Of a stretch of DNA of 64,000 nucleotides, positions 1-64,000 are shown in pieces. Position 1 is the stretch's first letter; each line of letters starts with the position of its first letter. The stretch spans positions 685,666 through 749,665 of the forward strand of contig JACRPS010000003.1 of the NCBI GenBank assembly GCA_016223085.1. The letters are read 5' to 3'. Source of the DNA: Chloroflexota bacterium (lineage in GTDB: Bacteria; Chloroflexota; Anaerolineae; Aggregatilineales; Phototrophicaceae). The notes below the pieces were generated by a model. It saw only the letters and a program-made list of their open reading frames with translations. It made no database searches and was not told where the DNA came from. A program made the position numbers and the translations under genes.

Positions 1-909
1 GCGCTGGGCGCGGCGGCGCTGCCCGTAGCCGCGCAGCTCACGCCGGTTTACGTCACCACGCAGCGGTTTGACAGCGGCCTGATGGTGTGGCGCGCCGACA
101 ACGGCACGATTTACGTCTTGAGTGACAGCGGCAGAGCATTTTCATATTCAATAACGGCATATTCCTCGCTGCCGGACAACCCCATCTTTGGCAATCCGCC
201 GAGTCGGCTGCGTCCGATTTTTGGCTTCGGCAAGGTATGGGGCAATAACGCCAGCGTGCGCGACCTGCTCGGCTGGCCGGTGCTGCCGGAAATTGGCTTT
301 AACACTACCGTACTGGTGCAGAACGCAACCATCTTCATCACCGAACTGGACGGCAGCGTGATTCAGATCAACCACAATGGGACGTGGACGCGGAACGGCC
401 CCGTTTCATCGGTTACACCGACACCGGTGGTTTGTCCACATCCGTTTTTCTTCGGAATGCCGACCGATGATATTTGCCCCGGCGCGCCGGTCACCACTCA
501 GGCCGCTTACCAACCCTATGAGCGCGGCTTTATGATCTGGCTGGCTGATGCTGGTGACATCTGGGTATTTGTAAACGCGCCGGCTCCGAACCGCTTCGCA
601 ACTTACGCTCACTTCAGCGAAAGCGACTACGCCCGCTTTGCCGACGCCCCGCCGCAGCCGCCGCCACCGGGCAGGTTCCAGCCGATCAACGGCTTTGGGC
701 GGGTGTGGCATAACTTAAACAACTACCTGACCGGCAGCACCATCCGCGCCGACCTGGGCTGGGCGACCGCGCCGGAAAGCAGCTACACGGCGACGCGGCA
801 GGTCTGGGGACGCACCTCTCACGTGCATGTGTATCTGTCGCTGCCCGATGGCCGTGTGGCTGACGCCTATCAGGGCTTGGCCGGTATCAACTGGACGTGG
901 GCAAAGTAG
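1..909 (+). CDS. GFG(K/R)VW-module protein, 5' end outside window
   Basis: The frame is open from base 1 to the TAG at 907-909, so the N-terminus lies outside the window. What is visible contains two copies of a module of about 100-120 residues: a GLMVW or GFMIW start, a short beta-rich stretch (TIYVL, DIWVF), then a conserved GFGKVW or GFGRVW and an RDLLGW or RADLGW end. The same module occurs in the lipoprotein at 17767-18717. I know such LGFP-like modules from secreted Chloroflexota proteins, where they are thought to sit outside the membrane; no enzymatic motif is visible. The protein is probably exported, but the signal peptide cannot be seen. Function is unknown. Confidence 0.75.
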   Translation, partial: ALGAAALPVAAQLTPVYVTTQRFDSGLMVWRADNGTIYVLSDSGRAFSYSITAYSSLPDNPIFGNPPSRLRPIFGFGKVWGNNASVRDLLGWPVLPEIGFNTTVLVQNATIFITELDGSVIQINHNGTWTRNGPVSSVTPTPVVCPHPFFFGMPTDDICPGAPVTTQAAYQPYERGFMIWLADAGDIWVFVNAPAPNRFATYAHFSESDYARFADAPPQPPPPGRFQPINGFGRVWHNLNNYLTGSTIRADLGWATAPESSYTATRQVWGRTSHVHVYLSLPDGRVADAYQGLAGINWTWAK

Positions 910-1063
910 CCAGCAGAGCGCGTCAGGATGTCCGCTGGCCTGAGGCGGCGCGTGCCTTACAAATGTTCCGCAACTTTCGGCATACTGGGGTGTTTTCGGT
1001 ATCCGAGGGTAAGGACTTGGTGACTTTTCGCCGGACGGGGGGCATTATGCCCCTCGTCCCCGG

Positions 1064-2203
1064 ATGGATACGATGCGCGTTGCTCTCTTTACCGAAACCT
1101 TTTTACCGAAGATTGATGGTATTGTCACTGTCGTCTGTCTGCTGCTCGACCATCTGGCGGCGCGTGGCATTGAATCGGTGATTGTCGCCCCAAAGATGGG
1201 CGTCGAACGCTACAACCAGACGCCTGTTATCGGCGTGCCCGGCATCACGCTCCCCCTCTACCCTGAACTCAAAGTTGGCCCGCCGACCCTCTCCACCTAC
1301 CAGCAGTTAAAAGCCTTTAACCCGGACATCGCCCATTTCATTCACCCGGCGCTCATCGGCGGCTTTGGCCTGCTGATGGCGAAGCGGCTGGACATCCCCA
1401 CCGTCGCCTCATTCCATCTGGACGTGGCGCGGCTGGTGCATCACTTCAACCTCGGTTTTATCGAGCCAATGGCCGACTGGCTGACGCGCACCCTGTTTAA
1501 CTGGGCGGATTACGCGCTGGCGCCATCTCGGCTGGTGCAGGGCGAGCTGCTGGCGCTGGGCGTTAAAAACGTTGGCCTCTGGCGGCGTGGCGTAGACGCT
1601 GAACGCTTTCATCCGCGCTACCGCACGCTGGACATGCGCCGCCGCCTGTCGGACGGCCATCCGGACGACATCATCCTGCTGTACGTCGGGCGGCTCTCCG
1701 GCGAAAAGCGGCTTGACCAGCTCAAGCCGGTGCTGGAGCGTGTGCCGAACACGCGGCTGGCGCTGGTTGGCAACGGCCCGGCGCGCGCCGATCTGGAAAC
1801 GCATTTTGCCGGCCTGCCGGTGCAGTTTATGGGCTACATGCAGGGTGAAGCCCTGTCGCAGGCTTATGCCAGCGCCGACATCTTTGTGTTCCCCTCCGCG
1901 CTGGAAACGTTTGGTCTGGTTGTGACCGAAGCAATGGCCGCCGGTCTGCCGGTGGTGGCTTCGCGTGTGGGCGGCGTGGCCGACGTGGTGCAGGAAGGCG
2001 TGACCGGCTACACCTTCGACGTAGGCGACGTGGAAGCGATGATCGCCGGCGTGCAGCAGATCGCAGCCAGCCGGGAGCGCATCGCGCGGATGGGACAGGC
2101 CGCGCGCGCCTTTGCTGAAACGCAGACCTGGCCTGCCATGATGGACGAGGTGGTTGACCTGTACGTCCGCCTGATCGAGCAGCGCCGTGACCGGGCAGCC
2201 TGA
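1064..2203 (+). CDS. GT4-family glycosyltransferase
   Basis: A 379-residue retaining glycosyltransferase with the GT-B fold. The N-terminal acceptor domain begins RVALFTETFLPKIDGI, and the C-terminal nucleotide-sugar domain holds YVGRLSGEKRLD and the E-x7-E motif ETFGLVVTEA that binds the donor sugar. The closest families I recognise are the MgtA-like mannosyltransferases and SQD2-like sulfoquinovosyltransferases (shared ITLPLYPELKVG-type segment), so it probably glycosylates a membrane lipid at the cytoplasmic face. The acceptor is inferred, not shown. An internal ATG at 1073 is an alternative start. It overlaps or nearly touches the small membrane protein that follows. Confidence 0.85.
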   Translation: MDTMRVALFTETFLPKIDGIVTVVCLLLDHLAARGIESVIVAPKMGVERYNQTPVIGVPGITLPLYPELKVGPPTLSTYQQLKAFNPDIAHFIHPALIGGFGLLMAKRLDIPTVASFHLDVARLVHHFNLGFIEPMADWLTRTLFNWADYALAPSRLVQGELLALGVKNVGLWRRGVDAERFHPRYRTLDMRRRLSDGHPDDIILLYVGRLSGEKRLDQLKPVLERVPNTRLALVGNGPARADLETHFAGLPVQFMGYMQGEALSQAYASADIFVFPSALETFGLVVTEAMAAGLPVVASRVGGVADVVQEGVTGYTFDVGDVEAMIAGVQQIAASRERIARMGQAARAFAETQTWPAMMDEVVDLYVRLIEQRRDRAA

Positions 2204-2210
2204 CCCTATC

Positions 2211-2567
2211 ATGACCAACGACGCGAAGCTCGAAACCATCCTGTACGCCTGGGAACGGCGGCGGCTGACCTACAATGTGGTGCTGTTTGTAATTGGTGCG
2301 GCGCTGGTGGCCTACGGCTACCGGCAGTTTCGTGTGTCGCTGTCCGATCTGGAGATTGCCGCCGCCTGCGTGGGTGTCGGGATTGCCGCCAATCTCGCCT
2401 ACTTCGCCGGGCCAATCGCGGAAATGTACTCGCTGGTGTTCTTCAACCGCGAATGGCTGCCCCCGTTACGCAACCTCGTTTATGTGGTTGGGCTGGGCTT
2501 CTCGGTGCTGGTGCTTGTCGGCGGCGCGTTCGCGGCAATGGTTATGATCGCCCTATCCAATCAATAA
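2211..2567 (+). CDS. Small four-helix membrane protein
   Basis: A 118-residue hydrophobic protein with about four predicted membrane segments (VVLFVIGAALVAYGY, EIAAACVGVGIAANLAYF, LRNLVYVVGLGFSVLVLV, and the C-terminal AAMVMIALSNQ region). The ATG at 2211, seven bases after the glycosyltransferase stop, was preferred to an upstream in-frame GTG at 2187 that would overlap the previous gene. Close spacing suggests co-transcription with the glycosyltransferase. I do not recognise the family; no catalytic motif is visible. Confidence 0.7.
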   Translation: MTNDAKLETILYAWERRRLTYNVVLFVIGAALVAYGYRQFRVSLSDLEIAAACVGVGIAANLAYFAGPIAEMYSLVFFNREWLPPLRNLVYVVGLGFSVLVLVGGAFAAMVMIALSNQ

Positions 2568-2658
2568 CTCTGTAACCCTTCCCCTATCGCCTGCATCTAA
2601 AACGGTGTATCCTGTCGTAGGCAATGATTGGGTTCGTTTCATAATCGGGAATAACTAC

Positions 2659-3240
2659 ATGCCACCCTCTGCCAGCGACGAGCAGGCGCTGATCGCCGCG
2701 CTCAAACGCCGCGACCCGGCAGCTTTAGCGACACTATTTGAACAGTATGCTGACAAAATTTATCGTCTGGCCGCCGGCCTGCTGCGCGACGAAGTGCAGG
2801 CTGACGGCGTGGTGCAAAACACCTTTCTGGCACTGATCGAAAAGATAGACACGTTCGAGGGGCGCGCCAACGTCGGCACGTGGCTGTACCGCGTCGGTTA
2901 CAACGAGTGTATGATGCGGCTGCGGCGCCGGCCCGACGCCGATCTGGACGACGGTGACGACGCCGACCTGATGCCTGCCAGCTTCACCGACTGGTCCGCC
3001 GTGCCGGACGCGCTCATCAGCAGCGCCGAAGCCACCGCCGAAATGGAGCGCGCCATCGCCAGCCTGAAGCCTGATCTGCGTGTCGTCTTTACCCTGCGCG
3101 ACATCGAAGACCTGTCCACCGCGGAAACCGCGCACATCCTGGGCATCAGCGAGGCGCTGGTGAAGGTGCGTCTGCACCGGGCGCGGTTGGCCCTGCGCGA
3201 AAAGCTGGCGGCCTATTTTGATGAATTCGCGCGGGCATAG
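2659..3240 (+). CDS. ECF-type RNA polymerase sigma factor
   Basis: A 193-residue sigma-70 family factor with region 2 (FEQYADKIYRLAAGLL, then TFEGRANVGTWLYRV) and region 4 (LRVVFTLRDIEDLS, then the helix-turn-helix AETAHILGISEALVKVRLHR). It would direct RNA polymerase to a small regulon. The start at 2659 is chosen because homologous sequence begins at about SDEQALIAAL; an upstream in-frame ATG at 2605 would add 18 unrelated residues. The zinc-finger anti-sigma protein that follows (3304) is its likely partner. The target promoters cannot be inferred. Confidence 0.9.
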   Translation: MPPSASDEQALIAALKRRDPAALATLFEQYADKIYRLAAGLLRDEVQADGVVQNTFLALIEKIDTFEGRANVGTWLYRVGYNECMMRLRRRPDADLDDGDDADLMPASFTDWSAVPDALISSAEATAEMERAIASLKPDLRVVFTLRDIEDLSTAETAHILGISEALVKVRLHRARLALREKLAAYFDEFARA

Positions 3241-3257
3241 CGTTATACAATCGCGCC

Positions 3258-3283
3258 GTAGGGACATGGCATCGTGTCCCTAC
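3258..3283. repeat. GTAGGG-armed palindrome
   Basis: Short inverted repeat with arms GTAGGGACA and TGTCCCTAC, lying between the sigma factor and its anti-sigma gene. One of many such units in this window. Confidence 0.7.
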
Positions 3284-3303
3284 CGGATATGGAGGGAAAT
3301 CGT

Positions 3304-3558
3304 ATGGACTGCCAAACGCTGATTCGCTACCTGTCCGATTACATTGACAACAACCTCAGCGACGACCTGGCCGCTGAGGCCCGCGAACATCTGGCGACCT
3401 GTCGCAACTGCCACGTCGTCCTCGACTCCACACAGCAGACGATTCTGCTCTACCGCCAGCGCGGCCAGCAGCAGGGCCTCTCGCCCCGCCGCCACGCCAC
3501 GCTCTACGATCAGCTGGCGCAGGCGCTCGCCGCCCGCCCGCCGGACGAGTGTGAATAG
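3304..3558 (+). CDS. Zinc-finger (zf-HC2) anti-sigma factor
   Basis: An 84-residue protein with the H-x3-C-x2-C zinc site HLATCRNC at about residues 31-38, preceded by an N-terminal Cys (MDCQTL), the signature of ZAS-type anti-sigma factors. No membrane segment follows, so it is a soluble version. It lies 63 bases after the ECF sigma gene at 2659, the usual arrangement for a cognate pair, and probably holds the sigma factor inactive. The start at 3304 is set by a strong GGAGGG ribosome site; an upstream ATG at 3274 lacks one. Confidence 0.8.
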   Translation: MDCQTLIRYLSDYIDNNLSDDLAAEAREHLATCRNCHVVLDSTQQTILLYRQRGQQQGLSPRRHATLYDQLAQALAARPPDECE

Positions 3559-3775
3559 TTCCCGGTCTACAGTCACCAAGTAGGTTCTCGAAACGAATTA
3601 ACGAAAAAACGTGCAATCCGTAGGGGCACGGCATGCCGTGCCCTACGAAGGGTTTATGAATAGACACTAAAAACTGGTGACTGACAACTGACGACTCCTG
3701 TAACCTTTTGCCCCCGTTTGCATCCAATAGGTAGAGCACAGAAAAAATTCTGTCAAATAAAACGGAGGCACTAAA
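3559..3775. repeat. Intergenic repeat remnants
   Basis: A gene-free stretch. It holds a family A fragment at 3620-3663 (GTAGGGGCACGG palindrome followed by GAAGGGTTTATG) and, at about 3668-3698, a low-complexity run of ACTGGTGACTG-like words. No promoter stands out; a good ribosome site (CGGAGG) precedes the next gene. Confidence 0.5.
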
Positions 3776-3973
3776 ATGGTTCGCAACGTTGGTAACGTGG
3801 ATCGTATCGCGCGTCTGATACTGGGTATCGCGGTGATCGCCGCCGGGTTCGCCGTCCAGTCGTGGCTGGGCGCGCTGGGTCTGATCTTCATCGGCACGGC
3901 GCTGGTCGGCTTCTGCCCGATCTACACCCTGTTTGGCATCAACACCTGCCCGGTGAAACCCAACCGCGCCTGA
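3776..3973 (+). CDS. DUF2892 / YgaP-like inner membrane protein
   Basis: A 65-residue protein with two membrane spans, beginning NVGNVDRIARLILG and ending CPIYTLFGINTCP. This is the DUF2892 pattern found as stand-alone proteins and as the membrane tail of YgaP rhodaneses. The two Cys residues near CPIY and TCPV are typical of the family. Function is not established. It has a strong CGGAGG ribosome site and is followed by an intrinsic terminator, so it is probably a monocistronic unit. Confidence 0.85.
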   Translation: MVRNVGNVDRIARLILGIAVIAAGFAVQSWLGALGLIFIGTALVGFCPIYTLFGINTCPVKPNRA

Positions 3974-4002
3974 TCGCCCGCTGGTGTGTATCATTATCAA
4001 TG

Positions 4003-4022
4003 CGCCCCGTCAGGGGCGTTTT
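4003..4022 (+). terminator. Intrinsic terminator after DUF2892 gene
   Basis: Hairpin CGCCCC-GTCA-GGGGCG followed directly by TTTT, 29 bases after the stop codon. Confidence 0.75.
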
Positions 4023-4089
4023 GATTCGAGGTCTGCGTAAGGTATATGTTTTAGGCTGAATCGGGTTTGACTGTACTGTTGGAGTGGGA

Positions 4090-5145
4090 ATGGCAAACCG
4101 TCTTACTGTGTTCACCCGCCACCTGCTGACCGTTACCGCCGGTCTGTACCTGCTGGGGATGCTGGCCTATCTGGCGCTGCGGCTGCTGTACGGCGACCGC
4201 TTCTGGTGGCTGTCGCTGCTGAACTCCTTCGCCCACCTGCTGTTCCTGCCGCTGCTGCCACTGCTGGCGCTGGTGCTGCTGGCGCGCGCCCGCGCGGCGG
4301 CGTTAAGCCTGCTGCCGCTGGCCGTTGTCGGTGGTGTGTGGTTCGCGCCCTACTTTGTGCCCAAGCCGCCGCCCGCAGCCGAGTCCGGCGACCAACTGCG
4401 TATCATGACGCTGAACATCTGGGGCACCAACAGCGATCACACCAGCCTAATCGCCGGGCTGCGCGATCATCCGGTGGATATTCTCCTGCTGCAGGAAGTG
4501 TACTCGGCGTTTGCCCGGCATCGCCTGCCGGAACTGCTGGACATCTACCCATACCAGACCATCCAGACCGACATTAACCACTGGAGCAGCAATTTTACGC
4601 TGTCGCGCTTTCCCATTCTGGAACAGACCTATTTTGACTTCCCCACCCCCGGCAAACGGATGCCGCTGCGCACGTTGCTGGACATCAACGGCCAGCCGGT
4701 CGCCGTGTACAACGTACATCTGGCCTGGCCGGCGCGCCAAAAGCCACGCTTTGGCCTGCACGCGAACAATTTCTACCTGAATGTAGTCTTTGGCTTCGAC
4801 GACCGCACCCGCAACGACCAGATCACCTATCTGATCGAACGGCTGCGCGCCGAGCCGTACCCCTACATCGTTGCCGGCGATTTTAACACCAGCGCCTCCA
4901 GCGCCACTTACCAGCGATTGGCGGCTTTTATGCACGATTCGTTCCGCGAGGCCGGGACAGGACTGGGCACAAGCTGGCCGGTCAGCGCCGCGCGCGGCCT
5001 GCCGCCGCTGCTGCCGCCGCTGATACGCATTGATTACATCTGGCACAGCGACGCTTTCCGCGCTGTCGAAGCCTATGCCGGACCGTACCTCGGCTCCGAT
5101 CATCTGCCGGTGCTGGCAACCCTGGAACACCTGCCTGACTCGTAG
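4090..5145 (+). CDS. EEP-family membrane hydrolase, paralogue 1
   Basis: A 351-residue protein with about three N-terminal membrane segments (residues 10-90) followed by an exonuclease-endonuclease-phosphatase domain. Catalytic landmarks are MTLNIWGTN, the metal-binding E of LLLQEV, VAGDFNTS and the final GSDHLPVLA. The domain probably faces the outside and cleaves a phosphodiester; the substrate (nucleic acid, lipid or sugar phosphate) is unknown. Two related genes lie at 15472 and 16591. ATG 4090 is preferred to GTG 4084 by spacing from GGAG. Confidence 0.85.
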   Translation: MANRLTVFTRHLLTVTAGLYLLGMLAYLALRLLYGDRFWWLSLLNSFAHLLFLPLLPLLALVLLARARAAALSLLPLAVVGGVWFAPYFVPKPPPAAESGDQLRIMTLNIWGTNSDHTSLIAGLRDHPVDILLLQEVYSAFARHRLPELLDIYPYQTIQTDINHWSSNFTLSRFPILEQTYFDFPTPGKRMPLRTLLDINGQPVAVYNVHLAWPARQKPRFGLHANNFYLNVVFGFDDRTRNDQITYLIERLRAEPYPYIVAGDFNTSASSATYQRLAAFMHDSFREAGTGLGTSWPVSAARGLPPLLPPLIRIDYIWHSDAFRAVEAYAGPYLGSDHLPVLATLEHLPDS

Positions 5146-5198
5146 CCGCCGCAGGGTACACCACCAATCCCTACCGCGTCATTCGCACGCTTGAATAA

Positions 5199-5235
5199 GC
5201 AGCGACAGGCCATTAGCCTGTCGCTGTCTGCTTTT
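5199..5235 (+). terminator. Stem-loop terminator after EEP gene
   Basis: Ten-base arms AGCGACAGGC and GCCTGTCGCT around a CATTA loop, followed by a T-rich stretch. It lies between convergent genes and may serve both. Confidence 0.6.
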
Positions 5236-5321
5236 GATTTGGCGTTTTTGCCGATGGTTGGACAGCAATCCGCTTCTTCTCCGCATTCTGGCGGATGGCT
5301 GGACGCTATAGGCCGCGGGCT

Positions 5322-6503
5322 TCACCCCTTCTTGGCGCTGTTATTGTCAATATCCGGCAGCACGCCCAGTTCCATCGCTTCGTCGAACGACACGGCCTTG
5401 CGCCCGCTGCCCTTGTTTGCCAGTTCTGCCAGCTTGTCCGGGTCGAACAGATCATCCGCCTGGGACACATCCAGCGCGCCCAGCTTGTCCAGAATGCTGA
5501 AATCGAGATCCTTGATTGGGTCCAGCCGCAGCGGTTCGGGTTCGGGCGCTTGCGCCATCGGGCGCTCGATGATCGGCTCCAGCGGCTCGTCCACCACCGT
5601 TTTGAGCTTTCGTGCCACCTTCTTGTCCTGCCGCGCCGGCGCTTCGACACGCGGCGCGCGTTCGATGACAAACGCAGACGCACCCAGCAGCGCGATCAAA
5701 TCCTGCACCGCCTGTCGCCCATAGCGGTTGACCAGACCAAACTGGCGCGACCCGGCCTGCCCGTCAAACACCACACACAGGAAATGATGCAGCCCGACCG
5801 AGAACACAAACACGTCCTTGTCGTCGCCGTCATAAAACTGCAAGCTCGACGCCTGCCCGCCGACCAGATCGGACATCTCAATCGTGGTTGTCACCATCGG
5901 GCGCAGCGCGTTCATCAGTTGTTCGCGGTTTAGGTAGCCCACCGCGCCGCGTTCGAGGATGGTTTCGCCGTCACGGCTGGCGAGGATGATCGCCATTGCG
6001 CCCACGTCTGCCAGCAGCCGGTCAATGATTGATCGGGCGTTACCGGCGTCAATTTCCGGCACAGGGCCATGTGTTACCGCCGGTACTGCCGGGGCCGGCG
6101 ACTGTGCCGCCTGGAAGATGTCTTCGCCTTTCAGTCCCGCCACCAGCGCGCTCAGGAATCTCACCAAGTCAACCGGTCGGTGCATGTACAGGAACGGCGA
6201 TTCCGCCTGGGTTTCGTCGTCCAGCGACTCCGGGTCGTTGATGTCCGCCAGGATAATCACCGCCGTGCTGGGCGACGCCTGTTTCACCCGCAGCGCCAGT
6301 TCCAGCCCGCGCACGTCATCGTACAGTTCCCAGGCTGTCACCACCAGATTCGCCCCGCCGCGCCGGGCTTCTTCCAGCGCCTCGCTGCCACCGGGGACAT
6401 CCACCTGGATAACCGAGAGGTCTAATAAATCCGTCGCGGCGCGGACGATACGGGCGATTGTCCACGTCGGGTCTACGGTAATGACTCGCGGTAAAGAAGG
6501 CAT
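5322..6503 (-). CDS. Receiver-like plus roadblock-like regulatory protein
   Basis: A 393-residue cytoplasmic protein. Residues 1-125 resemble a response-regulator receiver fold (RVITVDPTWTIARIV, LVVTAWELYDDVRGLEL, AVIILADIN), but the acidic triad is poorly kept, so phosphorylation is doubtful. Residues about 155-280 resemble a roadblock/LC7 domain (IIDRLLADVGAMAIILASRD, then DVFVFSVG), which in bacteria often binds small GTPases. The C-terminal 100 residues are Pro/Glu-rich and probably unstructured. No GTPase gene is adjacent. Domain calls are by eye and moderate in strength. Confidence 0.65.
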   Translation of the reverse strand: MPSLPRVITVDPTWTIARIVRAATDLLDLSVIQVDVPGGSEALEEARRGGANLVVTAWELYDDVRGLELALRVKQASPSTAVIILADINDPESLDDETQAESPFLYMHRPVDLVRFLSALVAGLKGEDIFQAAQSPAPAVPAVTHGPVPEIDAGNARSIIDRLLADVGAMAIILASRDGETILERGAVGYLNREQLMNALRPMVTTTIEMSDLVGGQASSLQFYDGDDKDVFVFSVGLHHFLCVVFDGQAGSRQFGLVNRYGRQAVQDLIALLGASAFVIERAPRVEAPARQDKKVARKLKTVVDEPLEPIIERPMAQAPEPEPLRLDPIKDLDFSILDKLGALDVSQADDLFDPDKLAELANKGSGRKAVSFDEAMELGVLPDIDNNSAKKG

Positions 6504-7302
6504 AAAACGTTCCTGTTCAGCCAGTTAACGCAATTTCAACGCTTTGATTATACTGCAAAAAGTGAACGAGCGGGGAAAATGGACTGCCCTGGAGCATTAA
6601 GATTTGCGGTAATCTTCTACCAGCCATGGTTGCTGTGCGGACAGGGCGCTGCCTTGTTCCATGCATACCGCATTCAGTATCTATCCATAAACCCTTCGTA
6701 GGGGCACGGCATGCCGTGCCCTATACGTATCAACTTAAGCCGTTTGCGCCGCCAGGGGTTCAAACCCTTGGCTGAACCCGGCAGCCTGAAGGCGGCTGGA
6801 AGCCCACTGAAGGGGCTGTTTAGCCGTTGGTTTGCGGGTTCCAACCCCTTTAGCGGGCCTGGCACTTTGGTAGCCGGACGCTTGAACGCCTGGTGACACA
6901 GGCCGTATCACTAAGTTGCTGCATATGGGACACGGCATGCCGTGCCCCTACCGACAGATAAAAGAGGTTTACGGATAGGAAATGAAAACCGATACACAGT
7001 TTTTTCGTAGGGGCGAACCGGCGGTTCGCCCCTACATTCGATGAATCTGTTTTCGGTCATCCATAAGCCTGTTGCGCCGCCAGGGGCTGCAAAAGACTTC
7101 TTCGGTATTGAATTTTCTTGCTTCAGCATCTCCAGGCGTTCGCACTCAGGGGACATCCGTCCCCGTTCGGCTCAAAACGCCTGGCCAACTCCAAACAAAA
7201 AGTCCCTTCAGGGACTCTCTTGCAGTTTTGAACTGCAAGCGTCGGCGCACGGCGACCAACCGCCCGAATACCGGTCAAGCCTCTTTTAGCGTCTGTCCCT
7301 GC
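6504..7302. repeat. Gene-free repeat cluster
   Basis: An 800-base stretch with no credible gene. It contains a family A fragment in reverse (6681-6724), hairpin modules of the CAGGGG...CCCTTG type (about 6745-6895), a composite of family A and family B elements (6927-7066), and further hairpins to 7302, including AGTCCC-TTCA-GGGACT and CTTGCAGTT-TTG-AACTGCAAG. Short open frames here are made of repeat sequence. Confidence 0.7.
6927..7066. mobile_element. Composite of MITE-like families A (reverse) and B
   Basis: 6927-6978 is family A in reverse orientation, truncated at one end. 6980-7066 is family B: ATGAAAACCGATACA at one end, a GTAGGGGCGAACC palindrome in the middle and ATCTGTTTTCGGTCATCC at the other. 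No coding capacity; mobilisation would need an outside transposase. Confidence 0.6.
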
Positions 7303-7653
7303 TTAACACACCTGCCCCAGCTTCGATACCCGCAGTGGCCCCATCACTTCCAGACTGAAGGACGCCGGGTCCAGCGCGAAGCTGTAGTAGCGGTAGGCAT
7401 AGCGTTCCTGGCGTGCCGACTCGTACCGCGCTTCCTCCAGCGCGAACGACCGCAGCATATCCCAGCCAATCTGGACAGCGCGCCACAGCCGGATGGTGCG
7501 GGTGGGTGTTTCCGCCGTCGCCGGCAGCAGCGCCGGTTCGGCCAGCTTTGCGTGGAGTTTCTCCCACGCAAGCTGTTTCTGCTGCGCCATCACTGGCGCC
7601 GGTTGCAGCGCCAGCGAAATCAGGCTGTCCAGTTCATGGTCATGCAAATCCAT
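7303..7653 (-). CDS. Small protein encoded with ECF sigma factor
   Basis: A 116-residue protein whose ATG at 7653 overlaps the end of the upstream sigma-factor gene by 14 bases, so translation is likely coupled. A TTG at 7659 is an alternative start. It is rich in Leu, Ala and aromatic residues (RYESARQERYAYRYYSF) and has no membrane span or zinc motif. By position it could modulate the sigma factor, but it does not look like a known anti-sigma family. Product unrecognised. Confidence 0.6.
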   Translation of the reverse strand: MDLHDHELDSLISLALQPAPVMAQQKQLAWEKLHAKLAEPALLPATAETPTRTIRLWRAVQIGWDMLRSFALEEARYESARQERYAYRYYSFALDPASFSLEVMGPLRVSKLGQVC

Positions 7654-8230
7654 GTGCAACCTCTTGCGCCCAGCTCACGGTGTGCAGCTTGTGCCGCAAA
7701 TTCTCGCGCGCATAATACAGCCGGCTTTTCACCGTTCCCACCGGGCAATCCAGAATTTCAGCGATTTCTTCCAGACTGAGTCCACTGAGATAGTGCAATA
7801 CTACCACAACTCGCTGGTTAAAGTTCAATTCGCCAATCGCCTGCCGCACCTGGTCCTGCAGTTCATTGTGTTCCGCCACGTGGTCGGGGGAATGCCAGGC
7901 CGGACTCATCAGGCAGTCTACAACCGCCTCCAGCGACACGCGCCGTTTCTTCTGGCGCGACACCCAGGTGTAGCTGAGGTTCACGGTCACGCGGTACAGC
8001 CAGGGCGCCAGCGGCAGGCTGGTATCAATCCGGTCCGCGTACCGGTGCAGCTTCAAAAAACAATCCTGCGCGACATCTTCCGCAACGGCGCTATCCTGGG
8101 TGATGGCCGCCGCCGTCCGGTACACCTGTGCGTAGTAGCGGTCAAACAGACCGCCCAGGGCGTTTAGATCATTCTGGCGAACCCGCTCCACCAGTGCGGC
8201 ATCGCTCGGTTCTGGCTCGGTGAGGGACAT
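7640..8230 (-). CDS. ECF-type RNA polymerase sigma factor
   Basis: A 196-residue sigma-70 family factor, with region 2 (LFDRYYAQVYRTAAAIT, DVAQDCFLKLHRY, PLAPWLYRVTVNL) and region 4 (NQRVVVVLHYLSGLSLEEIA, then GTVKSRLYYARENL). The start at 8230 follows a GGAG ribosome site; ATGs at 8251 and 8290 would add low-complexity sequence. It overlaps the small gene at 7303-7653. Its regulon is unknown. Confidence 0.9.
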   Translation of the reverse strand: MSLTEPEPSDAALVERVRQNDLNALGGLFDRYYAQVYRTAAAITQDSAVAEDVAQDCFLKLHRYADRIDTSLPLAPWLYRVTVNLSYTWVSRQKKRRVSLEAVVDCLMSPAWHSPDHVAEHNELQDQVRQAIGELNFNQRVVVVLHYLSGLSLEEIAEILDCPVGTVKSRLYYARENLRHKLHTVSWAQEVAHGFA

Positions 8231-8610
8231 GGTTCCGTCTCCGGTTGGCATGGCATGTTTCGCAGCTTTTAGTTGCGTGAATGGTAGCATTATGAGCTAC
8301 ATTGCACAACTAATAAAATGCAGTTTTAACAATAAACCACCTTTCAATATTTTTCTAACGTACAAGTAATTTTTGAATGACTGCTCCACACGTCTAAAGG
8401 CTTGTCCGGCAACGCATTACTTTTCGCCGTTTTACCGCCAGGGGCTGGAAACCCTTGACTGTATCGCTGCGGTAAGCCTGCTGGAAGCAGGCTGAGAATG
8501 ACGAACATTGTCGTTACAGCCACCTCCCAGGTGGCTCTGTTCAGCCGTCCGGCTTTCAGCGTCCGGCGGCACCTGATTGGACACGCCTTTGAACCCCCGA
8601 CACGCTGTCC
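8231..8610. repeat. Intergenic region with hairpin modules
   Basis: About 380 bases. 8231-8400 is AT-rich and probably holds the promoter of the sigma operon (minus strand). 8430-8590 holds stacked hairpins: GCCTGC-TGGAA-GCAGGC, AGCCACC-TCCCA-GGTGGCT, and a CCGGAC-type stem around TTTCA. The same module set recurs at about 40671-40800 and 58075-58230. Confidence 0.6.
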
Positions 8611-9972
8611 CTACGCTTCCGCCCCTGCCGGCGCTTCTTCCGGCCCCGGTCGCACGTGGCGGATGGCCGCCAGCAGCAGCGCCGCCATCACCGCCCCGCC
8701 GATCAGGAATGGCGCGGTTGACCCCAGCCCCTGGAACAGCGCCCCGCCCAGCACCGGCGTGATGGCGTTGGCCGCGCTGACCAGCGACGAACTCACGCCC
8801 AGCGTGCCGCCGATGTGCGCCGCGCTGGTGCGTTTGGTAATCAGGCTGTTGATGCTGGGCGACAGAATCGCGCCACCGATGGCCGCCGGAATCATCGCCG
8901 CCATGATCCAGCCGAAGCCCAGCCAACCACGATTCTGGTCGTCTGGCAACGGCACGTTGACCGACTCGCCGGCGCGGGTATCGCTCTGCGACAGTTCGCG
9001 CAGCATCTCCGCTTTCGAGTACCAGGGCACGGTCTGCGGCGGCGTGACCGCCGTCATCGTCAGTCCCAGCGCCAGCAGCCCCAGCCCGGCGTAAATCAGC
9101 CTGCGGTCGCCGTACCTGCGCGACCATACGCCAATGTATTTCCCCTGCACCAGCACCAGGATAATCCCTACAAACAGGAACAGCAGCGCGTTGCCAGACG
9201 CATTCATGCCCAGCCGCGTCAGACTGAACAGCGCCAGCAGGCTTTCAAAGCCGCCGAACACCACCTGCTGCAGGAACATCAACGCCAGTAGCGCCCCGAT
9301 CAGCGGATTACGCAGCGCGGTCAGGATATTACGGATAACGTTGGTGGCCGGGCGAACGGTTTGGCTTTTGCCACGCCGGTCGGCGGGCAGCGTTTCCTCA
9401 AACCAGAAGGCCGTGAGCAGCACCGACAGCAGCGAAAACCCCGCCGCGATCAACGCCGGTACGTGATAATCGTTGTTGCTGGCGACCAGCGCGATTCCCG
9501 CAATCGCCGGGCCAAGCGTGAACCCCAGCCCGAAGGCCGCCCCGATCAGCCCCAACCCCTGTGTCCGCGTCCGTTCGGTGGTGCTGTCGGTGATGGCCGC
9601 CTGCGCCACGACAATGTTGCCGCCGGTCAGCCCATCAATGATGCGGGACAGGAACACCAGCGGCAGCGCGTTGGCGACGCCCAGCAGCAGGAATCCGGCG
9701 AATGTGCCAAGCTGGCTGACGATCAGCACCGGCTTGCGCCCGTAACGGTCGGACAGCGAACCGAGGATTGGCCCGCCGACCAACTGCATCAGCGGGTAGG
9801 CGGCCTGCATCAGCCCGACAGTGAAGGCATCCGCGCCAAAGGCCGCCGCGTACAGCGGCAGCAGCGGGATGATGATCGTCAGACCGAGCAGGTCTACCAG
9901 AACAATGATAAAAATGGGCAAAATCCGTTTGAAATCAAGTTTATCGGCAGAGGTGGCTGTTGCCTGAGCCAT
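8611..9972 (-). CDS. MFS transporter (TetA-like)
   Basis: A 453-residue major facilitator with about 12 membrane segments. The loop 2-3 signature GSLSDRYGRKPVL and the alternating Gly-rich helices match the drug:proton antiporter group that includes TetA-like exporters. A hydrophilic insertion of about 50 residues (around WYSKAEMLRELSQSD) sits between late helices, which is longer than usual. The start at 9972 is fixed by a GAAGGA ribosome site; an upstream ATG at 10002 is less likely. Substrate unknown. Confidence 0.85.
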   Translation of the reverse strand: MAQATATSADKLDFKRILPIFIIVLVDLLGLTIIIPLLPLYAAAFGADAFTVGLMQAAYPLMQLVGGPILGSLSDRYGRKPVLIVSQLGTFAGFLLLGVANALPLVFLSRIIDGLTGGNIVVAQAAITDSTTERTRTQGLGLIGAAFGLGFTLGPAIAGIALVASNNDYHVPALIAAGFSLLSVLLTAFWFEETLPADRRGKSQTVRPATNVIRNILTALRNPLIGALLALMFLQQVVFGGFESLLALFSLTRLGMNASGNALLFLFVGIILVLVQGKYIGVWSRRYGDRRLIYAGLGLLALGLTMTAVTPPQTVPWYSKAEMLRELSQSDTRAGESVNVPLPDDQNRGWLGFGWIMAAMIPAAIGGAILSPSINSLITKRTSAAHIGGTLGVSSSLVSAANAITPVLGGALFQGLGSTAPFLIGGAVMAALLLAAIRHVRPGPEEAPAGAEA

Positions 9973-10100
9973 ACATATTGTTCCTTCAAAAGTGCTGTTC
10001 AAAAAGAAACGGGCAAATCGCCCGCGCTTCCGTTATGCTGTCACCGCCAACAACTATACCAAACCGACAGGCGAACTGGCGATACTTTTCACAATGAATC

Positions 10101-10180
10101 GTAGGGGCGGCCCTGCGTGGCCGCCCCGATAAACCCGCTTTCCCTATCGGCGGTGTAGGGGCGACGCACGTCGCCCCTAC
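10101..10180. repeat. Two GTAGGG-armed palindromes
   Basis: GTAGGGGCGGCC paired with GGCCGCCCC (10101-10128), and GTAGGGGCGACG paired with CGTCGCCCCTAC (10155-10180). Stems differ internally but each is self-complementary. Confidence 0.7.
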
Positions 10181-10227
10181 AAACTTCACTCGACACTCGC
10201 CAAATCGGAACTCAGAACTAACTGCCC

Positions 10228-13200
10228 TTACCGCTCCACCCGGAACGGCACTTCATACGGCGCTTGCAGGAAGCCTGCCCCCTGCACGATCACCAGCCGC
10301 AGCCGGTAATCCCCCGGCGTCAGTCCCGGCACGTACAGATTCTCAAGCTGGCCGTTCACCACGTTCTCGGTATGGATTGTGCCGATGGTCGTCCAGTCGC
10401 CCAGCGACCCGCCGATCACTTCCAGCTTATAGTAATGCTGGCCGTCGTTGGGGAACTGCACCGTGCCGATGATCGGCGTCTCCTGCGTTAGCACCTGCCC
10501 CGGCGCCGGTGACGTGATGATCGCGGTTGTCACCGTTGGGCCGTACTGCTGGCCGCCGCCTTGCAGCAGTTCCGGTGAGCAGGCCACCGTCGGCAGGAAC
10601 GCCAGGTTATTGTTGCGCGCGTACTGCTCGGCAGAAATAGCGTCGTCCGGCACGGGCGGCGGCGCGATGAACAGTTGATCCTGCGCGCCCATGCTGCGCG
10701 CCGTCGCATCCAGACTGACCGGCACCTGGCAGTACAGCGGCGGTGGCGGCACCGGCTGGCCGGGCGCGACCGGGAACTGGATGGCGCTGGCGATGCCGGG
10801 GTTCAGCCGGTACACCAGCACCCGGAACACGCTGGGCGACACCTCCTGCAGCGCCGGCTGGTTCGGGTCAATCGGCGGCTCCTGCGATGGCTGCGCCGGC
10901 GGGTAATACAGATTGCCGTTTTCATCCGGGATGGCCGCCGGGCTGTCCAGGAACCACTCGTTAAAGCGGCGGCAGTCGGTCGCCGGGTCCTGCAGGCTGC
11001 GCACGTCGCAGATTTCCCGCAGCGACACCCCCTGCGGCGGCTCCTGCTGGTCCGGGAACAACTGCCCATTCACGGCGAAATCGGCCAGAAAATCCTGGTT
11101 GTTGTAGATCGTTGTGAAGACCGTGTTCCAGATTGGCGCGGCGCCGGTCAACCCCGACGTATTCACCATCGGTTCGCCCCGGCTGTTGCCCACCCACACG
11201 CCAACCGCCACGTTGCGGGTGTAGCCGACCGTCCAGTTGTCCTTCACGTCGTTGGTTGTGCCGGTTTTGACCGACGTGGCAATCCCCGGCGTGTACAGCG
11301 GGCTGTTGCTGCCCATCGCGGCGCTGCGGGCAGCGTTGTCGCCCAGAATGTCGCTGATGATAAAGCTGATGCGTGGGTCGAGCACCGGCCTGCCCAGCCC
11401 GGACTGGCTGACCGTATTGCCGGTGGCGTTGCCGCGCGGGCACTGGTTTTCGTACTGGTACAGGATGTTGTCGTCGTTATCCACCACACACAGGATACCC
11501 GTCGCGGGGACGCGCAGGCCGCTGTTAGCGAACACCGCGAAGGCGTTGGTGAATTCCAGCAGCGTCACTTCGCCACCGCCCAGTGTCAGCGATAGCCCGT
11601 ACTGGCTGGCATCACTGCTCAGGCTTTCCACACCCACCCGCCGCATCATGGCGAGCAGGCTTTCCACACCTACCCTGCGCAGCGTTTGCACCGCCGGGAT
11701 GTTGTAGCTGTTTGCCAGCGCGTAGCGCATGGTCATTGGCCCGTGAAAGCTGCGGTCATAGTTCACCGGCACGTATGGCTCCTGCCCTGGCAAACCGATT
11801 CGTGTCGGCACGTCCCAGATCACGTCACCGGGCGTCATGCCGGCTTCCATCGCGGCGGAATACGTGAACGGCTTCATCGTGCTGCCCGGCTGGCGCGGCG
11901 ACACCGCCACGTTCACGCGCCCGTCAATCGCGTCGTTGTTGTAGTCCACGCTGCCCACCATCGCCAGGATTTCGCCCGTGATCGGCTTCAGCACAACCGT
12001 CGCGGCGTTGCTCACGTTGTTGGCCGTCAGCCGGGCGATCTGCGCCTGCATCGCTTGCAGCACCATCTCGTTCAAATCAAGATCGAGCGTGGTGTACACG
12101 CGTAGCCCGCCTTTGGCGATCTGTTCCGGGCTGTAGCCCAGTTCCGTCATCAGCCGTTCCAGTTCGTTCTGCGCGTACACGGTGAAATGTGGCGCTTTCA
12201 GCGATACCGCCGGCGAAACGTAGGTCAGGCCCTGCCGCAGCGCCTCGTTTTTCTGTTCCTCGGTGATGAACCCTTTCAGCACCATCCGGTCGAGCACCAG
12301 CCGCCAGCGGGCGGCGACCGCCTCCTGAATCGCCGGGTCGGGGTTCAGCGGGTCGAGTTCGGCGGGCGCCTGGGGCAGCGCCGCCAGCAGCGCGGCCTCG
12401 CCCAGCGTCAGTTCGCTGACCGACTTGCCGAAGAAGGTCTGCGCGGCAGCTTCCGCCCCGTAAGCCAGGTTGCCGTAGTAAATTTCGTTCAGGTACATCT
12501 CCAGGATGTCCTGCTTGCTCATCCGCTGCGTCAGCACCAGCGCCAGCAGGATTTCCTCCACCTTGCGCTGCACGCTGCGTTCGGCGCGGTATTCGTAGCT
12601 GAACAGCACGTTGCGCACCAACTGCTGCGTGATCGTGCTGCCGCCGGTCGAACGTCCGCCGATGCCGATATACTGGGCGAAAGCGCGCAGTGTCGCGGCG
12701 GGGTCAATTCCGGGGTTCGTCCAGAAGTTGTCGTCCTCGATGGCGATGGTCGCGTCAATCAGGCTTTGTGGGAAGCTGGCATAGTCCACATTGGTGCGGC
12801 GGCCTTCGTTAAAGACCTCGTACAACTGCCGCCCTTCGCGGTCGTAAAAGAACGTGCTCTGAAAGTTCTGGTAGGTTTCGACCGCTTTTAGCCGTTCGTT
12901 CGCCAGCGCCTCGACGCGGTTTACGCCCCAGATGCTTAAGCCCGCCGCCAGCAGCGTCGAGCCGCCGCAGAAGATCGCCAGAAAGCCGACGATCACCCAC
13001 ACGCACCCCGGCGCGCAGCCCAGGATGCGGCGCGGGCGTGCCTGCGCCTGCCGGGGTGGCAGCGCCGGCTTGGGCGCAGCGCCGGTTTGCGGCGCGGGTG
13101 GCACGTAGCCCGGCTGCTGTGGATAGGTCGGCTGTGCCGGGCGGGCGAACCGCTGCTGTTCGACCGGCATGGTCGGCTGGTTGTACGACGACACATTGTG

Positions 13201-13521
13201 CGGCATGGTCTGCTGCATCTCCACCCGCTGGTGGCGCTGCGTCAGGCCGGGCGCAAAATCCGGGTTTGGATCCAGCCCGCCGCTGCCCGGCAGCGTACGC
13301 TGCGTATCACGCGGGGGGATCGGCGCGTCGTCCTCGTCATCGGACGTGACCGGCATGGTCGGCATGTTCCGCGCGTCCTGCGCGTTCGCCGCGTTCCACA
13401 GGTCATCGGTTTCGTCGTCGTCCGGCTCGCGGTAATCATCGGTTTTGGGTAAATGAAACGGAACGTCATCATCCTCGGTTTCACGAGGATCGTCCGGGAT
13501 ATAATCGTGTTCGTCAGGCAT
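10228..13521 (-). CDS. Class A penicillin-binding protein (GT51 + transpeptidase)
   Basis: A 1097-residue bifunctional peptidoglycan synthase. Residues 1-165 are a cytoplasmic Asp/Pro/Gln-rich tail, longer than usual. One membrane span follows (VWVIVGFLAIFCGG region). The GT51 domain shows IAIEDDNFW with the catalytic Glu and GGSTITQQLVRN. The transpeptidase domain shows the three penicillin-binding motifs: SxxK in PGSTMKPF, SxN in ANSYNIPA and KTG in SVKTGTTND. The C-terminal 250 residues are Pro-rich and end in a beta-sandwich-like region (residues about 1000-1097), probably extracellular. It polymerises and crosslinks peptidoglycan. Confidence 0.93.
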   Translation of the reverse strand: MPDEHDYIPDDPRETEDDDVPFHLPKTDDYREPDDDETDDLWNAANAQDARNMPTMPVTSDDEDDAPIPPRDTQRTLPGSGGLDPNPDFAPGLTQRHQRVEMQQTMPHNVSSYNQPTMPVEQQRFARPAQPTYPQQPGYVPPAPQTGAAPKPALPPRQAQARPRRILGCAPGCVWVIVGFLAIFCGGSTLLAAGLSIWGVNRVEALANERLKAVETYQNFQSTFFYDREGRQLYEVFNEGRRTNVDYASFPQSLIDATIAIEDDNFWTNPGIDPAATLRAFAQYIGIGGRSTGGSTITQQLVRNVLFSYEYRAERSVQRKVEEILLALVLTQRMSKQDILEMYLNEIYYGNLAYGAEAAAQTFFGKSVSELTLGEAALLAALPQAPAELDPLNPDPAIQEAVAARWRLVLDRMVLKGFITEEQKNEALRQGLTYVSPAVSLKAPHFTVYAQNELERLMTELGYSPEQIAKGGLRVYTTLDLDLNEMVLQAMQAQIARLTANNVSNAATVVLKPITGEILAMVGSVDYNNDAIDGRVNVAVSPRQPGSTMKPFTYSAAMEAGMTPGDVIWDVPTRIGLPGQEPYVPVNYDRSFHGPMTMRYALANSYNIPAVQTLRRVGVESLLAMMRRVGVESLSSDASQYGLSLTLGGGEVTLLEFTNAFAVFANSGLRVPATGILCVVDNDDNILYQYENQCPRGNATGNTVSQSGLGRPVLDPRISFIISDILGDNAARSAAMGSNSPLYTPGIATSVKTGTTNDVKDNWTVGYTRNVAVGVWVGNSRGEPMVNTSGLTGAAPIWNTVFTTIYNNQDFLADFAVNGQLFPDQQEPPQGVSLREICDVRSLQDPATDCRRFNEWFLDSPAAIPDENGNLYYPPAQPSQEPPIDPNQPALQEVSPSVFRVLVYRLNPGIASAIQFPVAPGQPVPPPPLYCQVPVSLDATARSMGAQDQLFIAPPPVPDDAISAEQYARNNNLAFLPTVACSPELLQGGGQQYGPTVTTAIITSPAPGQVLTQETPIIGTVQFPNDGQHYYKLEVIGGSLGDWTTIGTIHTENVVNGQLENLYVPGLTPGDYRLRLVIVQGAGFLQAPYEVPFRVER

Positions 13522-13850
13522 TCAGGGCCGCTCCAAAGGTTACTTGCATGGTTGTATTGTATAACGTCGGGGTTAAAATCGTCTATGATGCTTACCCCAC
13601 GCGCGGGGAACGCCTGCCTGACGCTCCATTCGCGTGTGCAATGTTACGCTGTGTCAGCCGCCTTCAGGCGGCTTTTTCCCATTGCCGGAGACTTGAATCT
13701 CCGGCGCTCGCGCTACCGGCCACAGGCTGCCAGCTAACCGCCACCACCAGAATCCGCGTATACTGGAAGCATCACGATCTTTTTAGGAATTGTTGAACCG
13801 TTATCGGCTATACTGGTGTAAATCCGAAAATGGTAACCGAAAGGAACGGC
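13522..13850. other. Intergenic region between divergent genes
   Basis: About 330 bases. It contains the terminator-like hairpin at 13656-13677 and a second hairpin with arms GCCGGAGA and TCTCCGGC around a TTGAA-like loop (about 13684-13706). Promoters for both flanking genes must lie here, but none is clear by eye. Confidence 0.4.
13656..13677 (+). terminator. Hairpin with T-tract
   Basis: AGCCGCC-TTCA-GGCGGCT followed by TTTT. It has terminator form, but it also matches the local TTC(C)A-loop hairpin family, so it may be a repeat. Confidence 0.5.
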
Positions 13851-14447
13851 GTGTTGTCCTCCACGCCTGCCACGACCTCAACCGCACTCCCCTACCCCGC
13901 CGGACTGGTGCGGACGCTGCTGCGCGCCCCGTTGCTGCTGTACCGGATGGGGCTGGGCGACGCGCTGAACGCCATTCACATCCTCGTGCTGGTTACGCGC
14001 GGTCGCACCAGCGGCCTGCCGCGCTTTACGCCCATCGAATACCGGCGGCACGGCAGCAAAATCTACCTCGTCTCCGGCTGGGGCACGCGCCCCAACTGGC
14101 TGCAAAACCTGCTGGCGAATCCGCTGGCTACCGTCCAGCTCGGCAGCCACGCCCAGGCCGCGCGGGCGCAGTTGGTCACGGACCCCGCCGAGTCGCTGCG
14201 GGCACTGTACCTGTTCCGCCGCACCGCGCCGGGGCGCTACGATACCGTCCTCAGCTACGTTATAGACGAATCGGTGTCGTCGAAAACCCTGCCGAACCTG
14301 TCCAGCCAGTTCACCATTGTGCGGCTCGATTTAACCTCCGAACTGCCGCTGCTGCCCGGCGTCCCCCGCGATCTGACCTGGCTGCCGCCGCTGCTGCTGG
14401 CCGGGCTGGTGACGCTGCTGGTACTTCCCCGCCGGCGAAAGGGTTAA
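13851..14447 (+). CDS. F420-dependent (deazaflavin) nitroreductase-family protein
   Basis: A 198-residue protein of the DUF385/deazaflavin-dependent nitroreductase family. The core segments are LVTRGRTSGLPRFTPIEYRR, YLVSGWGTRPNWLQNLLANP and the RALYLFRR region; the GxxxPNWxxNLxxNP pattern is the family hallmark. It probably binds F420H2 or a related flavin cofactor. The C-terminus carries a hydrophobic segment (LLLAGLVTLLVLP), suggesting membrane attachment. The GTG start at 13851 has a good AAAGGA site; ATG 13830, with no clear site, is the alternative. It is followed four bases later by the TPR gene. Confidence 0.75.
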   Translation: MLSSTPATTSTALPYPAGLVRTLLRAPLLLYRMGLGDALNAIHILVLVTRGRTSGLPRFTPIEYRRHGSKIYLVSGWGTRPNWLQNLLANPLATVQLGSHAQAARAQLVTDPAESLRALYLFRRTAPGRYDTVLSYVIDESVSSKTLPNLSSQFTIVRLDLTSELPLLPGVPRDLTWLPPLLLAGLVTLLVLPRRRKG

Positions 14448-14450
14448 CCG

Positions 14451-15389
14451 ATGGAATCGGGCGACCACACCCATCTGCTGCGCCGCGTGCGCGAGGCGCT
14501 CCAGCGCGGCAATTACGCCGAAGCCGTCATCGGCCTCAAACAGGCCGCCGACGCCGCCCGCGCCGAGGGCGATCTCGCTACCGCCGGGCGTCACCTCGGC
14601 AATCTGGCACTGATCTACTACCAGCGCCTCCAGCGGCCTGACCTGGCGCTGCGTTATTTCGAGCAGGCGCTTGCCAGCGCCCGCGCCGAAGGCGACCGCC
14701 TGACAGAAGACGGTATCCTCGGCAACATGGGCAACATCCTGCGCGAACTGGGGCGGTATGACGAGGCCATCGAGTATCTCAACAACGCGCTGCTGATCGC
14801 GCAGGAAATCGGCGACGTGCGCGGGCGCGGCATCTGGCTGTCGAACCTGGGGCTGGTTTATGACGATCTCAAACGCCTGCCGGAAGCCATTGAAGTTCAC
14901 AGGGAGGCAGTCGCCGTTGCCCGCCAGTTGCGCGACCAGCGCGGCCTGACCGGGCGGCTTGGCAACTTGGGCAACAGCTATCTGGCCGCCGGGCAGCACG
15001 CCGAGGCGCTCAAGTGTTTTCACGAAACGGTGGCGATCTATCAGGAACTGGGCGACAAGCAGGCCGCCGCGCTGCGCCAGGGGATTATCGGCAACATCTA
15101 CAGCGAACTGGGCCGCACGTCCCCGTCCGACTTTGAAGCCAACCTGTGTTTTGACCTGGCGCTGGACGCCTATAACCGGACGCTCGTCATGGCGCGTGAA
15201 CTGGGCGATCTGGCCGCCGAGGCGGAACTGCTCGGCAGTCTGGGCAACGTGTATGGCAACATGGGCAACTACCCGCAGGCGATTGACCATTTCAGTGCCG
15301 CCTACCGCCTGTTCGCGCGGCTGGGCCTGTCCGACCGCCTGCCGCACCTTCAGCACAACATCGAACTGGCACAGACCTATCTGAAGTAG
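14451..15389 (+). CDS. TPR-repeat protein
   Basis: A 312-residue protein made almost wholly of about seven tetratricopeptide repeats of the LGN/Rap type, each with a G-N-L or G-N-M-G-N turn (LGNLALIYYQ, LGNMGNILREL, LSNLGLVYDDL, LGNLGNSYLAA, GIIGNIYSEL, LGSLGNVYGNM). It is a protein-interaction scaffold, probably cytoplasmic, as no signal peptide is seen. It starts four bases after the previous stop, so it is in the same operon. Its partner is unknown. Confidence 0.85.
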   Translation: MESGDHTHLLRRVREALQRGNYAEAVIGLKQAADAARAEGDLATAGRHLGNLALIYYQRLQRPDLALRYFEQALASARAEGDRLTEDGILGNMGNILRELGRYDEAIEYLNNALLIAQEIGDVRGRGIWLSNLGLVYDDLKRLPEAIEVHREAVAVARQLRDQRGLTGRLGNLGNSYLAAGQHAEALKCFHETVAIYQELGDKQAAALRQGIIGNIYSELGRTSPSDFEANLCFDLALDAYNRTLVMARELGDLAAEAELLGSLGNVYGNMGNYPQAIDHFSAAYRLFARLGLSDRLPHLQHNIELAQTYLK

Positions 15390-15471
15390 TCACTGATTGG
15401 AAGGTCCCGCCCTTAATCCGCTGTTCTCTGTATGAATTGGCAACTGGTGACTGGAAACTGGAAACTGAAGC

Positions 15472-16521
15472 ATGGACGCTGTGGTCAGCAGTCTGTCCCA
15501 CGTCTGGACAATCGTCGTTTCCGTCTATCTAATCGTGCTGGTTTTGCTGTTTGTCGCCGGGCGTGTCGCGCCGGATTCCGGCCTGCGCGGCCTCGCCACC
15601 AGCCTGATGTACCGCCTGTTTTTCCTGGCTGCGCTGCTGCTGATCCCTGGTCTGTGGTTTGGCCGCTGGCTGCTGGCGCTGGCGCTGCTGCTCCCGATTG
15701 TGTCGCTGGCCTGGTACTACGCGCCGCGCTTCGTCCGGCGGGCGCGGGCGACGCGCCGTGTCCGCGGCGCGCTGCGGGTGGCGACTTTTAACATCGAAAA
15801 GGCTGAAACCAACCCGGCGGCCATCGTCCGCATCATCCGCCAGATGAACGCCGATATTGTTGCGATTCAGGAACTCAGCCAGACCGCCGCCGACTGCTTC
15901 CTGACCACCTTAAACGACCTCTACCCGCACAAGGCGCTGCATCCCCAGCCCGACCCGTACATCGGGCAGGGAGTCCTCAGCCGCTTCCCCATTTTGGCGG
16001 AAGAATACTGGTATCATCCCGAACTGGCCTATTCGCTTGGTCACATGCGGGTGGAACTGGACCTCAACGGCACGCGGGTGGCGCTCTACAACAGCCACCC
16101 GGCGACGCCCGTTTCCTGGGTGAAGGGCTTCACTACCCACGCCCACCGCTTTGAGATCGCCGAAGTGCTGAACCGCGCCGGCGGGGAATCCTGCCCGGTC
16201 ATCATCGCCGGCGACTTCAACATGACCACGCATTTTGAGGAATACCAGGCGATTGCCGCCCGCTATACTGATGCCTATCTGGCGGTGGGCGACGTGGGCT
16301 TTGGCTTCACCTATCCGGGGCGCGGCTGGTATCCGCTGCCGCCGTTCCTGCGGCTGGACTACATCTTTTACGACTCCAGCTTCCGGGGCTTGCGTGCGCG
16401 CGTCTGGCCGACCTGCGGCCCATCTGACCACTACCCGGTGCTGGCGGAACTGCTGCTGTACCCGCCCCCCAACCGCCGCACAAGAAAACGGCGTTTCCGG
16501 CTTGCCACCTTACGCCGCTGA
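15472..16521 (+). CDS. EEP-family membrane hydrolase, paralogue 2
   Basis: A 349-residue protein with three hydrophobic N-terminal segments (IVVSVYLIVLVLLFVAG, then LFFLAALLLIPGLWF, then ALALLLPIVSLAWYY) and an EEP domain. Landmarks are VATFNIEKA, IVAIQELSQ (metal-binding Glu), IIAGDFNMTTHFEEY and the terminal SDHYPVLAELL. It is closely similar to the gene directly after it (16591) and more distantly to 4090. The ribosome site is weak. The active site should lie outside the membrane if the N-terminus is cytoplasmic with three spans. Confidence 0.85.
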   Translation: MDAVVSSLSHVWTIVVSVYLIVLVLLFVAGRVAPDSGLRGLATSLMYRLFFLAALLLIPGLWFGRWLLALALLLPIVSLAWYYAPRFVRRARATRRVRGALRVATFNIEKAETNPAAIVRIIRQMNADIVAIQELSQTAADCFLTTLNDLYPHKALHPQPDPYIGQGVLSRFPILAEEYWYHPELAYSLGHMRVELDLNGTRVALYNSHPATPVSWVKGFTTHAHRFEIAEVLNRAGGESCPVIIAGDFNMTTHFEEYQAIAARYTDAYLAVGDVGFGFTYPGRGWYPLPPFLRLDYIFYDSSFRGLRARVWPTCGPSDHYPVLAELLLYPPPNRRTRKRRFRLATLRR

Positions 16522-16590
16522 AACATCTATCTGATTCCAATGCTCCTGCGCTATTGTTGAGCTAGCATACGGATAGCGGGAGATGTGCCG

Positions 16591-17580
16591 ATGAAGACTC
16601 TGGGCCGCCTGTGGGCCGGACTGGCTGTGTTTTATCTACTGGTACTGGCGGCGCTGGCAGTCGCGTCACTGGTGGCGCAGGCGACCGAAGCGCGCGGCCT
16701 GTTCGCCAGCCTGCTTTCGCTTCTCAGCTTCGCGGCCATCGTCCTGCTGCCGTTGGGCCTGTTGCTCGGCAGGCCGCGTCTGGCACTGCTGATGCTGCTG
16801 CCGGTGCTGGTGCTGGTGCTGTCCTACGGCCCACTGTTCCGCCCCCGCGCTGCCACCGCGCCGGACAACAGCTTCACCGTGCTGACGTTTAACATCCAAA
16901 TTGCCGCCCGGAACCCCGAATCGGTTGCGCAGGTTATCCGCGAGGCGGACGCCGACATCGTTGCGGTGCAGGAGTTGGGACAGCCGCCCGCCGATTATTT
17001 TCAGGCCAATCTGACCGACCTGTATCCCCATCAGGCGGTATATCCCCAGCAGGACGCTTATGCCGGGCAGGCTATCCTCAGCCGCTTTCCGATTCTCAGC
17101 GAGGAGTACTGGCGCGACCCGGAAACGGCCAACAAATACGGCCACCTGCGCGCCGATCTCGACCTCAACGGCACAACGCTGACGGTCTTCAGCACGCATC
17201 CCGTGCCGCCAGTTTCATTTGAGGATGGTTTGAAGATCAACGCGCACGGCACCGGAATTGACCGCGTGCTGGAACGCGCCCGCGCCGTTGCCGGGCCGGT
17301 CGTGCTGGTGGGCGACTTCAACATGACCGACCAGTTTGACGAGTACCACCAGATCACGCAGCACTTTACCGACGCCTTTCGCGCCGTCGGCCAGATCGGT
17401 TTTGGCTTCACCTTCCCGGCGGAAGGGCCAATGCCGCCCATCCTGCGGCTGGATTACGTCTTTTACAACGCCGGCGTACAGGGTGTTTCGGCAGAGGTCT
17501 ACCCCCGCACGGGCACGGCTGACCATCATCCGTTGCGCGCGCGTCTGTCGCTGGCGGCCAATCCCGCTTCAGGCGGCTAA
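16591..17580 (+). CDS. EEP-family membrane hydrolase, paralogue 3
   Basis: A 329-residue tandem duplicate of the preceding gene. It has three N-terminal membrane spans and an EEP domain with VLTFNIQIA, IVAVQELGQPPADYF, VLVGDFNMTDQFDEY and TADHHPLRA. The two share long stretches such as ILSRFPILSEEYW versus ILSRFPILAEEYW. ATG 16591 is chosen because GGGAG lies eight bases upstream; GTG 16585 is too close to it. The 60-base gap suggests one transcript with the upstream copy, but its own promoter cannot be excluded. Substrate unknown. Confidence 0.85.
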   Translation: MKTLGRLWAGLAVFYLLVLAALAVASLVAQATEARGLFASLLSLLSFAAIVLLPLGLLLGRPRLALLMLLPVLVLVLSYGPLFRPRAATAPDNSFTVLTFNIQIAARNPESVAQVIREADADIVAVQELGQPPADYFQANLTDLYPHQAVYPQQDAYAGQAILSRFPILSEEYWRDPETANKYGHLRADLDLNGTTLTVFSTHPVPPVSFEDGLKINAHGTGIDRVLERARAVAGPVVLVGDFNMTDQFDEYHQITQHFTDAFRAVGQIGFGFTFPAEGPMPPILRLDYVFYNAGVQGVSAEVYPRTGTADHHPLRARLSLAANPASGG

Positions 17581-17605
17581 GCGGTAAGTCTTTATGGTTA
17601 AGAAC

Positions 17606-17677
17606 CTATCCGTAAACCTCTTTTATTTGTCGGTAGGGGCACGGCATGCCGTGCCCCTACGAAGGGTTTATGGATAG
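17606..17677. mobile_element. MITE-like element, family A (72 bp core)
   Basis: Imperfect terminal inverted repeats CTATCCGTAAACC and GGGTTTATGGATAG flank a central palindrome (17633-17660, arms GTAGGGGCACGG). An almost identical 72-base copy lies at 45470-45541. No coding capacity. Confidence 0.65.
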
Positions 17678-17683
17678 ACACTA

Positions 17684-17769
17684 AATGAAAACCAATACAT
17701 GGATTTTTCGTAGGGGCGAACCGGCGGTTCGCCCCTACATTCCATGAATCTGTTTTCGGTCATCCATTA
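17684..17769. mobile_element. MITE-like element, family B
   Basis: Begins ATGAAAACCAATACAT, has a GTAGGGGCGAACC palindrome at 17710-17738 and ends GTTTTCGGTCATCCATTA. It overlaps the stop codon of the lipoprotein gene at 17767. It directly follows a family A copy, as at 6927-7066 and 21083-21232. Confidence 0.6.
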
Positions 17770-18717
17770 GAACGTTCCCGCCACCGTGCGCCACGTCCCG
17801 CTGTTGGGATTGCCCGCGTCATAAATCAGTATCAGAATTTCGCCCCGCTGCGGCAGCGCGATCATCTGCCCGCGCTCGAACGCCTGCGCGGCAGACGAAC
17901 CACCCTGCTCGTTGTCCCGCGCCCAGCCCAGGCCACCGCGTACCTCCGGGAACGTCCGCCACACCTTGCCGAAGCCGCGCACCGGCTCGATCAGTCCCGG
18001 TGGCGGTTGTTCGCCCCCGCTGGCCGGGTCGGTGCCGGCATTGTACGTATCGTCGTACCGCTGGAAGCGTCCGCCGCTGAACAGCGCGTAAATCGAAGGT
18101 GGCGCGCCCTGCGTCCACACCATCACGCCGCGCTCGTAATTCTGCGACGCGCTGCTGACCGTCGCCGTGATCGGCGCTTGTCCCAGCGGCGTCGGGCAGC
18201 CGATTTGCTGCACCAGCGTCGGGTCGCTGGCGAACACCACGCCAAAGCCACCCGGCGGCGGAAAAGCACATCCGGTTGTGGCGACGGTCACGCCGGGCAG
18301 CGCGCCCGCTGCCGTCGGCGCGGCGGTCGGCATGGGAATGACCGTCGCAAATGCGGCGGTCAGCGCCAGCGCCAGCAGCCCTTCGTTATCGGCGGTCGGC
18401 GCAGGGGTATCCGTCGGCAAAGGGGTATTGCTGGCGGTTGGTGTCGGCGTATCCGTGATCGTCGCGCTCGGCGTGACCGTCACAGTCGGCGTCTCGGTCG
18501 GCGCAGCGGTGGCCGTTGCTGTCGGTGTCGCACTCGGCGTAACCGATGTCAGCGTAACCGTCGCGGTCAGCGTTGGCAGCGCTGCCACCGTCGGCAAACC
18601 TAGCACTTCTGGCGTCGGCTGCCCGCTGCACGCGGCCAGCGCCAGAAGAATTACCAAAACTATCATGCGGTACATAGGCTTCTTTGTTTGGCGGGGAGTG
18701 GGGAAAATCGCGGTCAT
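17767..18717 (-). CDS. Lipoprotein with Thr-rich linker and GFGKVW module
   Basis: A 316-residue exported lipoprotein. The signal peptide MIVLVILLALAAC ends in a lipobox (LAAC, Cys at residue 30 from the ATG at 18717). Residues about 45-115 are a Thr/Pro/Ala-rich linker with TPTATATA-like repeats. The C-terminal half is one module like those in the gene at 1-909 (YERGVMVW, IYALFSGG, VRGFGKVWR, GGLGWA). It probably displays this module outside the membrane. The start at 18717 has a GAGGG site; ATG 18675 is possible. Function unknown. Confidence 0.8.
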   Translation of the reverse strand: MTAIFPTPRQTKKPMYRMIVLVILLALAACSGQPTPEVLGLPTVAALPTLTATVTLTSVTPSATPTATATAAPTETPTVTVTPSATITDTPTPTASNTPLPTDTPAPTADNEGLLALALTAAFATVIPMPTAAPTAAGALPGVTVATTGCAFPPPGGFGVVFASDPTLVQQIGCPTPLGQAPITATVSSASQNYERGVMVWTQGAPPSIYALFSGGRFQRYDDTYNAGTDPASGGEQPPPGLIEPVRGFGKVWRTFPEVRGGLGWARDNEQGGSSAAQAFERGQMIALPQRGEILILIYDAGNPNSGTWRTVAGTF

Positions 18718-18754
18718 GTGAAAATGCCCTCACAATTCCCCACGCCCGCATGGT

Positions 18755-18783
18755 GTAGGGACATGCCGGCGGCATGTCCCTAC
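18755..18783. repeat. GTAGGG-armed palindrome
   Basis: Arms GTAGGGACATGCC and GGCATGTCCCTAC, located between the divergent lipoprotein and phosphoesterase genes. Confidence 0.7.
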
Positions 18784-18848
18784 CAGGACGTGCCTGTTAT
18801 TATATAGCTATTACGGTCTGTGCCACACCCGATAAGGAACAAAGTCCC

Positions 18849-19640
18849 ATGCCCGAACCCCTGCTCCGCTTCGTTCACATCAGCGATACGCACATCAGCC
18901 CCGACCCCAACTACACCGCCTACGGCCTGCCGTTTACGGTGCAGGAGGCGGCGCGGGCGCTGGTGCGCGAGCTACAAGACCTGCCCTTCGCGCCGGATTT
19001 TGTGCTGCACACCGGCGACGTGGTCTACGACCCCGACCCCGATGCCTACGCCGCCGCCCGCGATATCCTGTCCGGCATCCCCTATCCGGTCTACTATGTC
19101 ACCGGCAACCACGACGAACCTGCCGCGCTCCAGCGTTTCCTGCTAGGCAGCAGCGACATTCTTGCCCCGTTTGATTACACGGTTGACCTGAACGGCGCGC
19201 AGTTGGTTGTTGTGGATAGCAACGGCCCGGCGCAGTTCCCGGCGGGGTTTGTCACGCAGCCGCAGCTTAATTGGCTGGAACGCCTGTGCGCTGCGCCGGA
19301 TGATCGCCCGCTGGTCGTCGCAGTACACCATAACGTCCTGCCGGTTGGCGTCCCCTGGTTAGACGATTACATGCGCATGACCAATGGCGAGGATTTCCAT
19401 GTTGCGCTGCTGCCCGCCCGCCACCGCCTGCGCGGGGTGTTCTTCGGCCACGTCCACCAGAACTTCACGTTAGTCCGCGACGGCATCCTGTACAGCAGCG
19501 TGCTCAGTTCGTGGGCGCAGCTTCACGGCTGGCCGGGACAGACAGACACCATCGTGGATGAGGGTGCGCAGCCCGGCTTCAACGTTGTCACCCTCGCCCA
19601 TGACCAGACCTACATCCGCCACCATCGGTTTACCGTGTGA
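18849..19640 (+). CDS. Calcineurin-like metallophosphoesterase
   Basis: A 263-residue soluble phosphoesterase with all family motifs in order: HISDTHIS, HTGDVVYD, VTGNHDEP, VAVHHNVLP and FGHVHQN. These supply the His, Asp and Asn ligands of the di-metal centre. The length and motif spacing fit the CpdA/Icc-like group that hydrolyses cyclic nucleotides or other phosphodiesters; the substrate is not determined. ATG 18849 has AAGGA upstream, and an upstream in-frame start at 18774 would translate a repeat. The first TIR gene follows 61 bases later, possibly in the same transcript. Confidence 0.88.
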   Translation: MPEPLLRFVHISDTHISPDPNYTAYGLPFTVQEAARALVRELQDLPFAPDFVLHTGDVVYDPDPDAYAAARDILSGIPYPVYYVTGNHDEPAALQRFLLGSSDILAPFDYTVDLNGAQLVVVDSNGPAQFPAGFVTQPQLNWLERLCAAPDDRPLVVAVHHNVLPVGVPWLDDYMRMTNGEDFHVALLPARHRLRGVFFGHVHQNFTLVRDGILYSSVLSSWAQLHGWPGQTDTIVDEGAQPGFNVVTLAHDQTYIRHHRFTV

Positions 19641-19701
19641 GGGTGTTGCTGTTCAGGTTGGAGATGTGCCATACTGTGAGCGCGTTCACGGGGAGTATCC
19701 C

Positions 19702-21078
19702 ATGCTGCGGATTTTTATCTCCTATCGCCGGGACGACAGCCGCGCCATCGCCGGGCGTATTTATGACCGTCTGGTGGAAACCTTTGGCCGGGAGAATGTC
19801 TTTAAGGATGTAGACCGCATCCCGCCGGGTTCGACCTTTGCCGAGGTTCTGGAGCACGAACTCGACCAATCTGATGTGGCGCTGCTGATTATCGGCAAAC
19901 GCTGGGCATCCATCACCGATCAGGCTGGCCTGCGCCGCCTGGACGATGCCCAGGATTTTGTGCGGCTGGAAGCGGAACGGGCGCTGGCGCGTCCTGATCT
20001 CCTCGTGATCCCGATTCTGGTGGATGATGCCGCGGTTCCTACCCCGGCTGAACTTCCCGACTCGATGGACCGGCTGGCTTCCCTGCAAGCGGTTCCTGTC
20101 CGGCACGACCCGGATTTTCACCGCGATATGGACCGGCTGATCGAGTTTTTACGCGACTATGACCGCCAGCGAACCGCGCGCCGCGGGGCTGGCCCGCGCG
20201 TGCTGCTGCCGTTCGGGCTGGCAATCGTCGTTTTTAGCCTCATGCTGGTGGGCCTGGTGGCTTCCGGTGTGCTTCGCCCCCCGACCGTGACACCACCAGC
20301 GACCCTTGACCCGTACTATGTCGCGTTGACTCTGGCCGCTGGAGGCATTGGCGGCAATCCAAGCCCAACGCCCAACATGACCGGCACCATCGCCGCCATT
20401 ATGACCGGCTTTGTCACCGAAACCGCCGCCGCAGGAATACCGACGGCAACTTCCGCCACCCTTGAAGCGCTTCCCACCGAAGGGCTTACGCAGACAAGTG
20501 AAGCTGCTATAACTCCCGGTCCCACGCTGATCGCAACACCCACGCCGGCAACGCCCCTTGTGTCACTCGCCGGTGCGGCGACCATCGCGTTTATCAACGC
20601 CGAGTCAACGGCAGTTGCGCAGCAGTGTTCCCCGGCGGTCCGATCAGCCTTGATTGCCATCGGTGACGTGTGTAACGATACCCGCCGTAATCAGGTCTGC
20701 TATGGGGCTGGCACGATTAATGCCAACTTCCGCCGCGGGGCAAAAGCGGAGGATTTCGACCAACCGGGAGACATCATTGACATCGAAAACCTCAATTCCC
20801 TCGACTTGACTCCCCTTCGGGACGGCATCAGCGCCGCTGTCCTGCGGGTGGTGGCGAACGTGCCGAATGCGTTGCCCGGCGAAACGATCAGCTTCCTGCT
20901 TATCAGTTACCTGCGCCAGGATGGGCTTATCACCACTCCGGTACTGGAAACGGTGTACTTCACCTCTGGCGTTAGCGGCAGCGTCTGTCGGGAAGCGCCA
21001 TCGAACCTGTTTATTATCAGCCCAGAAGGCGAGACCGTGCCGCTAGAAATACAGGGCGCAGAAGTCCAGATTGGTTAA
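19702..21078 (+). CDS. TIR-domain transmembrane protein
   Basis: A 458-residue protein. Residues 1-150 form a bacterial TIR domain: RIFISYRRDDS, VFKDVDRIPPGSTF, LLIIGKRW and DFVRLEAERAL, where Glu90 is in the position of the NADase catalytic Glu. One membrane span follows (residues about 168-191), then a Thr/Pro-rich linker (200-300) and a C-terminal extracytoplasmic domain with several Cys residues (QQCSPAVRS, DVCNDTRRNQVCYG, SVCREAP). The layout suggests an outside sensor coupled to a cytoplasmic TIR effector. The start at 19702 has a GGGAG site. A paralogue with a different ectodomain is at 23048. Confidence 0.85.
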   Translation: MLRIFISYRRDDSRAIAGRIYDRLVETFGRENVFKDVDRIPPGSTFAEVLEHELDQSDVALLIIGKRWASITDQAGLRRLDDAQDFVRLEAERALARPDLLVIPILVDDAAVPTPAELPDSMDRLASLQAVPVRHDPDFHRDMDRLIEFLRDYDRQRTARRGAGPRVLLPFGLAIVVFSLMLVGLVASGVLRPPTVTPPATLDPYYVALTLAAGGIGGNPSPTPNMTGTIAAIMTGFVTETAAAGIPTATSATLEALPTEGLTQTSEAAITPGPTLIATPTPATPLVSLAGAATIAFINAESTAVAQQCSPAVRSALIAIGDVCNDTRRNQVCYGAGTINANFRRGAKAEDFDQPGDIIDIENLNSLDLTPLRDGISAAVLRVVANVPNALPGETISFLLISYLRQDGLITTPVLETVYFTSGVSGSVCREAPSNLFIISPEGETVPLEIQGAEVQIG

Positions 21079-21435
21079 GTACCTATCCGTAAACCTCTTT
21101 TATCTGCCGGTAGGGGTATGCCGTGCCCCTACTAATGGATGACCGAAAACAGATTTCATGGAATGTAGGGGCGAACCGGCGGTTCGCCCCACGAAAAATC
21201 TATGTATCGGTTTTCATTTAACCATAAGATGTTGTTCGCCGCGTCAGCCAACCGTCATCCAGCCGTAGCCATCGCGTCTGGATAGGCGCAACGGATTTGC
21301 GGTATCCTCCTGTCGAGCCAGCCACCGCAAAATCAGTCGAATAGCCGCCATTGAATCCCCCCAACTGGTGGGTTGAACTGCGGCTGGGCTGAGGTAAGGT
21401 GGTAGGGATGGGTAAGATTGTAAGGAGTATGATGC
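21079..21435. repeat. Intergenic region with A/B composite
   Basis: 21083-21132 is a truncated family A element, and 21133-21232 is family B in reverse. 21233-21435 shows no clear gene. An AAGGAG ribosome site lies just before the WD40 gene. Confidence 0.55.
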
Positions 21436-22905
21436 ATGTTCAAACGATGGTTCTGGTTCGCTCTGGCGCTGACGCTGCTGGCGCTGCCCGTTTTGGCCCA
21501 CGCGCAGCAGCCCCCGCCCCAGGCGCAGCGGGCGCTTGATCTGCTCAACCAGCAGCTTGGAACGACGCTGACGCTGGATACGATTGATGCATGGAGCTGG
21601 TCGGAAGAGATGTTCAGCGACGCCAGCCTGGGCTGTCCGCAGCCGGGCCGGATGTACGCTCAGGTGGTCACGCGCGGTTATAGCTTCCTGTTCACGCACG
21701 AGGGCACGACTTACGACATCCGCAGCACGCAGGACGGCTCGAACATTTTCCTGTGCAGCAGCTATCCGGCTGAAGCAGCCACGCCGGAAGCCGCGCTGCC
21801 GGAAGCGACCGCCGCCCTCCCCGGCGCGGAAAGCACGGCGGAAGCCGCGCCCTTGACCAACACCCTGCCCGCCAGCGCCGGCCCGATCACCGCCAATAAC
21901 GCGGCGCAGGTGGAAGAACTGGCGCAGTTGAACGTCCCTACAGATCACACGGCGGTGATGGCCTGGTCGCCCAGCGGTGACATGATCGCCATCGCCGGGA
22001 GCGACGTGGAGGGCAGCGTGTGGCTGCTGCCGCTGAACGGCGACGAATCGCGGCGGTTTGCCGCCGGCCAGCCGGTGACCGCGCTTGCCCTGGCACGTTC
22101 GATCAACAACCTGGTCTTTATGGCGACCGGCAGCATCAACGGCGCGGTGCGTTTTGTGCAGGTGGAGCCGCTTGGCCTTGACCTGATCGAGATGGACACC
22201 ACCGAGGACGCGCAGAGTATCAACAGCATTGCCATCAGCCCCGATCTGCTGGTAGTGGCGACTGCCGTTGGTTCGGCCTCTGGCGGCAGCGACAATGCCG
22301 TTTACCTGTGGAATACCCGCACGGGCGCGCAGCTTGCCCGGCTGGAACACGGCGCGCCGGTGGGCGCGGTGGCGATCAGCCCCGATGGGCGGCTGCTGGC
22401 GACCGGCGACCAGTTGGGCACGGTGCGTGTCTGGCAGTTAACCACCTCGGCTACTGAGGAAAGTGTCGAGGTTGAGGCGGAAGTGGTGGCGACCTACACG
22501 GTGCAGACCGGCCTGATTCGTGATCTCGCCTTTAGCCCGGACAGCGCCAAACTGGCGGCAGGCAGCATGGACACCACTGCCGTGATCTGGACGCTGAATA
22601 TCGGCGGCGCGCCGATGGACGCGCCCGCGCCGCTGGTGCTGGAAAGCGGCACGGACGATGCCGTGCTGGCGCTGGCCTTCAGTCCCGCTGGCAGCGTCCT
22701 GGCGACCGCTGGCGGTGACCCGAACGCTGCCAGCGCCGATAACGCCGTTCGCCTGTGGGACACCGAGGCCGGCAACCTGCTGGCGACCCTGGCCGGCCAC
22801 ACGTCCACTGTTGGCAGCCTGGCCTTTAACCCGGCAGGCGACCTCCTCGCCTCTGCCGGCGACGACGGCACGCTGCGGCTGTGGGGCGTCCCCGGCGCAG
22901 GATAA
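21436..22905 (+). CDS. Secreted WD40-repeat protein
   Basis: A 489-residue exported protein. The Sec signal peptide runs FWFALALTLLALPVLAHA with cleavage likely after AHA (residue 23). Residues 24-115 form a small Cys-containing domain (DASLGCPQPGRMYAQ, IFLCSSYP), and residues about 165-489 form roughly seven WD40 blades (VMAWSPSGDMIAIAG, VAISPDGRLLATGD, LAFSPDSAKLAAGS, LAFNPAGDLLASAGDDG). It is a beta-propeller scaffold outside the cytoplasmic membrane. It lies between the two TIR receptors and could be a partner of their ectodomains; that is inference. Confidence 0.85.
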   Translation: MFKRWFWFALALTLLALPVLAHAQQPPPQAQRALDLLNQQLGTTLTLDTIDAWSWSEEMFSDASLGCPQPGRMYAQVVTRGYSFLFTHEGTTYDIRSTQDGSNIFLCSSYPAEAATPEAALPEATAALPGAESTAEAAPLTNTLPASAGPITANNAAQVEELAQLNVPTDHTAVMAWSPSGDMIAIAGSDVEGSVWLLPLNGDESRRFAAGQPVTALALARSINNLVFMATGSINGAVRFVQVEPLGLDLIEMDTTEDAQSINSIAISPDLLVVATAVGSASGGSDNAVYLWNTRTGAQLARLEHGAPVGAVAISPDGRLLATGDQLGTVRVWQLTTSATEESVEVEAEVVATYTVQTGLIRDLAFSPDSAKLAAGSMDTTAVIWTLNIGGAPMDAPAPLVLESGTDDAVLALAFSPAGSVLATAGGDPNAASADNAVRLWDTEAGNLLATLAGHTSTVGSLAFNPAGDLLASAGDDGTLRLWGVPGAG

Positions 22906-22915
22906 ATCAGCCTTC

Positions 22916-22942
22916 GTAGGGGCGAACCAGCGGTTCGCCCCC
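22916..22942. repeat. GTAGGG-type palindrome
   Basis: Arms GTAGGGGCGAACC and GGTTCGCCCCC (slightly decayed), 11 bases after the WD40 stop. It may act as a transcript end. Confidence 0.55.
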
Positions 22943-23047
22943 TTCAACTTTTCCTGCTGCTCACCCCTTATTTTTTGGCGGATTTTTGGCGCTTACGGCA
23001 TACTTGATTATGGGGACGCCACTATGCTCCCGTAACAGGGTAGCCGT

Positions 23048-24916
23048 ATGCCACGTATCTTCATCTCCTATCGCCGAGCCGACAGCCAGCCGATTACTGA
23101 CCGTATATATGATTACTTGGTAAGCGTTTACGGCGAAGATAGCATCTTTAAAGATGTGGACAACATCGCATTAGGTAAAAACTTCCGCGCAGTGATTGAG
23201 CGAGAAGTTATTTCTAGTGAAGTAATGCTGGTGATTATTGGTCCCGCTTGGCTCAACATTACAGACAAAAACGGCAGTAGACGGTTGCTTGACCCGTCGG
23301 ACTTTGTGCGCATTGAGGTTGAGACGGCACTTCGGCAGGGTGTGATGGTAATCCCGGTGCTGGTCAATGGCGCTACTATGCCCGGTTCCGATGAACTTCC
23401 TCCCAGCCTTTACAACCTGACGTATCTAAATGCAGCGACAGTACGCAACGACCCTGATTTTCAACACGATATGTTGAGATTGGTGCGCGAGTTGCGACGG
23501 CAGTTTCCCCAGCCTGATGAACCTGTGTCAGAACCTCAGCCCCGAGTTATTCCTCGACGTGGTTTACTTGTATTTGGTGTAATAGCGTTACTGCTTGTGC
23601 TGGTGATAGCATTTTTGCTCGCAAATGGTACACTCCGTTTGATACCGCAGTCCCCAACTCTTGACTCACCACAAGCAACCGCAATCAGCCGCATCACTCA
23701 ACAGTACGAAGCGCAGATCGCAGTCGTACAAACTGAAATCGCTGGCACAGAAACCGCCGTCCAGGCAACCACTATCGCTGCCTACACCGATACGCCCACC
23801 CCGACAACAGCGCCGACTGAAACGCCCATACCAACCGATACCCTGACGCCTTCCGTCACGCCGACACCTTCAGACACACCAACGCTACCTTGGGACGCGA
23901 CACAGACTGCCCTTGCAATCGCTTTAGCCAATGCACAGGCAACAATTAACGCGCGCGGAACACTAGACACAGAAGCAACGAACAGCTACTTACAAACGAT
24001 CAACGCTCCAACCAACACGCCGCAACCGTCCAATACACCTACTCCAACAGATACGCCAACACCACTCCCCACGCCAACGCCTGAACCTACCGATACACCT
24101 TCACGGACACCGACACCCAGCCGCACCCCAACACGTACCCCGACGCCAACACCGACCGTGAACCGCGCTGCCACCGACCGCGCCCAAGCCACCGCCAACG
24201 CCGCCGAGACACAAGCCTTTCTCGACGCCCGCGCGACGGTGAACGCTCGTGCAACCGCAAATCAGGCAGCTACGGTCGCCCATGCACCCACAAAGGTGCC
24301 GACACGAACGCCATCACCTACTCCAATCGTTGTAATTGCTATGGTCGATGTCTCGGCTGCCAATTTAAGGGCAGGGCCGAACAAAGCCTATTTGACTATT
24401 GCAACAGCACCACAAGGCCAAAGATTAGAAGTTTTTGCTCAGTCAGTTGATCCGAATGATCCGTGGTATTTAATTAAAGTTTCTAATGAGGTGTTTGCCT
24501 GGATTTCCTCGGAGACAGTAACATTGTCCCCTACAAATCCCCCACTGATGACCGCTATACAGGTCAACGCAAAAATGGGCTGGCAATCAACAGGTATAAA
24601 TATGGATGAAGGAGACAAAATAGAAATCAGATATTTAGGTGGTCTATGGCGACCTGGAATTGATATTCCTCTTCATAGTCCTGAAGGTGGTTTATCTTTC
24701 ACATGTAGAACCATGGGCTGCATCGAACCCTTGCCAGGACATCCCAAAGGCGGATTAGTCGGACGTATAGGCGCATTAGACACTCCATTTTGGGTGGGAA
24801 GCTGGAAATATCTAACGGCACATAAGGAGGGCGTCCTCGAGTTACGCATGAATGATGGTGATGCAGGTTTATGGGATAATGAAGGATTCGTCATTATGAC
24901 AATAAGATTCCGTTAG
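23048..24916 (+). CDS. TIR-transmembrane receptor with SH3-like and LecA-like lectin domains
   Basis: A 622-residue protein. Residues 1-150 are a TIR domain close to that at 19702 (RIFISYRRADS, IFKDVDNIALG, Glu90 in DFVRIEVETAL). A membrane span is at about 172-192. Residues about 240-428 are long Thr/Pro repeats (TPTPTDTPT type) with Ala-rich interruptions. Residues about 429-501 look like a bacterial SH3 domain (SAANLRAGPNKAYLTI, WYLIKV). Residues about 502-622 match the PA-IL/LecA-type jelly roll: VNAKMGWQSTGINM, GDKIEIRYLGGLW, LRMNDGDAGLWDN with candidate Ca ligands. The 3' third is visibly less GC-rich than its neighbours, suggesting recent domain gain. Confidence 0.85.
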   Translation: MPRIFISYRRADSQPITDRIYDYLVSVYGEDSIFKDVDNIALGKNFRAVIEREVISSEVMLVIIGPAWLNITDKNGSRRLLDPSDFVRIEVETALRQGVMVIPVLVNGATMPGSDELPPSLYNLTYLNAATVRNDPDFQHDMLRLVRELRRQFPQPDEPVSEPQPRVIPRRGLLVFGVIALLLVLVIAFLLANGTLRLIPQSPTLDSPQATAISRITQQYEAQIAVVQTEIAGTETAVQATTIAAYTDTPTPTTAPTETPIPTDTLTPSVTPTPSDTPTLPWDATQTALAIALANAQATINARGTLDTEATNSYLQTINAPTNTPQPSNTPTPTDTPTPLPTPTPEPTDTPSRTPTPSRTPTRTPTPTPTVNRAATDRAQATANAAETQAFLDARATVNARATANQAATVAHAPTKVPTRTPSPTPIVVIAMVDVSAANLRAGPNKAYLTIATAPQGQRLEVFAQSVDPNDPWYLIKVSNEVFAWISSETVTLSPTNPPLMTAIQVNAKMGWQSTGINMDEGDKIEIRYLGGLWRPGIDIPLHSPEGGLSFTCRTMGCIEPLPGHPKGGLVGRIGALDTPFWVGSWKYLTAHKEGVLELRMNDGDAGLWDNEGFVIMTIRFR

Positions 24917-24948
24917 TCTTTTCACTTTGTTCCGCTTGTCTCAAAATA

Positions 24949-25000
24949 GTGAACAAATGTTCACCCTTTTCCCCAAAATCCCATACACTTATTGTATGGG
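24949..25000 (+). terminator. Double stem-loop after TIR-lectin gene
   Basis: A perfect 16-base palindrome GTGAACAAATGTTCAC (24949-24964), then a hairpin CCCATACA-CTTAT-TGTATGGG (24980-25000). They lie 33 bases after the stop. The second looks like a terminator with a weak T-tract; the first could equally be an operator. Confidence 0.45.
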
Positions 25001-25049
25001 CATTCACTTTTGCTTTTCCACCTTGACCTCATCCCTCGTACCTCATCCC

Positions 25050-25109
25050 TTTTGCAGCGAACTCGGCAATCTCAGCGGCAGCGCACCCCCTCCCGCCGCC
25101 GCTGCAAAA
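25050..25109. repeat. Inverted repeat upstream of 83-residue gene
   Basis: Ten-base arms TTTTGCAGCG (25050-25059) and CGCTGCAAAA (25100-25109) enclose 40 bases, just upstream of the extended -10 promoter at 25118. Confidence 0.5.
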
Positions 25110-25117
25110 CTCGCGCA

Positions 25118-25126
25118 TGGTATAAT
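25118..25126 (+). promoter_or_regulatory. Extended -10 promoter (TGGTATAAT)
   Basis: A perfect TATAAT with a TGn extension and no obvious -35. It places the transcript start at about 25133, so translation of the next gene must begin after that, at GTG 25155. Confidence 0.6.
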
Positions 25127-25154
25127 GGCGTTAAATCAGGCAAGAGATGGAACG

Positions 25155-25406
25155 GTGATAACGACAAATTTTGTGCCTGCACGGGAAGAATTTATGGACT
25201 TGGTGATTGAGAAGGTAACACCCCAGGTGATTGTTGAGTTTGAGGCGTCGGATACCGAGAAAGCATTCATTCACGAACTTTTCTACCGACAAAGCGCCGG
25301 TACGCTAACGCCCGAAGAAGCGGAATATCTCGATCAAGTTGTTGAGTTTGAAATGCTGATGGCTCGCCTCCAGGCAAAAGCCTTCAAAGCTCTCAAAGAA
25401 ATATGA
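25155..25406 (+). CDS. 83-residue HNH-associated small protein, copy 1
   Basis: An acidic, helical 83-residue protein with the pattern VEKxTPQ-x-I-x2-F near residue 20 and LTPEEAEYLDQ near residue 52, ending in LQAKAFKAL. It has the same length as the next gene (25466-25717) and aligns to it without gaps at about one third identity by eye, which supports GTG 25155 over ATG 25125 (the latter lies inside the -10 box). I know this family from cyanobacteria and Chloroflexota as a small gene directly before an HNH endonuclease. Its function is unknown; this copy has no nuclease of its own. Confidence 0.65.
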   Translation: MITTNFVPAREEFMDLVIEKVTPQVIVEFEASDTEKAFIHELFYRQSAGTLTPEEAEYLDQVVEFEMLMARLQAKAFKALKEI

Positions 25407-25465
25407 GCATTCCTTCAAAATCAAGGCGCTGAAAGTGTTGCATTAGCAAGGGACGAGGTTGAACA

Positions 25466-25717
25466 ATGGCGAGCACGCAGTTATTACCAGCTTACGACAC
25501 ATTCTTGAGTTTTCTCGTTGAGAAAGCCACACCACAGGAGATTCTTGCTTTCCAACTGCCAGAGGATGTGCAAGATCACATTGACGACCTGCTCGACCGG
25601 CATAGCGAGAATGAACTCACAATAGAAGAAGCTGCTGAATTACAGCAAATTCTTCAATTGGATCGGTTTGTGTCGCTATTAAAAGCGAAGGCTGCTTACA
25701 TGTTGAGTAAACCGTGA
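25466..25717 (+). CDS. 83-residue HNH-associated small protein, copy 2
   Basis: A paralogue of the preceding gene: FLVEKATPQEILAFQLPED, then DLLDRHSENELTIEEAAEL and LLKAKAAYML. It is predicted all-helical, acidic and cytoplasmic, with no membrane segment. Its TGA overlaps the GTG of the HNH gene (GTGA at 25714-25717), so the two are translationally coupled. By analogy with coupled nuclease modules it may bind or restrain the HNH protein, but that is only inference. Codon use is less GC-biased than in flanking genes. Confidence 0.75.
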   Translation: MASTQLLPAYDTFLSFLVEKATPQEILAFQLPEDVQDHIDDLLDRHSENELTIEEAAELQQILQLDRFVSLLKAKAAYMLSKP

Positions 25718-26120
25718 GTCGCGTTTCCCCTGCAATTCGATCACAGGTCAGGCAGCGCGCCAATGGACGGTGTGAATATTGTCAAAAACCAGAGCGATAC
25801 AGCTTATCTCGCTTCCATGTCGATCATATAATTCCCGTGAAACGGCATCACGGATCAAAGGGAGTAAACAATCTGGCGTGGCATGTCTAAGCTGTAATAT
25901 CAGCAAAGGGAGTGATGTTGCCTCTTATGATCCCATCACAAGCACCCTGACTCCCCTGTTTAACCCTCGAACTCAGTCATGGGATGAGCATTTTGAGATG
26001 GATGGTTTGGAGATTAAGGGAAAAACTCCGGTAGGTCGTGTGACAGTTAATATTCTCCAAATGAACGACTCCGAGCAGATCGGAACCCGCCGTTACTTAA
26101 TGAATGCCGGTCAGTGGTAA
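25714..26120 (+). pseudogene. HNH endonuclease, single-base frameshift
   Basis: Reading from GTG 25714 gives an HNH nuclease N-terminus with the first zinc knuckle CEYC and the catalytic FHVDHIIPVKRHHG. The frame then hits TAA at 25888. Shifting by one base near 25881 restores the rest: CLSCNISKGSD (second knuckle and final HNH part), then LFNPRTQSWDEHFEMDG and a normal end at 26120. One missing base (probably GGG read as GG at 25880) explains it. Either the gene is inactivated or this is a sequencing error. The full product would be about 135 residues and metal-dependent. Confidence 0.85.
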
Positions 26121-26126
26121 ACCCTT

Positions 26127-26924
26127 ATGGCAATTGACACCATCATTGACTACCAGTGTGTGCCCAAACAAACACTCACCACGCAGGGCATCCTCGACCG
26201 TATCAAAGGGCGGGCGCGCGCCCAAGCCGTAATTGACCTGTTCCGCAAAAACGGGGACAACCGTCCCGCCGACGAGATCGGCTTTGAACTGGCCCGCGCC
26301 ACGCCCGACGGCTTGCAGGAGACGCGCGTCGTGATGGTCAAAGACCTGCTCGAAGCTGCGTCGGAACTCACGCCCCTGGAACACTACTGTGAAGGCTGCC
26401 CGGCCAACAACCTTCAGCGCCCGTTTGGCTGCATGGGCGAAATCCAGTATCCCCTCTCCGGCGCGGCGGAACTCTGGCTGCTCAACCGCCTGCCCGTGCC
26501 GGACGAGCCGCTGCCCTGGCTGCTGCTGCGCCGCGCCATCGAAGACGCGGAAGACGACGCCAGTGAAATCAACGCCATGCGCGCCGAAGGCCAGCCCTAT
26601 TTCCAGGAGCGCGGCGTGCTGGTGCGCAAACTGGGCGAAATCACCGTCACCAGCAACCAACTGTTTAAGATGCTGTTCCTCATGGGCAGCATTAAACCAG
26701 CTTACGCCGCCGTGCTGCTGATTTTCTTCGGCGCGATTCCCCGCGACCTTGAAGCCGATGAACTGCTCCACCTGTCCTCGTCGCCGGAAGACGCGCTCAA
26801 CCGTTATCCCTTCCAGTTTGAAGACGAAGACGGTGATGATCGCAGCATCGCGCAGTTAAAGCGGTTCTTCGGCGCGCTGTACCTCGCCTGGGGCTTAAAC
26901 GTCCGCCTCCTGCTCGACGTGTGA
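26127..26924 (+). CDS. Conserved-type protein of unknown function with Cys cluster
   Basis: A 265-residue soluble protein that I do not recognise. A possible metal-binding cluster CEGCPANNLQRPFGC lies near residues 88-102. The remainder is mixed helical, with an acidic C-terminal section (FQFEDEDGDDRSIAQ). A hydrophobic stretch (YAAVLLIFFGAIP) near residue 195 is too short and isolated to be a confident membrane span. G+C is back to the local norm, unlike the module just upstream. It begins seven bases after the HNH stop but probably does not belong to that module. Confidence 0.65.
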   Translation: MAIDTIIDYQCVPKQTLTTQGILDRIKGRARAQAVIDLFRKNGDNRPADEIGFELARATPDGLQETRVVMVKDLLEAASELTPLEHYCEGCPANNLQRPFGCMGEIQYPLSGAAELWLLNRLPVPDEPLPWLLLRRAIEDAEDDASEINAMRAEGQPYFQERGVLVRKLGEITVTSNQLFKMLFLMGSIKPAYAAVLLIFFGAIPRDLEADELLHLSSSPEDALNRYPFQFEDEDGDDRSIAQLKRFFGALYLAWGLNVRLLLDV

Positions 26925-26971
26925 CATTCATCACCTTTTTGGCATGATATTCTTTGTCCAGCCAAATAGGG

Positions 26972-27005
26972 CGCTAAACTATTTAGCGACGCTAAATAAT
27001 TTGCG
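26972..27005. promoter_or_regulatory. Tandem operator-like palindromes
   Basis: CGCTAAACTATTTAGCG (26972-26988) is a perfect 17-base dyad apart from its centre base. CGCTAAATAATTTGCG (26990-27005) is a near-perfect second dyad. Between them they also form TATTTAGCGACGCTAAATA (26980-26998). This array of four half-sites lies 45 bases before the radical SAM gene and looks like a repressor or activator binding site. Confidence 0.6.
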
Positions 27006-27049
27006 CCTGGGACAGTTTTCCCGACGCGCCAGGTAAGGAGCACGACCCA

Positions 27050-28330
27050 ATGGAATTGTCCAAACGTGACATGTACCGTTTTCCCTGGTCGGGGAACGAC
27101 AACCCGATTGGCTGGCTGGAAGTCACCGACAAGTGCAACACGTACTGCCGGGGGTGCTACCGCATTAACGGGATGCAGGGGCATAAATCGCTGGAGCAGA
27201 TCAAGGAAGAAATCGCCCTGCTGAAGAAGTGGCGCAACTGCGACAACATCTCCATCGCCGGGGGCGAACCGCTGATTCATCCGAACATCATCGAAATCAT
27301 CGCCTACATCAAAAGTCTGAAGATGAAGCCGCTGATCCTGACCAACGGCATCCGTATGGAAAAAGACAGGCCGTTTATGGCGGAAATCAAGAGGGCCGGT
27401 GCGGTCGGTTTTACCTTCCACATTGACAGCGAGCAGAACCGCCCGCACTGGAAGGGCAAATCCGAGATGGAGCTGTTTGAACTGCGCCAGCACTTCGCCG
27501 ACATGGCCTATGACATCGGCGGGCTGTTTTGCAGCTTCGGCATGACGGTCTACCCCGGCAACCTCGACTTCGTGCCGGAAATGGTCAAGTGGGCCAACAG
27601 GAACATTGACCGCGTGCACGGGCTGGTGCTGATCGGCTTCCGCAACGCGGTGATGGAAGGTGACTTCGATTATTACGCGCAGGGGCAGAAGGTTGACCTG
27701 CAAACCAGCTACGTGCTGGACAACGACAACGAGTCGTACCTGACATCAACTGACGTGTACAACAAGATCAAGGAGCATTTCCCGCACTACGAAACGTCGG
27801 CCTACATGGGCGGCTCGGCTGCACATGACAAGATCACCTGGCTGGTGTCGGCGCAGTTGGGCAGCAAGGGGCAGATGTACGGCTCGGTTGGCAGGAAGGT
27901 GATGGAACTGTTTCAGGTCTTCCACCATCTCCAGCACGGCACGTACGTGATTTATTCGCCCAGCAACAAAATTCCCAAAATCGCCTTCGCGCTCGGTCTG
28001 GTGGACCAGGGCGTTCGGCAGACCTTCTCCGCCTGGTGGAAGGATTTCCTGCGCCACCCGGCGCGCCTGTTCCAGCCGATCTACGTGCAGAGCATCGGCA
28101 TCATTCAGGGGCCGGACCTCCTGCCGGATGGCCGCGTGGACATGTGCGAAAGCTGCCCGGACATGACCGTCTGGGACGGCAAGATCGTCAATTCCTGCCG
28201 GCTGGACGAGTGGCGTCTGTATGGCAGCTTTGTCACCGCGCAGCCGCGCAGCAAAGTCGCTTCCAACGGCCATTCGCTGATTGCGCCGGATACCGTGCCG
28301 GTCGTCGAAACCACGCCATCGGAGAATTAA
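27050..28330 (+). CDS. Radical SAM protein
   Basis: A 426-residue radical SAM enzyme. The 4Fe-4S motif CNTYCRGC (C-x3-C-x2-C) is at about residues 29-36, followed by the SAM-binding ISIAGGEPLIHPN. The C-terminal half carries another Cys group (MCESCPD, and NSC about 15 residues later), which might hold an auxiliary cluster or SPASM-like site. It resembles the HpnH/MoaA-like superfamily in general, but the reaction cannot be named. The start has a strong AAGGAG site. The promoter region contains an unusual tandem dyad array (26972-27005), so it is probably under specific control. Confidence 0.85.
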   Translation: MELSKRDMYRFPWSGNDNPIGWLEVTDKCNTYCRGCYRINGMQGHKSLEQIKEEIALLKKWRNCDNISIAGGEPLIHPNIIEIIAYIKSLKMKPLILTNGIRMEKDRPFMAEIKRAGAVGFTFHIDSEQNRPHWKGKSEMELFELRQHFADMAYDIGGLFCSFGMTVYPGNLDFVPEMVKWANRNIDRVHGLVLIGFRNAVMEGDFDYYAQGQKVDLQTSYVLDNDNESYLTSTDVYNKIKEHFPHYETSAYMGGSAAHDKITWLVSAQLGSKGQMYGSVGRKVMELFQVFHHLQHGTYVIYSPSNKIPKIAFALGLVDQGVRQTFSAWWKDFLRHPARLFQPIYVQSIGIIQGPDLLPDGRVDMCESCPDMTVWDGKIVNSCRLDEWRLYGSFVTAQPRSKVASNGHSLIAPDTVPVVETTPSEN

Positions 28331-28361
28331 CAACTCGGCAAGACCGGAATTTTTGCTGATA

Positions 28362-28390
28362 GCAGGGGCGACTGATGAGGTCGCCCCTGC
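28362..28390. terminator. GCAGGGGCGAC palindrome between convergent genes
   Basis: Arms GCAGGGGCGAC and GTCGCCCCTGC, 31 bases after the radical SAM stop. A derivative of the GTAGGGGC repeat that could serve as a bidirectional transcript end. Confidence 0.5.
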
Positions 28391-28475
28391 TTTCCATACT
28401 GCCGCGTGCACGTCTCTATCCCGACCGGAACCGCCGTTCGGGTGTAATCAGATGCACAACGCCCACTGGACATAC

Positions 28476-29771
28476 TCACGGTTTAGGGCGCACCGGCGGG
28501 TTATCGCCAGTCTCGCCAGCCTTGACGACCTTAATTTGCGCTTCCGGCACGTCGGGCGGTGGTGGCGGTGTCTCTGTTTTGGCTGGTAATTTATTGGCAT
28601 CAGTTGATGATCCCCGATTCGGGGCTGCATTAGCCGGCTGCTCGTCTTGCCCAATCGTGACGTCCGGCAGTTCCCCGATGTTCGCAACAGCCAGCGGCGG
28701 AAGATTCTCAACCCGGTTGCCGGCCACCTGCTTCACCTGCGCATAAATCGCCTGTTCGCTGGTCATCTGCGTTTTGATCGTTTCGTCGCGCCACTGGCGG
28801 CGTTCCTGGTCAAAAATGCGCTCGAACTCGGTAGCGAAGCGGGCTTTCTGCGGTTCGGTACGCTTCTCCGATGGCAGGATGCTCCATTCGTTTAACACAT
28901 TTTGCAGACCGCAGGCAGCATCGTAATAAATCCGGTAGGTACGGCCATACATGCGTACGTCAGACGAGGTGGTTAAGGCTGCGCCAATAGCGGTCGTCAC
29001 GCCGACCAGGCTTTCCAGCCCGTTGCCGATACCGGCAAACACCGACCCCAGCGCCGCGATGCCGATGGCGATCACCCGATTGCGTCGCGTCATGCGCCGG
29101 TCTTCCTGGATTTTCTGTTTGTACCAGTTAAGCTGGTTGGCAACCCGCCACTGGATATACCGGTCAATGTCCAGCGGCTCGAAGCCGTTGTCACCGCCCT
29201 CGGTCTTTTCCCGGATGCGCTGCAATAGCTCCCGGTCGCTGATCGGCTGAAGCTGCGGGCGGTCAATGTTCTGCTCCTGCACCCAGTGATCCACCGTTTC
29301 CACCTCGTTGAGCAGGAGCGCCTGTTTGTCCTCCGGCGATTTGCCGTGATACTTCTCCGCGTCCAGGCGGTACAGGTAGATTTGCGACCGGATGATTTCC
29401 CCGGCAACGCGGTATTCTACCCAGTGCGTGCTAACGGCAAACTGCGCGCCGTAGTTCATCAGGGCAACGGTGGCAACCGGCAGCACGATCAGCGCGATGC
29501 GGAACAGCGTGCGCAGCGGGCTGTCCGGCGCGAAGAAGGTAATCACAATGGCGATGGTGCTGGCAAGCGCGCCAAGCAGGATGATCGCCTGACGGATACG
29601 CTGGTAGGTGCCCTTCTGGTCCATGGAGGCCAGGTCAAAATCCAGAAAGCGCCTCCAGGCCGCCAGCAGTGCCGGGTCAAATTTGGAGATGTCCACCGGC
29701 AGCGCGGTGTCGGTGGTGATGGTCACTGTCGCCGGTTTGGTCTCGTCTCGCTTCGGGAGGGTGATTGCCAT
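28476..29771 (-). CDS. DUF4231/SLATT tandem membrane protein
   Basis: A 431-residue protein with two pairs of membrane helices: IILLGALASTIAIVITFF plus IALIVLPVATVALM, and RVIAIGIAALGSVFAGIG plus SLVGVTTAIGAALT. Each pair is followed by an amphipathic, charged helical stretch (SQIYLYRLDAEKYHG; MYGRTYRIYYDAACGLQ). This is the SLATT/DUF4231 pattern, twice. SLATT proteins are predicted pore-forming effectors in bacterial conflict systems, often tied to nucleotide-sensing partners. The C-terminus is Pro-rich and disordered. The gene starts 15 bases after the amidase gene, in one operon, which is an unexpected pairing. Confidence 0.75.
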   Translation of the reverse strand: MAITLPKRDETKPATVTITTDTALPVDISKFDPALLAAWRRFLDFDLASMDQKGTYQRIRQAIILLGALASTIAIVITFFAPDSPLRTLFRIALIVLPVATVALMNYGAQFAVSTHWVEYRVAGEIIRSQIYLYRLDAEKYHGKSPEDKQALLLNEVETVDHWVQEQNIDRPQLQPISDRELLQRIREKTEGGDNGFEPLDIDRYIQWRVANQLNWYKQKIQEDRRMTRRNRVIAIGIAALGSVFAGIGNGLESLVGVTTAIGAALTTSSDVRMYGRTYRIYYDAACGLQNVLNEWSILPSEKRTEPQKARFATEFERIFDQERRQWRDETIKTQMTSEQAIYAQVKQVAGNRVENLPPLAVANIGELPDVTIGQDEQPANAAPNRGSSTDANKLPAKTETPPPPPDVPEAQIKVVKAGETGDNPPVRPKP

Positions 29772-29786
29772 CGCTGTCCCTTTCGA

Positions 29787-30671
29787 TCACTCGTCGTTCA
29801 GCCACTCCGGGCGGTCGTCGCCCTGCCATGTGTCGAGGATACGTCCGTAAAGCTGCGGTTTACGCTGGTGCAGCAGGGGGAACAGGCTGCGCCAGCGCGC
29901 CAGTACCTCCAGATCAAGATCGGCGGTGATGACTTCGGTGGTGTCATGCCCAGCCTGCGCCAGAATCGTTCCCATCGGGTCGCACACAAAGCTACTGCCG
30001 TAGAACGGGATGCCATTTTCCACCCCAACCCGGTTGGCCGCGCCGACGAAGACGCCATTGGCAACCGCATGGCCGCGCATAGCCGTCTGCCATGCCTCGC
30101 GGCTGTCCACGTCCGGCGCGGTCGGTTCGCCGCCAATCGCCGTCGGATAGAAGATCAACTGCGCGCCGTTGAGCGCGTAAATCCGCGCCAGTTCGGGGAA
30201 CCACTGGTCATAGCAGGTTGGCGCGGCCAGTTTCAGCACGCCAAGGTCATGCACCGGGTACTCCACCCCACCCTCAAAAAAGTCGGTTTCGTGGTAGCCC
30301 TCGCCGGACGGAATATGCACCTTGCGCGTGATACCGGCAAGCGCGCCGTCGGGGGTGTGTATCGTGGCGGTATCGAAGTAGCGACCATCGGCAGCCTGCT
30401 CGTATAGGCTGCCGATCAGCGTAACCCTGCACTCGCGTGCCAGTTCGCCGAAGAACCGTTCGGAAACCCCGCCGGGCAGCGGCTCAGCCCAGGCAAAACC
30501 GGCGCGGTCGCGCCTGCCGGGGAAGTAAGGAATCAGCGAAAATTCGGGCAGACCAACCAGCACCGCGCCCCGGTCGGCAGCCTGGCGCACCAGCCGGCGA
30601 TACTGCTCCATCATCGCTTCCCGGCTGCCCAGCCATGCCACCTGCACCAGCGCCATCCGAACTCGTGTCAT
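29787..30671 (-). CDS. aguB: N-carbamoylputrescine amidase (nitrilase superfamily)
   Basis: A 294-residue carbon-nitrogen hydrolase with the catalytic triad visible: Glu43 in GLPEFSLIPYF, Lys in TRKVHIPSGEGYHE and Cys in APTCYDQWFPE. The long match around YHETDFFEGG and CYDQWFPE is typical of AguB, which converts N-carbamoylputrescine to putrescine, CO2 and ammonia. The agmatine deiminase gene (32685) that would supply the substrate lies 2 kb away on the same strand, separated by an oppositely oriented glycosyltransferase. A GAGG ribosome site supports the start. Confidence 0.85.
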   Translation of the reverse strand: MTRVRMALVQVAWLGSREAMMEQYRRLVRQAADRGAVLVGLPEFSLIPYFPGRRDRAGFAWAEPLPGGVSERFFGELARECRVTLIGSLYEQAADGRYFDTATIHTPDGALAGITRKVHIPSGEGYHETDFFEGGVEYPVHDLGVLKLAAPTCYDQWFPELARIYALNGAQLIFYPTAIGGEPTAPDVDSREAWQTAMRGHAVANGVFVGAANRVGVENGIPFYGSSFVCDPMGTILAQAGHDTTEVITADLDLEVLARWRSLFPLLHQRKPQLYGRILDTWQGDDRPEWLNDE

Positions 30672-30813
30672 CGGCTATCCTCGCAGCGTTCCATACCGCT
30701 AACTGCATTGTAGCGGCTATGCTGGCTGCCGCGCCAGTCATTAAAACGATCTACAATTGGATGCGGTCTGGAATAGCTGTACACTTGCGGCGGTCTGAAT
30801 AAGGGGAAATACG

Positions 30814-32673
30814 TTGAAGGGAAACCATTTCGCCTGGCTGTGGCTCGTGCCGCTGCTGTGGCTGGTGACGTGGCTGGGCGCGCGCGGCCTGAACGCCGAC
30901 GCCTACTGGCTGGATGAAACCTGGTCGCTGTACAGCGCCGGCGCGGCACAGTACGGGCCGCTGTCCCCGGCGGACATCTGGACGCGCACCGCCACCGAGG
31001 ATTTCGGCGGGCCGGGGTATCACTTCCTGCTGGCAGCATGGGGGGCGCTGGTAGGCTGGACGCCGTTCGCGGCGCGTGCGTCGTCGCTGCTGGCCGGCAC
31101 GTTGGCGCTGGCGTGGATTTACCGGCTGGGGCGCGAGATGGTTTCGCCGCTGGCAGGCATCAGCGCGGCGGTGCTGTTTGGCGGCTCGGCCTTTACCCTC
31201 TATTTCCTGCACGAGCTGCGGACGTATATGCTGTCGGTGCTGTTGATCGCGTTTGTCCTGTGGGCGTACTGGCGGCTGGTGTACGGAACGCGCCGCCCCG
31301 GCTTTCTGCTCCAGACGGGCTTTGTGCTTGCTGTGGCCGGGCTGCTGTATACCCATTATTACCTCGCGCTGATTCTGCCCGTCATCGGCGTCTATCATCT
31401 GCTGCTAGCGCCAAAGAACGGCGCGGCCTGGTGGCGCGTGGTGGGACTGGCGACGCTGGGCGGAGTGCTGTTTCTGCCCTGGGTGACGGTGGTGCTGGCG
31501 GCGCTGACGCAGTTTTCCACCGCCGAGGCCGGCGCGCGCGAACCGGCCTTAACTGCGCTGCAACTGCTGCAACGAACCGCCCTCTTTTTTAGCAGCGGCG
31601 CGTGGTGGCTGCTGCTGCTCGTCGGCGCGCTGGCGCTGGTCGCGCTGCGGCTGTACCGCCGGCAGAGCCTGGCCGCGTGGTGCTGGACACTGCTGGCGCT
31701 GGCCGTGCTGATTGTGGTAAACGACCGTACCGCCCTCGTCAAGCCAGGGCGCGAACGCTATCTGCTGCTGGCGTGGCCGCCGCTGGCGCTGCTCGGCGGC
31801 ATTGGCATCGCCGGTCTGGTGAAAACCCGCTTCCGGCCCGGTGTTCCAATCCTCCTGACGGCGTGGCTGGCAATCGGCACCCAGGCCACGCTGGACGGCG
31901 CGCTGCTGCGCGACACCGACGGCGCACAGGCGCTGCCCTGGGACGCGCTGGCGGACACGCTGCGGCAGCGGGCGCAGCCGGGCGACGTGGTGGCTGCCCA
32001 CCTGACCGCCTATAACTGGGCGCTGGATTTACGTCCGCTGGAATACTACCTGTACGGCCTGCCGGTGAAGTTCACGGCGCTGGAATCGCTGCCGGGTGAT
32101 AATTTGCCGCAGGCAGCGCGGGCTTTTGTGGGCGACGCAGCCAACGTGTGGGTCGCTACTGATAAACGGCTGCCGGCCACCCCACGCCTGAGCGATTTCA
32201 CGGCGGCGCTGGCAGGCGAGTATGCACCGTGTGGGGTGGTATTTGACCTGCCCCGCCTGCGGCTGGACTGGTACAAACGGTTTCCGGCGGAAGCATTTGA
32301 CCCGGCGCAATCGGCCATCCTGCGCTTTGGCGACAGCATCAGTCTGACTCATGCGGATATTACCGCTAAGGATAATACGCTGTCGGCGCTGCTGCTGTGG
32401 TCGGTGGGCGCGGACGTGCCGCCGTATACCTATTCCGTCGGACTGCACGTGCTGGACGCAGCGGGCGAACTGGTCGCGCAGGCGGATTATGGCCTGCCGC
32501 TGGAAGCCTTCGCCTGCCGCCAGAGCGTATTCGCTGATTTGCCGCCGGGCGACTATGAATTAAACGCGGTCGTCTACAACTGGTCTACCGGCGACCGCCT
32601 GCCGGGAGTGTTGGTGGCAACAGGCGAAACGGGAGATGGGCTGGCGCTGGCGGCGTTTTCAGTTCACCCGTAG
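30814..32673 (+). CDS. Membrane glycosyltransferase (GT39/ArnT-like), paralogue 1
   Basis: A 619-residue protein with about 10-11 membrane segments over residues 1-370. The DE motif YWLDETWSLY in the first outside loop is the mark of GT-C enzymes that use polyprenyl-phosphate sugars. The C-terminal 250 residues are soluble and extracytoplasmic, ending in a beta-sandwich with TYSVGLHVLDAAGELV and PGDYELNAVVYNWSTGDRL. A paralogue with the same C-terminal domain is at 60178. It starts at TTG 30814, with AAGGGG seven bases upstream. The acceptor is unknown. The stop TAG belongs to a GTAGGG repeat. Confidence 0.8.
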   Translation: MKGNHFAWLWLVPLLWLVTWLGARGLNADAYWLDETWSLYSAGAAQYGPLSPADIWTRTATEDFGGPGYHFLLAAWGALVGWTPFAARASSLLAGTLALAWIYRLGREMVSPLAGISAAVLFGGSAFTLYFLHELRTYMLSVLLIAFVLWAYWRLVYGTRRPGFLLQTGFVLAVAGLLYTHYYLALILPVIGVYHLLLAPKNGAAWWRVVGLATLGGVLFLPWVTVVLAALTQFSTAEAGAREPALTALQLLQRTALFFSSGAWWLLLLVGALALVALRLYRRQSLAAWCWTLLALAVLIVVNDRTALVKPGRERYLLLAWPPLALLGGIGIAGLVKTRFRPGVPILLTAWLAIGTQATLDGALLRDTDGAQALPWDALADTLRQRAQPGDVVAAHLTAYNWALDLRPLEYYLYGLPVKFTALESLPGDNLPQAARAFVGDAANVWVATDKRLPATPRLSDFTAALAGEYAPCGVVFDLPRLRLDWYKRFPAEAFDPAQSAILRFGDSISLTHADITAKDNTLSALLLWSVGADVPPYTYSVGLHVLDAAGELVAQADYGLPLEAFACRQSVFADLPPGDYELNAVVYNWSTGDRLPGVLVATGETGDGLALAAFSVHP

Positions 32674-32684
32674 GGATACTGCCC

Positions 32685-33989
32685 CTACGCCGGAATCTCG
32701 TGCGTCAGGCAGTGAACCGCGCCGCCGCCATTGACGCTGGCGCGGCTGTCAATCGGGATGATGTCGTAGTCCGGCATGGCCTGGCGGTAAACGGCCAGCG
32801 CGCGCTCGTCGTCCGGGATGCCAAATACCGGCACCAGCACGCGCCCGTTAACCGTCAGCGCGTTGGTGTAGCTGCGCCAGATCGGATACACGCCCCAGTT
32901 GAGGTACAGCGGCGGTGACGGCAATTCCAGCACGCGGTACAACTGGCCAGCGGCGTTGGTTTCGCGGCGGAACACGTCAGCCGCAGTACGGAGTCTGTCG
33001 CTGTTCAGCCACACCGTCGGCGTGCTCACCAGCACGGTATCGGCGCTTGCCAGCTTCACCAGTAAATCCACGTGGCCGGTTTCCTCACGCTTTAGGCGCG
33101 GCGTGATGATGAGCTTTTGAAAGTCGAAAACCGCGTGCAGCCTGGCTTCGAGTGCGGCGCGGCTGAGGGACGGATTGCTGTAAAAAACCTGCTCCGACAG
33201 GATGAGCGTGCCCGCGCCATCCGTCCAGAGATTGCCGCCTTCCAGATGCAGATCGAGATGGCGAACCGGGATAGTTTCATGTGCCGCCCAGCGTTCGGCC
33301 ATTGCATCGTCGCGTTGCTGCGGATAACGCGGCAGCGGGTCGTAGACGGTTTTGACACAGACGCGCCCGCTGTCCGCGCCATAGCCGACAATCGGACCAT
33401 AATCGCGCACCCAGATATCGTCGGTCGGCAGGTGCAGGAAACGCAACCTCTCTCCATAAACGGATTGGGACTTTGACACAGGCGGCGCTTCCGGGTAGGG
33501 ACGATTCGCCAGACTATCCTGACGCTGATTCAGGAACAGATTGACGGCTTGCGCCCACATGGGCGTGAGGATGGTAATCACCACGTCCGCCACCGGCGCA
33601 ATCGCTTCGACCATCTGCGCGTGCTGCGCCCACAGCGCCGGGTACAGCACCGGCCACGCCAGAATAACCGCCTCCAGCCGTTCCCACTGCGCGGGCAGGC
33701 GCACCAGATCGTCCGGCGCGGGGCGCGGCGCCGCGTCAAGGCGTACTGTTTCAACAGGGGTGCTGTGCTGCCGTAGCCAGTCGCAGGCCGCGCCCTCATC
33801 CCGACCATGCAGCAGTCCCCATCGCGCCAGATACGCGGCCATCGCTTCCGGCGTATCTGGCGGCTGTTCGTCCGCGTCCACCGGCATAAATCGCCGCAGC
33901 GCCGGACGCAGCACGGCCTTAACCGGCGCGGGAAAATCACGCCGCCAGAGGGGGTAAGGTACCGGATTAAACTGGACCAAAGCCGGCAT
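32685..33989 (-). CDS. aguA: Agmatine deiminase
   Basis: A 434-residue member of the guanidino-group-modifying family. Agmatine is hydrolysed to N-carbamoylputrescine and ammonia. Signature segments are DDIWVRDYGPIVGY, DLHLEGGNLWTDG, TGHVDLLVKL and the catalytic Cys427 in NGGGAVHCLTHE. The N-terminal 100 residues (through TPVETVRLDAAPRP) are an extension not usual in AguA, which normally has about 340-370 residues. ATG 33989 follows AAAGGGA; an upstream start at 34052 is less likely. Together with the amidase at 29787 it forms the arginine-decarboxylase-dependent putrescine route. Confidence 0.88.
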   Translation of the reverse strand: MPALVQFNPVPYPLWRRDFPAPVKAVLRPALRRFMPVDADEQPPDTPEAMAAYLARWGLLHGRDEGAACDWLRQHSTPVETVRLDAAPRPAPDDLVRLPAQWERLEAVILAWPVLYPALWAQHAQMVEAIAPVADVVITILTPMWAQAVNLFLNQRQDSLANRPYPEAPPVSKSQSVYGERLRFLHLPTDDIWVRDYGPIVGYGADSGRVCVKTVYDPLPRYPQQRDDAMAERWAAHETIPVRHLDLHLEGGNLWTDGAGTLILSEQVFYSNPSLSRAALEARLHAVFDFQKLIITPRLKREETGHVDLLVKLASADTVLVSTPTVWLNSDRLRTAADVFRRETNAAGQLYRVLELPSPPLYLNWGVYPIWRSYTNALTVNGRVLVPVFGIPDDERALAVYRQAMPDYDIIPIDSRASVNGGGAVHCLTHEIPA

Positions 33990-34100
33990 GAACGTCCCTT
34001 TGCAGGGCAACCCAATGTCGTCGCCCTGTCTATCGTTGGGTAACGCTGTCAAACACGGTGCGCAGAGGGTGTCGGTTTATTCATCCCTCGTTACTTTTGC

Positions 34101-35480
34101 TTATGTCCCAACATTAATCACCACCATCTTCAGCGTCGTCATCTCCTCGACGGCGAAGCGCGGGCCTTCGCGCCCGATGCCCGACTCCTTGTTGCCGCCG
34201 TAGGGCATCTGGTCCACGCGGAAGGTCGGCACGTCGTTTATCATCACGCTGCCAACGTTCAGCCGCTGCACGGCGCGCATCGCCCTGTTGATGTCCCGCG
34301 TATACACACCGGCTTCCAGACCGAAAACGGAGTTATCGGCGGCATCCAGTGCGGCGTCAAAATCGTCAAACGGCACCAGCGACACCACCGGGCCGAACAC
34401 CTCGGCGCACATCACCTGCATATTGTCGGTCACGTTTTCGAGGATGGTGGGAGCGACCATCGTGCCGTGCCGCGTGCCGCCGCTGGCGATGGTCGCTCCC
34501 TGCGCCACTGCCTCCTGAATCCACTGCTCGATGCGCTGCGCAGCAGCTTCGTTAATCACCGGGCCAATGTCGGTTGTGTCGTGCAACGGGTCGCCTATCA
34601 CCAGCTTTTCCGTGCCTTCGACCAGCCTGCCCCGGAATTCGTCGTAGCGGCTGCGGTGTACGTACACCCGCTGCACGCTGTTGCACACCTGGCCGCTGTA
34701 AGCGAAGCCGCCCATGACCGTGCGGCTGACGGCGTGGCTGAGGTTCGCGTCCTCGTCTATGATGGTGGCCGCGTTGCCGCCCAGTTCAAACGTGGTGCGG
34801 CGCAACCCCGCTTTTTCCGCGATTTTGCGCGCGACCGGTGGGCTGCCGGTGAAGGTAATCATGGCGATGCGTGGGTCGCTGACCAGCCAGTTGCCCACGT
34901 CCGCGCCGCCGGTCACAACCTCGCACGCGCCTTCGGGCAAACCCGCCTCCCGCAGGATGTCTGCCAGCCGCAGCGAGGTCAGCGGCGTGGCCGGCGCGGG
35001 TTTCAGCACCACCGGGCAGCCGGCGGCAATCGCCGGGGCGACCTTGTGGGCAACGAGGTTCAGCGGGAAGTTAAACGGCGTGATGGCGGCGATGACACCA
35101 ACCGGCACGCGCACGTAATAGCCGATACGCCCCACGCCACCCGCTGCCGCGTCCATCGGAATCGTTTCGCCGTGCAGGCGGCGCGCTTCGTCGGCAGCGA
35201 AGGTGAAGGTTTCGACGGCGCGGCTGACCTCACCGCGCGTGTACTTCAGCGGCTTGCCGCTTTCCTGCGCCATCAGCCGCGCCAGCGCGTCCGCCTGATT
35301 TTGAATGATCTGCGCCGTGTTGTTTAAGATCGCGCCACGTTTGTAAGCGGGCAGGTCGGCCATCGGCTTGGCTACTGCCGCCGCGCGGCTGATCGCGGCG
35401 CGCACGTCCTGTTCGGTGCATTCCGGCACGGTGTCAATCACGCTGCCGTCGTAGGGGTTGATAATCGGGGTCGTCGCCAT
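34101..35480 (-). CDS. Aldehyde dehydrogenase (NAD(P)-dependent)
   Basis: A 459-residue enzyme of the ALDH superfamily. Visible are the cofactor segment ITPFNFPLNLVAHKVAPA, the catalytic Glu in TTFELGGNAATII, the catalytic Cys in YSGQVCNSVQRVYV and the C-terminal YGGNKESGIGREGPRFAVEE. Wording and length fit the lactaldehyde / non-phosphorylating glyceraldehyde-3-phosphate dehydrogenase branch. It could process the aminoaldehydes formed from polyamines, given the nearby agmatine genes, but this is inference. The start 35480 has AAGGA eight bases upstream. Confidence 0.88.
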   Translation of the reverse strand: MATTPIINPYDGSVIDTVPECTEQDVRAAISRAAAVAKPMADLPAYKRGAILNNTAQIIQNQADALARLMAQESGKPLKYTRGEVSRAVETFTFAADEARRLHGETIPMDAAAGGVGRIGYYVRVPVGVIAAITPFNFPLNLVAHKVAPAIAAGCPVVLKPAPATPLTSLRLADILREAGLPEGACEVVTGGADVGNWLVSDPRIAMITFTGSPPVARKIAEKAGLRRTTFELGGNAATIIDEDANLSHAVSRTVMGGFAYSGQVCNSVQRVYVHRSRYDEFRGRLVEGTEKLVIGDPLHDTTDIGPVINEAAAQRIEQWIQEAVAQGATIASGGTRHGTMVAPTILENVTDNMQVMCAEVFGPVVSLVPFDDFDAALDAADNSVFGLEAGVYTRDINRAMRAVQRLNVGSVMINDVPTFRVDQMPYGGNKESGIGREGPRFAVEEMTTLKMVVINVGT

Positions 35481-35611
35481 ACATCCCATCCTTGTCATCC
35501 GCAGAAGCATCATCACCTGTTCATTGTAACCGCCAAGCCGCCAGAAACGCCAAGTATTTGTTATACTCTTTGCAGCTTTGCTCCTTTGTCTCTTTGCGTT
35601 AAGGTTTTTCC

Positions 35612-36577
35612 ATGTCTCGTTCCTTCATCATTGACACCGACACTGCCTCTGACGACGCCGTTGCCCTCATCATGGCGCTGCGCGCGCCCGACGTGGACGT
35701 GAAAGCGATCACGGTGGTTTCCGGCAATGTGCCGCTGGAGCAGGGCGTTCGCAACGCGCTGTACACCGTCGAACTGTGCGGCGCGGACGTGCCGGTGTAC
35801 GCCGGCGCGGCGCGTCCCCTGGTACGCGAACCGTCCCATGCCGACTGGTATCACGGCAGGGACGGCCTGGGCGACCGGGGCTATCCCGCGCCGCAGCGGC
35901 AGCCTGCCGCCGGACATGCGGTTGACGCGCTGCTTGAGACCATCACGGCCAACCCCGGTATCGTGCTGGTAACGCTTGGCCCGCTGACGAACGTTGCGCT
36001 GGCAGTCAGCCGCGCGCCGGAGATCGTGCGCAACGTCAGCCGGTGTATCGTGATGGGCGGCGCGGCCTGCACCGTTGGCAACGTCACCCCGGCGGCGGAA
36101 TACAACATCTGGTGCGACCCGGAAGCGGCGCGCATCGTGTTCCATTCTGGCCTGCCGGTGGAGATGATCGGCTGGGAACTGTGCCGCTTCGACGCCAACC
36201 TGAACGAAGCGGACATGGCCTACGTGCGCGGCCTGAACACGCCGCTGGCACACTTCACACTGGACTGCAACGAAACGGCCATGCAGGCGAACTTCATCCA
36301 GACCGGCGCGGTTGGCATCTCGCTGCCCGACCCGGTGGCGATGGCCGTCGCGCTCGACCCAACCATCTGCACACGCAGCAGTAAGCACCGGGTTGAGATC
36401 GAAACGCAGAGCGAACTGACACGCGGCATGACGGTGGTGGACCAGTTGGGCGTGGCGAACGATGAGCGCAACCGCGACGTTTGGCGTCCGCTGCTGGCGA
36501 ACCCGTCGAACGTGACCGTATGCTGGGAGATTGACGCGCTGCGCTGGAAACAGATGCTGTATCAGGCGCTGGTGTAG
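35612..36577 (+). CDS. Nucleoside hydrolase (IUNH family)
   Basis: A 321-residue Ca-dependent ribohydrolase. The N-terminal DTDTASDDAVALIMALR supplies the Asp cluster for calcium and ribose; LVTLGPLTNVALAVSRAP and CRCIVMGG-like strands follow (written IVMGGAACTVGN), then EYNIWCDPEAA, and the C-terminal DP segment LPDPVAMAVALDP. It cleaves the N-glycosidic bond of purine or pyrimidine nucleosides; specificity is not readable. Its TAG stop lies in a GTAGGG repeat (36574-36600). Confidence 0.88.
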   Translation: MSRSFIIDTDTASDDAVALIMALRAPDVDVKAITVVSGNVPLEQGVRNALYTVELCGADVPVYAGAARPLVREPSHADWYHGRDGLGDRGYPAPQRQPAAGHAVDALLETITANPGIVLVTLGPLTNVALAVSRAPEIVRNVSRCIVMGGAACTVGNVTPAAEYNIWCDPEAARIVFHSGLPVEMIGWELCRFDANLNEADMAYVRGLNTPLAHFTLDCNETAMQANFIQTGAVGISLPDPVAMAVALDPTICTRSSKHRVEIETQSELTRGMTVVDQLGVANDERNRDVWRPLLANPSNVTVCWEIDALRWKQMLYQALV

Positions 36578-36600
36578 GGACACGATAGATCGTGTCCTAC
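36574..36600. repeat. GTAGGG-armed palindrome overlapping a stop codon
   Basis: Arms GTAGGGACACGAT and ATCGTGTCCTAC (one base lost). The TAG of the arm is the stop codon of the nucleoside hydrolase. Confidence 0.65.
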
Positions 36601-36616
36601 AGGAGAGGCTACCGGA

Positions 36617-36763
36617 TTGGACGCTGTTGTGCTGCTGATCGCGCTCCTCATCGTCATTCCGATTGGCTACGCCGCCTACCGGAAGTACCGCTTCGAGGAG
36701 CAGGAAACCTGGCGGCGGATGCCTGCCGGTGACGACGAGGAGGTGATTCCGCCGGAGGGGTAG
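36617..36763 (+). CDS. 48-residue single-span membrane protein
   Basis: A short frame starting at TTG 36617 after a strong AGGAGAGG site. It encodes one N-terminal membrane helix (VVLLIALLIVIPIGYAAY), a basic-aromatic stop-transfer stretch (RKYRFEE) and an acidic tail. Codon use matches the neighbours. Its TAG stop again comes from a GTAGGGGC repeat. Function unknown; the call rests on the ribosome site and the amphipathic logic. Confidence 0.5.
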   Translation: MDAVVLLIALLIVIPIGYAAYRKYRFEEQETWRRMPAGDDEEVIPPEG

Positions 36764-36795
36764 GGGCGGCCCAATGTGGCCGCCCGCTGCTGCTA

Positions 36796-37548
36796 TCAGA
36801 TGATTGACCGCGCCAGCCGGAAGCCGATATTGCTGCCGCGGGAACCGGGCAAGTAGCGCCCCCGGTTGGCCGGATTGGCCTCAGACAGCGGGTCGAACCA
36901 CGAACCGCCACGCATGACACGGGCGTAACTGCCCTGCAGGTCTTCGCGGCCATCCCCCGCGTTATATGGATAGCCGTACTCCATTGTCTGCCAGTTGCGC
37001 CCCCAGCGTGTGCTGCACCACTCCCAGACATTGCCGCACAGATCTGCCGCGCCACACCACGATTCGTTACTCGGCTTTGTCACCGGCCAGGGGCGGCCCA
37101 CCCCACGTTCCGCCGTGTTATACACACGCGGTAGCGGCGCGCGGCCTTCCACCCCACGCGCGGCGGCTTCCCATTCGGCTTCGGTTGGCAGACGCCAGGG
37201 CAAACCGGCCACGCTCGCCAGCCAGACCGTGAAGGCCAGCGCCTCGTACCAGGATACGCCCACTACTGGCTGATCGGGCGCGTTGAAACGCCGGTCGTCC
37301 CAGAAAACCGGACGTTCGTTGCTCTTGCCGCGCCGCCAGCGCCAGCCCATCTCCGTCCAGTACGCTGGGTTGTTGTACCCATCCGCCGCCAGAAACGCCG
37401 CGTACTGCGCGTTGGTGACAGCCGTTCTGGCAACAGCATAGGCTTTCAGGTGAACGGTGTGTTCCGGTCGGCTGGCGAGGAGCGCCTCATCTCCCAGTGG
37501 ATACTGACCAGCAGGGATTTCGCAGATTTCGATGTCGGGCAAGTCCAT
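36796..37548 (-). CDS. SUMF1/FGE-like protein lacking the active-site Cys pair
   Basis: A 250-residue protein with the formylglycine-generating-enzyme fold: EIPAGQYPLG, VTNAQYAAFL, PVVGVSWYEALAF, LPTEAEWEAAARG, LCGNVWEWC, VMRGGSWFD and NIGFRLAR. In true FGEs the segment before the last motif carries a Cys pair; here it reads ANRGRYLPGSRGSN with no Cys. It is therefore unlikely to convert sulfatase Cys to formylglycine, and more likely belongs to the broad SUMF1-like group of unknown or ligand-binding role. No sulfatase gene is nearby. Confidence 0.82.
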   Translation of the reverse strand: MDLPDIEICEIPAGQYPLGDEALLASRPEHTVHLKAYAVARTAVTNAQYAAFLAADGYNNPAYWTEMGWRWRRGKSNERPVFWDDRRFNAPDQPVVGVSWYEALAFTVWLASVAGLPWRLPTEAEWEAAARGVEGRAPLPRVYNTAERGVGRPWPVTKPSNESWCGAADLCGNVWEWCSTRWGRNWQTMEYGYPYNAGDGREDLQGSYARVMRGGSWFDPLSEANPANRGRYLPGSRGSNIGFRLARSII

Positions 37549-37634
37549 AGTCGTGCCTGTCTCGTTTTGGTCAGGGCGGTTGTGCAGGGGCGGCCACACT
37601 GGGTCGCCCTACGGTTTACATCATTTTTAATAAA

Positions 37635-37907
37635 TCATAGGTCGGCGGGCGAATGATCGTCCTCCGACAGCCGGCGCTTAAAATGCCATGCGCCCGTGTC
37701 TATCGCCACCAGTTCCCAGCCCGCGCGCCCCAGTTCTGCGATCAGTTTTGGCCATACGTGGTTAATGCCCTCGTCGTAGCTCTCGGCGCGATGCTGGGTG
37801 ACTTGCGCGCCCTCCGGCGTGAACACCGTTAGCGTAATATGTAGCGGGCCGCTGGGTGCCTGTACCAGCACGCAGTATTCCCACCGGGTCCGGGCATCGT
37901 CGCTCAT
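37635..37907 (-). CDS. Small DUF4177-like protein
   Basis: A 90-residue protein with the pattern WEYCVLV at the N-terminus and LGRAGWELVAI-x6-FKR near the end, typical of DUF4177-like alpha/beta proteins. It begins at the base directly after the acpS stop codon, so it is co-transcribed and probably coupled. No function is known. Confidence 0.7.
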   Translation of the reverse strand: MSDDARTRWEYCVLVQAPSGPLHITLTVFTPEGAQVTQHRAESYDEGINHVWPKLIAELGRAGWELVAIDTGAWHFKRRLSEDDHSPADL

Positions 37908-38267
37908 CTACACCGCCACCACCATCGCCGCCGCATAGTCTGCCGTGTGGGTTAGGCTCACATCCCACTGCGTCAGGCCCAGCCCCTGCGCGATGGTTGC
38001 CGCCGCGCCGTGCAGGTGCACCACAGGCCGCCCGCGTTCGCTGCCGCGAATTTCGATCTCCACCCAGCGCACGTCGCCGATGCCCGTGCCGAGCGCCTTG
38101 GCAACCGCCTCTTTTGCCGCCAGCCGCGCCGCCAGCCGGTGCGGTTTGTCGTCGCAGTCGGCGCGTTCGCCTGACGTAAAAAAGCGGTTGAGAAAGCGCT
38201 CGCCCAGGCGGTCAATGCCGCCGGCCACGCGCCGAATTTCGATCATGTCTATCCCGCAGCGAACCAT
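37908..38267 (-). CDS. acpS: Holo-[acyl-carrier-protein] synthase
   Basis: A 119-residue phosphopantetheinyl transferase of the AcpS type. It transfers 4'-phosphopantetheine from CoA to acyl carrier protein. The Mg-binding Asp is in RCGIDMIEIRR and the Glu in RLAARLAAKEAVAKALG, followed by WVEIEI and VSLTHTADYAAAMVVA. Length and motif spacing are normal. ATG 38267 is preceded by AAGGA. The CoaE gene of the same cofactor pathway is elsewhere in the window (50790). Confidence 0.92.
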   Translation of the reverse strand: MVRCGIDMIEIRRVAGGIDRLGERFLNRFFTSGERADCDDKPHRLAARLAAKEAVAKALGTGIGDVRWVEIEIRGSERGRPVVHLHGAAATIAQGLGLTQWDVSLTHTADYAAAMVVAV

Positions 38268-38350
38268 TCTGATTCCTTGTGTCTGGGCAATCCGACACCT
38301 ATTGTAGCGTATTTGAAGGTAGGAAGCGGGGAATTGTGAGAACATTTTTT

Positions 38351-38378
38351 GTAGGGACACGATCTATTGTGTCCCTAC
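38351..38378. repeat. GTAGGG-armed palindrome
   Basis: Arms GTAGGGACACGAT and ATTGTGTCCCTAC in the divergent promoter region between acpS and the aldehyde dehydrogenase. Confidence 0.7.
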
Positions 38379-38488
38379 CAGACCTCGTTTTTCCGCACTC
38401 CCGGAACCTGGTTGTTGTCGCCGACTACCAACGTCATCTGGTACAATTCGGCCAATTAAACGATAGTTCGATTACTGGAGTGGCGCAG

Positions 38489-40021
38489 ATGGCGGCTGTT
38501 GAACGGCGGCAGCTTCAAAATGGGGCGGAACAGCGAGAGGAAATTGCCGTTACCAATCCGGTAACGGGCAAAACCATCGGTTTGATTCCGGCGATGACAG
38601 CCGATAACGTGCGGCGCGCTGCCGACCGGGCGCGGGCGACGCAACCGGCGTGGGAGGCGCTGGGCGTGGCGGCTCGCGCGAAGCTGGTGCGCCAGTGGGG
38701 TGACCTGATGTGGGAACGCCAGCGAAACATCATTGACACCATCCGCGCCGAAACGGGCAAAACCGAATGGGGCGCGCAGATGGAAGTGATGGTGCTGGAC
38801 GAAAACATCAGCTATTACACCTGGCACGGCCCGCAGTGGTTGCAGCCGCAAACCCGCCGCAGCCTCGCGCCGGTCAAACAGCGCGCGCGGGTGTATTACA
38901 AACCCTACGGTGTGGCCGGATTTATCACCCCCTGGAACTATCCGCTGCTGAACTGCTTTCAGGATTTGATTCCGGCGCTGGTGGCAGGCAACACCGTCTT
39001 AATCAAACCGAGCGAAATCACCCCCTATACGGCAATTGAAACGGTTAAGCTGATGCACGAAGCCGGGATTCCGACTGACGTGGTGCAGGTGCTCACCGGC
39101 GACGGGCGCACCGGCGCCGCTCTGGTCGAGGTGGTAGATTATGTCTCCGTCACGGGCAGCACGGCCACCGGCAAAAAAGTTGCCCTGCGCGCCGCCGAAC
39201 GCCTGATCCCGTACAGCCTGGAACTGGGCGGAAAAGACCCGATGATTATCCTGAAGGACGCCAATCTCGAACTGGCGGCGGCGGGTACGCTGGTGGGCGC
39301 GCTGGAAAACTGCGGTCAGGTGTGCGTCGGCACGGAGCGTGTGTACGTCGAGGAGGCCATCTACGACCGCTACCTGGAACGGCTGCGCTATTACGCCAGC
39401 CAGGTACGCATGGGCGCGCAGCGCGGGCTGGAAGTTCATGTCGGCAGTCTGACGAATGAGCGCGAACTGCTGCGGGCGGAAGCGTTTATCGAGGACGCAG
39501 TGGCGAAGGGCGCGGAAGTCATCTTCGGCGGCAAGCGCCGGCCCGACCTGGGGCCGCTGTTTTTCGAGCCGACGATTCTGGTCAACGTTAATCACTCCAT
39601 GCGGGTGATGCGCGAGGAAACATTTGGCCCGCTGATTCCGATTATGAAGGTGAAAGACGCCGACGAGGCGCTGCGGCTGGCGAACGACAGCGACTACGGC
39701 CTGTCCGCTTCGATCTTCACCCGCAACCTGAAACGTGGTGAGCAGATGGCGACGAAAATCGAAAGCGGTGACGTGACGATCAATTCCACCAAGTGGGTGT
39801 TTGGCAACCTGTCGTTGCCAATGGGTGGTGTGAAAAGCAGTGGGCTGGGGCGGCGCAACGGGCCGGAAGGGCTGATGCGCTTCGTGCGGCCTCAGTCAGT
39901 GCTGGTGGACAACCAGCTCTTTGACGTGCCGGTGCTGTCGCTGTACAACCCACTGATTATCCAGGCGCACCTGAAAATCCTGCGCCCGCTGCGGCGGCTG
40001 TTCCCGTTCCTGCGGGTGTAA
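38489..40021 (+). CDS. Aldehyde dehydrogenase, second type
   Basis: A 510-residue ALDH superfamily enzyme, about 60 residues longer than the one at 34101. Landmarks are GVAGFITPWNYPLLNCFQ, SLELGGKDPMIIL with the general-base Glu, NCGQVCVGTERVYV with the catalytic Cys, and the C-terminal GGVKSSGLGRRNGPEGL. The C-terminal 50 residues include a basic, hydrophobic tail (HLKILRPLRRLFPFLRV) that could associate with membrane, as in fatty or medium-chain aldehyde dehydrogenases. The start at 38489 follows CTGGAG. Confidence 0.88.
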   Translation: MAAVERRQLQNGAEQREEIAVTNPVTGKTIGLIPAMTADNVRRAADRARATQPAWEALGVAARAKLVRQWGDLMWERQRNIIDTIRAETGKTEWGAQMEVMVLDENISYYTWHGPQWLQPQTRRSLAPVKQRARVYYKPYGVAGFITPWNYPLLNCFQDLIPALVAGNTVLIKPSEITPYTAIETVKLMHEAGIPTDVVQVLTGDGRTGAALVEVVDYVSVTGSTATGKKVALRAAERLIPYSLELGGKDPMIILKDANLELAAAGTLVGALENCGQVCVGTERVYVEEAIYDRYLERLRYYASQVRMGAQRGLEVHVGSLTNERELLRAEAFIEDAVAKGAEVIFGGKRRPDLGPLFFEPTILVNVNHSMRVMREETFGPLIPIMKVKDADEALRLANDSDYGLSASIFTRNLKRGEQMATKIESGDVTINSTKWVFGNLSLPMGGVKSSGLGRRNGPEGLMRFVRPQSVLVDNQLFDVPVLSLYNPLIIQAHLKILRPLRRLFPFLRV

Positions 40022-40028
40022 AGCGTTC

Positions 40029-40454
40029 TCACCCCGCCTGCCGGAAATCAACTTCCAGCGGTTGCGGCAGCAGCATTTCCTTGATTGTGTCCAGCAGATC
40101 ATAAATATCAAACGGCTTGGGCATGTACTGGTTCGCGCCCAGATCAAGCGCCAGCATGAAGTCGTCCAGCGTGTAGCGGCTGGAGGTCAGGATAACCGGC
40201 AGCGCGTGCAGCCGCTGGTCGGCGCGGACACGGCCCAGCAGGTCAAACCCGCTGACGCCCGGCATATCGGCATCGGCGATGATAAGATCAGGTGTGTGCC
40301 GGCGCAGTTGTTCCAGCGCCCGCTCACCGCTGCACGCGGTTGTCACGCGGAAGCCGGCGACCTTCAGTAAAAAGGCGAGGTTTCGTAATAAGGGCAGATT
40401 ATCGTCCACAACAAGAATTGAGGTAAAGTCAATGGGTTGGCTCTGCTCTGCCAT
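40029..40454 (-). CDS. Single-domain response regulator
   Basis: A 141-residue stand-alone receiver domain with all key residues: the acidic pair in ILVVDDNLPLLRN, the phosphoacceptor Asp in LIIADADMPGVSGFDLL, the Thr/Ser switch in VILTSSR and the Lys in YMPKPFDIYDLL. With no output domain, it probably passes phosphate in a relay or acts by protein contact. No histidine kinase is adjacent. It is convergent with the aldehyde dehydrogenase, seven bases apart. Confidence 0.88.
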   Translation of the reverse strand: MAEQSQPIDFTSILVVDDNLPLLRNLAFLLKVAGFRVTTACSGERALEQLRRHTPDLIIADADMPGVSGFDLLGRVRADQRLHALPVILTSSRYTLDDFMLALDLGANQYMPKPFDIYDLLDTIKEMLLPQPLEVDFRQAG

Positions 40455-40842
40455 ATGCTTGTTCCCTCTTGATTCTTAGACCTGATTTGAGCATACAGCC
40501 GAGTACGTTTTAGGAGTATAAATCTTTTACAGAATTCATGAAAAATTTCGTAAAATCTTTATTATTCTTAGGACTGGTCTTAATGGGTCATTTGTCCTAC
40601 CGGGTGTAGGACGTACCGGCAGCAACCTTGCCCTGTTTTACGATTGCAGGTTATGGGCGACAGATCCCGTACCAAATTGACGGTTGTGCGCCGCCAGCGG
40701 CTGGAAGCAGGCTGAAGAACACGGCTCATCTGTCTTACCAGCCACCTTCCAGGCGGCTTTTTCGTTCAGCCGGACGGCTTCCAGCGTCCGGCGTGGCCTA
40801 CCATAATCTTGGTGCAATGTGGGACATGACACCACCATGTCC
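40455..40842. repeat. Intergenic region with hairpin modules
   Basis: About 390 bases without a gene. 40455-40600 is AT-rich, fitting a promoter for the receiver gene (minus strand). 40671-40800 holds hairpins AGCCACC-TTCCA-GGCGGCT and GCCGGACGGC around TTCCA. A decayed GGGACATG...CATGTCCC palindrome follows at 40818-40848. Confidence 0.6.
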
Positions 40843-41175
40843 CTACAAATCCGCTTCCGACAGCAGCGAGACGAGGTAAATCACAGGTTCTTCGTAGGGG
40901 TGCGCAGCGCGGATGGCAGCTACTACCGCCTTTGCCACGTCCCGGCGGCAGAACGTCTCAATCCGCACCTCGTCTACCGCGTTAATCTGTTCTTTCGCGC
41001 CGACGTGTGGGTTGGCTTCGGCGCTCGGCTTGAAGCGCCCGACGCCCGCGTTGGTGAAGGCGCAGTGCGTATACGCGCCGATCACCCCACCGCCCGCCGC
41101 CGCAATCGCGTCCAGTACCGCTTCAACCGCGTCTTCCGGCGCGGTGGTGATAATCAGGATGGAAGGTTCAGCCAT
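40843..41175 (-). CDS. Stand-alone NIF3-insert (YqfO/CutA-like) domain protein
   Basis: A 110-residue protein matching the domain inserted in YqfO-type NIF3 proteins: GGGVIGAYTHCAFTNAGVGR, FKPSAEANPHVG, VDEVRIETFC and the C-terminal IRAAHPYEEPVIYLV. This fold resembles CutA1 and PII and often forms trimers that bind small ligands or metals. The flanking NIF3 catalytic halves are absent, so this is the free-standing version. It may be regulatory; function unproven. Confidence 0.8.
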   Translation of the reverse strand: MAEPSILIITTAPEDAVEAVLDAIAAAGGGVIGAYTHCAFTNAGVGRFKPSAEANPHVGAKEQINAVDEVRIETFCRRDVAKAVVAAIRAAHPYEEPVIYLVSLLSEADL

Positions 41176-41218
41176 AAATCCCTCTTGCGCTTTTAGCGAT
41201 CAGCCGCCAGCTTGTGTG

Positions 41219-41569
41219 TTAGCGCGAACGGTAATCCGAATAGCCTTCGACCTGTTCATCCAGCAGCGCATACAGTTCGGCCCGTTCACGCTCATCCAGC
41301 GTATTCACCATGTCAACCAGTTCATGCTTCGGACGGCGTTTCCGCTTGTCAGTCGTTTCAGCCTCGGGCTGGCTCAGTCTGATGTGTTTTAATAGAAAGC
41401 GGGTTTGAATCAGCGCGCCAATCAGTGCCAGCACCATAATCCCCTGCAGCAGGGTGTATGAACCACCAAAGAAAACATCGCCGCGCCACACCGTGAGTGC
41501 CACGATGGTTAAAACCAGTACAACCCAACTGATGATGGTTGACAGGACTGCCAGGCCAGCGTTAAACAT
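41219..41569 (-). CDS. Two-span membrane protein with acidic C-terminal domain
   Basis: A 116-residue protein with two membrane helices (VLSTIISWVVLVLTIVAL and LLQGIMVLALIGALIQ) and a charged cytoplasmic tail rich in Lys/Arg then Glu (TDKRKRRPKHELVDMVNTL, DERERAELYALLDEQ). The tail resembles short helical regulatory domains seen in Chloroflexota membrane proteins. ATG 41569 is preceded by GGAGG at eight bases; an upstream GTG at 41584 lies inside that site. Function unknown. Confidence 0.75.
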   Translation of the reverse strand: MFNAGLAVLSTIISWVVLVLTIVALTVWRGDVFFGGSYTLLQGIMVLALIGALIQTRFLLKHIRLSQPEAETTDKRKRRPKHELVDMVNTLDERERAELYALLDEQVEGYSDYRSR

Positions 41570-41694
41570 CCTGAATACCTCCACGCTCGAACGATTACCA
41601 TACTCCGCTTTTCATTGTCACTCATTATACGCATTGAACGCAAAAAACGATTCACATGTAGCTTATGCATGAAAGGTCTATCAGGAGCGCAGAC

Positions 41695-42378
41695 ATGGTT
41701 GAGCAGTTGTTACAAATTCAGGCCGAGCAGGATGTTTTCGCTGCGATTGAATCGCTTCAGCGGCAGGCTGACCCTGCCACCGTTATGCGAACCTGTACCG
41801 AAGCGACACGGCATTATTACTGGCAGGCGAAGGATGTCGTCCGGGCGGTGATGATCGGCTGGGTGGGGATGCAGTACGGGCTGACAACCGCGTTGGGACA
41901 AAATGCTGAAAGCGCGTATGAGCTTCGCAGCGCGGCCAAAGGGCTGGCTTACGACATCGCTTCCTTCACCTGGCCGGGCTGGGACGAGCCGGGTATCAGG
42001 CTTGATCCATCGCTGCTGGCGCTGGGACTGGAAGCCGCGAAAGTGAATTTGCGGCTGGCGCAGGAACTCGATAAAGGCGATCTGCAGCTGGCGCGCGCCT
42101 ACTGGATGCTCGGCGCGCAGCAGTTAGCCGCCGGGCAGCACAAAAGTGCCGCCGACAACTTCCGGCAGTCGGCGGCCTACGCCGAACGCGCCGGCAGCGC
42201 GGGGGAAGCGTGGCTGGCGCGCGCCTTCGCGCAGCTCACGGCGCTGGCCGCTGCCCCTGCTAACCGGCAGGCAGCAGCAGAACTGGCGGCCTGCCGGCAG
42301 CGGTTGGCCGACATCGAGCCGGAGTTTGTCCAGCAGGTCGAAACGGCCACCCGCGTTTTTGTCAGACCGCCACCTTAG
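41695..42378 (+). CDS. TPR-like helical protein of unknown function
   Basis: A 227-residue, all-helical soluble protein. The segments [20 protein letters not shown] and [20 protein letters not shown] look like degenerate tetratricopeptide units; the N-terminal half ([19 protein letters not shown]) does not match a family I know. The start at 41695 follows AGGAG at seven bases. The 3' end overlaps the end of cysE by four bases (convergent). Confidence 0.7.
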
Positions 42379-43091
42379 ATCATGTAATCCGGCTCGACCT
42401 TCAGCGCGTGGCCGTCGCCATTGCCATTATGTTTGGTTGTCAGCCCACGCAGCGAGGCCACCTGGGCACGACCTTCCAGCACGGCCAGCCGTTCCAGGAT
42501 GCCGTCCAGCCGTTCGGAAACCACGTCCGGCAGGTTGCCATGCTGCAAATCGGGATGGTCGGGCGTCGGCTGTTCGCCCCGGCGGGCGACGGGTTTACCC
42601 GGTATACCGACAACCACGCGGTCAGGGCCAACATCCTTCACCACCACCGCGTTCGCGCCGATGCGCGTATTCGCGCCAATCGTGATCGCGCCCAGCACCT
42701 TCGCCCCCGCGCCCACCACCACGCCCGCTTCCAGCGTCGGGTGGCGCTTGCCTTTGTCCAGGCTGACGCCGCCGAGCGTGACGCCGTGATACAGCGTTAC
42801 GTCCGGGCCGATTTCCGCCGTTTCACCGATGACCACGCCCATACCGTGATCTATGAACAGGCGCGGGCCGATCTTAGCGGCGGGGTGAATCTCAACGCCG
42901 GTGATGGCGCGCGCGATATACGCGACCGCGTGCGCCGGCAGCTTCCAGCCGGCCTTCCACAACCGATGCGCGACCCGGTGCGCCCAGACGGCGTGCAGCC
43001 CCGGATAAAACAGGACAACTTGCAGTCCGTTTCTCGCTGCCGGGTCCCGCGAGAGTACCGAATGAATGTCGTCGCGCACGGTTTTTAACAT
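42375..43091 (-). CDS. cysE: Serine O-acetyltransferase
   Basis: A 238-residue enzyme that makes O-acetylserine from serine and acetyl-CoA, the first step of cysteine synthesis. It has a short N-terminal helical part and a left-handed beta-helix of hexapeptide repeats, with the catalytic region [28 protein letters not shown] and a C-terminal loop [10 protein letters not shown]. It lacks the long N-terminal domain of E. coli CysE, as in many shorter bacterial forms. It follows cysK by two bases, with GGAGG at the end of cysK as its ribosome site, so the two are tightly coupled and share the attenuator upstream of cysK. Confidence 0.93.
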
Positions 43092-43093
43092 GG

Positions 43094-44032
43094 TTAGTCC
43101 TCCAGATGCGCGTACAGCGCCGTCGAGAGATACCGTTCTCCAAACGAGGGGATAATCACCACGATCAGCTTGCCGGCGTTTTCCGGGCGGGCGGCCACCT
43201 GCAGGGCAGCCCATGTCGCCGCGCCGGACGAAATGCCGACCAGCAGCCCTTCCTGCGTCGCCATCTTCCGGGCGATGTCTATCGCATCATCGCCAGTCAC
43301 GGTGATGATTTCGTCGTAAATCTTCGTATTCAGGATGCCCGGCACGAAGCCCGCGCCGATACCCTGAATCGGGTGCGGCCCCTTCTGCCCGCCGGACAGC
43401 ACCGGCGACGCAGCCGGTTCAACCGCGACCATCTTTACCGACGGCTTGCGCGCCTTCAGCACCTCGCCCACGCCGGTGATCGTGCCGCCCGTGCCGATGC
43501 CCGATACCACGATGTCCACCTGGCCGTCGGTATCGCGCCAGATTTCTTCGGCGGTGGTGCGGCGGTGAATTTCCGGGTTGGCCGGGTTTTCAAACTGCTG
43601 CGGAATCCAGGCGTTGGGTGTGTTCGCGGCGATTTCCTCGGCTTTGGCAATTGCGCCGGGCATCCCGTTTGGCCCCGGCGTCAGCACCAGTTCCGCGCCG
43701 TAAGCCCGCAGCAGCTTGCGCCGTTCCTTGCTCATCGTCTCGGGCATGACCAGAATCAGCCGGTAGCCGCGCTGTGCCGCGACCATCGCCAGCGCGATGC
43801 CGGTGTTACCGCTGGTCGGCTCGACCAGAACGGTATCCTTGTTGATGATGCCGGCCCGTTCGGCGGCTTCGACCATCGCCACCCCGATGCGGTCTTTGAC
43901 GCTGTGCGCCGGGTTGTAATATTCCAGCTTGGCGACGATCTGGCCCGGCAGTCCTTCCGCCAGCCGGTTGATGCGCACCAGCGGGGTGTTGCCAATCAAC
44001 TGTGTTACATTGTCTGCGATCTTCACGATCAT
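43094..44032 (-). CDS. cysK: Cysteine synthase A
   Basis: A 312-residue PLP enzyme that converts O-acetylserine and sulfide to cysteine. Lys46 in NPAHSVKDR forms the Schiff base, [13 protein letters not shown] binds substrate, and [18 protein letters not shown] binds the cofactor phosphate. The start at 44032 gives the usual N-terminus ([17 protein letters not shown]); its AGGAG site is very close, and ATG 44044 is the alternative. It is the first gene of a cysK-cysE operon whose 206-base leader carries a Cys-codon-rich reading frame and an intrinsic terminator, implying control by cysteine supply. Confidence 0.95.
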
Positions 44033-44081
44033 GTCTCCTGGCATTTGGTGGTTGGCGGTTGGCCGCCAGCCATCAGCAGAG

Positions 44082-44118
44082 TAAAAATAAAAACGGGCCA
44101 CTCCTGAGAGTGACCCGT
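44082..44118 (-). terminator. Intrinsic terminator in the cysK leader
   Basis: On the minus strand, an 11-pair stem (44108-44118 with 44093-44103, one G-U pair) with a TCAG loop is followed by TTTTTATTTTT. It lies between the Cys-rich leader frame and cysK, 50 bases before the cysK start, so read-through is needed for expression. Confidence 0.85.
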
Positions 44119-44189
44119 CCGTTGGCTGCAATCCGTCTCTGTCGGCCCCTAGCAACGGCGTATCACACCACAGGAGAACTCCGTAGTGT
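44110..44189 (-). promoter_or_regulatory. Mutually exclusive leader RNA structures (attenuator 1:2 and 2:3)
   Basis: Segment 1 ACACTACGG (44181-44189) pairs with segment 2 CTGTGGTGT (44165-44173) around a 7-base loop. An overlapping part of segment 2 can instead pair with segment 3: GTGAT (44162-44166) with GTCAC (44110-44114), and CCGTTG (44153-44158) with CAACGG (44119-44124). Segment 3 overlaps the 5' arm of the terminator, so the second pairing would act as an antiterminator. A ribosome stalled at the Cys cluster would cover segment 1; one at the stop codon would cover segment 2. Confidence 0.65.
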
Positions 44190-44238
44190 CTTCACAACAG
44201 GGACAACAACAGGTGAAATGTGCCATTCGTGTTTGCAT
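44149..44238 (-). CDS. Cysteine-rich leader peptide of the cysK-cysE attenuator
   Basis: A 29-codon frame read from ATG 44238 (or 25 codons from ATG 44226) to TAG 44149-44151. It contains seven Cys codons: TGT-TGT-TGT-CCC-TGT-TGT at 44194-44211, one TGT at 44170-44172 and one TGC as the last sense codon. Six of seven are TGT, which the GC-rich genes here rarely use. The peptide has no domain or hydrophobic segment; it is a sensor whose translation depends on charged Cys-tRNA. The first ATG coincides with the predicted transcript start, suggesting leaderless translation; no Shine-Dalgarno site is visible for either ATG. Confidence 0.8.
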
Positions 44239-44245
44239 AGCTATC

Positions 44246-44274
44246 ATTGTATGATAGACGCAGGAAACATTCAA
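44246..44274 (-). promoter_or_regulatory. Sigma70-like promoter of cys leader
   Basis: -35 TTGAAT (44269-44274), 17-base spacer, -10 TACAAT (44246-44251), reading leftward. Transcription should start at 44238 or 44239, at the leader ATG. Confidence 0.7.
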
Positions 44275-44311
44275 CTGCTTACGCGCCCGATTCACTGATT
44301 CTTTACATTTG

Positions 44312-45376
44312 CTAACATCCCGCCACTTCCGCCGCGCGGCGGGCGATCAGCGGAATCATCGTGCGGAACGCATCAAAGCGCGCATCCTGCGTCTGGCCGC
44401 GCTGGTAACGCACGTATATCTGCGCGGCGATGACCACCAGCCGGAACAGGCCAAGCGCGTGGTAAAAATGAATGTTGGACACGTCGCGCCCGCTTTTTTC
44501 GGCATAACGCGCCACCAGTTCGGCGCGGGTCATAAAGCGGTCGTCGCCGACCGGCATCATGGCGGCGGCCTGTAAATACGGTGGATCATCCGGCTGCGAC
44601 CAGTACGTCAGCAGCGCGCCCAGGTCGGACAGCGGGTCGCCCAGCGTGCACATGTCCCAATCGAAAATCGCCACCATTTTGCCGGGGTCGTCTGCCGCCA
44701 GCATGACGTTATCCAGTTTGTAGTCGTTGTGTACCAGCGTCGGCGCGCCTTCCGGCGGCAGGTTGGCCTTCAGCCAATGATAGACCGCGTCCATCTGCGG
44801 CAGATCATCCACTTTGGCGTTTTGCCAGCGCGCGTACCAGCCTTCGACCTGCCGGGCGATAAAACCGGCGGGTTTGCCCAGCGTTTCCAGTCCCAGCGCG
44901 GCGTAATCCACCGCGTGAAAAGCCGCCAGCGCGTCAATCAGGGCTTCACTCATGCGGCGCGGCGCGTCCGGGATGGACGCAAATTCGTCGGGAAGCGACT
45001 TCCGCACCACCACGCCGCGCCGGCGTTCCATCACAAAAAACGGCGCGCCAATGATGGTGGCATCGTCGCAGAACAGGAAGGCGCGCGGCGCCAGTGGAAA
45101 GACCCGGTACAGCACCGACAGCACCCGGTATTCGCGGCCCATGTCGTGCGCCGAGGGTGCGACCGGCCCCAGCGGCGGGCGGCGCAGTACGTACTGGTGC
45201 GTACCGTAATCCAGCAAATAGGTGAGGTTGGCCGCGCCGCCGCCAAACTGCCGCACCGTCAGCGGCTGGTCGCTGCCGTCCAGTTGGCCGCGCAGGTACG
45301 CCGCGAGGCGGTCTTCGTCAAAACGCTCGTCGGCGCGTACGGGAATGGTGTCGGGGTTTGGAGGAAGATGGAGCAT
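44312..45376 (-). CDS. Phosphotransferase (APH/choline-kinase fold)
   Basis: A 354-residue protein of the aminoglycoside phosphotransferase superfamily, of the kind found alone or fused to acyl-CoA dehydrogenases (ACAD10-like). Visible are the Gly-rich start FGGGAANLTYLL, the Lys/Arg region QYVLRRPPLG, the catalytic loop LVHNDYKLDNVML and the metal-binding FDWDMCTLGDPLSDL. It probably phosphorylates a small hydroxylated substrate; antibiotic resistance should not be assumed. ATG 45376 is supported by homology to the usual N-terminus. Confidence 0.85.
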   Translation of the reverse strand: MLHLPPNPDTIPVRADERFDEDRLAAYLRGQLDGSDQPLTVRQFGGGAANLTYLLDYGTHQYVLRRPPLGPVAPSAHDMGREYRVLSVLYRVFPLAPRAFLFCDDATIIGAPFFVMERRRGVVVRKSLPDEFASIPDAPRRMSEALIDALAAFHAVDYAALGLETLGKPAGFIARQVEGWYARWQNAKVDDLPQMDAVYHWLKANLPPEGAPTLVHNDYKLDNVMLAADDPGKMVAIFDWDMCTLGDPLSDLGALLTYWSQPDDPPYLQAAAMMPVGDDRFMTRAELVARYAEKSGRDVSNIHFYHALGLFRLVVIAAQIYVRYQRGQTQDARFDAFRTMIPLIARRAAEVAGC

Positions 45377-45469
45377 AAACAAATCACCTGTTCCAGTAAA
45401 CCAGTCATTTTCGATATTGTTCCGTAGGGGTGAGGCCATGCTTCGCCCCATATGCAGTAACTTAATACC

Positions 45470-45541
45470 TATCCGTAAACCTCTTTTATCTGTCGGTAGG
45501 GGCACGGCATGCCGTGCCCCTACGAAGGGTTTATGGATAGA
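45470..45541. mobile_element. MITE-like element, family A (72 bp core)
   Basis: CTATCCGTAAACC ... GGGTTTATGGATAG ends around a GTAGGGGCACGG palindrome. It has the same 72-base length as the copy at 17606. Flanks read TTAATAC and ATACTTAA, so the true ends may extend to a TTAA on each side. Confidence 0.7.
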
Positions 45542-45594
45542 TACTTAATCCATGCTTCGCCCCTACAATATACCATCAGACGCGGACATGAAAA

Positions 45595-45645
45595 AACACA
45601 GCGCGGCAGGCCGGGAGGGAGAAATCGGAACTGTCGCGCTGTGTT
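45595..45645. repeat. Inverted repeat AACACAGCGCG
   Basis: Perfect 11-base arms AACACAGCGCG (45595-45605) and CGCGCTGTGTT (45635-45645) with a 29-base loop. Confidence 0.55.
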
Positions 45646-45807
45646 TGCTCTAATTTGCCCTCATTATGCCGCCAGCCGGCGCCGGGCAATAGTGAGGCTT
45701 GTCACCAACAAGCCTGTCACATAGCACATCAATCCTGATGCAATTCGACAGAAATTCCGTTACAATCAAGACATCCTTCATTTTTGGCTGTCCGAGACAA
45801 ACTAATC

Positions 45808-47016
45808 ATGCGCGTTCAACGGAGTCATTCCCGGCTGACGTTTCGCAAGCAGCGCCGCCGTCGGTCCGGCTGTTTATCATTGGCGGTGCTGTCCGGGGTG
45901 TTGATTAGCATTGCTTTTGTATCGTGGAACTGGCTCAGCCGTCAGGCCGGCACGGTGTCGCTGCGGGCCGGCGACAACAATCTGCTGGGGCAGGCGTTCC
46001 AGGCGTTTGAACGCGGCGAACTGGACAGCGCCATCAACCTCTCGCGGCAACTGCTGGCGCAGACGCCGGACAGCGCCGACGCACTGGCGATCCTGGTGCG
46101 GTCGCTCATCTACCGCAGCTACAGCGAATACAACCGCGCCCCTGACCGGAAGGCCGCGCTGCAACTGGCATCGGAAGCCGCCGGACGCTACGGCAGCAAT
46201 CAGAATATTCAGGCCGTCCATGCCTATGCGCTGCAGGCCGCCGGGAAGCCGGTGGAGGCGGCGCAGATCGCGCAGAAGGTGCTGAAAGCCGACCCGCAGA
46301 ATACACTGGCGCGGCTGGCAATGGGGCTGGCTTACGGCAGCGTCGGCAGCTTTGAAATCGCGCTGCGGGAGAGCCTGGAAGCCGCCAGCAGCCCGGTATG
46401 GCAGCTTGAAAGCCAGCGTGCGCTGGCAATCAGTTACAGCGACATGGGCGACTATGACAGCGCCATCCAGGCGATTCAACGCGCCATCAAGCTCAACCCG
46501 CGCCTGATTCCGCTGTACTTCGAGCGCGCCCTGTACGCCATGCAGCTTGGCGATGCCGACGCGGCGACGGCGGCCTATTTCCAGGTGCTGGCGATTGACC
46601 CGGATAACGTCAAGGCGCGGCTGCGGCTGTGCGAACTGTCCAGCCTGCTGCGGGAACATGACGCGGCGGTGAAATACTGCTCAGAGGTGACGGAGCGTGC
46701 CCCCAGCTTCGCCGACGGCTGGTATCGCCTGGGACTGGAACACTTCCTGAAGGGCGATTTTAAGGCGGCGCAAACGGCGCTGCACCGCTGTTCGGCGCTC
46801 CAGGTGATGCAGGACGTGCCGGTGAGCGAACGCCGCTTTGAGTGCTGGTATCTGCAGGGGCAGGCGGCGGAAATCCTGGGCGACTGTCCCAGCCTGCTGG
46901 CGACGTACAACGAATTCCGCGCGATGGCCGCCGATGAAGCCGTGCAGCAGACCTGGACCTACCCGCCGGAAGGCCCGCCGGGCTGCGTCCCGGCGACCGC
47001 GCAGGCCGGCAGTTGA
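45808..47016 (+). CDS. Membrane-anchored TPR protein
   Basis: A 402-residue protein: a basic N-terminus (RLTFRKQRRRRSG), one membrane span (LSLAVLSGVLISIAFVSW) and about eight tetratricopeptide repeats, e.g. AFQAFERGELDSAINLSRQL, ALAISYSDMGDYDSAIQAIQ and YFERALYAMQLGDADAA. The TPR part should face outside. ATG 45808 is chosen over TTG 45784 with limited evidence, as neither has a good ribosome site. It probably acts as a scaffold for envelope proteins. Confidence 0.8.
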   Translation: MRVQRSHSRLTFRKQRRRRSGCLSLAVLSGVLISIAFVSWNWLSRQAGTVSLRAGDNNLLGQAFQAFERGELDSAINLSRQLLAQTPDSADALAILVRSLIYRSYSEYNRAPDRKAALQLASEAAGRYGSNQNIQAVHAYALQAAGKPVEAAQIAQKVLKADPQNTLARLAMGLAYGSVGSFEIALRESLEAASSPVWQLESQRALAISYSDMGDYDSAIQAIQRAIKLNPRLIPLYFERALYAMQLGDADAATAAYFQVLAIDPDNVKARLRLCELSSLLREHDAAVKYCSEVTERAPSFADGWYRLGLEHFLKGDFKAAQTALHRCSALQVMQDVPVSERRFECWYLQGQAAEILGDCPSLLATYNEFRAMAADEAVQQTWTYPPEGPPGCVPATAQAGS

Positions 47017-47066
47017 CGCCACCTGACACAGCGCCCGCCGGTAAGAGCAGCGACAGTTACGATCAC

Positions 47067-47094
47067 GTAGGGACACGGCGTGATGTGTCCCTAC
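47067..47094. repeat. GTAGGG-armed palindrome
   Basis: Arms GTAGGGACACGGC and TGATGTGTCCCTAC (imperfect inside) between the TPR and DUF3124 genes. Confidence 0.6.
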
Positions 47095-47191
47095 CAGGTA
47101 TATACGCAAAATTCCCCATCCCCCGCCACCGACCGCTTGCGCAAGCCGCCAAAGCTGGTTACAGTGGACAGCCTGCCAGAGAGGTGACACG

Positions 47192-47713
47192 ATGAGCGGA
47201 ATGCTGCGGTTGGGTGGTCTGCTGCTTGCCAGTCTGTTGATCGCGGGCTGCGGTCAGACGGTTACGCCCGCCGTGCCGGCAGCCCCCACCCTGTCGGCAG
47301 ATCAACTGGCGGACCTCAACATTGTGACCGGGCAGTTGGTCTTCGTCCCGGCCTACTCCGAGATTGTGTCGGATTCCAGTCCCAACCTGCGGCTGTCCAC
47401 GACGTTAGCCGTCCACAATACCGATACGGATGACACGATCATCATCCGTTCTGTGCGTTACTACGATACCGACGGCGACCTGGTGCGCGAATTTATTGAT
47501 ACCCCCATCCAGCTTCAACCGCTGGCGACGGCGGGGTTTTTTGTGCCAACCGATGACACCACCGGCGGCTGGGGCGCCAACTTTCTGGTCGAATGGGTGG
47601 CCGAAAAGCCGGTGTATGAACCGGTCATCGAAGCTGTCATGGTCAGCAGCCGGGGAACGGAAGGGGTATCCTTCATCAGTCCGGGCCGCGTCATCAGCGA
47701 ACAGCAGCCGTAG
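47192..47713 (+). CDS. DUF3124 lipoprotein
   Basis: A 173-residue exported lipoprotein with signal peptide and lipobox LLIAGC (Cys at residue 20). The mature part matches DUF3124: QLVFVPAYSEIV, LSTTLAVHNTDTDD, SVRYYDTDGDLVREFI and the C-terminal GANFLVEWVAEKPV then PVIEAVM. The domain looks like a small beta-sandwich. No function is established. It is followed by the LiaF-like cluster, but 137 bases separate them. Confidence 0.85.
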   Translation: MSGMLRLGGLLLASLLIAGCGQTVTPAVPAAPTLSADQLADLNIVTGQLVFVPAYSEIVSDSSPNLRLSTTLAVHNTDTDDTIIIRSVRYYDTDGDLVREFIDTPIQLQPLATAGFFVPTDDTTGGWGANFLVEWVAEKPVYEPVIEAVMVSSRGTEGVSFISPGRVISEQQP

Positions 47714-47850
47714 CACTCGATTTCAACGGTAGTTCGATAGAGCTTTTCCGGCGACATGGTTCACTATGTCCCTTCGTTTTGCCGCGTTTGTGCAACTTCT
47801 ACCCCGCGAAGTTCGTATTCACACATAGTCAACACAACGGAGGAAGCGTT

Positions 47851-48198
47851 ATGGAAAAGCAGAAGCGCGACGTGGTTATCCAGTCGGGCGGCATGGTGGG
47901 GCGACCGGCCTCAACCCGCACGCTGGCAATCGTGCTGATCGCCGTGGGGGTGCTGTTCCTGCTCATCAACGCCGGTGTCTTCTCGTTCAACGACGTTGGG
48001 TCGTTCTTCGGCAGCATCGGCCAGTTCTTCGGTAATCTGGGTCGGACGATTGGCGAATTCTTCGGCAACCTGGGCGGCTCGCTGGGTCGCCTGTTTGGCA
48101 GCCTGGGCAGCACGATTGGCCGCTGGTGGCCGCTGCTGGTGATATTGCTGGGTGTGGCGCTGCTGTTCCGGCGCGGCAGATCCGCACGGGACGAATAA
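47851..48198 (+). CDS. Small LiaI-like membrane protein with Gly/Phe repeats
   Basis: A 115-residue protein with two membrane helices (LAIVLIAVGVLFLLINAGVF and WWPLLVILLGVALLF) joined by repeats of the form IGQFFGNLGRTIGEFFGNLG and GRLFGSLGST, an amphipathic helix-like pattern. It resembles the LiaI/DUF5668 half of envelope-stress proteins. GGAGG seven bases upstream fixes the start. It is the first gene of a three-gene set (47851, 48210, 49324). Confidence 0.75.
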   Translation: MEKQKRDVVIQSGGMVGRPASTRTLAIVLIAVGVLFLLINAGVFSFNDVGSFFGSIGQFFGNLGRTIGEFFGNLGGSLGRLFGSLGSTIGRWWPLLVILLGVALLFRRGRSARDE

Positions 48199-48209
48199 GG
48201 GGGACAATC

Positions 48210-49220
48210 ATGCAGGGACGTATGGAATACCGCAGTTTATTCTGGCCGCTGCTCCTGATCGGCGTGGGGGTGATCTGGCTGCTGTCGAACACAGGTGTGC
48301 TGTCGGTGGCGAATATCAGCGTCTTGGCCCGGCTGTGGCCGCTGCTGCTGATTGTGATCGGCCTCGACCTGCTCTATGGCCGCCAGTCGCCGCGCCTCGG
48401 CGCGCTCATCGGCGTCGGCGCGCTGGCGCTCATCATTGTGCTGATGCTGGTCGGTCCGGCGCTGGGCTGGGCGGCAGACGTGGACGTGAAGTCCGCCAGC
48501 TACGATGAACCGCTAGGGGACGCCAGCACCGCGCAGATAACAGTCGGCGCGGGCGTTGGGGGTGTGACGGTCAGGCCACTGCGCGACTCGACCAACCTGT
48601 TTGAAGCGGACATTACCTATGTGGGGCAGGTGGACTTCAGCGTCGGTGGCGGCTCAAACCGGGTGCTGAATCTCAGTCAGCGCGGCGAAACGTCATTCAA
48701 CATCGGCTTCCTGGGGTTTCTATTTAACCCCGACCAGCAGTTGGAATGGAACGTGCGGATTAACCCGGACGTGCCGCTTGATTTGATCGTGAACGCCGGT
48801 ACAGGCGGGCTAACGCTCGATCTGAGTGACTTCGCCCAGCTTACCGGGGTGCAGGTTGACGCGGGCACTGGCGGCATGGATGTAACCCTGCCCGCGACCG
48901 AAAGTCGCTACGAGGCGAAAGTTTCCGCCGGTACGGGCGGCAGCACCATCCGTATCGAAGACGGCGCCTCGCTGGACTTAACCGCCAGCGCCGGCACCGG
49001 CGGCTTTACGATTGACGTGCCGGACGACGCGGCGGTGCGGCTGGTCGCCAGCACCGGCACCGGCGGCATCACCGTGCCGTCATTCCTGAAGCGCGTCGGC
49101 GGCGAAGACAACAGCTTTGTTGGCGATTCCGGCACGTGGGAAACAGACGGTTTCACTACCGCGTCAAACCCGATCACGATTGAGTTTGACGGTGGCACCG
49201 GTGGGCTGACCGTTCAGTAA
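48210..49220 (+). CDS. LiaF-like membrane protein with GTGG beta-solenoid
   Basis: A 336-residue protein. Residues 5-95 hold about four membrane helices in LiaF style (RSLFWPLLLIGVGVIWLL, LARLWPLLLIVIGLDLLYG). The remainder is an extracytoplasmic or cytoplasmic beta domain with six AGTGG/GGTGG turns spaced 21-22 residues apart (AGTGGLTLDLS, AGTGGMDVTLP, AGTGGSTIRIE, AGTGGFTIDVP), like the DUF4097/toastrack repeats. Related LiaF proteins sense cell-envelope stress. It begins 11 bases after the previous stop, with AAGGGGG upstream. Confidence 0.82.
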   Translation: MQGRMEYRSLFWPLLLIGVGVIWLLSNTGVLSVANISVLARLWPLLLIVIGLDLLYGRQSPRLGALIGVGALALIIVLMLVGPALGWAADVDVKSASYDEPLGDASTAQITVGAGVGGVTVRPLRDSTNLFEADITYVGQVDFSVGGGSNRVLNLSQRGETSFNIGFLGFLFNPDQQLEWNVRINPDVPLDLIVNAGTGGLTLDLSDFAQLTGVQVDAGTGGMDVTLPATESRYEAKVSAGTGGSTIRIEDGASLDLTASAGTGGFTIDVPDDAAVRLVASTGTGGITVPSFLKRVGGEDNSFVGDSGTWETDGFTTASNPITIEFDGGTGGLTVQ

Positions 49221-49235
49221 CTGTGATAACAGGCT

Positions 49236-49263
49236 GTACGGACACGATATATGGTGTCCGTAC
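49236..49263. repeat. GTACGG-armed palindrome
   Basis: Arms GTACGGACACGAT and GTGTCCGTAC. Both arms carry the same G-to-C change relative to GTAGGG, so pairing is kept. A second decayed unit follows at about 49274-49298. Confidence 0.6.
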
Positions 49264-49323
49264 AACTATTCTCATAGGGACATGGTGTGCCGTGTCCCAA
49301 AAACACGATCAAGGAGACAAATC

Positions 49324-50172
49324 ATGAGCGAACAGAATCCCCAGGACAAGAAATACGTCACCGAATGGTCGTTCTCGTTCGACAAACTTGGCGAGAGCAT
49401 CAACAGGCTGCTCGGTTCGGTCGGCGTGAGCGAAGCGGAAGTCAAGCAGGCCAGCTATACCGAGCCGGTGGGCGGGGCGATTGCCGCCAGAATCAAACTT
49501 GGCCCGGCGGTCGGGCAGATCAGCGTGAACGCGCTGGCGGCATCCGACAACCTGTTTGAAGCCGAGGTATCCTACGTCGGCGAAATCGAATACAGTGTGA
49601 CCGGCGACGCCGAAAAGACGATCCGTCTGGGACAGAAAACCGGGCCAATTGGCAGCCAGGTGAAGGCCGTATTAAATCAGGTCGCCAACCGCGATGATCT
49701 CTACCTGAAGGTGGGCATCAGTCCGAACGTGCCGGTTAAGCTGGATTTGGATGGCGGCGTGGGTGTGTCACGGCTGGACTTAAGCGGCCTGCGCCTGACC
49801 GAGGTAGAGATTGACGGCGGCGTGGGCGAAACGTTCCTGACGCTGCCCGCCGGCGACAGCCGCTATGTGGCGAAGATTGACGGTGGCGTGGGCGCGACGC
49901 ACGTCACAATTGCCGATGGCGCGGCGCTCAACCTGCGGCTTGAAGGTGGTGTGGGCGGCATTGATATTCACGTTCCGGCCAACGCGGCGGTGCGCGTGGA
50001 AGCGGAAGGCGGCGTCGGCGGCGTGAGTGTGCCGGGACACTTCAACCGCGTGCGCGGCGGCGACGGTTTTATCGGCATGAACGGCGTGTGGGAAACCACC
50101 GGTTTTAACCTGGCCGCCACGCAGATTTACATCCACTTCAGCGGTGGTGTCGGCGGGCTGAAGATTGTGTAG
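49324..50172 (+). CDS. Soluble paralogue of the GTGG beta-solenoid protein
   Basis: A 282-residue protein that aligns with the C-terminal domain of the preceding gene (KQASYTEPVGGAIAARI versus KSASYDEPLGDASTAQI) but has no membrane helix or signal peptide. Its turns read DGGVG/EGGVG instead of AGTGG, again 21-22 residues apart (DGGVGVSRLDLS, DGGVGETFLTLP, DGGVGATHVTIA, EGGVGGIDIHVP). The N-terminus (TEWSFSFDKLGESINRLLG) is a charged amphipathic helix. It may be a cytoplasmic counterpart of the membrane version. AAGGAGA upstream supports the start. Confidence 0.8.
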   Translation: MSEQNPQDKKYVTEWSFSFDKLGESINRLLGSVGVSEAEVKQASYTEPVGGAIAARIKLGPAVGQISVNALAASDNLFEAEVSYVGEIEYSVTGDAEKTIRLGQKTGPIGSQVKAVLNQVANRDDLYLKVGISPNVPVKLDLDGGVGVSRLDLSGLRLTEVEIDGGVGETFLTLPAGDSRYVAKIDGGVGATHVTIADGAALNLRLEGGVGGIDIHVPANAAVRVEAEGGVGGVSVPGHFNRVRGGDGFIGMNGVWETTGFNLAATQIYIHFSGGVGGLKIV

Positions 50173-50531
50173 TGGCCTGTGGGAACACGGCGACGCCATG
50201 TTCCCACATGTGGACGTAGACGCAGCAGGGGCGCAGCATACTGCGCCCCATACCTGCCAGTTTAAACGTTATGTGCCGTCAGCGGCTGAAGAACTTATGG
50301 TTAAATGAAAACCGATACATAGACTTTTCGTAGGGGCGAACCGGCGGTACGCCCCTACATTCTATGAATCTGTTTTCGGTCATCCATTAGCTTGCTCGTC
50401 TTTCCCAGCCACCTTCCGCACGGCTTCCGGCGTCCAGCGCGGCCACCCACAGCCTTATCTGGGTACACATAGGGGGGGCCCACTGCTGTGCGCCCCTGCG
50501 ATTCTGCCAGCTGGTAAGGATGCGTTTGTAG
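50173..50531. repeat. Intergenic repeats including family B
   Basis: About 360 bases: two decayed GTAGGG-type palindromes (50175-50250), a complete family B element at 50295-50389, and a GGCGTCC-type hairpin remnant near 50405-50450. No gene seen. Confidence 0.6.
50295..50389. mobile_element. MITE-like element, family B (95 bp)
   Basis: Terminal inverted repeats of about 26 bases, roughly 19 matching: left TTATGGTTAAATGAAAACC, right (reverse complement) a TGGATGACCGAAAAC-type sequence. A GTAGGGGCGAACC palindrome sits in the centre. This is the cleanest copy. Confidence 0.65.
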
Positions 50532-50780
50532 CTACGGTTTAGGCGCTTCGGCTTCGGACGGTTCTTCGTCCTTGTCTTCCCAACTGATAATCCAGACACA
50601 TGCGCCCGCCACCAGCACGGTCGCCACGATCAGCGCCACCCACTGCGTCGGCAGCAGACCCACGTCGCGGGCTTCGATCACCAGCAGGATGACCATACCC
50701 AGCGACAGGATGATCCAGGCCGCCAGACGTGGGTGTACCATCATCCAGCGGAACAGGGGAAATTGTTCAAGACGTTTCAT
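50532..50780 (-). CDS. Small two-span membrane protein
   Basis: An 82-residue protein with two membrane helices (AAWIILSLGMVILLVIEA and WVALIVATVLVAGACVWII) and an acidic C-terminus (EDKDEEPSEAEAPKP). It starts nine bases after the coaE stop, so it is probably in the same transcript. I do not recognise the family. Confidence 0.7.
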   Translation of the reverse strand: MKRLEQFPLFRWMMVHPRLAAWIILSLGMVILLVIEARDVGLLPTQWVALIVATVLVAGACVWIISWEDKDEEPSEAEAPKP

Positions 50781-50789
50781 TGCCTAACC

Positions 50790-52007
50790 TTAAATCGGTT
50801 TGAGGACGCGGTCTTCGCGCAGTTTCTTCGTCAGAATGAGCCGCGTGCCGTCGGCCAGTTCCTGCACCGCTTCCCGCCAGGCCGGGATTTTGATCTGCTC
50901 GACGCTGGTACGCTCGTAACCATTCTTGGCGAAGGTCTGGAGCGTATCCGGCGACGTGTTCGGCGGCAGGAAAATGTAACCCACTTCGCTCTGCAGGTCT
51001 TTTGACGCCTGTTCGATAGCCGTGAGCAGTTCCTGGACGACCGGCGTGGGGGTAACGCCGGGGATCAGGTAAAACTCGTCCACACGGGTAATCAGGTTTT
51101 CGACCTGCCAGCCCACCAGCCCCAGGATACGTTCGCTGGTGTCCTGCGCAATCAGATAGCTTTTCTGGCCGAAGGCCATCATCACATCCATCCGGCTGAC
51201 GTTGCGCCCGGTGGTGCGGGAGATAAACTGGGCGATGCTCTCCGCGTTGGTTGGCATCCCCCGCCGTACGATCACTTTGGTAGGCGCCAGTGGAATGGTC
51301 TGGTCCGGCGTGGGCTGTGGCCGGGCCGGCGCGGCAGGTTGGGCGGCTGCCGGTCGTGGCTGGGCCGCTGCCGGAGCGTCTGTTGGTCGGCTGGGGGCAA
51401 ACAGTTTCTTCTGGACGTTCACCCAGGCGGCCTGCACCTGCTTCCAGGTTTCTTCCACGTTGCCGTCATTGCGGATGATAACGGTCGCCTTTGCCAGCTT
51501 GTCTGCCTGCGCCCCCTGCGCGGCGATGCGCTGGCGGGCGTCCGCTTCCGACAGCTTGCGCTGGCCGACCAGCCGCCGTAGCTGCGTGTCCGGCGAGGCA
51601 TCTACTACCCAGATTTCGTCTACAGCATTCGCCAGGTCGCCTTCCAGCAGCTTGATCGCTTCAATCACCACCACTGGCTGGCTGGCGCGGCTGACCAGCG
51701 TCCCAATCGCCTGCCCGACGATGGGATGCACAATCGCTTCCAGCTTGGCAAGCGCCTCCGGGCGCGAGAACACAATCGCGCCCAGCAGATTTCGGTCAAT
51801 GTTTTTGTCGGCATCCAGGATAAACTGGCCGAATGTCTCCACAATGGGCTTATACGCTGGCGCGCCGGGGGCCATTGCCCGGTGGGTCAGGCCGTCGGCG
51901 TCAATCGTATACGCGCCAAGATGCTGGAGCATCTGGCGCACCACACTTTTACCAACGGCGATATTTCCCGTGAGGCCGATCACATATTTGTTTGCCCAAC
52001 GACTCAC
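50790..52007 (-). CDS. coaE: Dephospho-CoA kinase fused to GNAT-like domain
   Basis: A 405-residue protein. Residues 1-195 are CoaE, the last enzyme of CoA synthesis: P-loop GLTGNIAVGKSVVRQ, DADGLTHRAM and the DEIWVVDASPDTQLRRL segment with its lid. A Pro/Ala/Gln linker (about 205-245) leads to residues 250-405, which read like an N-acetyltransferase fold (VIVRRGMPTNAESIAQFI, ERILGLVGWQVENLI, GYERTSVEQIKI, LILTKKL). Ordinary CoaE has about 200 residues. GTG 52007 with CGGAGG seven bases upstream is the start; ATG 52046 would add unrelated residues. Confidence 0.82.
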   Translation of the reverse strand: MSRWANKYVIGLTGNIAVGKSVVRQMLQHLGAYTIDADGLTHRAMAPGAPAYKPIVETFGQFILDADKNIDRNLLGAIVFSRPEALAKLEAIVHPIVGQAIGTLVSRASQPVVVIEAIKLLEGDLANAVDEIWVVDASPDTQLRRLVGQRKLSEADARQRIAAQGAQADKLAKATVIIRNDGNVEETWKQVQAAWVNVQKKLFAPSRPTDAPAAAQPRPAAAQPAAPARPQPTPDQTIPLAPTKVIVRRGMPTNAESIAQFISRTTGRNVSRMDVMMAFGQKSYLIAQDTSERILGLVGWQVENLITRVDEFYLIPGVTPTPVVQELLTAIEQASKDLQSEVGYIFLPPNTSPDTLQTFAKNGYERTSVEQIKIPAWREAVQELADGTRLILTKKLREDRVLKPI

Positions 52008-52407
52008 GGCGATACCTCCGATCCAGATAAGGACTGTGTTCCCCAATAATGGTGCAGGGATTTTCTTGATTATTGTAACGTGTTTCCGTTGTACAGGTCA
52101 AACCAGAACGACAATTCTTCTCCTCCTGCTGCCTATTTGTCCTCGTACCTATGCCGACGGACGATTCCACGCCATTCGCGAGGAGTCAAGATTAAAGAAT
52201 CCCAAGTGCGGACGTGGGCGGCAGCCATCTAACACCGTTTTTATGGAGGGATGGTATCGTGACTTTAACGCGCCGGACTGAACGGGGGCTAGATGCAGGA
52301 ACGCGATTTACCGGAGTGTTGACGGATGGCGGAGTGTACAGGTTGGAATGCGCCTGATTCAGTCCGGCTGACACCCCTACCGAGTGAGATTTACTGGAGA
52401 TAAACCG
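52008..52407. other. Divergent intergenic region between coaE and SRPBCC genes
   Basis: About 400 bases. It holds a good minus-strand promoter at 52072-52101 and no repeat of the families described. No gene was found in 52110-52400; apart from the ribosome site GGAG at 52396 nothing else stands out. Confidence 0.4.
52072..52101 (-). promoter_or_regulatory. Sigma70-like promoter for coaE
   Basis: -35 TTGACC (52096-52101), 18-base spacer, -10 TACAAT (52072-52077), reading toward coaE, whose start is about 65 bases on. Confidence 0.55.
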
Positions 52408-52872
52408 ATGGCGAAGATCGAGAAGTCTATTGATGTGCACGTCCCGCTGCGGACGGCCTACAACCAGTGGACGCAGTTTGAAGAGTTCCCGATGTTTATG
52501 GAAGGCGTGAAGGAAGTCCGCCAGTTGGACGATAAGCGGCTGTTGTGGCGGGCGGATATCGGCGGCAAGGAAGAGCAGTGGTACGCCGAAATCAGCGAGC
52601 AAATTCCCGATCAGCGGGTGGCCTGGCACAGCACCAGCGGCGCCACCAACGCCGGCGTTGTCACCTTTCACTACATTGACCCCAATACCACCCGTGTCAT
52701 GCTGCAACTGGAATACGAACCGGAAGGGCCGGTCGAAACCATTGGCGACGTGCTGGGGTTTGTCACCCGGCGCGTGCAGGGCGACCTGGAACGCTTTAAG
52801 CAGTTTATCGAAAGCCGGGGGGTCGAAACGGGCGCCTGGCGCGGCACGATTGAGCAGGACAACGTGCAGTAG
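52408..52872 (+). CDS. SRPBCC (polyketide cyclase/dehydrase-like) protein
   Basis: A 154-residue START/Bet v1-fold protein. It begins IEKSIDVHVPLRTAYNQWTQF and EEFPMFMEGVKEVRQLDD, the pattern of COG5637-type cyclase/dehydrase proteins, and ends with a long amphipathic helix (TRRVQGDLERFKQFIES). The fold binds hydrophobic ligands in a cavity; the ligand is unknown. GGAG lies nine bases before the ATG, and a strong terminator follows. Confidence 0.85.
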   Translation: MAKIEKSIDVHVPLRTAYNQWTQFEEFPMFMEGVKEVRQLDDKRLLWRADIGGKEEQWYAEISEQIPDQRVAWHSTSGATNAGVVTFHYIDPNTTRVMLQLEYEPEGPVETIGDVLGFVTRRVQGDLERFKQFIESRGVETGAWRGTIEQDNVQ

Positions 52873-52897
52873 GTTGAATCGGTTCGAATAGCCTGAA

Positions 52898-52931
52898 CAT
52901 CCTTACCTCGGTGGGGGTAAGGATGTTTTTT
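52898..52931 (+). terminator. Intrinsic terminator after SRPBCC gene
   Basis: Ten-base stem CATCCTTACC / GGTAAGGATG with an 8-base loop, followed by TTTTTT. The clearest terminator in the window. Confidence 0.9.
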
Positions 52932-52994
52932 GTCATGGTCTTTGGCAGGGACGAACCGGCGGTTCGCCCCGTGTTGTAGCCGAAAGGAACACAT

Positions 52995-53822
52995 ATGGCG
53001 CAGCTTCGAGGCGTGATTCTGGATGTGGACGGGACGCTGGTAGACAGCAACGACGCTCATGCGGCGGCCTGGGTACAGGCGTTGCAGGAATACGGTTACA
53101 GCGTGCCGTATGAAAAAGTGCGGCAGTTGATCGGTATGGGCGGTGATAACCTGCTGCCGGCAGCGGCTGGACTGGACAAAGAGCAGGAGCCGGGTAAAAG
53201 CATCGCCCGGCGCTGGAGCGACCTGTTCCAGAACGATTATCTGCCGCATTTGCGGGCGTTCCCAAAGGTGCGGGAACTCTTGCAGCGGATGACGGACAGC
53301 GGACTGAAGCTGGTGGCCGCCAGTTCGTCCAAACTCGATCATGTCCAGGCGCTGCTGAAACTGGCCGGGGCGCAGGATTTGGTGACCGGGTACACCTCCT
53401 CGGACGATGCCGAAAACTCCAAGCCCGACCCGGACATTGTAGCCAGCGCGCTGCGCAAGTTGGGCTTCACGCCGGATGAGGTGCTGATGCTGGGCGATAG
53501 CCCGTATGACGTGCAGGCAGCAGGCAAAATCGGGGTGAACGTGGTGGCGGTGCGCTGCGGCGGCTTCAGCGATGAGGATTTGCGCGGCGCGCTGGCGATT
53601 TACGACAGCCCGGCAGACCTGCTGCTGCACTACGACGAATCGCCCTTTGCGACCAGCAGGCGCTGGCGCGGCGTGGATGAAGCCCTCGCTACCCCGGACC
53701 AGGCCGAAGGCGAACGCGACCCTGGCGACAAAAACACGCTCAACATAGGCCGCACCCCCGGCAAGGCAGAAGGCACGCGCGACGCCGTCGAAGAATCGCT
53801 GCGGCGGCAGGAAGGGCAGTAA
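52995..53822 (+). CDS. HAD-family hydrolase (beta-phosphoglucomutase-like)
   Basis: A 275-residue HAD phosphatase. The nucleophile motif is VILDVDGTLVDSNDAHA; motif II is LVAASSSK; the Lys/Asp motifs are NSKPDPDIVASALRKLG and VLMLGDSPYDVQAAG. The cap domain is helical, as in the PGMB/GPH subgroup. The substrate is some sugar or small phosphate. Residues after about 220 form a charged tail (RWRGVDEALATPDQAEGERD) not needed for catalysis and unusual for the family. Confidence 0.88.
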   Translation: MAQLRGVILDVDGTLVDSNDAHAAAWVQALQEYGYSVPYEKVRQLIGMGGDNLLPAAAGLDKEQEPGKSIARRWSDLFQNDYLPHLRAFPKVRELLQRMTDSGLKLVAASSSKLDHVQALLKLAGAQDLVTGYTSSDDAENSKPDPDIVASALRKLGFTPDEVLMLGDSPYDVQAAGKIGVNVVAVRCGGFSDEDLRGALAIYDSPADLLLHYDESPFATSRRWRGVDEALATPDQAEGERDPGDKNTLNIGRTPGKAEGTRDAVEESLRRQEGQ

Positions 53823-53861
53823 ACGAACGGGTACGGGCGACCTGACAGGTCGCCCCTACAG

Positions 53862-54350
53862 CTAAGGCTGGTCGAACCGCCAGCGCGTCGGCGTCGTCGG
53901 GAATTCCTTCCAGGCGAAGACCACGCGCGGTTTGACGCGGAAGACCGGCGTGCCGTGCCTCATGCCGTATTTGGCTTCGTAAGCGTCGTCAATGCGCGCC
54001 AGCAGCGCGGCATCGGTGTTGTCCTCCGTCAACTTGTCCACCGTGCCTTCGATAATCACCGCTTCATCGGCGCTTTCGAGATGCACGCTGACTTCCGGGT
54101 TCGCTGCCAGATTACGTGCCCAGCGTGTGTCCGGCGACCCGCCGAAGTACAGCGTATCGTCCACCCACACCCCCCAGGTGGCGCGGGTGTGCGGTCGGTT
54201 GTCGGGGTGGATCGTCGCAATCCAGTAGTTGCGTGCCTTCTGCACCCGCTCGGCCACAAAACTCCAGTCCAGCATCCCCTCGTGGGTCGCCGGAACGCCG
54301 TAACCTTCCGGCATATACGGGCGATCAGCCGCAGGTATCGTAACCGACAT
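53862..54350 (-). CDS. Pyridoxamine 5'-phosphate oxidase-like flavoprotein
   Basis: A 162-residue split-barrel protein of the PPOX superfamily: NYWIATIHPDNRPHTRATWG, WVDDTLYFGGSPDTRWARNL and EVSVHLESADEAVIIEG. Such proteins bind FMN or F420. It is likely an F420/FMN-dependent oxidoreductase rather than true PdxH, which is longer. It is divergent from a WYL regulator (54701), a common arrangement that suggests control by that regulator. Confidence 0.85.
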   Translation of the reverse strand: MSVTIPAADRPYMPEGYGVPATHEGMLDWSFVAERVQKARNYWIATIHPDNRPHTRATWGVWVDDTLYFGGSPDTRWARNLAANPEVSVHLESADEAVIIEGTVDKLTEDNTDAALLARIDDAYEAKYGMRHGTPVFRVKPRVVFAWKEFPTTPTRWRFDQP

Positions 54351-54700
54351 ATCAACCTCCGTTGTTCCTTCAGACGTGTCCAGTATATACTCTGATTCAT
54401 GACATCTGTTGTCATATTTGACAGCTACAATTCTGAATGTAGGGGCACGGTGACGCCATGTCCCCGATATGCCGGGCTGACTTCATGCGTCGCCACATTT
54501 AAGTGTCTATCCGTAAACAGCTTTTGACAGATACGGAATGGACTTGAAGGGCTAGCTCCCCGGCGGGTTTGAGTCGGCTTCAGCCGACTTCTCGCCGCCA
54601 ACCGGCAGCCGGACGGCTTTAGCCTCTGGCAGCAAACTTGCTGAACGTGGGACACAGTGTCGTCATGTCCCTGCGAACCGATAGTGTCAGGAGCAACACC
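54351..54700. repeat. Divergent intergenic region with repeat fragments
   Basis: It holds a GTAGGGGCACGG...GTCCCC fragment (54440-54466), a lone family A end (GTCTATCCGTAAAC, about 54502-54515) and TTCA-loop hairpins such as GTCGGC-TTCA-GCCGAC (about 54571-54586). An AT-rich stretch at 54370-54420 is a plausible promoter for the PPOX gene. Confidence 0.5.
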
Positions 54701-55669
54701 ATGCGAGCCGACCGTCTGCTTTCGATTATGCTGCTGCTGCAAAACTACCACCGCCTGACCGCGCGCGAACTGGCGCGCCGGCTAAGTGTGTCCGAACGCA
54801 CCATCCACCGCGATATGGAAGCGTTAAGCGGCGCGGGTATCCCAGTGGTGGCGGAACGCGGCACCGGCGGCGGCTGGTCGCTGCTGGACAACTACCGCAC
54901 CAGTCTGACCGGCCTGACCGAGGCCGAAATCCGCGCGCTGTTTATGACACACCCGCCGCGCCTGCTGGCTGATCTGGGGCTGGACAAGGCCGGCGAGGGT
55001 GCATTTATCAAGCTGCTGGCGGCGCTTCCCCAGTCGCAGCGTGGCAGCGTCGAGTTCATGCGCCAGCGTATCCACATTGACCCCACCGGCTGGCAGCGGT
55101 TTGAGGACAACGCGGCGCTGCTGCCGCTGCTGCAGCAGGCGGTGTGGGAAGAGTGTGAACTGAGCCTGACTTACCGGCGCAGCGACGGCACCACCGTAGA
55201 GCGTGTGGTACAGCCATTAGGACTGGTTGCCAAAGGCAGCGTGTGGTATCTGGTCGCGGCGGTTGGCGGCGAGCCACGCACCTATCGCGCCTCACGCATT
55301 GAGGCGGCGCGGCTCACCGGCCAGCGGTGCGACCGTCCGGTAGACTTCGATCTGGCAGCCTACTGGGAGCAGTCCAAATCCGAGTTTGTCGCTAATCTGC
55401 CGCGTTACCCTGCCGTGCTGCGCACCGCCGCCGACCTGCTGCCCAGAATGCGTGCCTGGCGCTTCACGCAGGTCGAAGAAGTGAGCCAGCCGGATGAACG
55501 CGGCTGTGTGACTGTACACATCCGGTTTGAGATAGAGGACGAAGCCTGCGACTACGTGTTAAGCTGCGGCGCACGGGTCGAAGTGATTGAGCCGCCCGCG
55601 CTGCGCGAACGGGTGCGGCAGGCCGCGCGGGCAATCCTGGCGCTGTACGGTGAGGGGATGCAGGGGTGA
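54701..55669 (+). CDS. WYL-domain transcriptional regulator (YafY-like)
   Basis: A 322-residue regulator. The N-terminal winged helix-turn-helix reads YHRLTARELARRLSVSERTI then HRDMEALSGAGIPV. The WYL domain is residues about 140-220, with the diagnostic VAKGSVWYLVAAVGGEPRTY. A WCX-like C-terminal extension follows. WYL domains often bind nucleotide or small-molecule effectors. Start 54701 follows AGGAG. It probably controls the divergent PPOX gene and itself. Confidence 0.9.
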   Translation: MRADRLLSIMLLLQNYHRLTARELARRLSVSERTIHRDMEALSGAGIPVVAERGTGGGWSLLDNYRTSLTGLTEAEIRALFMTHPPRLLADLGLDKAGEGAFIKLLAALPQSQRGSVEFMRQRIHIDPTGWQRFEDNAALLPLLQQAVWEECELSLTYRRSDGTTVERVVQPLGLVAKGSVWYLVAAVGGEPRTYRASRIEAARLTGQRCDRPVDFDLAAYWEQSKSEFVANLPRYPAVLRTAADLLPRMRAWRFTQVEEVSQPDERGCVTVHIRFEIEDEACDYVLSCGARVEVIEPPALRERVRQAARAILALYGEGMQG

Positions 55670-55682
55670 TACGGGTGCGGCG

Positions 55683-56414
55683 CTACGAATCCTCAAACTG
55701 CTTCATGATCTGCTCGTAGGCTTCGTTGATGGCCTGCATCTTCGCCGTTGCGTCGGCGCTCTGGTTGATGTCCGGGTGATACAGCCGCGCCAGCCGCCGG
55801 TAAGCGACCTTGACCGTATCCGCGTCGGCGTCGGCGGCCAGTTCCAGCAGATCGTAATAGGCTTGCAGCGAACCCGGCACGCTGGTCGAATAGCGCCCGC
55901 CGGTCTGCTGCGACGTATGCCGCGTCCCGGCGGCGAAACGCGCCACCCGCCATGTTCCGTTCAGATATGGGCTGCCGGAAACCACCGCCGCGCCCAGGTC
56001 GGCCATATGCAGCGTGTTACCGTAGCGGATGTGGCGGTAGCTGCCTTCGGGGTCGAAATGCACGGCGAAGATATACACCTCGCTGCCGGCGATTTCAAAG
56101 GCGTAAATCCGGTTGTCGTACAGCGCCAGCAGCGCGCGCTCCCAATCATACGTCTCCACCACGTGCCCTTCCGGCGGCAGCAGCAGATCGCACCACAGCA
56201 CAAACAGCGTGTAGTAGCCCTTGCGGTCATTGTCGTTCAGGATGCTCTTGATTTCATAAACTTCAATCGGGCTTTCGATCAGGTGGATGCTGGCCGTCTC
56301 GCCGATCGGCAGTTCGACCAGGATGATATCGCCGCCGTCCTGCTTGATCGTAATGCCGGCAAATTTGAGCTTCCACACCAGATACATACTGGCCTTGATC
56401 GTTTCAAAACGCAT
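55683..56414 (-). CDS. Protein with C-terminal J-domain
   Basis: A 243-residue soluble protein. Residues 1-165 form a domain I do not recognise (mixed beta, with HVVETYDWERALLALYDNRI and SEVYIFAVHFDPEG). Residues about 185-240 are a J-domain (AYYDLLELAADADADTVKVA, then LARLYHPDINQ with the HPD motif that stimulates DnaK ATPase). J-domains are more often N-terminal; the order here suggests a specialised co-chaperone that brings a client bound by its N-terminus to DnaK. Confidence 0.82.
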   Translation of the reverse strand: MRFETIKASMYLVWKLKFAGITIKQDGGDIILVELPIGETASIHLIESPIEVYEIKSILNDNDRKGYYTLFVLWCDLLLPPEGHVVETYDWERALLALYDNRIYAFEIAGSEVYIFAVHFDPEGSYRHIRYGNTLHMADLGAAVVSGSPYLNGTWRVARFAAGTRHTSQQTGGRYSTSVPGSLQAYYDLLELAADADADTVKVAYRRLARLYHPDINQSADATAKMQAINEAYEQIMKQFEDS

Positions 56415-56612
56415 AACGTAAGTTCCGTTAGCTGTTAGCTGTTGGCTTTTAGCGATTGGCGATTAGATGGAGAATCTTTCAAAAGCTAATCGCTAACTGC
56501 TGATCGCTGACTGCTTTACCTGCTTCATCACGAACCAATCATAACACGTCACCGGATGGCCTTATCCGGTCTGTATGGACGAATTGCGTTTTTGCTAGAA
56601 TGAGTCGTGGAT

Positions 56613-56640
56613 GTAGAGACGAGGCATGCCTCGTCCCTAC
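56613..56640. repeat. GTAGAG-armed palindrome
   Basis: Arms GTAGAGACGAGGC and GCCTCGTCCCTAC (one mismatch), 27 bases before the EamA gene. The sequence from 56430 to 56515 nearby is low-complexity, with words of the GCTAATCGCTAAC kind. Confidence 0.6.
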
Positions 56641-56666
56641 CGTTGTGATGGACGGTGGAGGATGGT

Positions 56667-57641
56667 ATGCCGGTAGGTTCGAATAAATCCCTGAACTGGC
56701 GTGTTATCGGCGCGTTTGCCGCCATTTATCTTCTATGGGGGTCAACCTACCTGGGTATACGCTTTGCGTTGGAAACGCTGCCGCCATTTTTGACCGCCGG
56801 CGTGCGTTTTATCTTCGCCGGCGCAATACTGTACGGGCTGGCGCGGCAGCAGGGCGCACCGGCTCCAACCCTGGCGCAGTGGCGGTCGGCGGTGGTGCTG
56901 GGTTTTGTCCTGTTTATGCTCAACAACGGTCTCCTGATGTGGTCACAAACCCGGGTTCCGTCGGGCATGGCGGCGCTGCTGATTGCGACCGTGCCGCTGT
57001 GGATGGTGCTGACCGGCTGGCTGGTGTTCCGGGGCAAGCGCCCTGGCGGGCAGGTGTTTGCCGGCCTGTTCACCGGACTGATCGGCATTATGCTGCTGGT
57101 TCGTCCCGATCAAACCGGGGCGCAGGTAGACCCGCTGGGCGCGCTGGTGCTGATTTTTGCGGCGTTCGCGTGGTCGTTCGGCTCGCTGCTGTCGCGGCGG
57201 CTGGATACGCCGTCGTCGCCGCTGCTCGGCGCGGGCATGAACCTGATGGCTGGCAGCGTGATCTTAATCATCGCCAGCGCCATCACCGGCGAATGGGCGG
57301 CGCTCAACCTGGCGGCAGTGTCGCTGAAGTCGGTGCTGGCGGTGGTCTATCTGGCCGTGTTTGGCTCGATCATCGGCTTTGGTTCGTACATGTGGCTGCT
57401 GGCAAACGTGCCCTCCGACCGCGTGGCAACCTATGCCTACGTCAATCCGGTGGTCGCGGTGTTCCTGGGTTGGGCGTTTGCCGGTGAGCCACTCACACCG
57501 CAAACGCTGGTTGCGGCGGCGATCATCGTGACGGCAGTTATCCTGATTACAACGGCGCGGCCACAGGCGGCGCAGCGCCAGACGCTCACGTTCCAGCTTG
57601 GCCTGCGGCTGAAGGCGCTGGCGGTGCGGGCGCTGCGATGA
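56667..57641 (+). CDS. EamA-family (DMT) transporter
   Basis: A 324-residue protein with ten membrane helices in two EamA repeats, beginning AIYLLWGSTYLGIRFALET and containing MLNNGLLMWSQTRVPSGMAALL and AYVNPVVAVFLGWAFAGEPL. Members export metabolites such as amino acids; the substrate is unknown. ATG 56667 is preceded by GGAGG at five bases. The TGA overlaps the ATG of the next gene (ATGA, 57638-57641). Confidence 0.9.
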   Translation: MPVGSNKSLNWRVIGAFAAIYLLWGSTYLGIRFALETLPPFLTAGVRFIFAGAILYGLARQQGAPAPTLAQWRSAVVLGFVLFMLNNGLLMWSQTRVPSGMAALLIATVPLWMVLTGWLVFRGKRPGGQVFAGLFTGLIGIMLLVRPDQTGAQVDPLGALVLIFAAFAWSFGSLLSRRLDTPSSPLLGAGMNLMAGSVILIIASAITGEWAALNLAAVSLKSVLAVVYLAVFGSIIGFGSYMWLLANVPSDRVATYAYVNPVVAVFLGWAFAGEPLTPQTLVAAAIIVTAVILITTARPQAAQRQTLTFQLGLRLKALAVRALR

Positions 57642-58048
57642 CAGCGGGTTATTCCGGCAGGCCGCTGGCGCAAAAACTGGGTATTAAAAGCGGCCAGCGA
57701 CTACTGATTCTCAATGCGCCGCCGGATTACCCCGCCACGCTGGGCGCGCTGCCGGATGGTATCAAATTGGCGGCAACGCTGGATGGCGCGCTCGATTTCA
57801 TCCAGTTTTTTACGACCGAACGTGACGAACTGGAAGTCCGTTTCCCTGACCTCAAACGTGCGCTGGCGACTGACGGGATGTTATGGATTTCCTGGCCGAA
57901 GCGGGCTGCCAAAATCCCGACCAATCTGGACGAAAACGTCATCCGTCAGATTGGGCTGGCAAACGGCTTGGTGGATGTCAAAGTGGTTACGGTGGATGAT
58001 CGCTGGTCGGGGCTGAAATTTGTCTACCGGACGAAAGACCGGGAATAA
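57638..58048 (+). CDS. DUF3052-like protein
   Basis: A 136-residue cytoplasmic protein starting TAGYSGRPLAQKLGIKSGQR, the typical opening of DUF3052. It continues with a FFTTERDELE segment and GMLWISWPKRAAKIPT. The fold resembles a degenerate Rossmann methyltransferase, without a clear SAM site. It is translationally coupled to the EamA gene through an ATGA overlap. Function unknown. Confidence 0.8.
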   Translation: MTAGYSGRPLAQKLGIKSGQRLLILNAPPDYPATLGALPDGIKLAATLDGALDFIQFFTTERDELEVRFPDLKRALATDGMLWISWPKRAAKIPTNLDENVIRQIGLANGLVDVKVVTVDDRWSGLKFVYRTKDRE

Positions 58049-58298
58049 CAGGGGAATTAAACAGGCTTATCCGATAATGCGTCGCCGGATGCTGAAAGCC
58101 GTCCGGCTGAACAAAAAAAGCCACCTTCCAGGTGGCTGAAAAATCGTCGTTCTGCTGCTCTGGCCTGCTTCCAGCAGGCTTACCCGTTTTTTCAGCCAGG
58201 GGACTTCCAGCCCCTGGCTGACGGCAAAAAATACGGCGATTGTTCCTGCGGACGATTCTGCCAGGTCGCCCTACAACCCCTTCAATCAAATCTGGCAC
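58049..58298. repeat. Stacked TTCCA-loop hairpins
   Basis: Between convergent genes: a CCGGA-type hairpin (about 58083-58108), AGCCACC-TTCCA-GGTGGCT (about 58120-58138), GCCTGC-TTCCA-GCAGGC (about 58165-58182) and CAGCCAGGGG...CCCCTGGCTG (about 58193-58221). Four different stems share one loop motif. Confidence 0.65.
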
Positions 58299-58859
58299 TT
58301 ACTGGCGCGGGAAAGCGGACTGGAATGCCGCGCATACTTCCGGCGCGGTGGCCGCGTACACGTATTGCAGCGTTTCGTTGTTGACGGTAAAGCTGCCGGA
58401 GCCGCCGCACGGCTGAATTGTCGCGGCCTGGGCCTGCGCCTGCGCCCCAACGCCAGTGTTCAATACGCAGCTAAACAGGTTGCGCTGCACCCGCGTGGTA
58501 TTCACCACCGCCACCACACCAATCCGGGGGATCGAGCCTTCCGTAACCGCCCCGACCACATTCTGCTCGGTGTACACGCGGGCGGCTACCGCGCCCACCT
58601 GCTGATAGCAGCGCAGCGTGTCGTCCAGCTTGGCAATTAACCCCGCCATCGGCAGGTTGCCGGTCAGCGCGGACGCGCCGGCGCCCACCTTCGTCAGCGC
58701 CTCGCTGATGCTGCTGGCCTCGGTCGCGGTAAAACCGGCCAGGTTCGGCAGGTAATTCTGCGCAGCGGCGGCGTCGCTGGCGGTGTCGCCCGTTGTTGGC
58801 ACCACCTGGCAGGACGCTGCCAGCAGCACCACGATCAGAAGTACAGCGATTTTACGCAT
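58299..58859 (-). CDS. Lipoprotein of unknown function
   Basis: A 186-residue exported lipoprotein. The signal peptide KIAVLLIVVLLAASC gives a lipobox LAASC (Cys at residue 17). The mature protein is Ala/Thr-rich and contains four Cys residues (TLRCYQQ, LFSCVLN, QPCGGSG, EVCAAF) that could form two disulfides. No family recognised. AAAGGAA upstream supports 58859; an upstream ATG at 58901 would spoil the signal peptide. Confidence 0.78.
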   Translation of the reverse strand: MRKIAVLLIVVLLAASCQVVPTTGDTASDAAAAQNYLPNLAGFTATEASSISEALTKVGAGASALTGNLPMAGLIAKLDDTLRCYQQVGAVAARVYTEQNVVGAVTEGSIPRIGVVAVVNTTRVQRNLFSCVLNTGVGAQAQAQAATIQPCGGSGSFTVNNETLQYVYAATAPEVCAAFQSAFPRQ

Positions 58860-58984
58860 GGATTTCCTTTCCTGAACATCACGTTCCACCAGCACGATCA
58901 TATCACAGCCTGTATCGGAATCGGGTCAATCCCCTAATTTGCGGGGGGCGGGGCATCTTCCGCCCGCGTGGACGGGTGAGCGCG

Positions 58985-59446
58985 CTACTGCCGCCAGCTA
59001 TCCACAAACAGGATAATGACCCCCAGTACCAGGGCGTGGTCAGCCAGATTGGAGACGTTGGAGATCAGGCCGGGAATCTGGTAATGAATGAAGTCCACGA
59101 CGTGGCCGTACTGAAGGCGGTCCAGCGCGTTGCCCAGCGCCCCACCGCAGATCAGGCCAGTGGCAAACTGCGTCAGCCGCGCTTCAGCCGGGATGCGCGG
59201 GTAAAAATACACCATCGCTGCCACGACAACGATGGCGATCACCAGAAACACATCGCCCCCCTGTGGCAGCACGCCAAACGCCGCGCCGGTATTCTGGCTG
59301 CGGGTGATCTGGAAGAAGGGACTGAGCGCCGGAATCAGCCGCACGGTTTGCCCCAGCGCCACGTTCTCGATCACCACGCGCTTGGTAATCTGATCAATTG
59401 CCAGCACCCCGCCGATGACCAGCAGCAGCCACAGCCATTTTCGCAT
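58985..59446 (-). CDS. lspA: Lipoprotein signal peptidase (signal peptidase II)
   Basis: A 153-residue aspartic membrane protease with four spans. The two catalytic Asp residues are in GALGNALDRLQYGHVVDFI and NVSNLADHALVLG, and QNTGAAFG is also conserved. It removes signal peptides from prolipoproteins such as those encoded at 17767, 47192 and 58299 in this window. ATG 59446 has GGGAGGG six bases upstream. Confidence 0.93.
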   Translation of the reverse strand: MRKWLWLLLVIGGVLAIDQITKRVVIENVALGQTVRLIPALSPFFQITRSQNTGAAFGVLPQGGDVFLVIAIVVVAAMVYFYPRIPAEARLTQFATGLICGGALGNALDRLQYGHVVDFIHYQIPGLISNVSNLADHALVLGVIILFVDSWRQ

Positions 59447-59568
59447 AAAATACCCTCCCGTTCGCGGCGGCATTATAGCACACGGCGTTCGTATTTTAGG
59501 CCGTAATGCGGTAAAACCGATGCTGTGATGATGAGGTCGTTCGCGGCAGAGCGCAGAAAGGTTTTATC

Positions 59569-60174
59569 ATGGCCGAACAGAACTATTCAATCGAGCGCGA
59601 CCTGAAGGAAGCGCAGGTGATGGTTGAAGCTCTCGTGCCGTATGTCTATCAGGACGAACTGTACACGCTTCTGGGGGGCAACATGCCCAGTCTGACGTTA
59701 GGTGCGGTATTGCTGCGGCTGCGGCGGCTGCGCGCGCTGCACGGTCGGATGACCGCAGCCCAGGCCGAACAGTTCCAGCAGCTTGAGGCCAAACACGAAG
59801 CCATCCGCAAGGAATGGCTGACCCATTACAACAAAAAGCTGCTTCGGGAAGCCGAAGCGCGTCTGGGGAATCTGCTCGCTTATTTTAAGGAATGTGAGGA
59901 CGAGCCGCAGACCTGCGCCAATGCCTATCTGCCGGAAGCCCTGCGCCGGACGATTATCCAGGAGGCGGTGGACGAACTGCCCGATCAGGAAGTCCAGGCG
60001 ACCGGCCTGCGGGAAAAGGTTACCAAATCGGATGCGCGCCTGCGCCGCTACGTCCGCCCGACTGATTTTATCTGGGACCAGGTGCTGAAACCGGCCTACC
60101 CGGAAAAAACATACTGGTGGCTGTACAACCGTCCGCCGCAGCCTGACGACATCGAGGATAACGACGAGGAGTAG
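59569..60174 (+). CDS. Conserved-type helical protein of unknown function
   Basis: A 201-residue, highly charged soluble protein. The N-terminal half is helical (IERDLKEAQVMVEALVPYVY, LRLRRLRALHGRMTAAQAEQ), and the C-terminal part contains RPTDFIWDQVLKPAYPEKTYWWLY and an acidic tail. I do not recognise the family. A well-placed GAAAGG-like site precedes the ATG. The next gene follows three bases later. Confidence 0.75.
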   Translation: MAEQNYSIERDLKEAQVMVEALVPYVYQDELYTLLGGNMPSLTLGAVLLRLRRLRALHGRMTAAQAEQFQQLEAKHEAIRKEWLTHYNKKLLREAEARLGNLLAYFKECEDEPQTCANAYLPEALRRTIIQEAVDELPDQEVQATGLREKVTKSDARLRRYVRPTDFIWDQVLKPAYPEKTYWWLYNRPPQPDDIEDNDEE

Positions 60175-60177
60175 TGC

Positions 60178-62193
60178 GTGGGGGTGCGGCTGCCGGCTGT
60201 AGGGACGAGGCGTGCCTTGTCCCTGCGGTGGACATTTCCGCTGGTGGCGTTGGCGCTGCTGGCGGCGTTTGGGCTAATGACGGCGGGGCTTCAGCGCGAA
60301 AGCCTGTGGACAGATGAGGCATGGTCGGCTTGGGCGGTGCGGTCCCCCAATCTGGCCGTTACGCTGGAACGGATACGCGGCGATGTTCACCCGCCGCTGT
60401 ATTTTCTCCTGCTGGATGGATGGACGTGGCTCGCCGGCGACTCGGTTTTCGCGCTGCGCCTGCCATCGGCGCTGGCAGCGCTGGTCGGGCTGGCGGCGAC
60501 TTACGCCCTCGGCGTGCGCCTGTATGACCGGACAACCGGGCTGACGGCGCTCATCCTGCTGGCGACGGCCAGTTTTTTTATCTATTACGCCCGCGAAGCG
60601 CGGATGTACAGCCTGCTGCTGGCGCTGGCGGCGCTGACGACCCGGTTTTACCTGCGCTGGCGCTGCCGCCCGACGCTGCGGCGGTCGCTGATCTATGCGG
60701 CTTCGCTGGCCGCGCTGCTGTACACCCACTACGCTGGCGCGCTCATCTTGCTGACGCATCTGCTGCTGGCAAGCTATCAGGCAAACAGTCGTACTTCATT
60801 GACCTCTTTCACTCCCCTGCTCACCGGGGACAGTCGTCCCCATTCGAGTTCCCCTCTCCCCCGCATCCATGAGAGCCGAACTTTGATCGTTCCGCCTCCT
60901 GTCCCCTCCCCGAATTCGGGGAGGGTTAGGGAGGGGTTAAGCAGAACCTTTTTGCCTGATGCTGCGCCGTTCGCGCTGGCGCTCCTGCTGTTTGTGCCCT
61001 GGCTGCCGGCCTTCCTGGCCCAGATGCGTGCCAACCCAAATGGGCCGCTGGCCGTTCCCGTGCCAACCGCTTGGGGCACGGTCGCCACGCTGGTGCTGAT
61101 CCTCACCAGCAGCGCGGGCTGGCTGTTCCTCGTGCCATTTGCAGTGGCGCTGATTGCTGTAGGGGTGAGGCGCATCTCGCCCCTGCGGTCACCGCTGCTG
61201 CTGCTCCTGCTGTGGCTGCTGCTGACGCCGGTGATGCTGCTGGCGCTCAATGCCTGGGTCGCGCCGGTCTACCAGGTACGTTATACGATTGCGATTCTGC
61301 CTGCCGGGGCGCTGCTGCTGGCGGGGGCGCTGCGGCGCATCTGGATGTCGCTGGTAGGGACACGAGTTATCGTGTCCCTACTGCTGCTGGCGCTGGTGTA
61401 CGTGCAGCTTGTGGCTTACCCGGTCCTGTGGCCGGGCAAGCCGCCCTGGGAAGCGGCGCTGCGCCAGGTCATTGCGGAGCGCGACCCGCTGGAGCCGATC
61501 ATCACCGATTTTGCGCCCTACAGTCCGGCAGGGTACTACGACCGAACGCTGTACGTCCGGCGTGGTGTGGCACTTGACCTGTCATGGCGGGAGCATCATG
61601 CTGGCGAACTGCGGGCGCTGGTAGACCGGCTGCGGCGCGCACCGTCAGTATGGGTGGCGCTGCCCACCAACACGGCCAGAGCCTGGCACATCGCCGCGCT
61701 GCTGGACGAAACGCACGGCGCGGGCTACCGTTCCGGCCTTGCCAACCTGATCTTTTACCGCTTCGACCGCGACCACCCTGGCGACCTGCGCTTTCACTTC
61801 GGCTGCCTGCTGCGTTATGAACAGGGCGAGGGGGCAAATATCGAATTGAACGTAACCCCCGGCGCGGACGTGTGTTCCGATTATACGTTTACAGCGTTAG
61901 CGCCGCTGGACAGCCAGTATTCGGCGGGGCTGCACGTGGTGGACATCACCGGCAGCCAGTCAATCACGCAGGTTGACGCCGGATTGGGGATACATGACAC
62001 GGGTGAAACCATACATTTTTCACCCTGCCTCACTATTCCAGCCGGTACGGCGCCGGGGTATTATCATCTGGAACTGTCGGTTTATCGTTGGGCTACCGGG
62101 GAACGCCTGCCCGTGATGGAGGCTGGCGCGGGCCAGGCGGTCAACTGGGGCGACGTGATGCGGCTGGCGGCAGTGACCGTCGTCGCTGAGTAG
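60178..62193 (+). CDS. Membrane glycosyltransferase (GT39/ArnT-like), paralogue 2, with in-frame repeats
   Basis: A 671-residue GT-C enzyme related to that at 30814. The first outside loop has LWTDEAWSAW, followed by RGDVHPPLYFLLLDGWTWLA, which carries the usual His. About 10-12 membrane helices are followed by a soluble C-terminal beta domain (SAGLHVVDITG, YYHLELSVYRWATGERLP) shared with the paralogue. GTG 60178 has AGGAG seven bases upstream. Repeat sequence is translated at four places: 60199-60226, about 60830-60945, 61159-61186 and 61354-61381. The second adds about 50 hydrophilic residues absent from the paralogue. Confidence 0.8.
   Translation: MGVRLPAVGTRRALSLRWTFPLVALALLAAFGLMTAGLQRESLWTDEAWSAWAVRSPNLAVTLERIRGDVHPPLYFLLLDGWTWLAGDSVFALRLPSALAALVGLAATYALGVRLYDRTTGLTALILLATASFFIYYAREARMYSLLLALAALTTRFYLRWRCRPTLRRSLIYAASLAALLYTHYAGALILLTHLLLASYQANSRTSLTSFTPLLTGDSRPHSSSPLPRIHESRTLIVPPPVPSPNSGRVREGLSRTFLPDAAPFALALLLFVPWLPAFLAQMRANPNGPLAVPVPTAWGTVATLVLILTSSAGWLFLVPFAVALIAVGVRRISPLRSPLLLLLLWLLLTPVMLLALNAWVAPVYQVRYTIAILPAGALLLAGALRRIWMSLVGTRVIVSLLLLALVYVQLVAYPVLWPGKPPWEAALRQVIAERDPLEPIITDFAPYSPAGYYDRTLYVRRGVALDLSWREHHAGELRALVDRLRRAPSVWVALPTNTARAWHIAALLDETHGAGYRSGLANLIFYRFDRDHPGDLRFHFGCLLRYEQGEGANIELNVTPGADVCSDYTFTALAPLDSQYSAGLHVVDITGSQSITQVDAGLGIHDTGETIHFSPCLTIPAGTAPGYYHLELSVYRWATGERLPVMEAGAGQAVNWGDVMRLAAVTVVAE
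60199..60226. repeat. GTAGGG palindrome within the coding frame (N-terminus)
   Basis: Arms GTAGGGACGAGGC and GCCTTGTCCCTGC (two mismatches), translated as part of the N-terminus (VGTRRALSLR). Confidence 0.6.
60830..60945. repeat. Repeat-like insertion within the coding frame
   Basis: GGGGACAGTCGTCCCC, then CCCTCCCCGAATTCGGGGAG and a run of GGGAGGGG-type sequence, translated as a Pro/Ser/Arg-rich stretch between two membrane segments. The paralogue at 30814 has only a short loop here. Confidence 0.55.
61159..61186. repeat. Decayed GTAGGG palindrome within the coding frame
   Basis: Arms GTAGGGGTGAG and CTCGCCCCTGC, translated in frame as VGVRRISPLR. Confidence 0.55.
61354..61381. repeat. Perfect GTAGGG palindrome within the coding frame
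   Basis: Perfect 12-base arms GTAGGGACACGA and TCGTGTCCCTAC with a GTTA loop, translated in frame as VGTRVIVSLL inside or beside a membrane helix. Confidence 0.75.
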
Positions 62194-62204
62194 GAGGCAG
62201 CTTG

Positions 62205-63215
62205 ATGATCGAACATCGAACCGACGTGCTGATCGTCGGTGGGGGGATAGCGGGACTGCTGGCGACGCGGGTGCTGCGCGAGCGCGGCGTGCCGGTGATG
62301 ATGGCGGACAAGGCGGTGCGGGTCGGCGGACGGCTGGCGACGCGGCGTATCGGGCCGGGGCGCGGCGATCATGGCGCGCAGTTTTTTACGGTGCGCTCGC
62401 GGGAATTTGGCGCGCTGGTAGAGGAATGGATCGCCGCCGGCCTGGTTTACGAGTGGGCGCGTGGCTTTAGCGATGGCTCGCTCCGCACCAATTCGTTTGA
62501 TGGCTATCCACGTTACGCCGTGCGCGGCGGCATGAACAATCTGGCGCAGCACCTGGCGGAGCAGCTTCAGCCTGGGGTGCGGATTGAGTCCAGTGCCAGG
62601 GTGCGGTCGGTGGTGCCGCTGGCGGACGGCTGGCAGACCACCACCGAAGACCAGCAGGTGTTTTTCAGCCGGGCGGTGGGGCTGACGCCGCCGGTGCCGC
62701 AGTCGCTGGCGCTGCTGAACCGCGACCTGCTGACCGAGGCCGACCGTGAGATTCTGACGCCGATGGACTACGAGCCATGCCTGACGGGTATCTTTTGGGT
62801 GGATGGCCGCGTGGACTTCCCCGAACCGGGCGCGGTGCAGCAGCCGGACGCGCCGGTATCCTGGATTGCCGATAACCAGCGCAAGGGGATTTCGCCGGAA
62901 GCAGTTGTGGTCACGGTGCAGGCCTCGCCGGAATTCAGCCGCCAGCTCCGTGACCTGCCGGAAACATCTGCCATTCAGGCGTTAAAACTGGCAATCGAGC
63001 CGTATCTGGTTGGGCAGGCCGTGATTAAGGAAGGTCAGCTCAAGGCGTGGCGCTACGCGCTGCCGAAGCTCATCTATCCCGAACGTTACCTGCTGGCGCA
63101 GGGGCTGCCGCCGCTGGTCTTTGCCGGGGATGCCTTTGGCGGCCCGCGCGTGGAAGGTGCGGCGCTGTCCGGTCTGGCCGCCGGTAACGTGCTGGCCGCC
63201 TGTCTCGGAAAATAA
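62205..63215 (+). CDS. FAD-dependent oxidoreductase (renalase-like)
   Basis: A 336-residue flavoprotein of the amine-oxidase/renalase group. The dinucleotide motif is VLIVGGGIAGLLATRVLRE, followed by RVGGRLATRRIG and DHGAQFFTVRS, and the C-terminal FAD segment is FAGDAFGGPRVEGAALSGLA. Bacterial renalases oxidise wrongly reduced NAD(P)H isomers; that role is likely but not proven. AGGAGG before the ATG at 62205 is a strong site, and the gene begins 11 bases after the glycosyltransferase stop. Confidence 0.87.
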   Translation: MIEHRTDVLIVGGGIAGLLATRVLRERGVPVMMADKAVRVGGRLATRRIGPGRGDHGAQFFTVRSREFGALVEEWIAAGLVYEWARGFSDGSLRTNSFDGYPRYAVRGGMNNLAQHLAEQLQPGVRIESSARVRSVVPLADGWQTTTEDQQVFFSRAVGLTPPVPQSLALLNRDLLTEADREILTPMDYEPCLTGIFWVDGRVDFPEPGAVQQPDAPVSWIADNQRKGISPEAVVVTVQASPEFSRQLRDLPETSAIQALKLAIEPYLVGQAVIKEGQLKAWRYALPKLIYPERYLLAQGLPPLVFAGDAFGGPRVEGAALSGLAAGNVLAACLGK

Positions 63216-63226
63216 TCGGATTATCT

Positions 63227-63269
63227 GCCAGGCACGCCAGGAAAGGAGGTATCTCCCGGCGTGCCTGGC
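63227..63269. terminator. GCCAGGCACGCC inverted repeat
   Basis: Perfect 12-base arms GCCAGGCACGCC (63227-63238) and GGCGTGCCTGGC (63258-63269), 12 bases after the stop of the flavoprotein. There is no T-tract, so it may be a repeat rather than a terminator. Confidence 0.45.
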
Positions 63270-63310
63270 GACTTGGCGGTTCAAAAAGATTTCATCAAAG
63301 GTCGGTGATT

Positions 63311-64000
63311 ATGAGCGTGGTTTCATTTGGCGAGCTGTTGATTGATTTTGTCGCCCAGCAGCACGGTGTCAGCGTGGGGGAGGCGTTCAGCTTCCAGAAA
63401 GCGCCCGGCGGCGCACCGGCCAATGTGGCGGTCGCGGTGTCGCGCCTGGGGCACGACAGCGCCTTTCTCGGCCAGGTGGGGGATGACCCGTTCGGGCATT
63501 ATCTGGCAGAAGTGCTACAAGCCGAGGGTGTGGATACCGGCGGCCTGCGCTTTTCGACGGTCGCGCGGACGATGCTGGCGTTTGTGTCGCTAACGGCGGA
63601 AGGCGAACGCAGCTTTGTGTTTTACCGCCATCCCAGCGCCGATATGCTGCTGCGCCCGGATGACGTGGCACTGGGCGTGCTGGACGGAAAGCGTATCTTC
63701 CACTACGGCTCGATCACCATGATCTCGGAGCCGAGTCGTTCGGCAACACTCGCCGCGTTACAGGCGGCGCAGGCGCGCGGGCTGCTCATCTCCTACGACC
63801 CGAATCTGCGCCTGTCGCTGTGGCCGGATGCCGACGCCGCCCGCGCCGGGATGCTGGCCGGGCTGGAGTACGCGCACATCCTGAAAATCAGCGACGATGA
63901 ACTGGAATTCCTGACCGGTGGGCGCGATGTCACGCCGTTGTGGCGATCCCAGACGCAGGTGATTACGGTGACGCAGGGCGCGCGTGGCGCGGTGGCCTAC
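63311..64000 (+). CDS. PfkB-family carbohydrate kinase, 3' end outside window
   Basis: The first 230 residues of a ribokinase-like sugar kinase, probably a fructokinase. It begins VVSFGELLIDFVAQQ, then KAPGGAPANVAVAVSRLG (the first PfkB signature), GQVGDDPFGHYLAEVLQAEG, and later ISYDPNLRLSLWPDAD. The second signature, with the catalytic Asp, would lie just beyond the window edge. ATG 63311 follows an AAAGG-type site. Physiological sugar not determined. Confidence 0.88.
   Translation, partial: MSVVSFGELLIDFVAQQHGVSVGEAFSFQKAPGGAPANVAVAVSRLGHDSAFLGQVGDDPFGHYLAEVLQAEGVDTGGLRFSTVARTMLAFVSLTAEGERSFVFYRHPSADMLLRPDDVALGVLDGKRIFHYGSITMISEPSRSATLAALQAAQARGLLISYDPNLRLSLWPDADAARAGMLAGLEYAHILKISDDELEFLTGGRDVTPLWRSQTQVITVTQGARGAVAY

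Follow-up and report, generated by a model that had tools for sequence, protein, structure and literature searches.

A probable ribosome-mediated cysteine attenuator before cysK-cysE in Chloroflexota, with related Cys-codon leaders before other sulfur genes

Introduction

The trp, his and leu operons are classical ribosome-mediated attenuators. Cys-rich leader frames of mycobacteria are reportedly the subject of Canestrari 2020; cysA2, a gene mentioned below, encodes a rhodanese. The regulation of amino-acid synthesis in Chloroflexota is, to our knowledge, little studied.

The closest published element that we found is the uORFC-8-2 motif, which lies before cysS in Rhodobacterales and which is described, in the relevant passages of its source, as having tandem Cys codons, an intrinsic terminator and a proposed ribosome-mediated attenuation mechanism (PMC8632094). 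Cys leader peptides are described in a passage of another source for Mycobacterium, Propionibacterium and Bifidobacterium, without obvious terminators (PMC1262725). Excerpts of a further report place Cys-rich, leaderless frames of mycobacteria before cysA2 and other genes (PMC4633059), and a passage elsewhere cites the mycobacterial Cys frames as translation attenuation (PMC13236596). Cysteine attenuation has so far been represented by actinobacterial frames lacking clear terminators and by one cysS motif; among the papers ranked highest in a limited search of mostly open literature, none concerned a cysteine attenuator in Chloroflexota or before cysK. Here we describe a locus that, by nearly every sequence test, the 1:2 hairpin excepted, is most likely a complete cysteine attenuator working in the manner of trp.

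Results

The locus lies in a window of 64,000 nt, the whole stretch of DNA analysed, and has the following features.

45505-44312, minus strand: APH-domain (phosphotransferase-like) gene upstream of the leader (domain search)
44274-44246, minus strand: promoter-like pair TTGAAT-17-TACAAT (consensus scan, 9 of 12 matches)
44238-44149, minus strand: leader frame of 29 codons, 7 of them Cys (translation)
44211-44194, minus strand: control codons TGT TGT TGT CCC TGT TGT, Cys-Cys-Cys-Pro-Cys-Cys (sequence)
44189-44180, minus strand: segment 1, the 5' side of the 1:2 hairpin (fold)
44189-44180 with 44175-44165, minus strand: 1:2 pairing (fold)
44184-44143, minus strand: segment 2, the antiterminator strand, taking in the end of the leader frame and its stop codon (duplex and stalled-ribosome fold)
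44151-44149, minus strand: stop codon of the leader frame (translation)
44120-44091, minus strand: intrinsic terminator hairpin of 13 pairs, then the T-rich tail TTATTTTTA (terminator scan)
44032-43094, minus strand: cysK, cysteine synthase A (NCBIfam TIGR01139, 479 bits against a cut-off of 350.95)
43091-42375, minus strand: cysE, serine O-acetyltransferase (NCBIfam TIGR01172, 237.2 bits against a cut-off of 210.65)

The 279-nt intergenic region between the APH-domain gene and cysK holds the promoter-like pair, the Cys frame and the terminator. The first-pass annotation had placed a promoter-like pair on this strand, and the consensus scan recovers it; it had also described a frame of 29 codons, seven of them for Cys and five of these within six consecutive codons, and translation confirms this, with the five lying in 44211-44194. 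Such features are rare in dinucleotide-shuffled versions of the intergenic region: at least five Cys in six codons arose in 2 of 20000 shuffles, a frame of at most 60 codons with at least seven Cys in 62 of 20000, and a terminator as good by our in-house score in none of 2000. The region thus has a Cys-enriched leader frame and an intrinsic terminator between that frame and the structural gene, and the genes downstream, identified through NCBIfam equivalogs, make the amino acid that would be sensed. From the end of the Cys cluster to the end of the stop codon is 45 nt, the terminator ends 58 nt before the cysK start, and only 2 nt separate the cysK stop from the cysE ATG. A ribosome stopped at the control codons would reach as far as segment 1. 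Neither protein contains cysteine (0 residues in CysK, 0 in CysE; cysK has no TGT or TGC codon), so cysteine starvation should not impair their translation.

The element is very probably an attenuator of cysK-cysE transcription in which the translating ribosome senses the level of charged cysteine tRNA. We infer that in the cell transcription runs from this promoter, the frame is translated, ribosomes stall and transcription terminates. RNA polymerase would start near 44240 and ribosomes would translate the short frame. With enough cysteine, they would translate through the Cys codons as far as the stop at 44151-44149 and there either sit on part of segment 2 or leave; with segment 2 covered, or the ribosome gone, the hairpin at 44120-44091 would form and transcription would end near 44082. 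When cysteinyl-tRNA is short, a ribosome would halt on 44211-44194 and cover segment 1. Segment 2, left uncovered, could then pair with the 5' arm, the loop and the 3' arm of the terminator as these are being made. With this antiterminator formed, the polymerase would continue into cysK-cysE, messages that need no cysteine.

Pairings of this kind were examined across 25 related leaders, called group I and defined below. Alignment A1 comprised 24 of the 25 (L010 was left out as a near-copy of L009). The terminator pairs form in 97.7% of the cells of these 24 leaders, and 8 of 11 pairs are changed on both sides, a number reached by 3 of 500 shuffles; none of 500 shuffles reached the covariation score. 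When the alignment was slid, paired cells dropped to 34-47%. For the antiterminator, the 50 nt after the Cys cluster were paired with the leader's own terminator or with the terminators of other genera, using one leader per genus (15 of the 25). Own terminators gave -26.1 kcal/mol against -22.3 kcal/mol for permuted partners (sd 0.87) over the 15 genera, and none of 20000 permutations was as low; a repeat with 14 genera, leaving out L114 with its too short upstream region, again gave 0 of 20000. Control zones showed no such preference, with counts of 7736 of 20000 before the Cys cluster, 14933 just before the terminator and 4691 after it. Individually, L013 and L114 paired with their own terminator no better than with those of others, and the preference was middling for L009, L010, L021 and L024.

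The terminator and T-tract proposed in the first-pass annotation are found as a covarying 13-pair hairpin with a T-rich tail. Of the three pairings for which it had proposed a covariation test, the terminator covaries and the antiterminator prefers its own partner, but the 1:2 pairing fares less well: a 1:2 hairpin exists in the window near the bounds first proposed, yet its folding energy over the 25 loci has a mean z of only -0.65, and this makes it, on sequence grounds, the part of the attenuator with weakest backing. The 2:3 pairing had been drawn as two separate pieces. Both occur pair for pair in the stalled-ribosome fold, but as part of one longer helix: the minimum-energy fold in the window is a 34-pair antiterminator, 44182-44143 with 44135-44095, and the duplex prediction pairs 44184-44157 with 44120-44093. 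The antiterminator does not stop at the 5' arm of the terminator but extends over the loop and into the 3' arm.

Switching was modelled with the ribosome as a fixed footprint, so that all folding values are predictions. In the window, the terminator has a probability of 0.99 in free RNA, 0.16 with a ribosome on the Cys codons and 0.99 with a ribosome at the stop. Across 24 loci at equilibrium, the terminator fell below 0.75 under a stalled ribosome in only 4 (L003, L007, L025, L028) and stayed above 0.85 in 20, so that most relatives would need co-transcriptional kinetics. With the terminator 72% transcribed, the expected pairs with upstream RNA averaged 13.9 under stalling, 9.4 in free RNA and 5.6 with the ribosome at the stop. 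The part-made terminator had more expected pairs stalled than at the stop in 24 of 25 loci, and exceeded the free state by more than 3 in 15 of 25. The window, at 16.3 pairs stalled, 15.8 free and 4.1 at the stop, is outside those 15. We conclude that, in this model, the switch is visible at equilibrium in the window, whereas in most relatives it is visible only if folding is co-transcriptional. The own-partner test and the fold switch in the window both point to an antiterminator that is mutually exclusive with the terminator. The classical attenuation geometry first proposed for this locus is favoured by conservation, covariation, own-partner preference and this fold switch.

The ATG at 44238 lies 7 nt past the -10 box, and an alternative in-frame ATG stands at 44226. 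In 4 of 6 loci of the window's genus the ATG is 6-7 nt past a TACAAT box, without a listed Shine-Dalgarno motif; because of this arrangement, the leader frame is probably leaderless in the genus, judging by sequence. The absence of the motif is itself weak evidence for such a start, since a Shine-Dalgarno-like motif from our in-house list precedes the candidate start in only 3 of all 25 group I loci. Outside the genus, the distance from -10 to ATG is mostly 20-60 nt. A -10-like box, loosely defined, stands ahead of the leader frame in all group I leaders (24 of 25) but L114, for which 159 nt of upstream sequence were available. The probably leaderless start is a feature that the first-pass annotation did not include.

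Group I was assembled from cysK orthologues drawn from 101 genomes, own included, which gave 26 loci whose upstream region could be read (L003-L028), all of them in the order to which the window belongs. Relatives had been proposed to carry short Cys-rich frames with a downstream terminator, and 23 of these 26 cysK leaders do; L015, L016 and L027 are without the element, L016 being from the window's genus but with a different upstream sequence. The weakest of the 23 are L020, with two Cys in the cluster, and L007, with three in six codons. Together with L113 and L114 from a search of the class, they make up the 25 leaders. The stop lies 26-46 nt from the terminator, and the end of the Cys cluster 27-51 nt from the end of the stop codon; the frame chosen was the one richest in Cys that ended at most 80 nt from the best terminator, so that Cys content and spacing are in part selected for. 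Outside the Cys cluster the peptides are strongly divergent between genera, with CCCPCC kept in three genus leaders (L003, L004 and L285). The number of Cys codons varies, always in frame, and TGT outnumbers TGC in the clusters (69 versus 18). A cysE match is present in 25 of 25 loci and the window's upstream gene, within the fetched flank, in 3 of 25, which indicates that the element travels with cysK-cysE. Loss of the element with its surroundings kept, named in the first-pass annotation as evidence that would count against attenuation, was not seen: the upstream gene was detected in 3 of the 25 loci, yet the element persists. In one genome (G013) two contigs carry cysK, in each case behind a separate CCCPCC leader, and the second of these is L285; because the second copy is cut by the contig end, two strains in one assembly are possible.

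A covariance model, R1, was built from 24 of the 25 group I leaders. It matched 74 of 154 genomes of the order at E <= 0.01. In each of the 30 best fetched matches (E <= 9.1e-12) cysK lies downstream in the same orientation, and 8 of these 30 come from genomes absent from the model. Across the phylum, 6 of 400 genomes, own included, matched at E <= 1e-4. Three of the five foreign matches were examined: L295, in the same phylum but outside the class, has a CACCCC frame and a terminator before a rhodanese-like gene (by eye), and in L294 and L297 a Cys leader is absent.

A pattern scan of the 400-nt regions upstream of 107 class-level cysK loci suggested a second architecture, group II, which appears from sequence to be a CxCxxRG frame in which GCGGGG pairs with CCCCGC some way off. 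On the forward strand, 25 regions had CxCx[RKGWT]R in a short frame and on the reverse 0; for poly-Cys patterns the counts were 38 versus 1, and for all patterns together 65 versus 4. The patterns were written after viewing the forward strands, so that the reverse strand is the only unseen control. L007 and L020 escape them, and 42 of the 107 loci match none. In group II the GCGGGG directly follows the Cys codons and pairs with a CCCCGC further 3', the best partner lying 70-90 nt past the first Cys codon in 24 of 37 loci. In those 37 loci (of 42; L109, L170, L167, L156 and L147 were left out as duplicates or unclear) own partners gave -19.6 against -17.2 for permuted ones, with 0 of 20000 permutations as low. 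Alignment A2 held 21 of 26 prepared leaders, with L035, L053, L058, L064 and L123 left out for uncertain ends; in it the GCGGGG/CCCCGC helix is paired in 95.1% of cells with 5 of 8 pairs changed on both sides, and a second, inner helix in 70.6%.

The group II model, R2, matched 36 of 400 phylum genomes at E <= 0.001, all 36 in the window's class. A CxC frame is present in 30 of 30 fetched loci, partly by construction, as the model contains it. Directly downstream is a cysteine synthase gene in 26 of the 30 (9 cysK, 17 cysM-like); two more precede a DUF4395 gene and then cysK, and two a rhodanese-domain gene. The DUF4395 cases are L243 and L257, the latter with an intervening thioredoxin-like stretch (by eye). 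Cys leaders before rhodanese-domain genes were seen in L251 and L261 (group II, Pfam) and in L295 (group I-like, by eye); a gene of this kind, cysA2, also follows a mycobacterial Cys frame.

An Rfam search of 12 leader loci at E <= 1 returned matches only in L038, a tRNA and a SAM riboswitch, and in L040, where the four microRNA-named matches are far below their gathering scores and were set aside. In L038, a group II relative, the SAM riboswitch (RF00162) and tRNA lie just 3' of cysK, at 3137-3239.

Weaker R1 matches led to other sulfur genes. They number 73 rows (E 3.6e-6 to 0.01), of which 17, all from the top 23, were fetched; 10 of the 17 have a Cys leader and a terminator. Downstream is a JAB-ThiS-ThiF operon in L270, L271, L272 and L281, a homocysteine synthase-like metY directly in L275, and a JAB gene followed by metY in L274, L276, L279, L282 and L283; families were searched for L281 and L282 only, and the other operons are assigned by likeness. 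The other fetched regions were rejected as Cys leaders: the match sits after an L36-like frame in L273 (by eye) and after a tRNA gene in L289, in L277 a frame rich in Val, Ile and Leu precedes an aminotransferase gene, and in L278, L280, L284 and L288 a Cys leader is absent. Many of the remaining 56 rows may be plain terminators. The frame in L277, MKQATSKTVISIILISLIVLVLIIKNER, at 242-328 (plus strand), is followed by a strong terminator and then by aminotransferase class IV (ilvE-like) and TPP-enzyme (ilvB-like) genes; from its sequence this leader resembles an attenuator for branched-chain amino acids, within the same bacterial family.

The window's own genome also has a JAB-metY operon with a Cys leader.

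G000:C12:286780-286615, minus strand: Cys leader and terminator before JAB-metY (L290)

Its frame, MNDVNRFPTLNPEAMPCMMCMCMQGCFDSQGGRTRG, at G000:C12:286780-286670, has alternating Met and Cys codons; its stop is followed, 26 nt on, by a hairpin of 11 pairs (-18.3 kcal/mol) and a T-rich tail. A cysM-like gene of the same genome (G000:C17; L239) is preceded by the short frame MLACLCCCLKRGA at L239 3437-3396 (minus strand), followed by a long-range structure (-45.8 kcal/mol) that ends in a T-tract. Although this CxC leader precedes the cysM-like gene, R2 had no match in the own genome, so the leader cannot be counted as group II. A CBS-like paralogue at C33 in this genome has no Cys leader. Five Cys codons in six were found at 22 places in the own genome, the window leader included; of the 21 others, C17:33133, C22:139702, C12:857835 and window position 61196 were rejected for long frames or CTG-rich sequence.

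A palindrome, TAGGGACAC...GTGTCC(C)TA, occurs four times in the window (36575-36599, 38352-38377, 47068-47093 and 61355-61380). The same TAGGGACAC palindrome is near both other Cys leaders of the own genome, at G000:C12:286920-286891 and in L239. It is probably a repeated intergenic or mobile element.

Discussion

The Cys frame might instead act through translation or Rho, a stalled ribosome altering access to the cysK start or blocking Rho, with the hairpin a partial terminator. Precedent for this comes from mycobacteria, whose Cys leader frames are described in a passage of one source as lacking obvious terminators (PMC1262725), are leaderless in the cases that excerpts of another present (PMC4633059), as the window frame also appears to be, and in M. 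smegmatis are said, in a passage of a third, to work by translation attenuation (PMC13236596). Here, however, a strong, covarying intrinsic terminator follows the frame and ends 58 nt before the cysK start, and we regard an action through translation or Rho as improbable. Alternatively, the hairpin might merely end transcripts of the phosphotransferase-like gene upstream, with the Cys run arising by chance. The position of that APH-domain gene on the same strand, at 44312-45505, would suit this, but the gene is found in 3 of 25 group I loci against 25 of 25 for cysE, and Cys frames with terminators recur before other sulfur operons; we find such an origin hard to credit.

SAM riboswitches or T-boxes frequently control genes for cysteine and methionine, and cysK too might be governed by a metabolite riboswitch or T-box, with the Cys codons incidental. 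We consider this very unlikely: no Rfam family reached its gathering score in the window, the window leader with its flanks (L001) had no match at E <= 1, and the Cys codons keep their frame although their number differs and both TGT and TGC are used, as expected of codons. The conservation of CCCPCC in L003, L004 and L285 could also reflect a functional Cys-rich micropeptide, for example one binding metal or acting in redox chemistry, with attenuation secondary. Elsewhere, though, only Cys richness is kept and the peptide otherwise changes, whereas the RNA pairing stays, and we give a micropeptide almost no credence. Ribosome-mediated transcription attenuation is the reading that we adopt.

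More broadly, we lean towards the view, from sequence comparison, that cysteine supply in Anaerolineae, and perhaps in more of the Chloroflexota, is under an attenuator regulon with at least two leader-RNA architectures that reaches cysK-cysE, cysM-like, metY, JAB-ThiS-ThiF and rhodanese genes; the metY leaders may sense both Met and Cys. The attenuation principle is already known; more of the novelty lies in the regulon and in the second RNA architecture. To have a complete cysteine attenuator, with covariation, ahead of a cysteine synthase gene and again before several sulfur operons would amount to a directly testable regulon. In uncultured lineages, sulfur genes could be recognised by the short cysteine-rich frames before them. 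The locus also offers a case of biosynthetic enzymes that avoid the amino acid they make.

Like the trp, his and leu attenuators, the element has codons for the end product in its leader, an antiterminator that is the alternative to an intrinsic terminator, and biosynthetic genes downstream. It differs from them in that the amino acid is cysteine, the antiterminator extends into the loop and 3' arm of the terminator, the leader frame is probably leaderless in the genus and the 1:2 hairpin is weak. With uORFC-8-2 it shares, the RNAs being compared by description in the relevant passages of the source, Cys codons in an upstream frame, an intrinsic terminator and a proposed ribosome-mediated attenuation (PMC8632094). 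That motif is described there for cysS of alphaproteobacteria, usually with a tandem pair of Cys codons (positions 14 and 15; PMC8632094), whereas the leaders described here precede cysK-cysE and other sulfur genes in Chloroflexota, in relatives labelled Chloroflexi or Anaerolineae. The mycobacterial frames are similarly Cys-rich and precede sulfur genes, cysA2 among them, and they are leaderless, as the window frame may be, according to excerpts of the source (PMC4633059). In those frames the Cys run is near the stop, with no conserved terminator reported in the passages concerned (PMC1262725, PMC4633059); in the Chloroflexota leader, by contrast, 45 nt separate the cluster from the end of the stop codon, and the frame is followed by a strong terminator.
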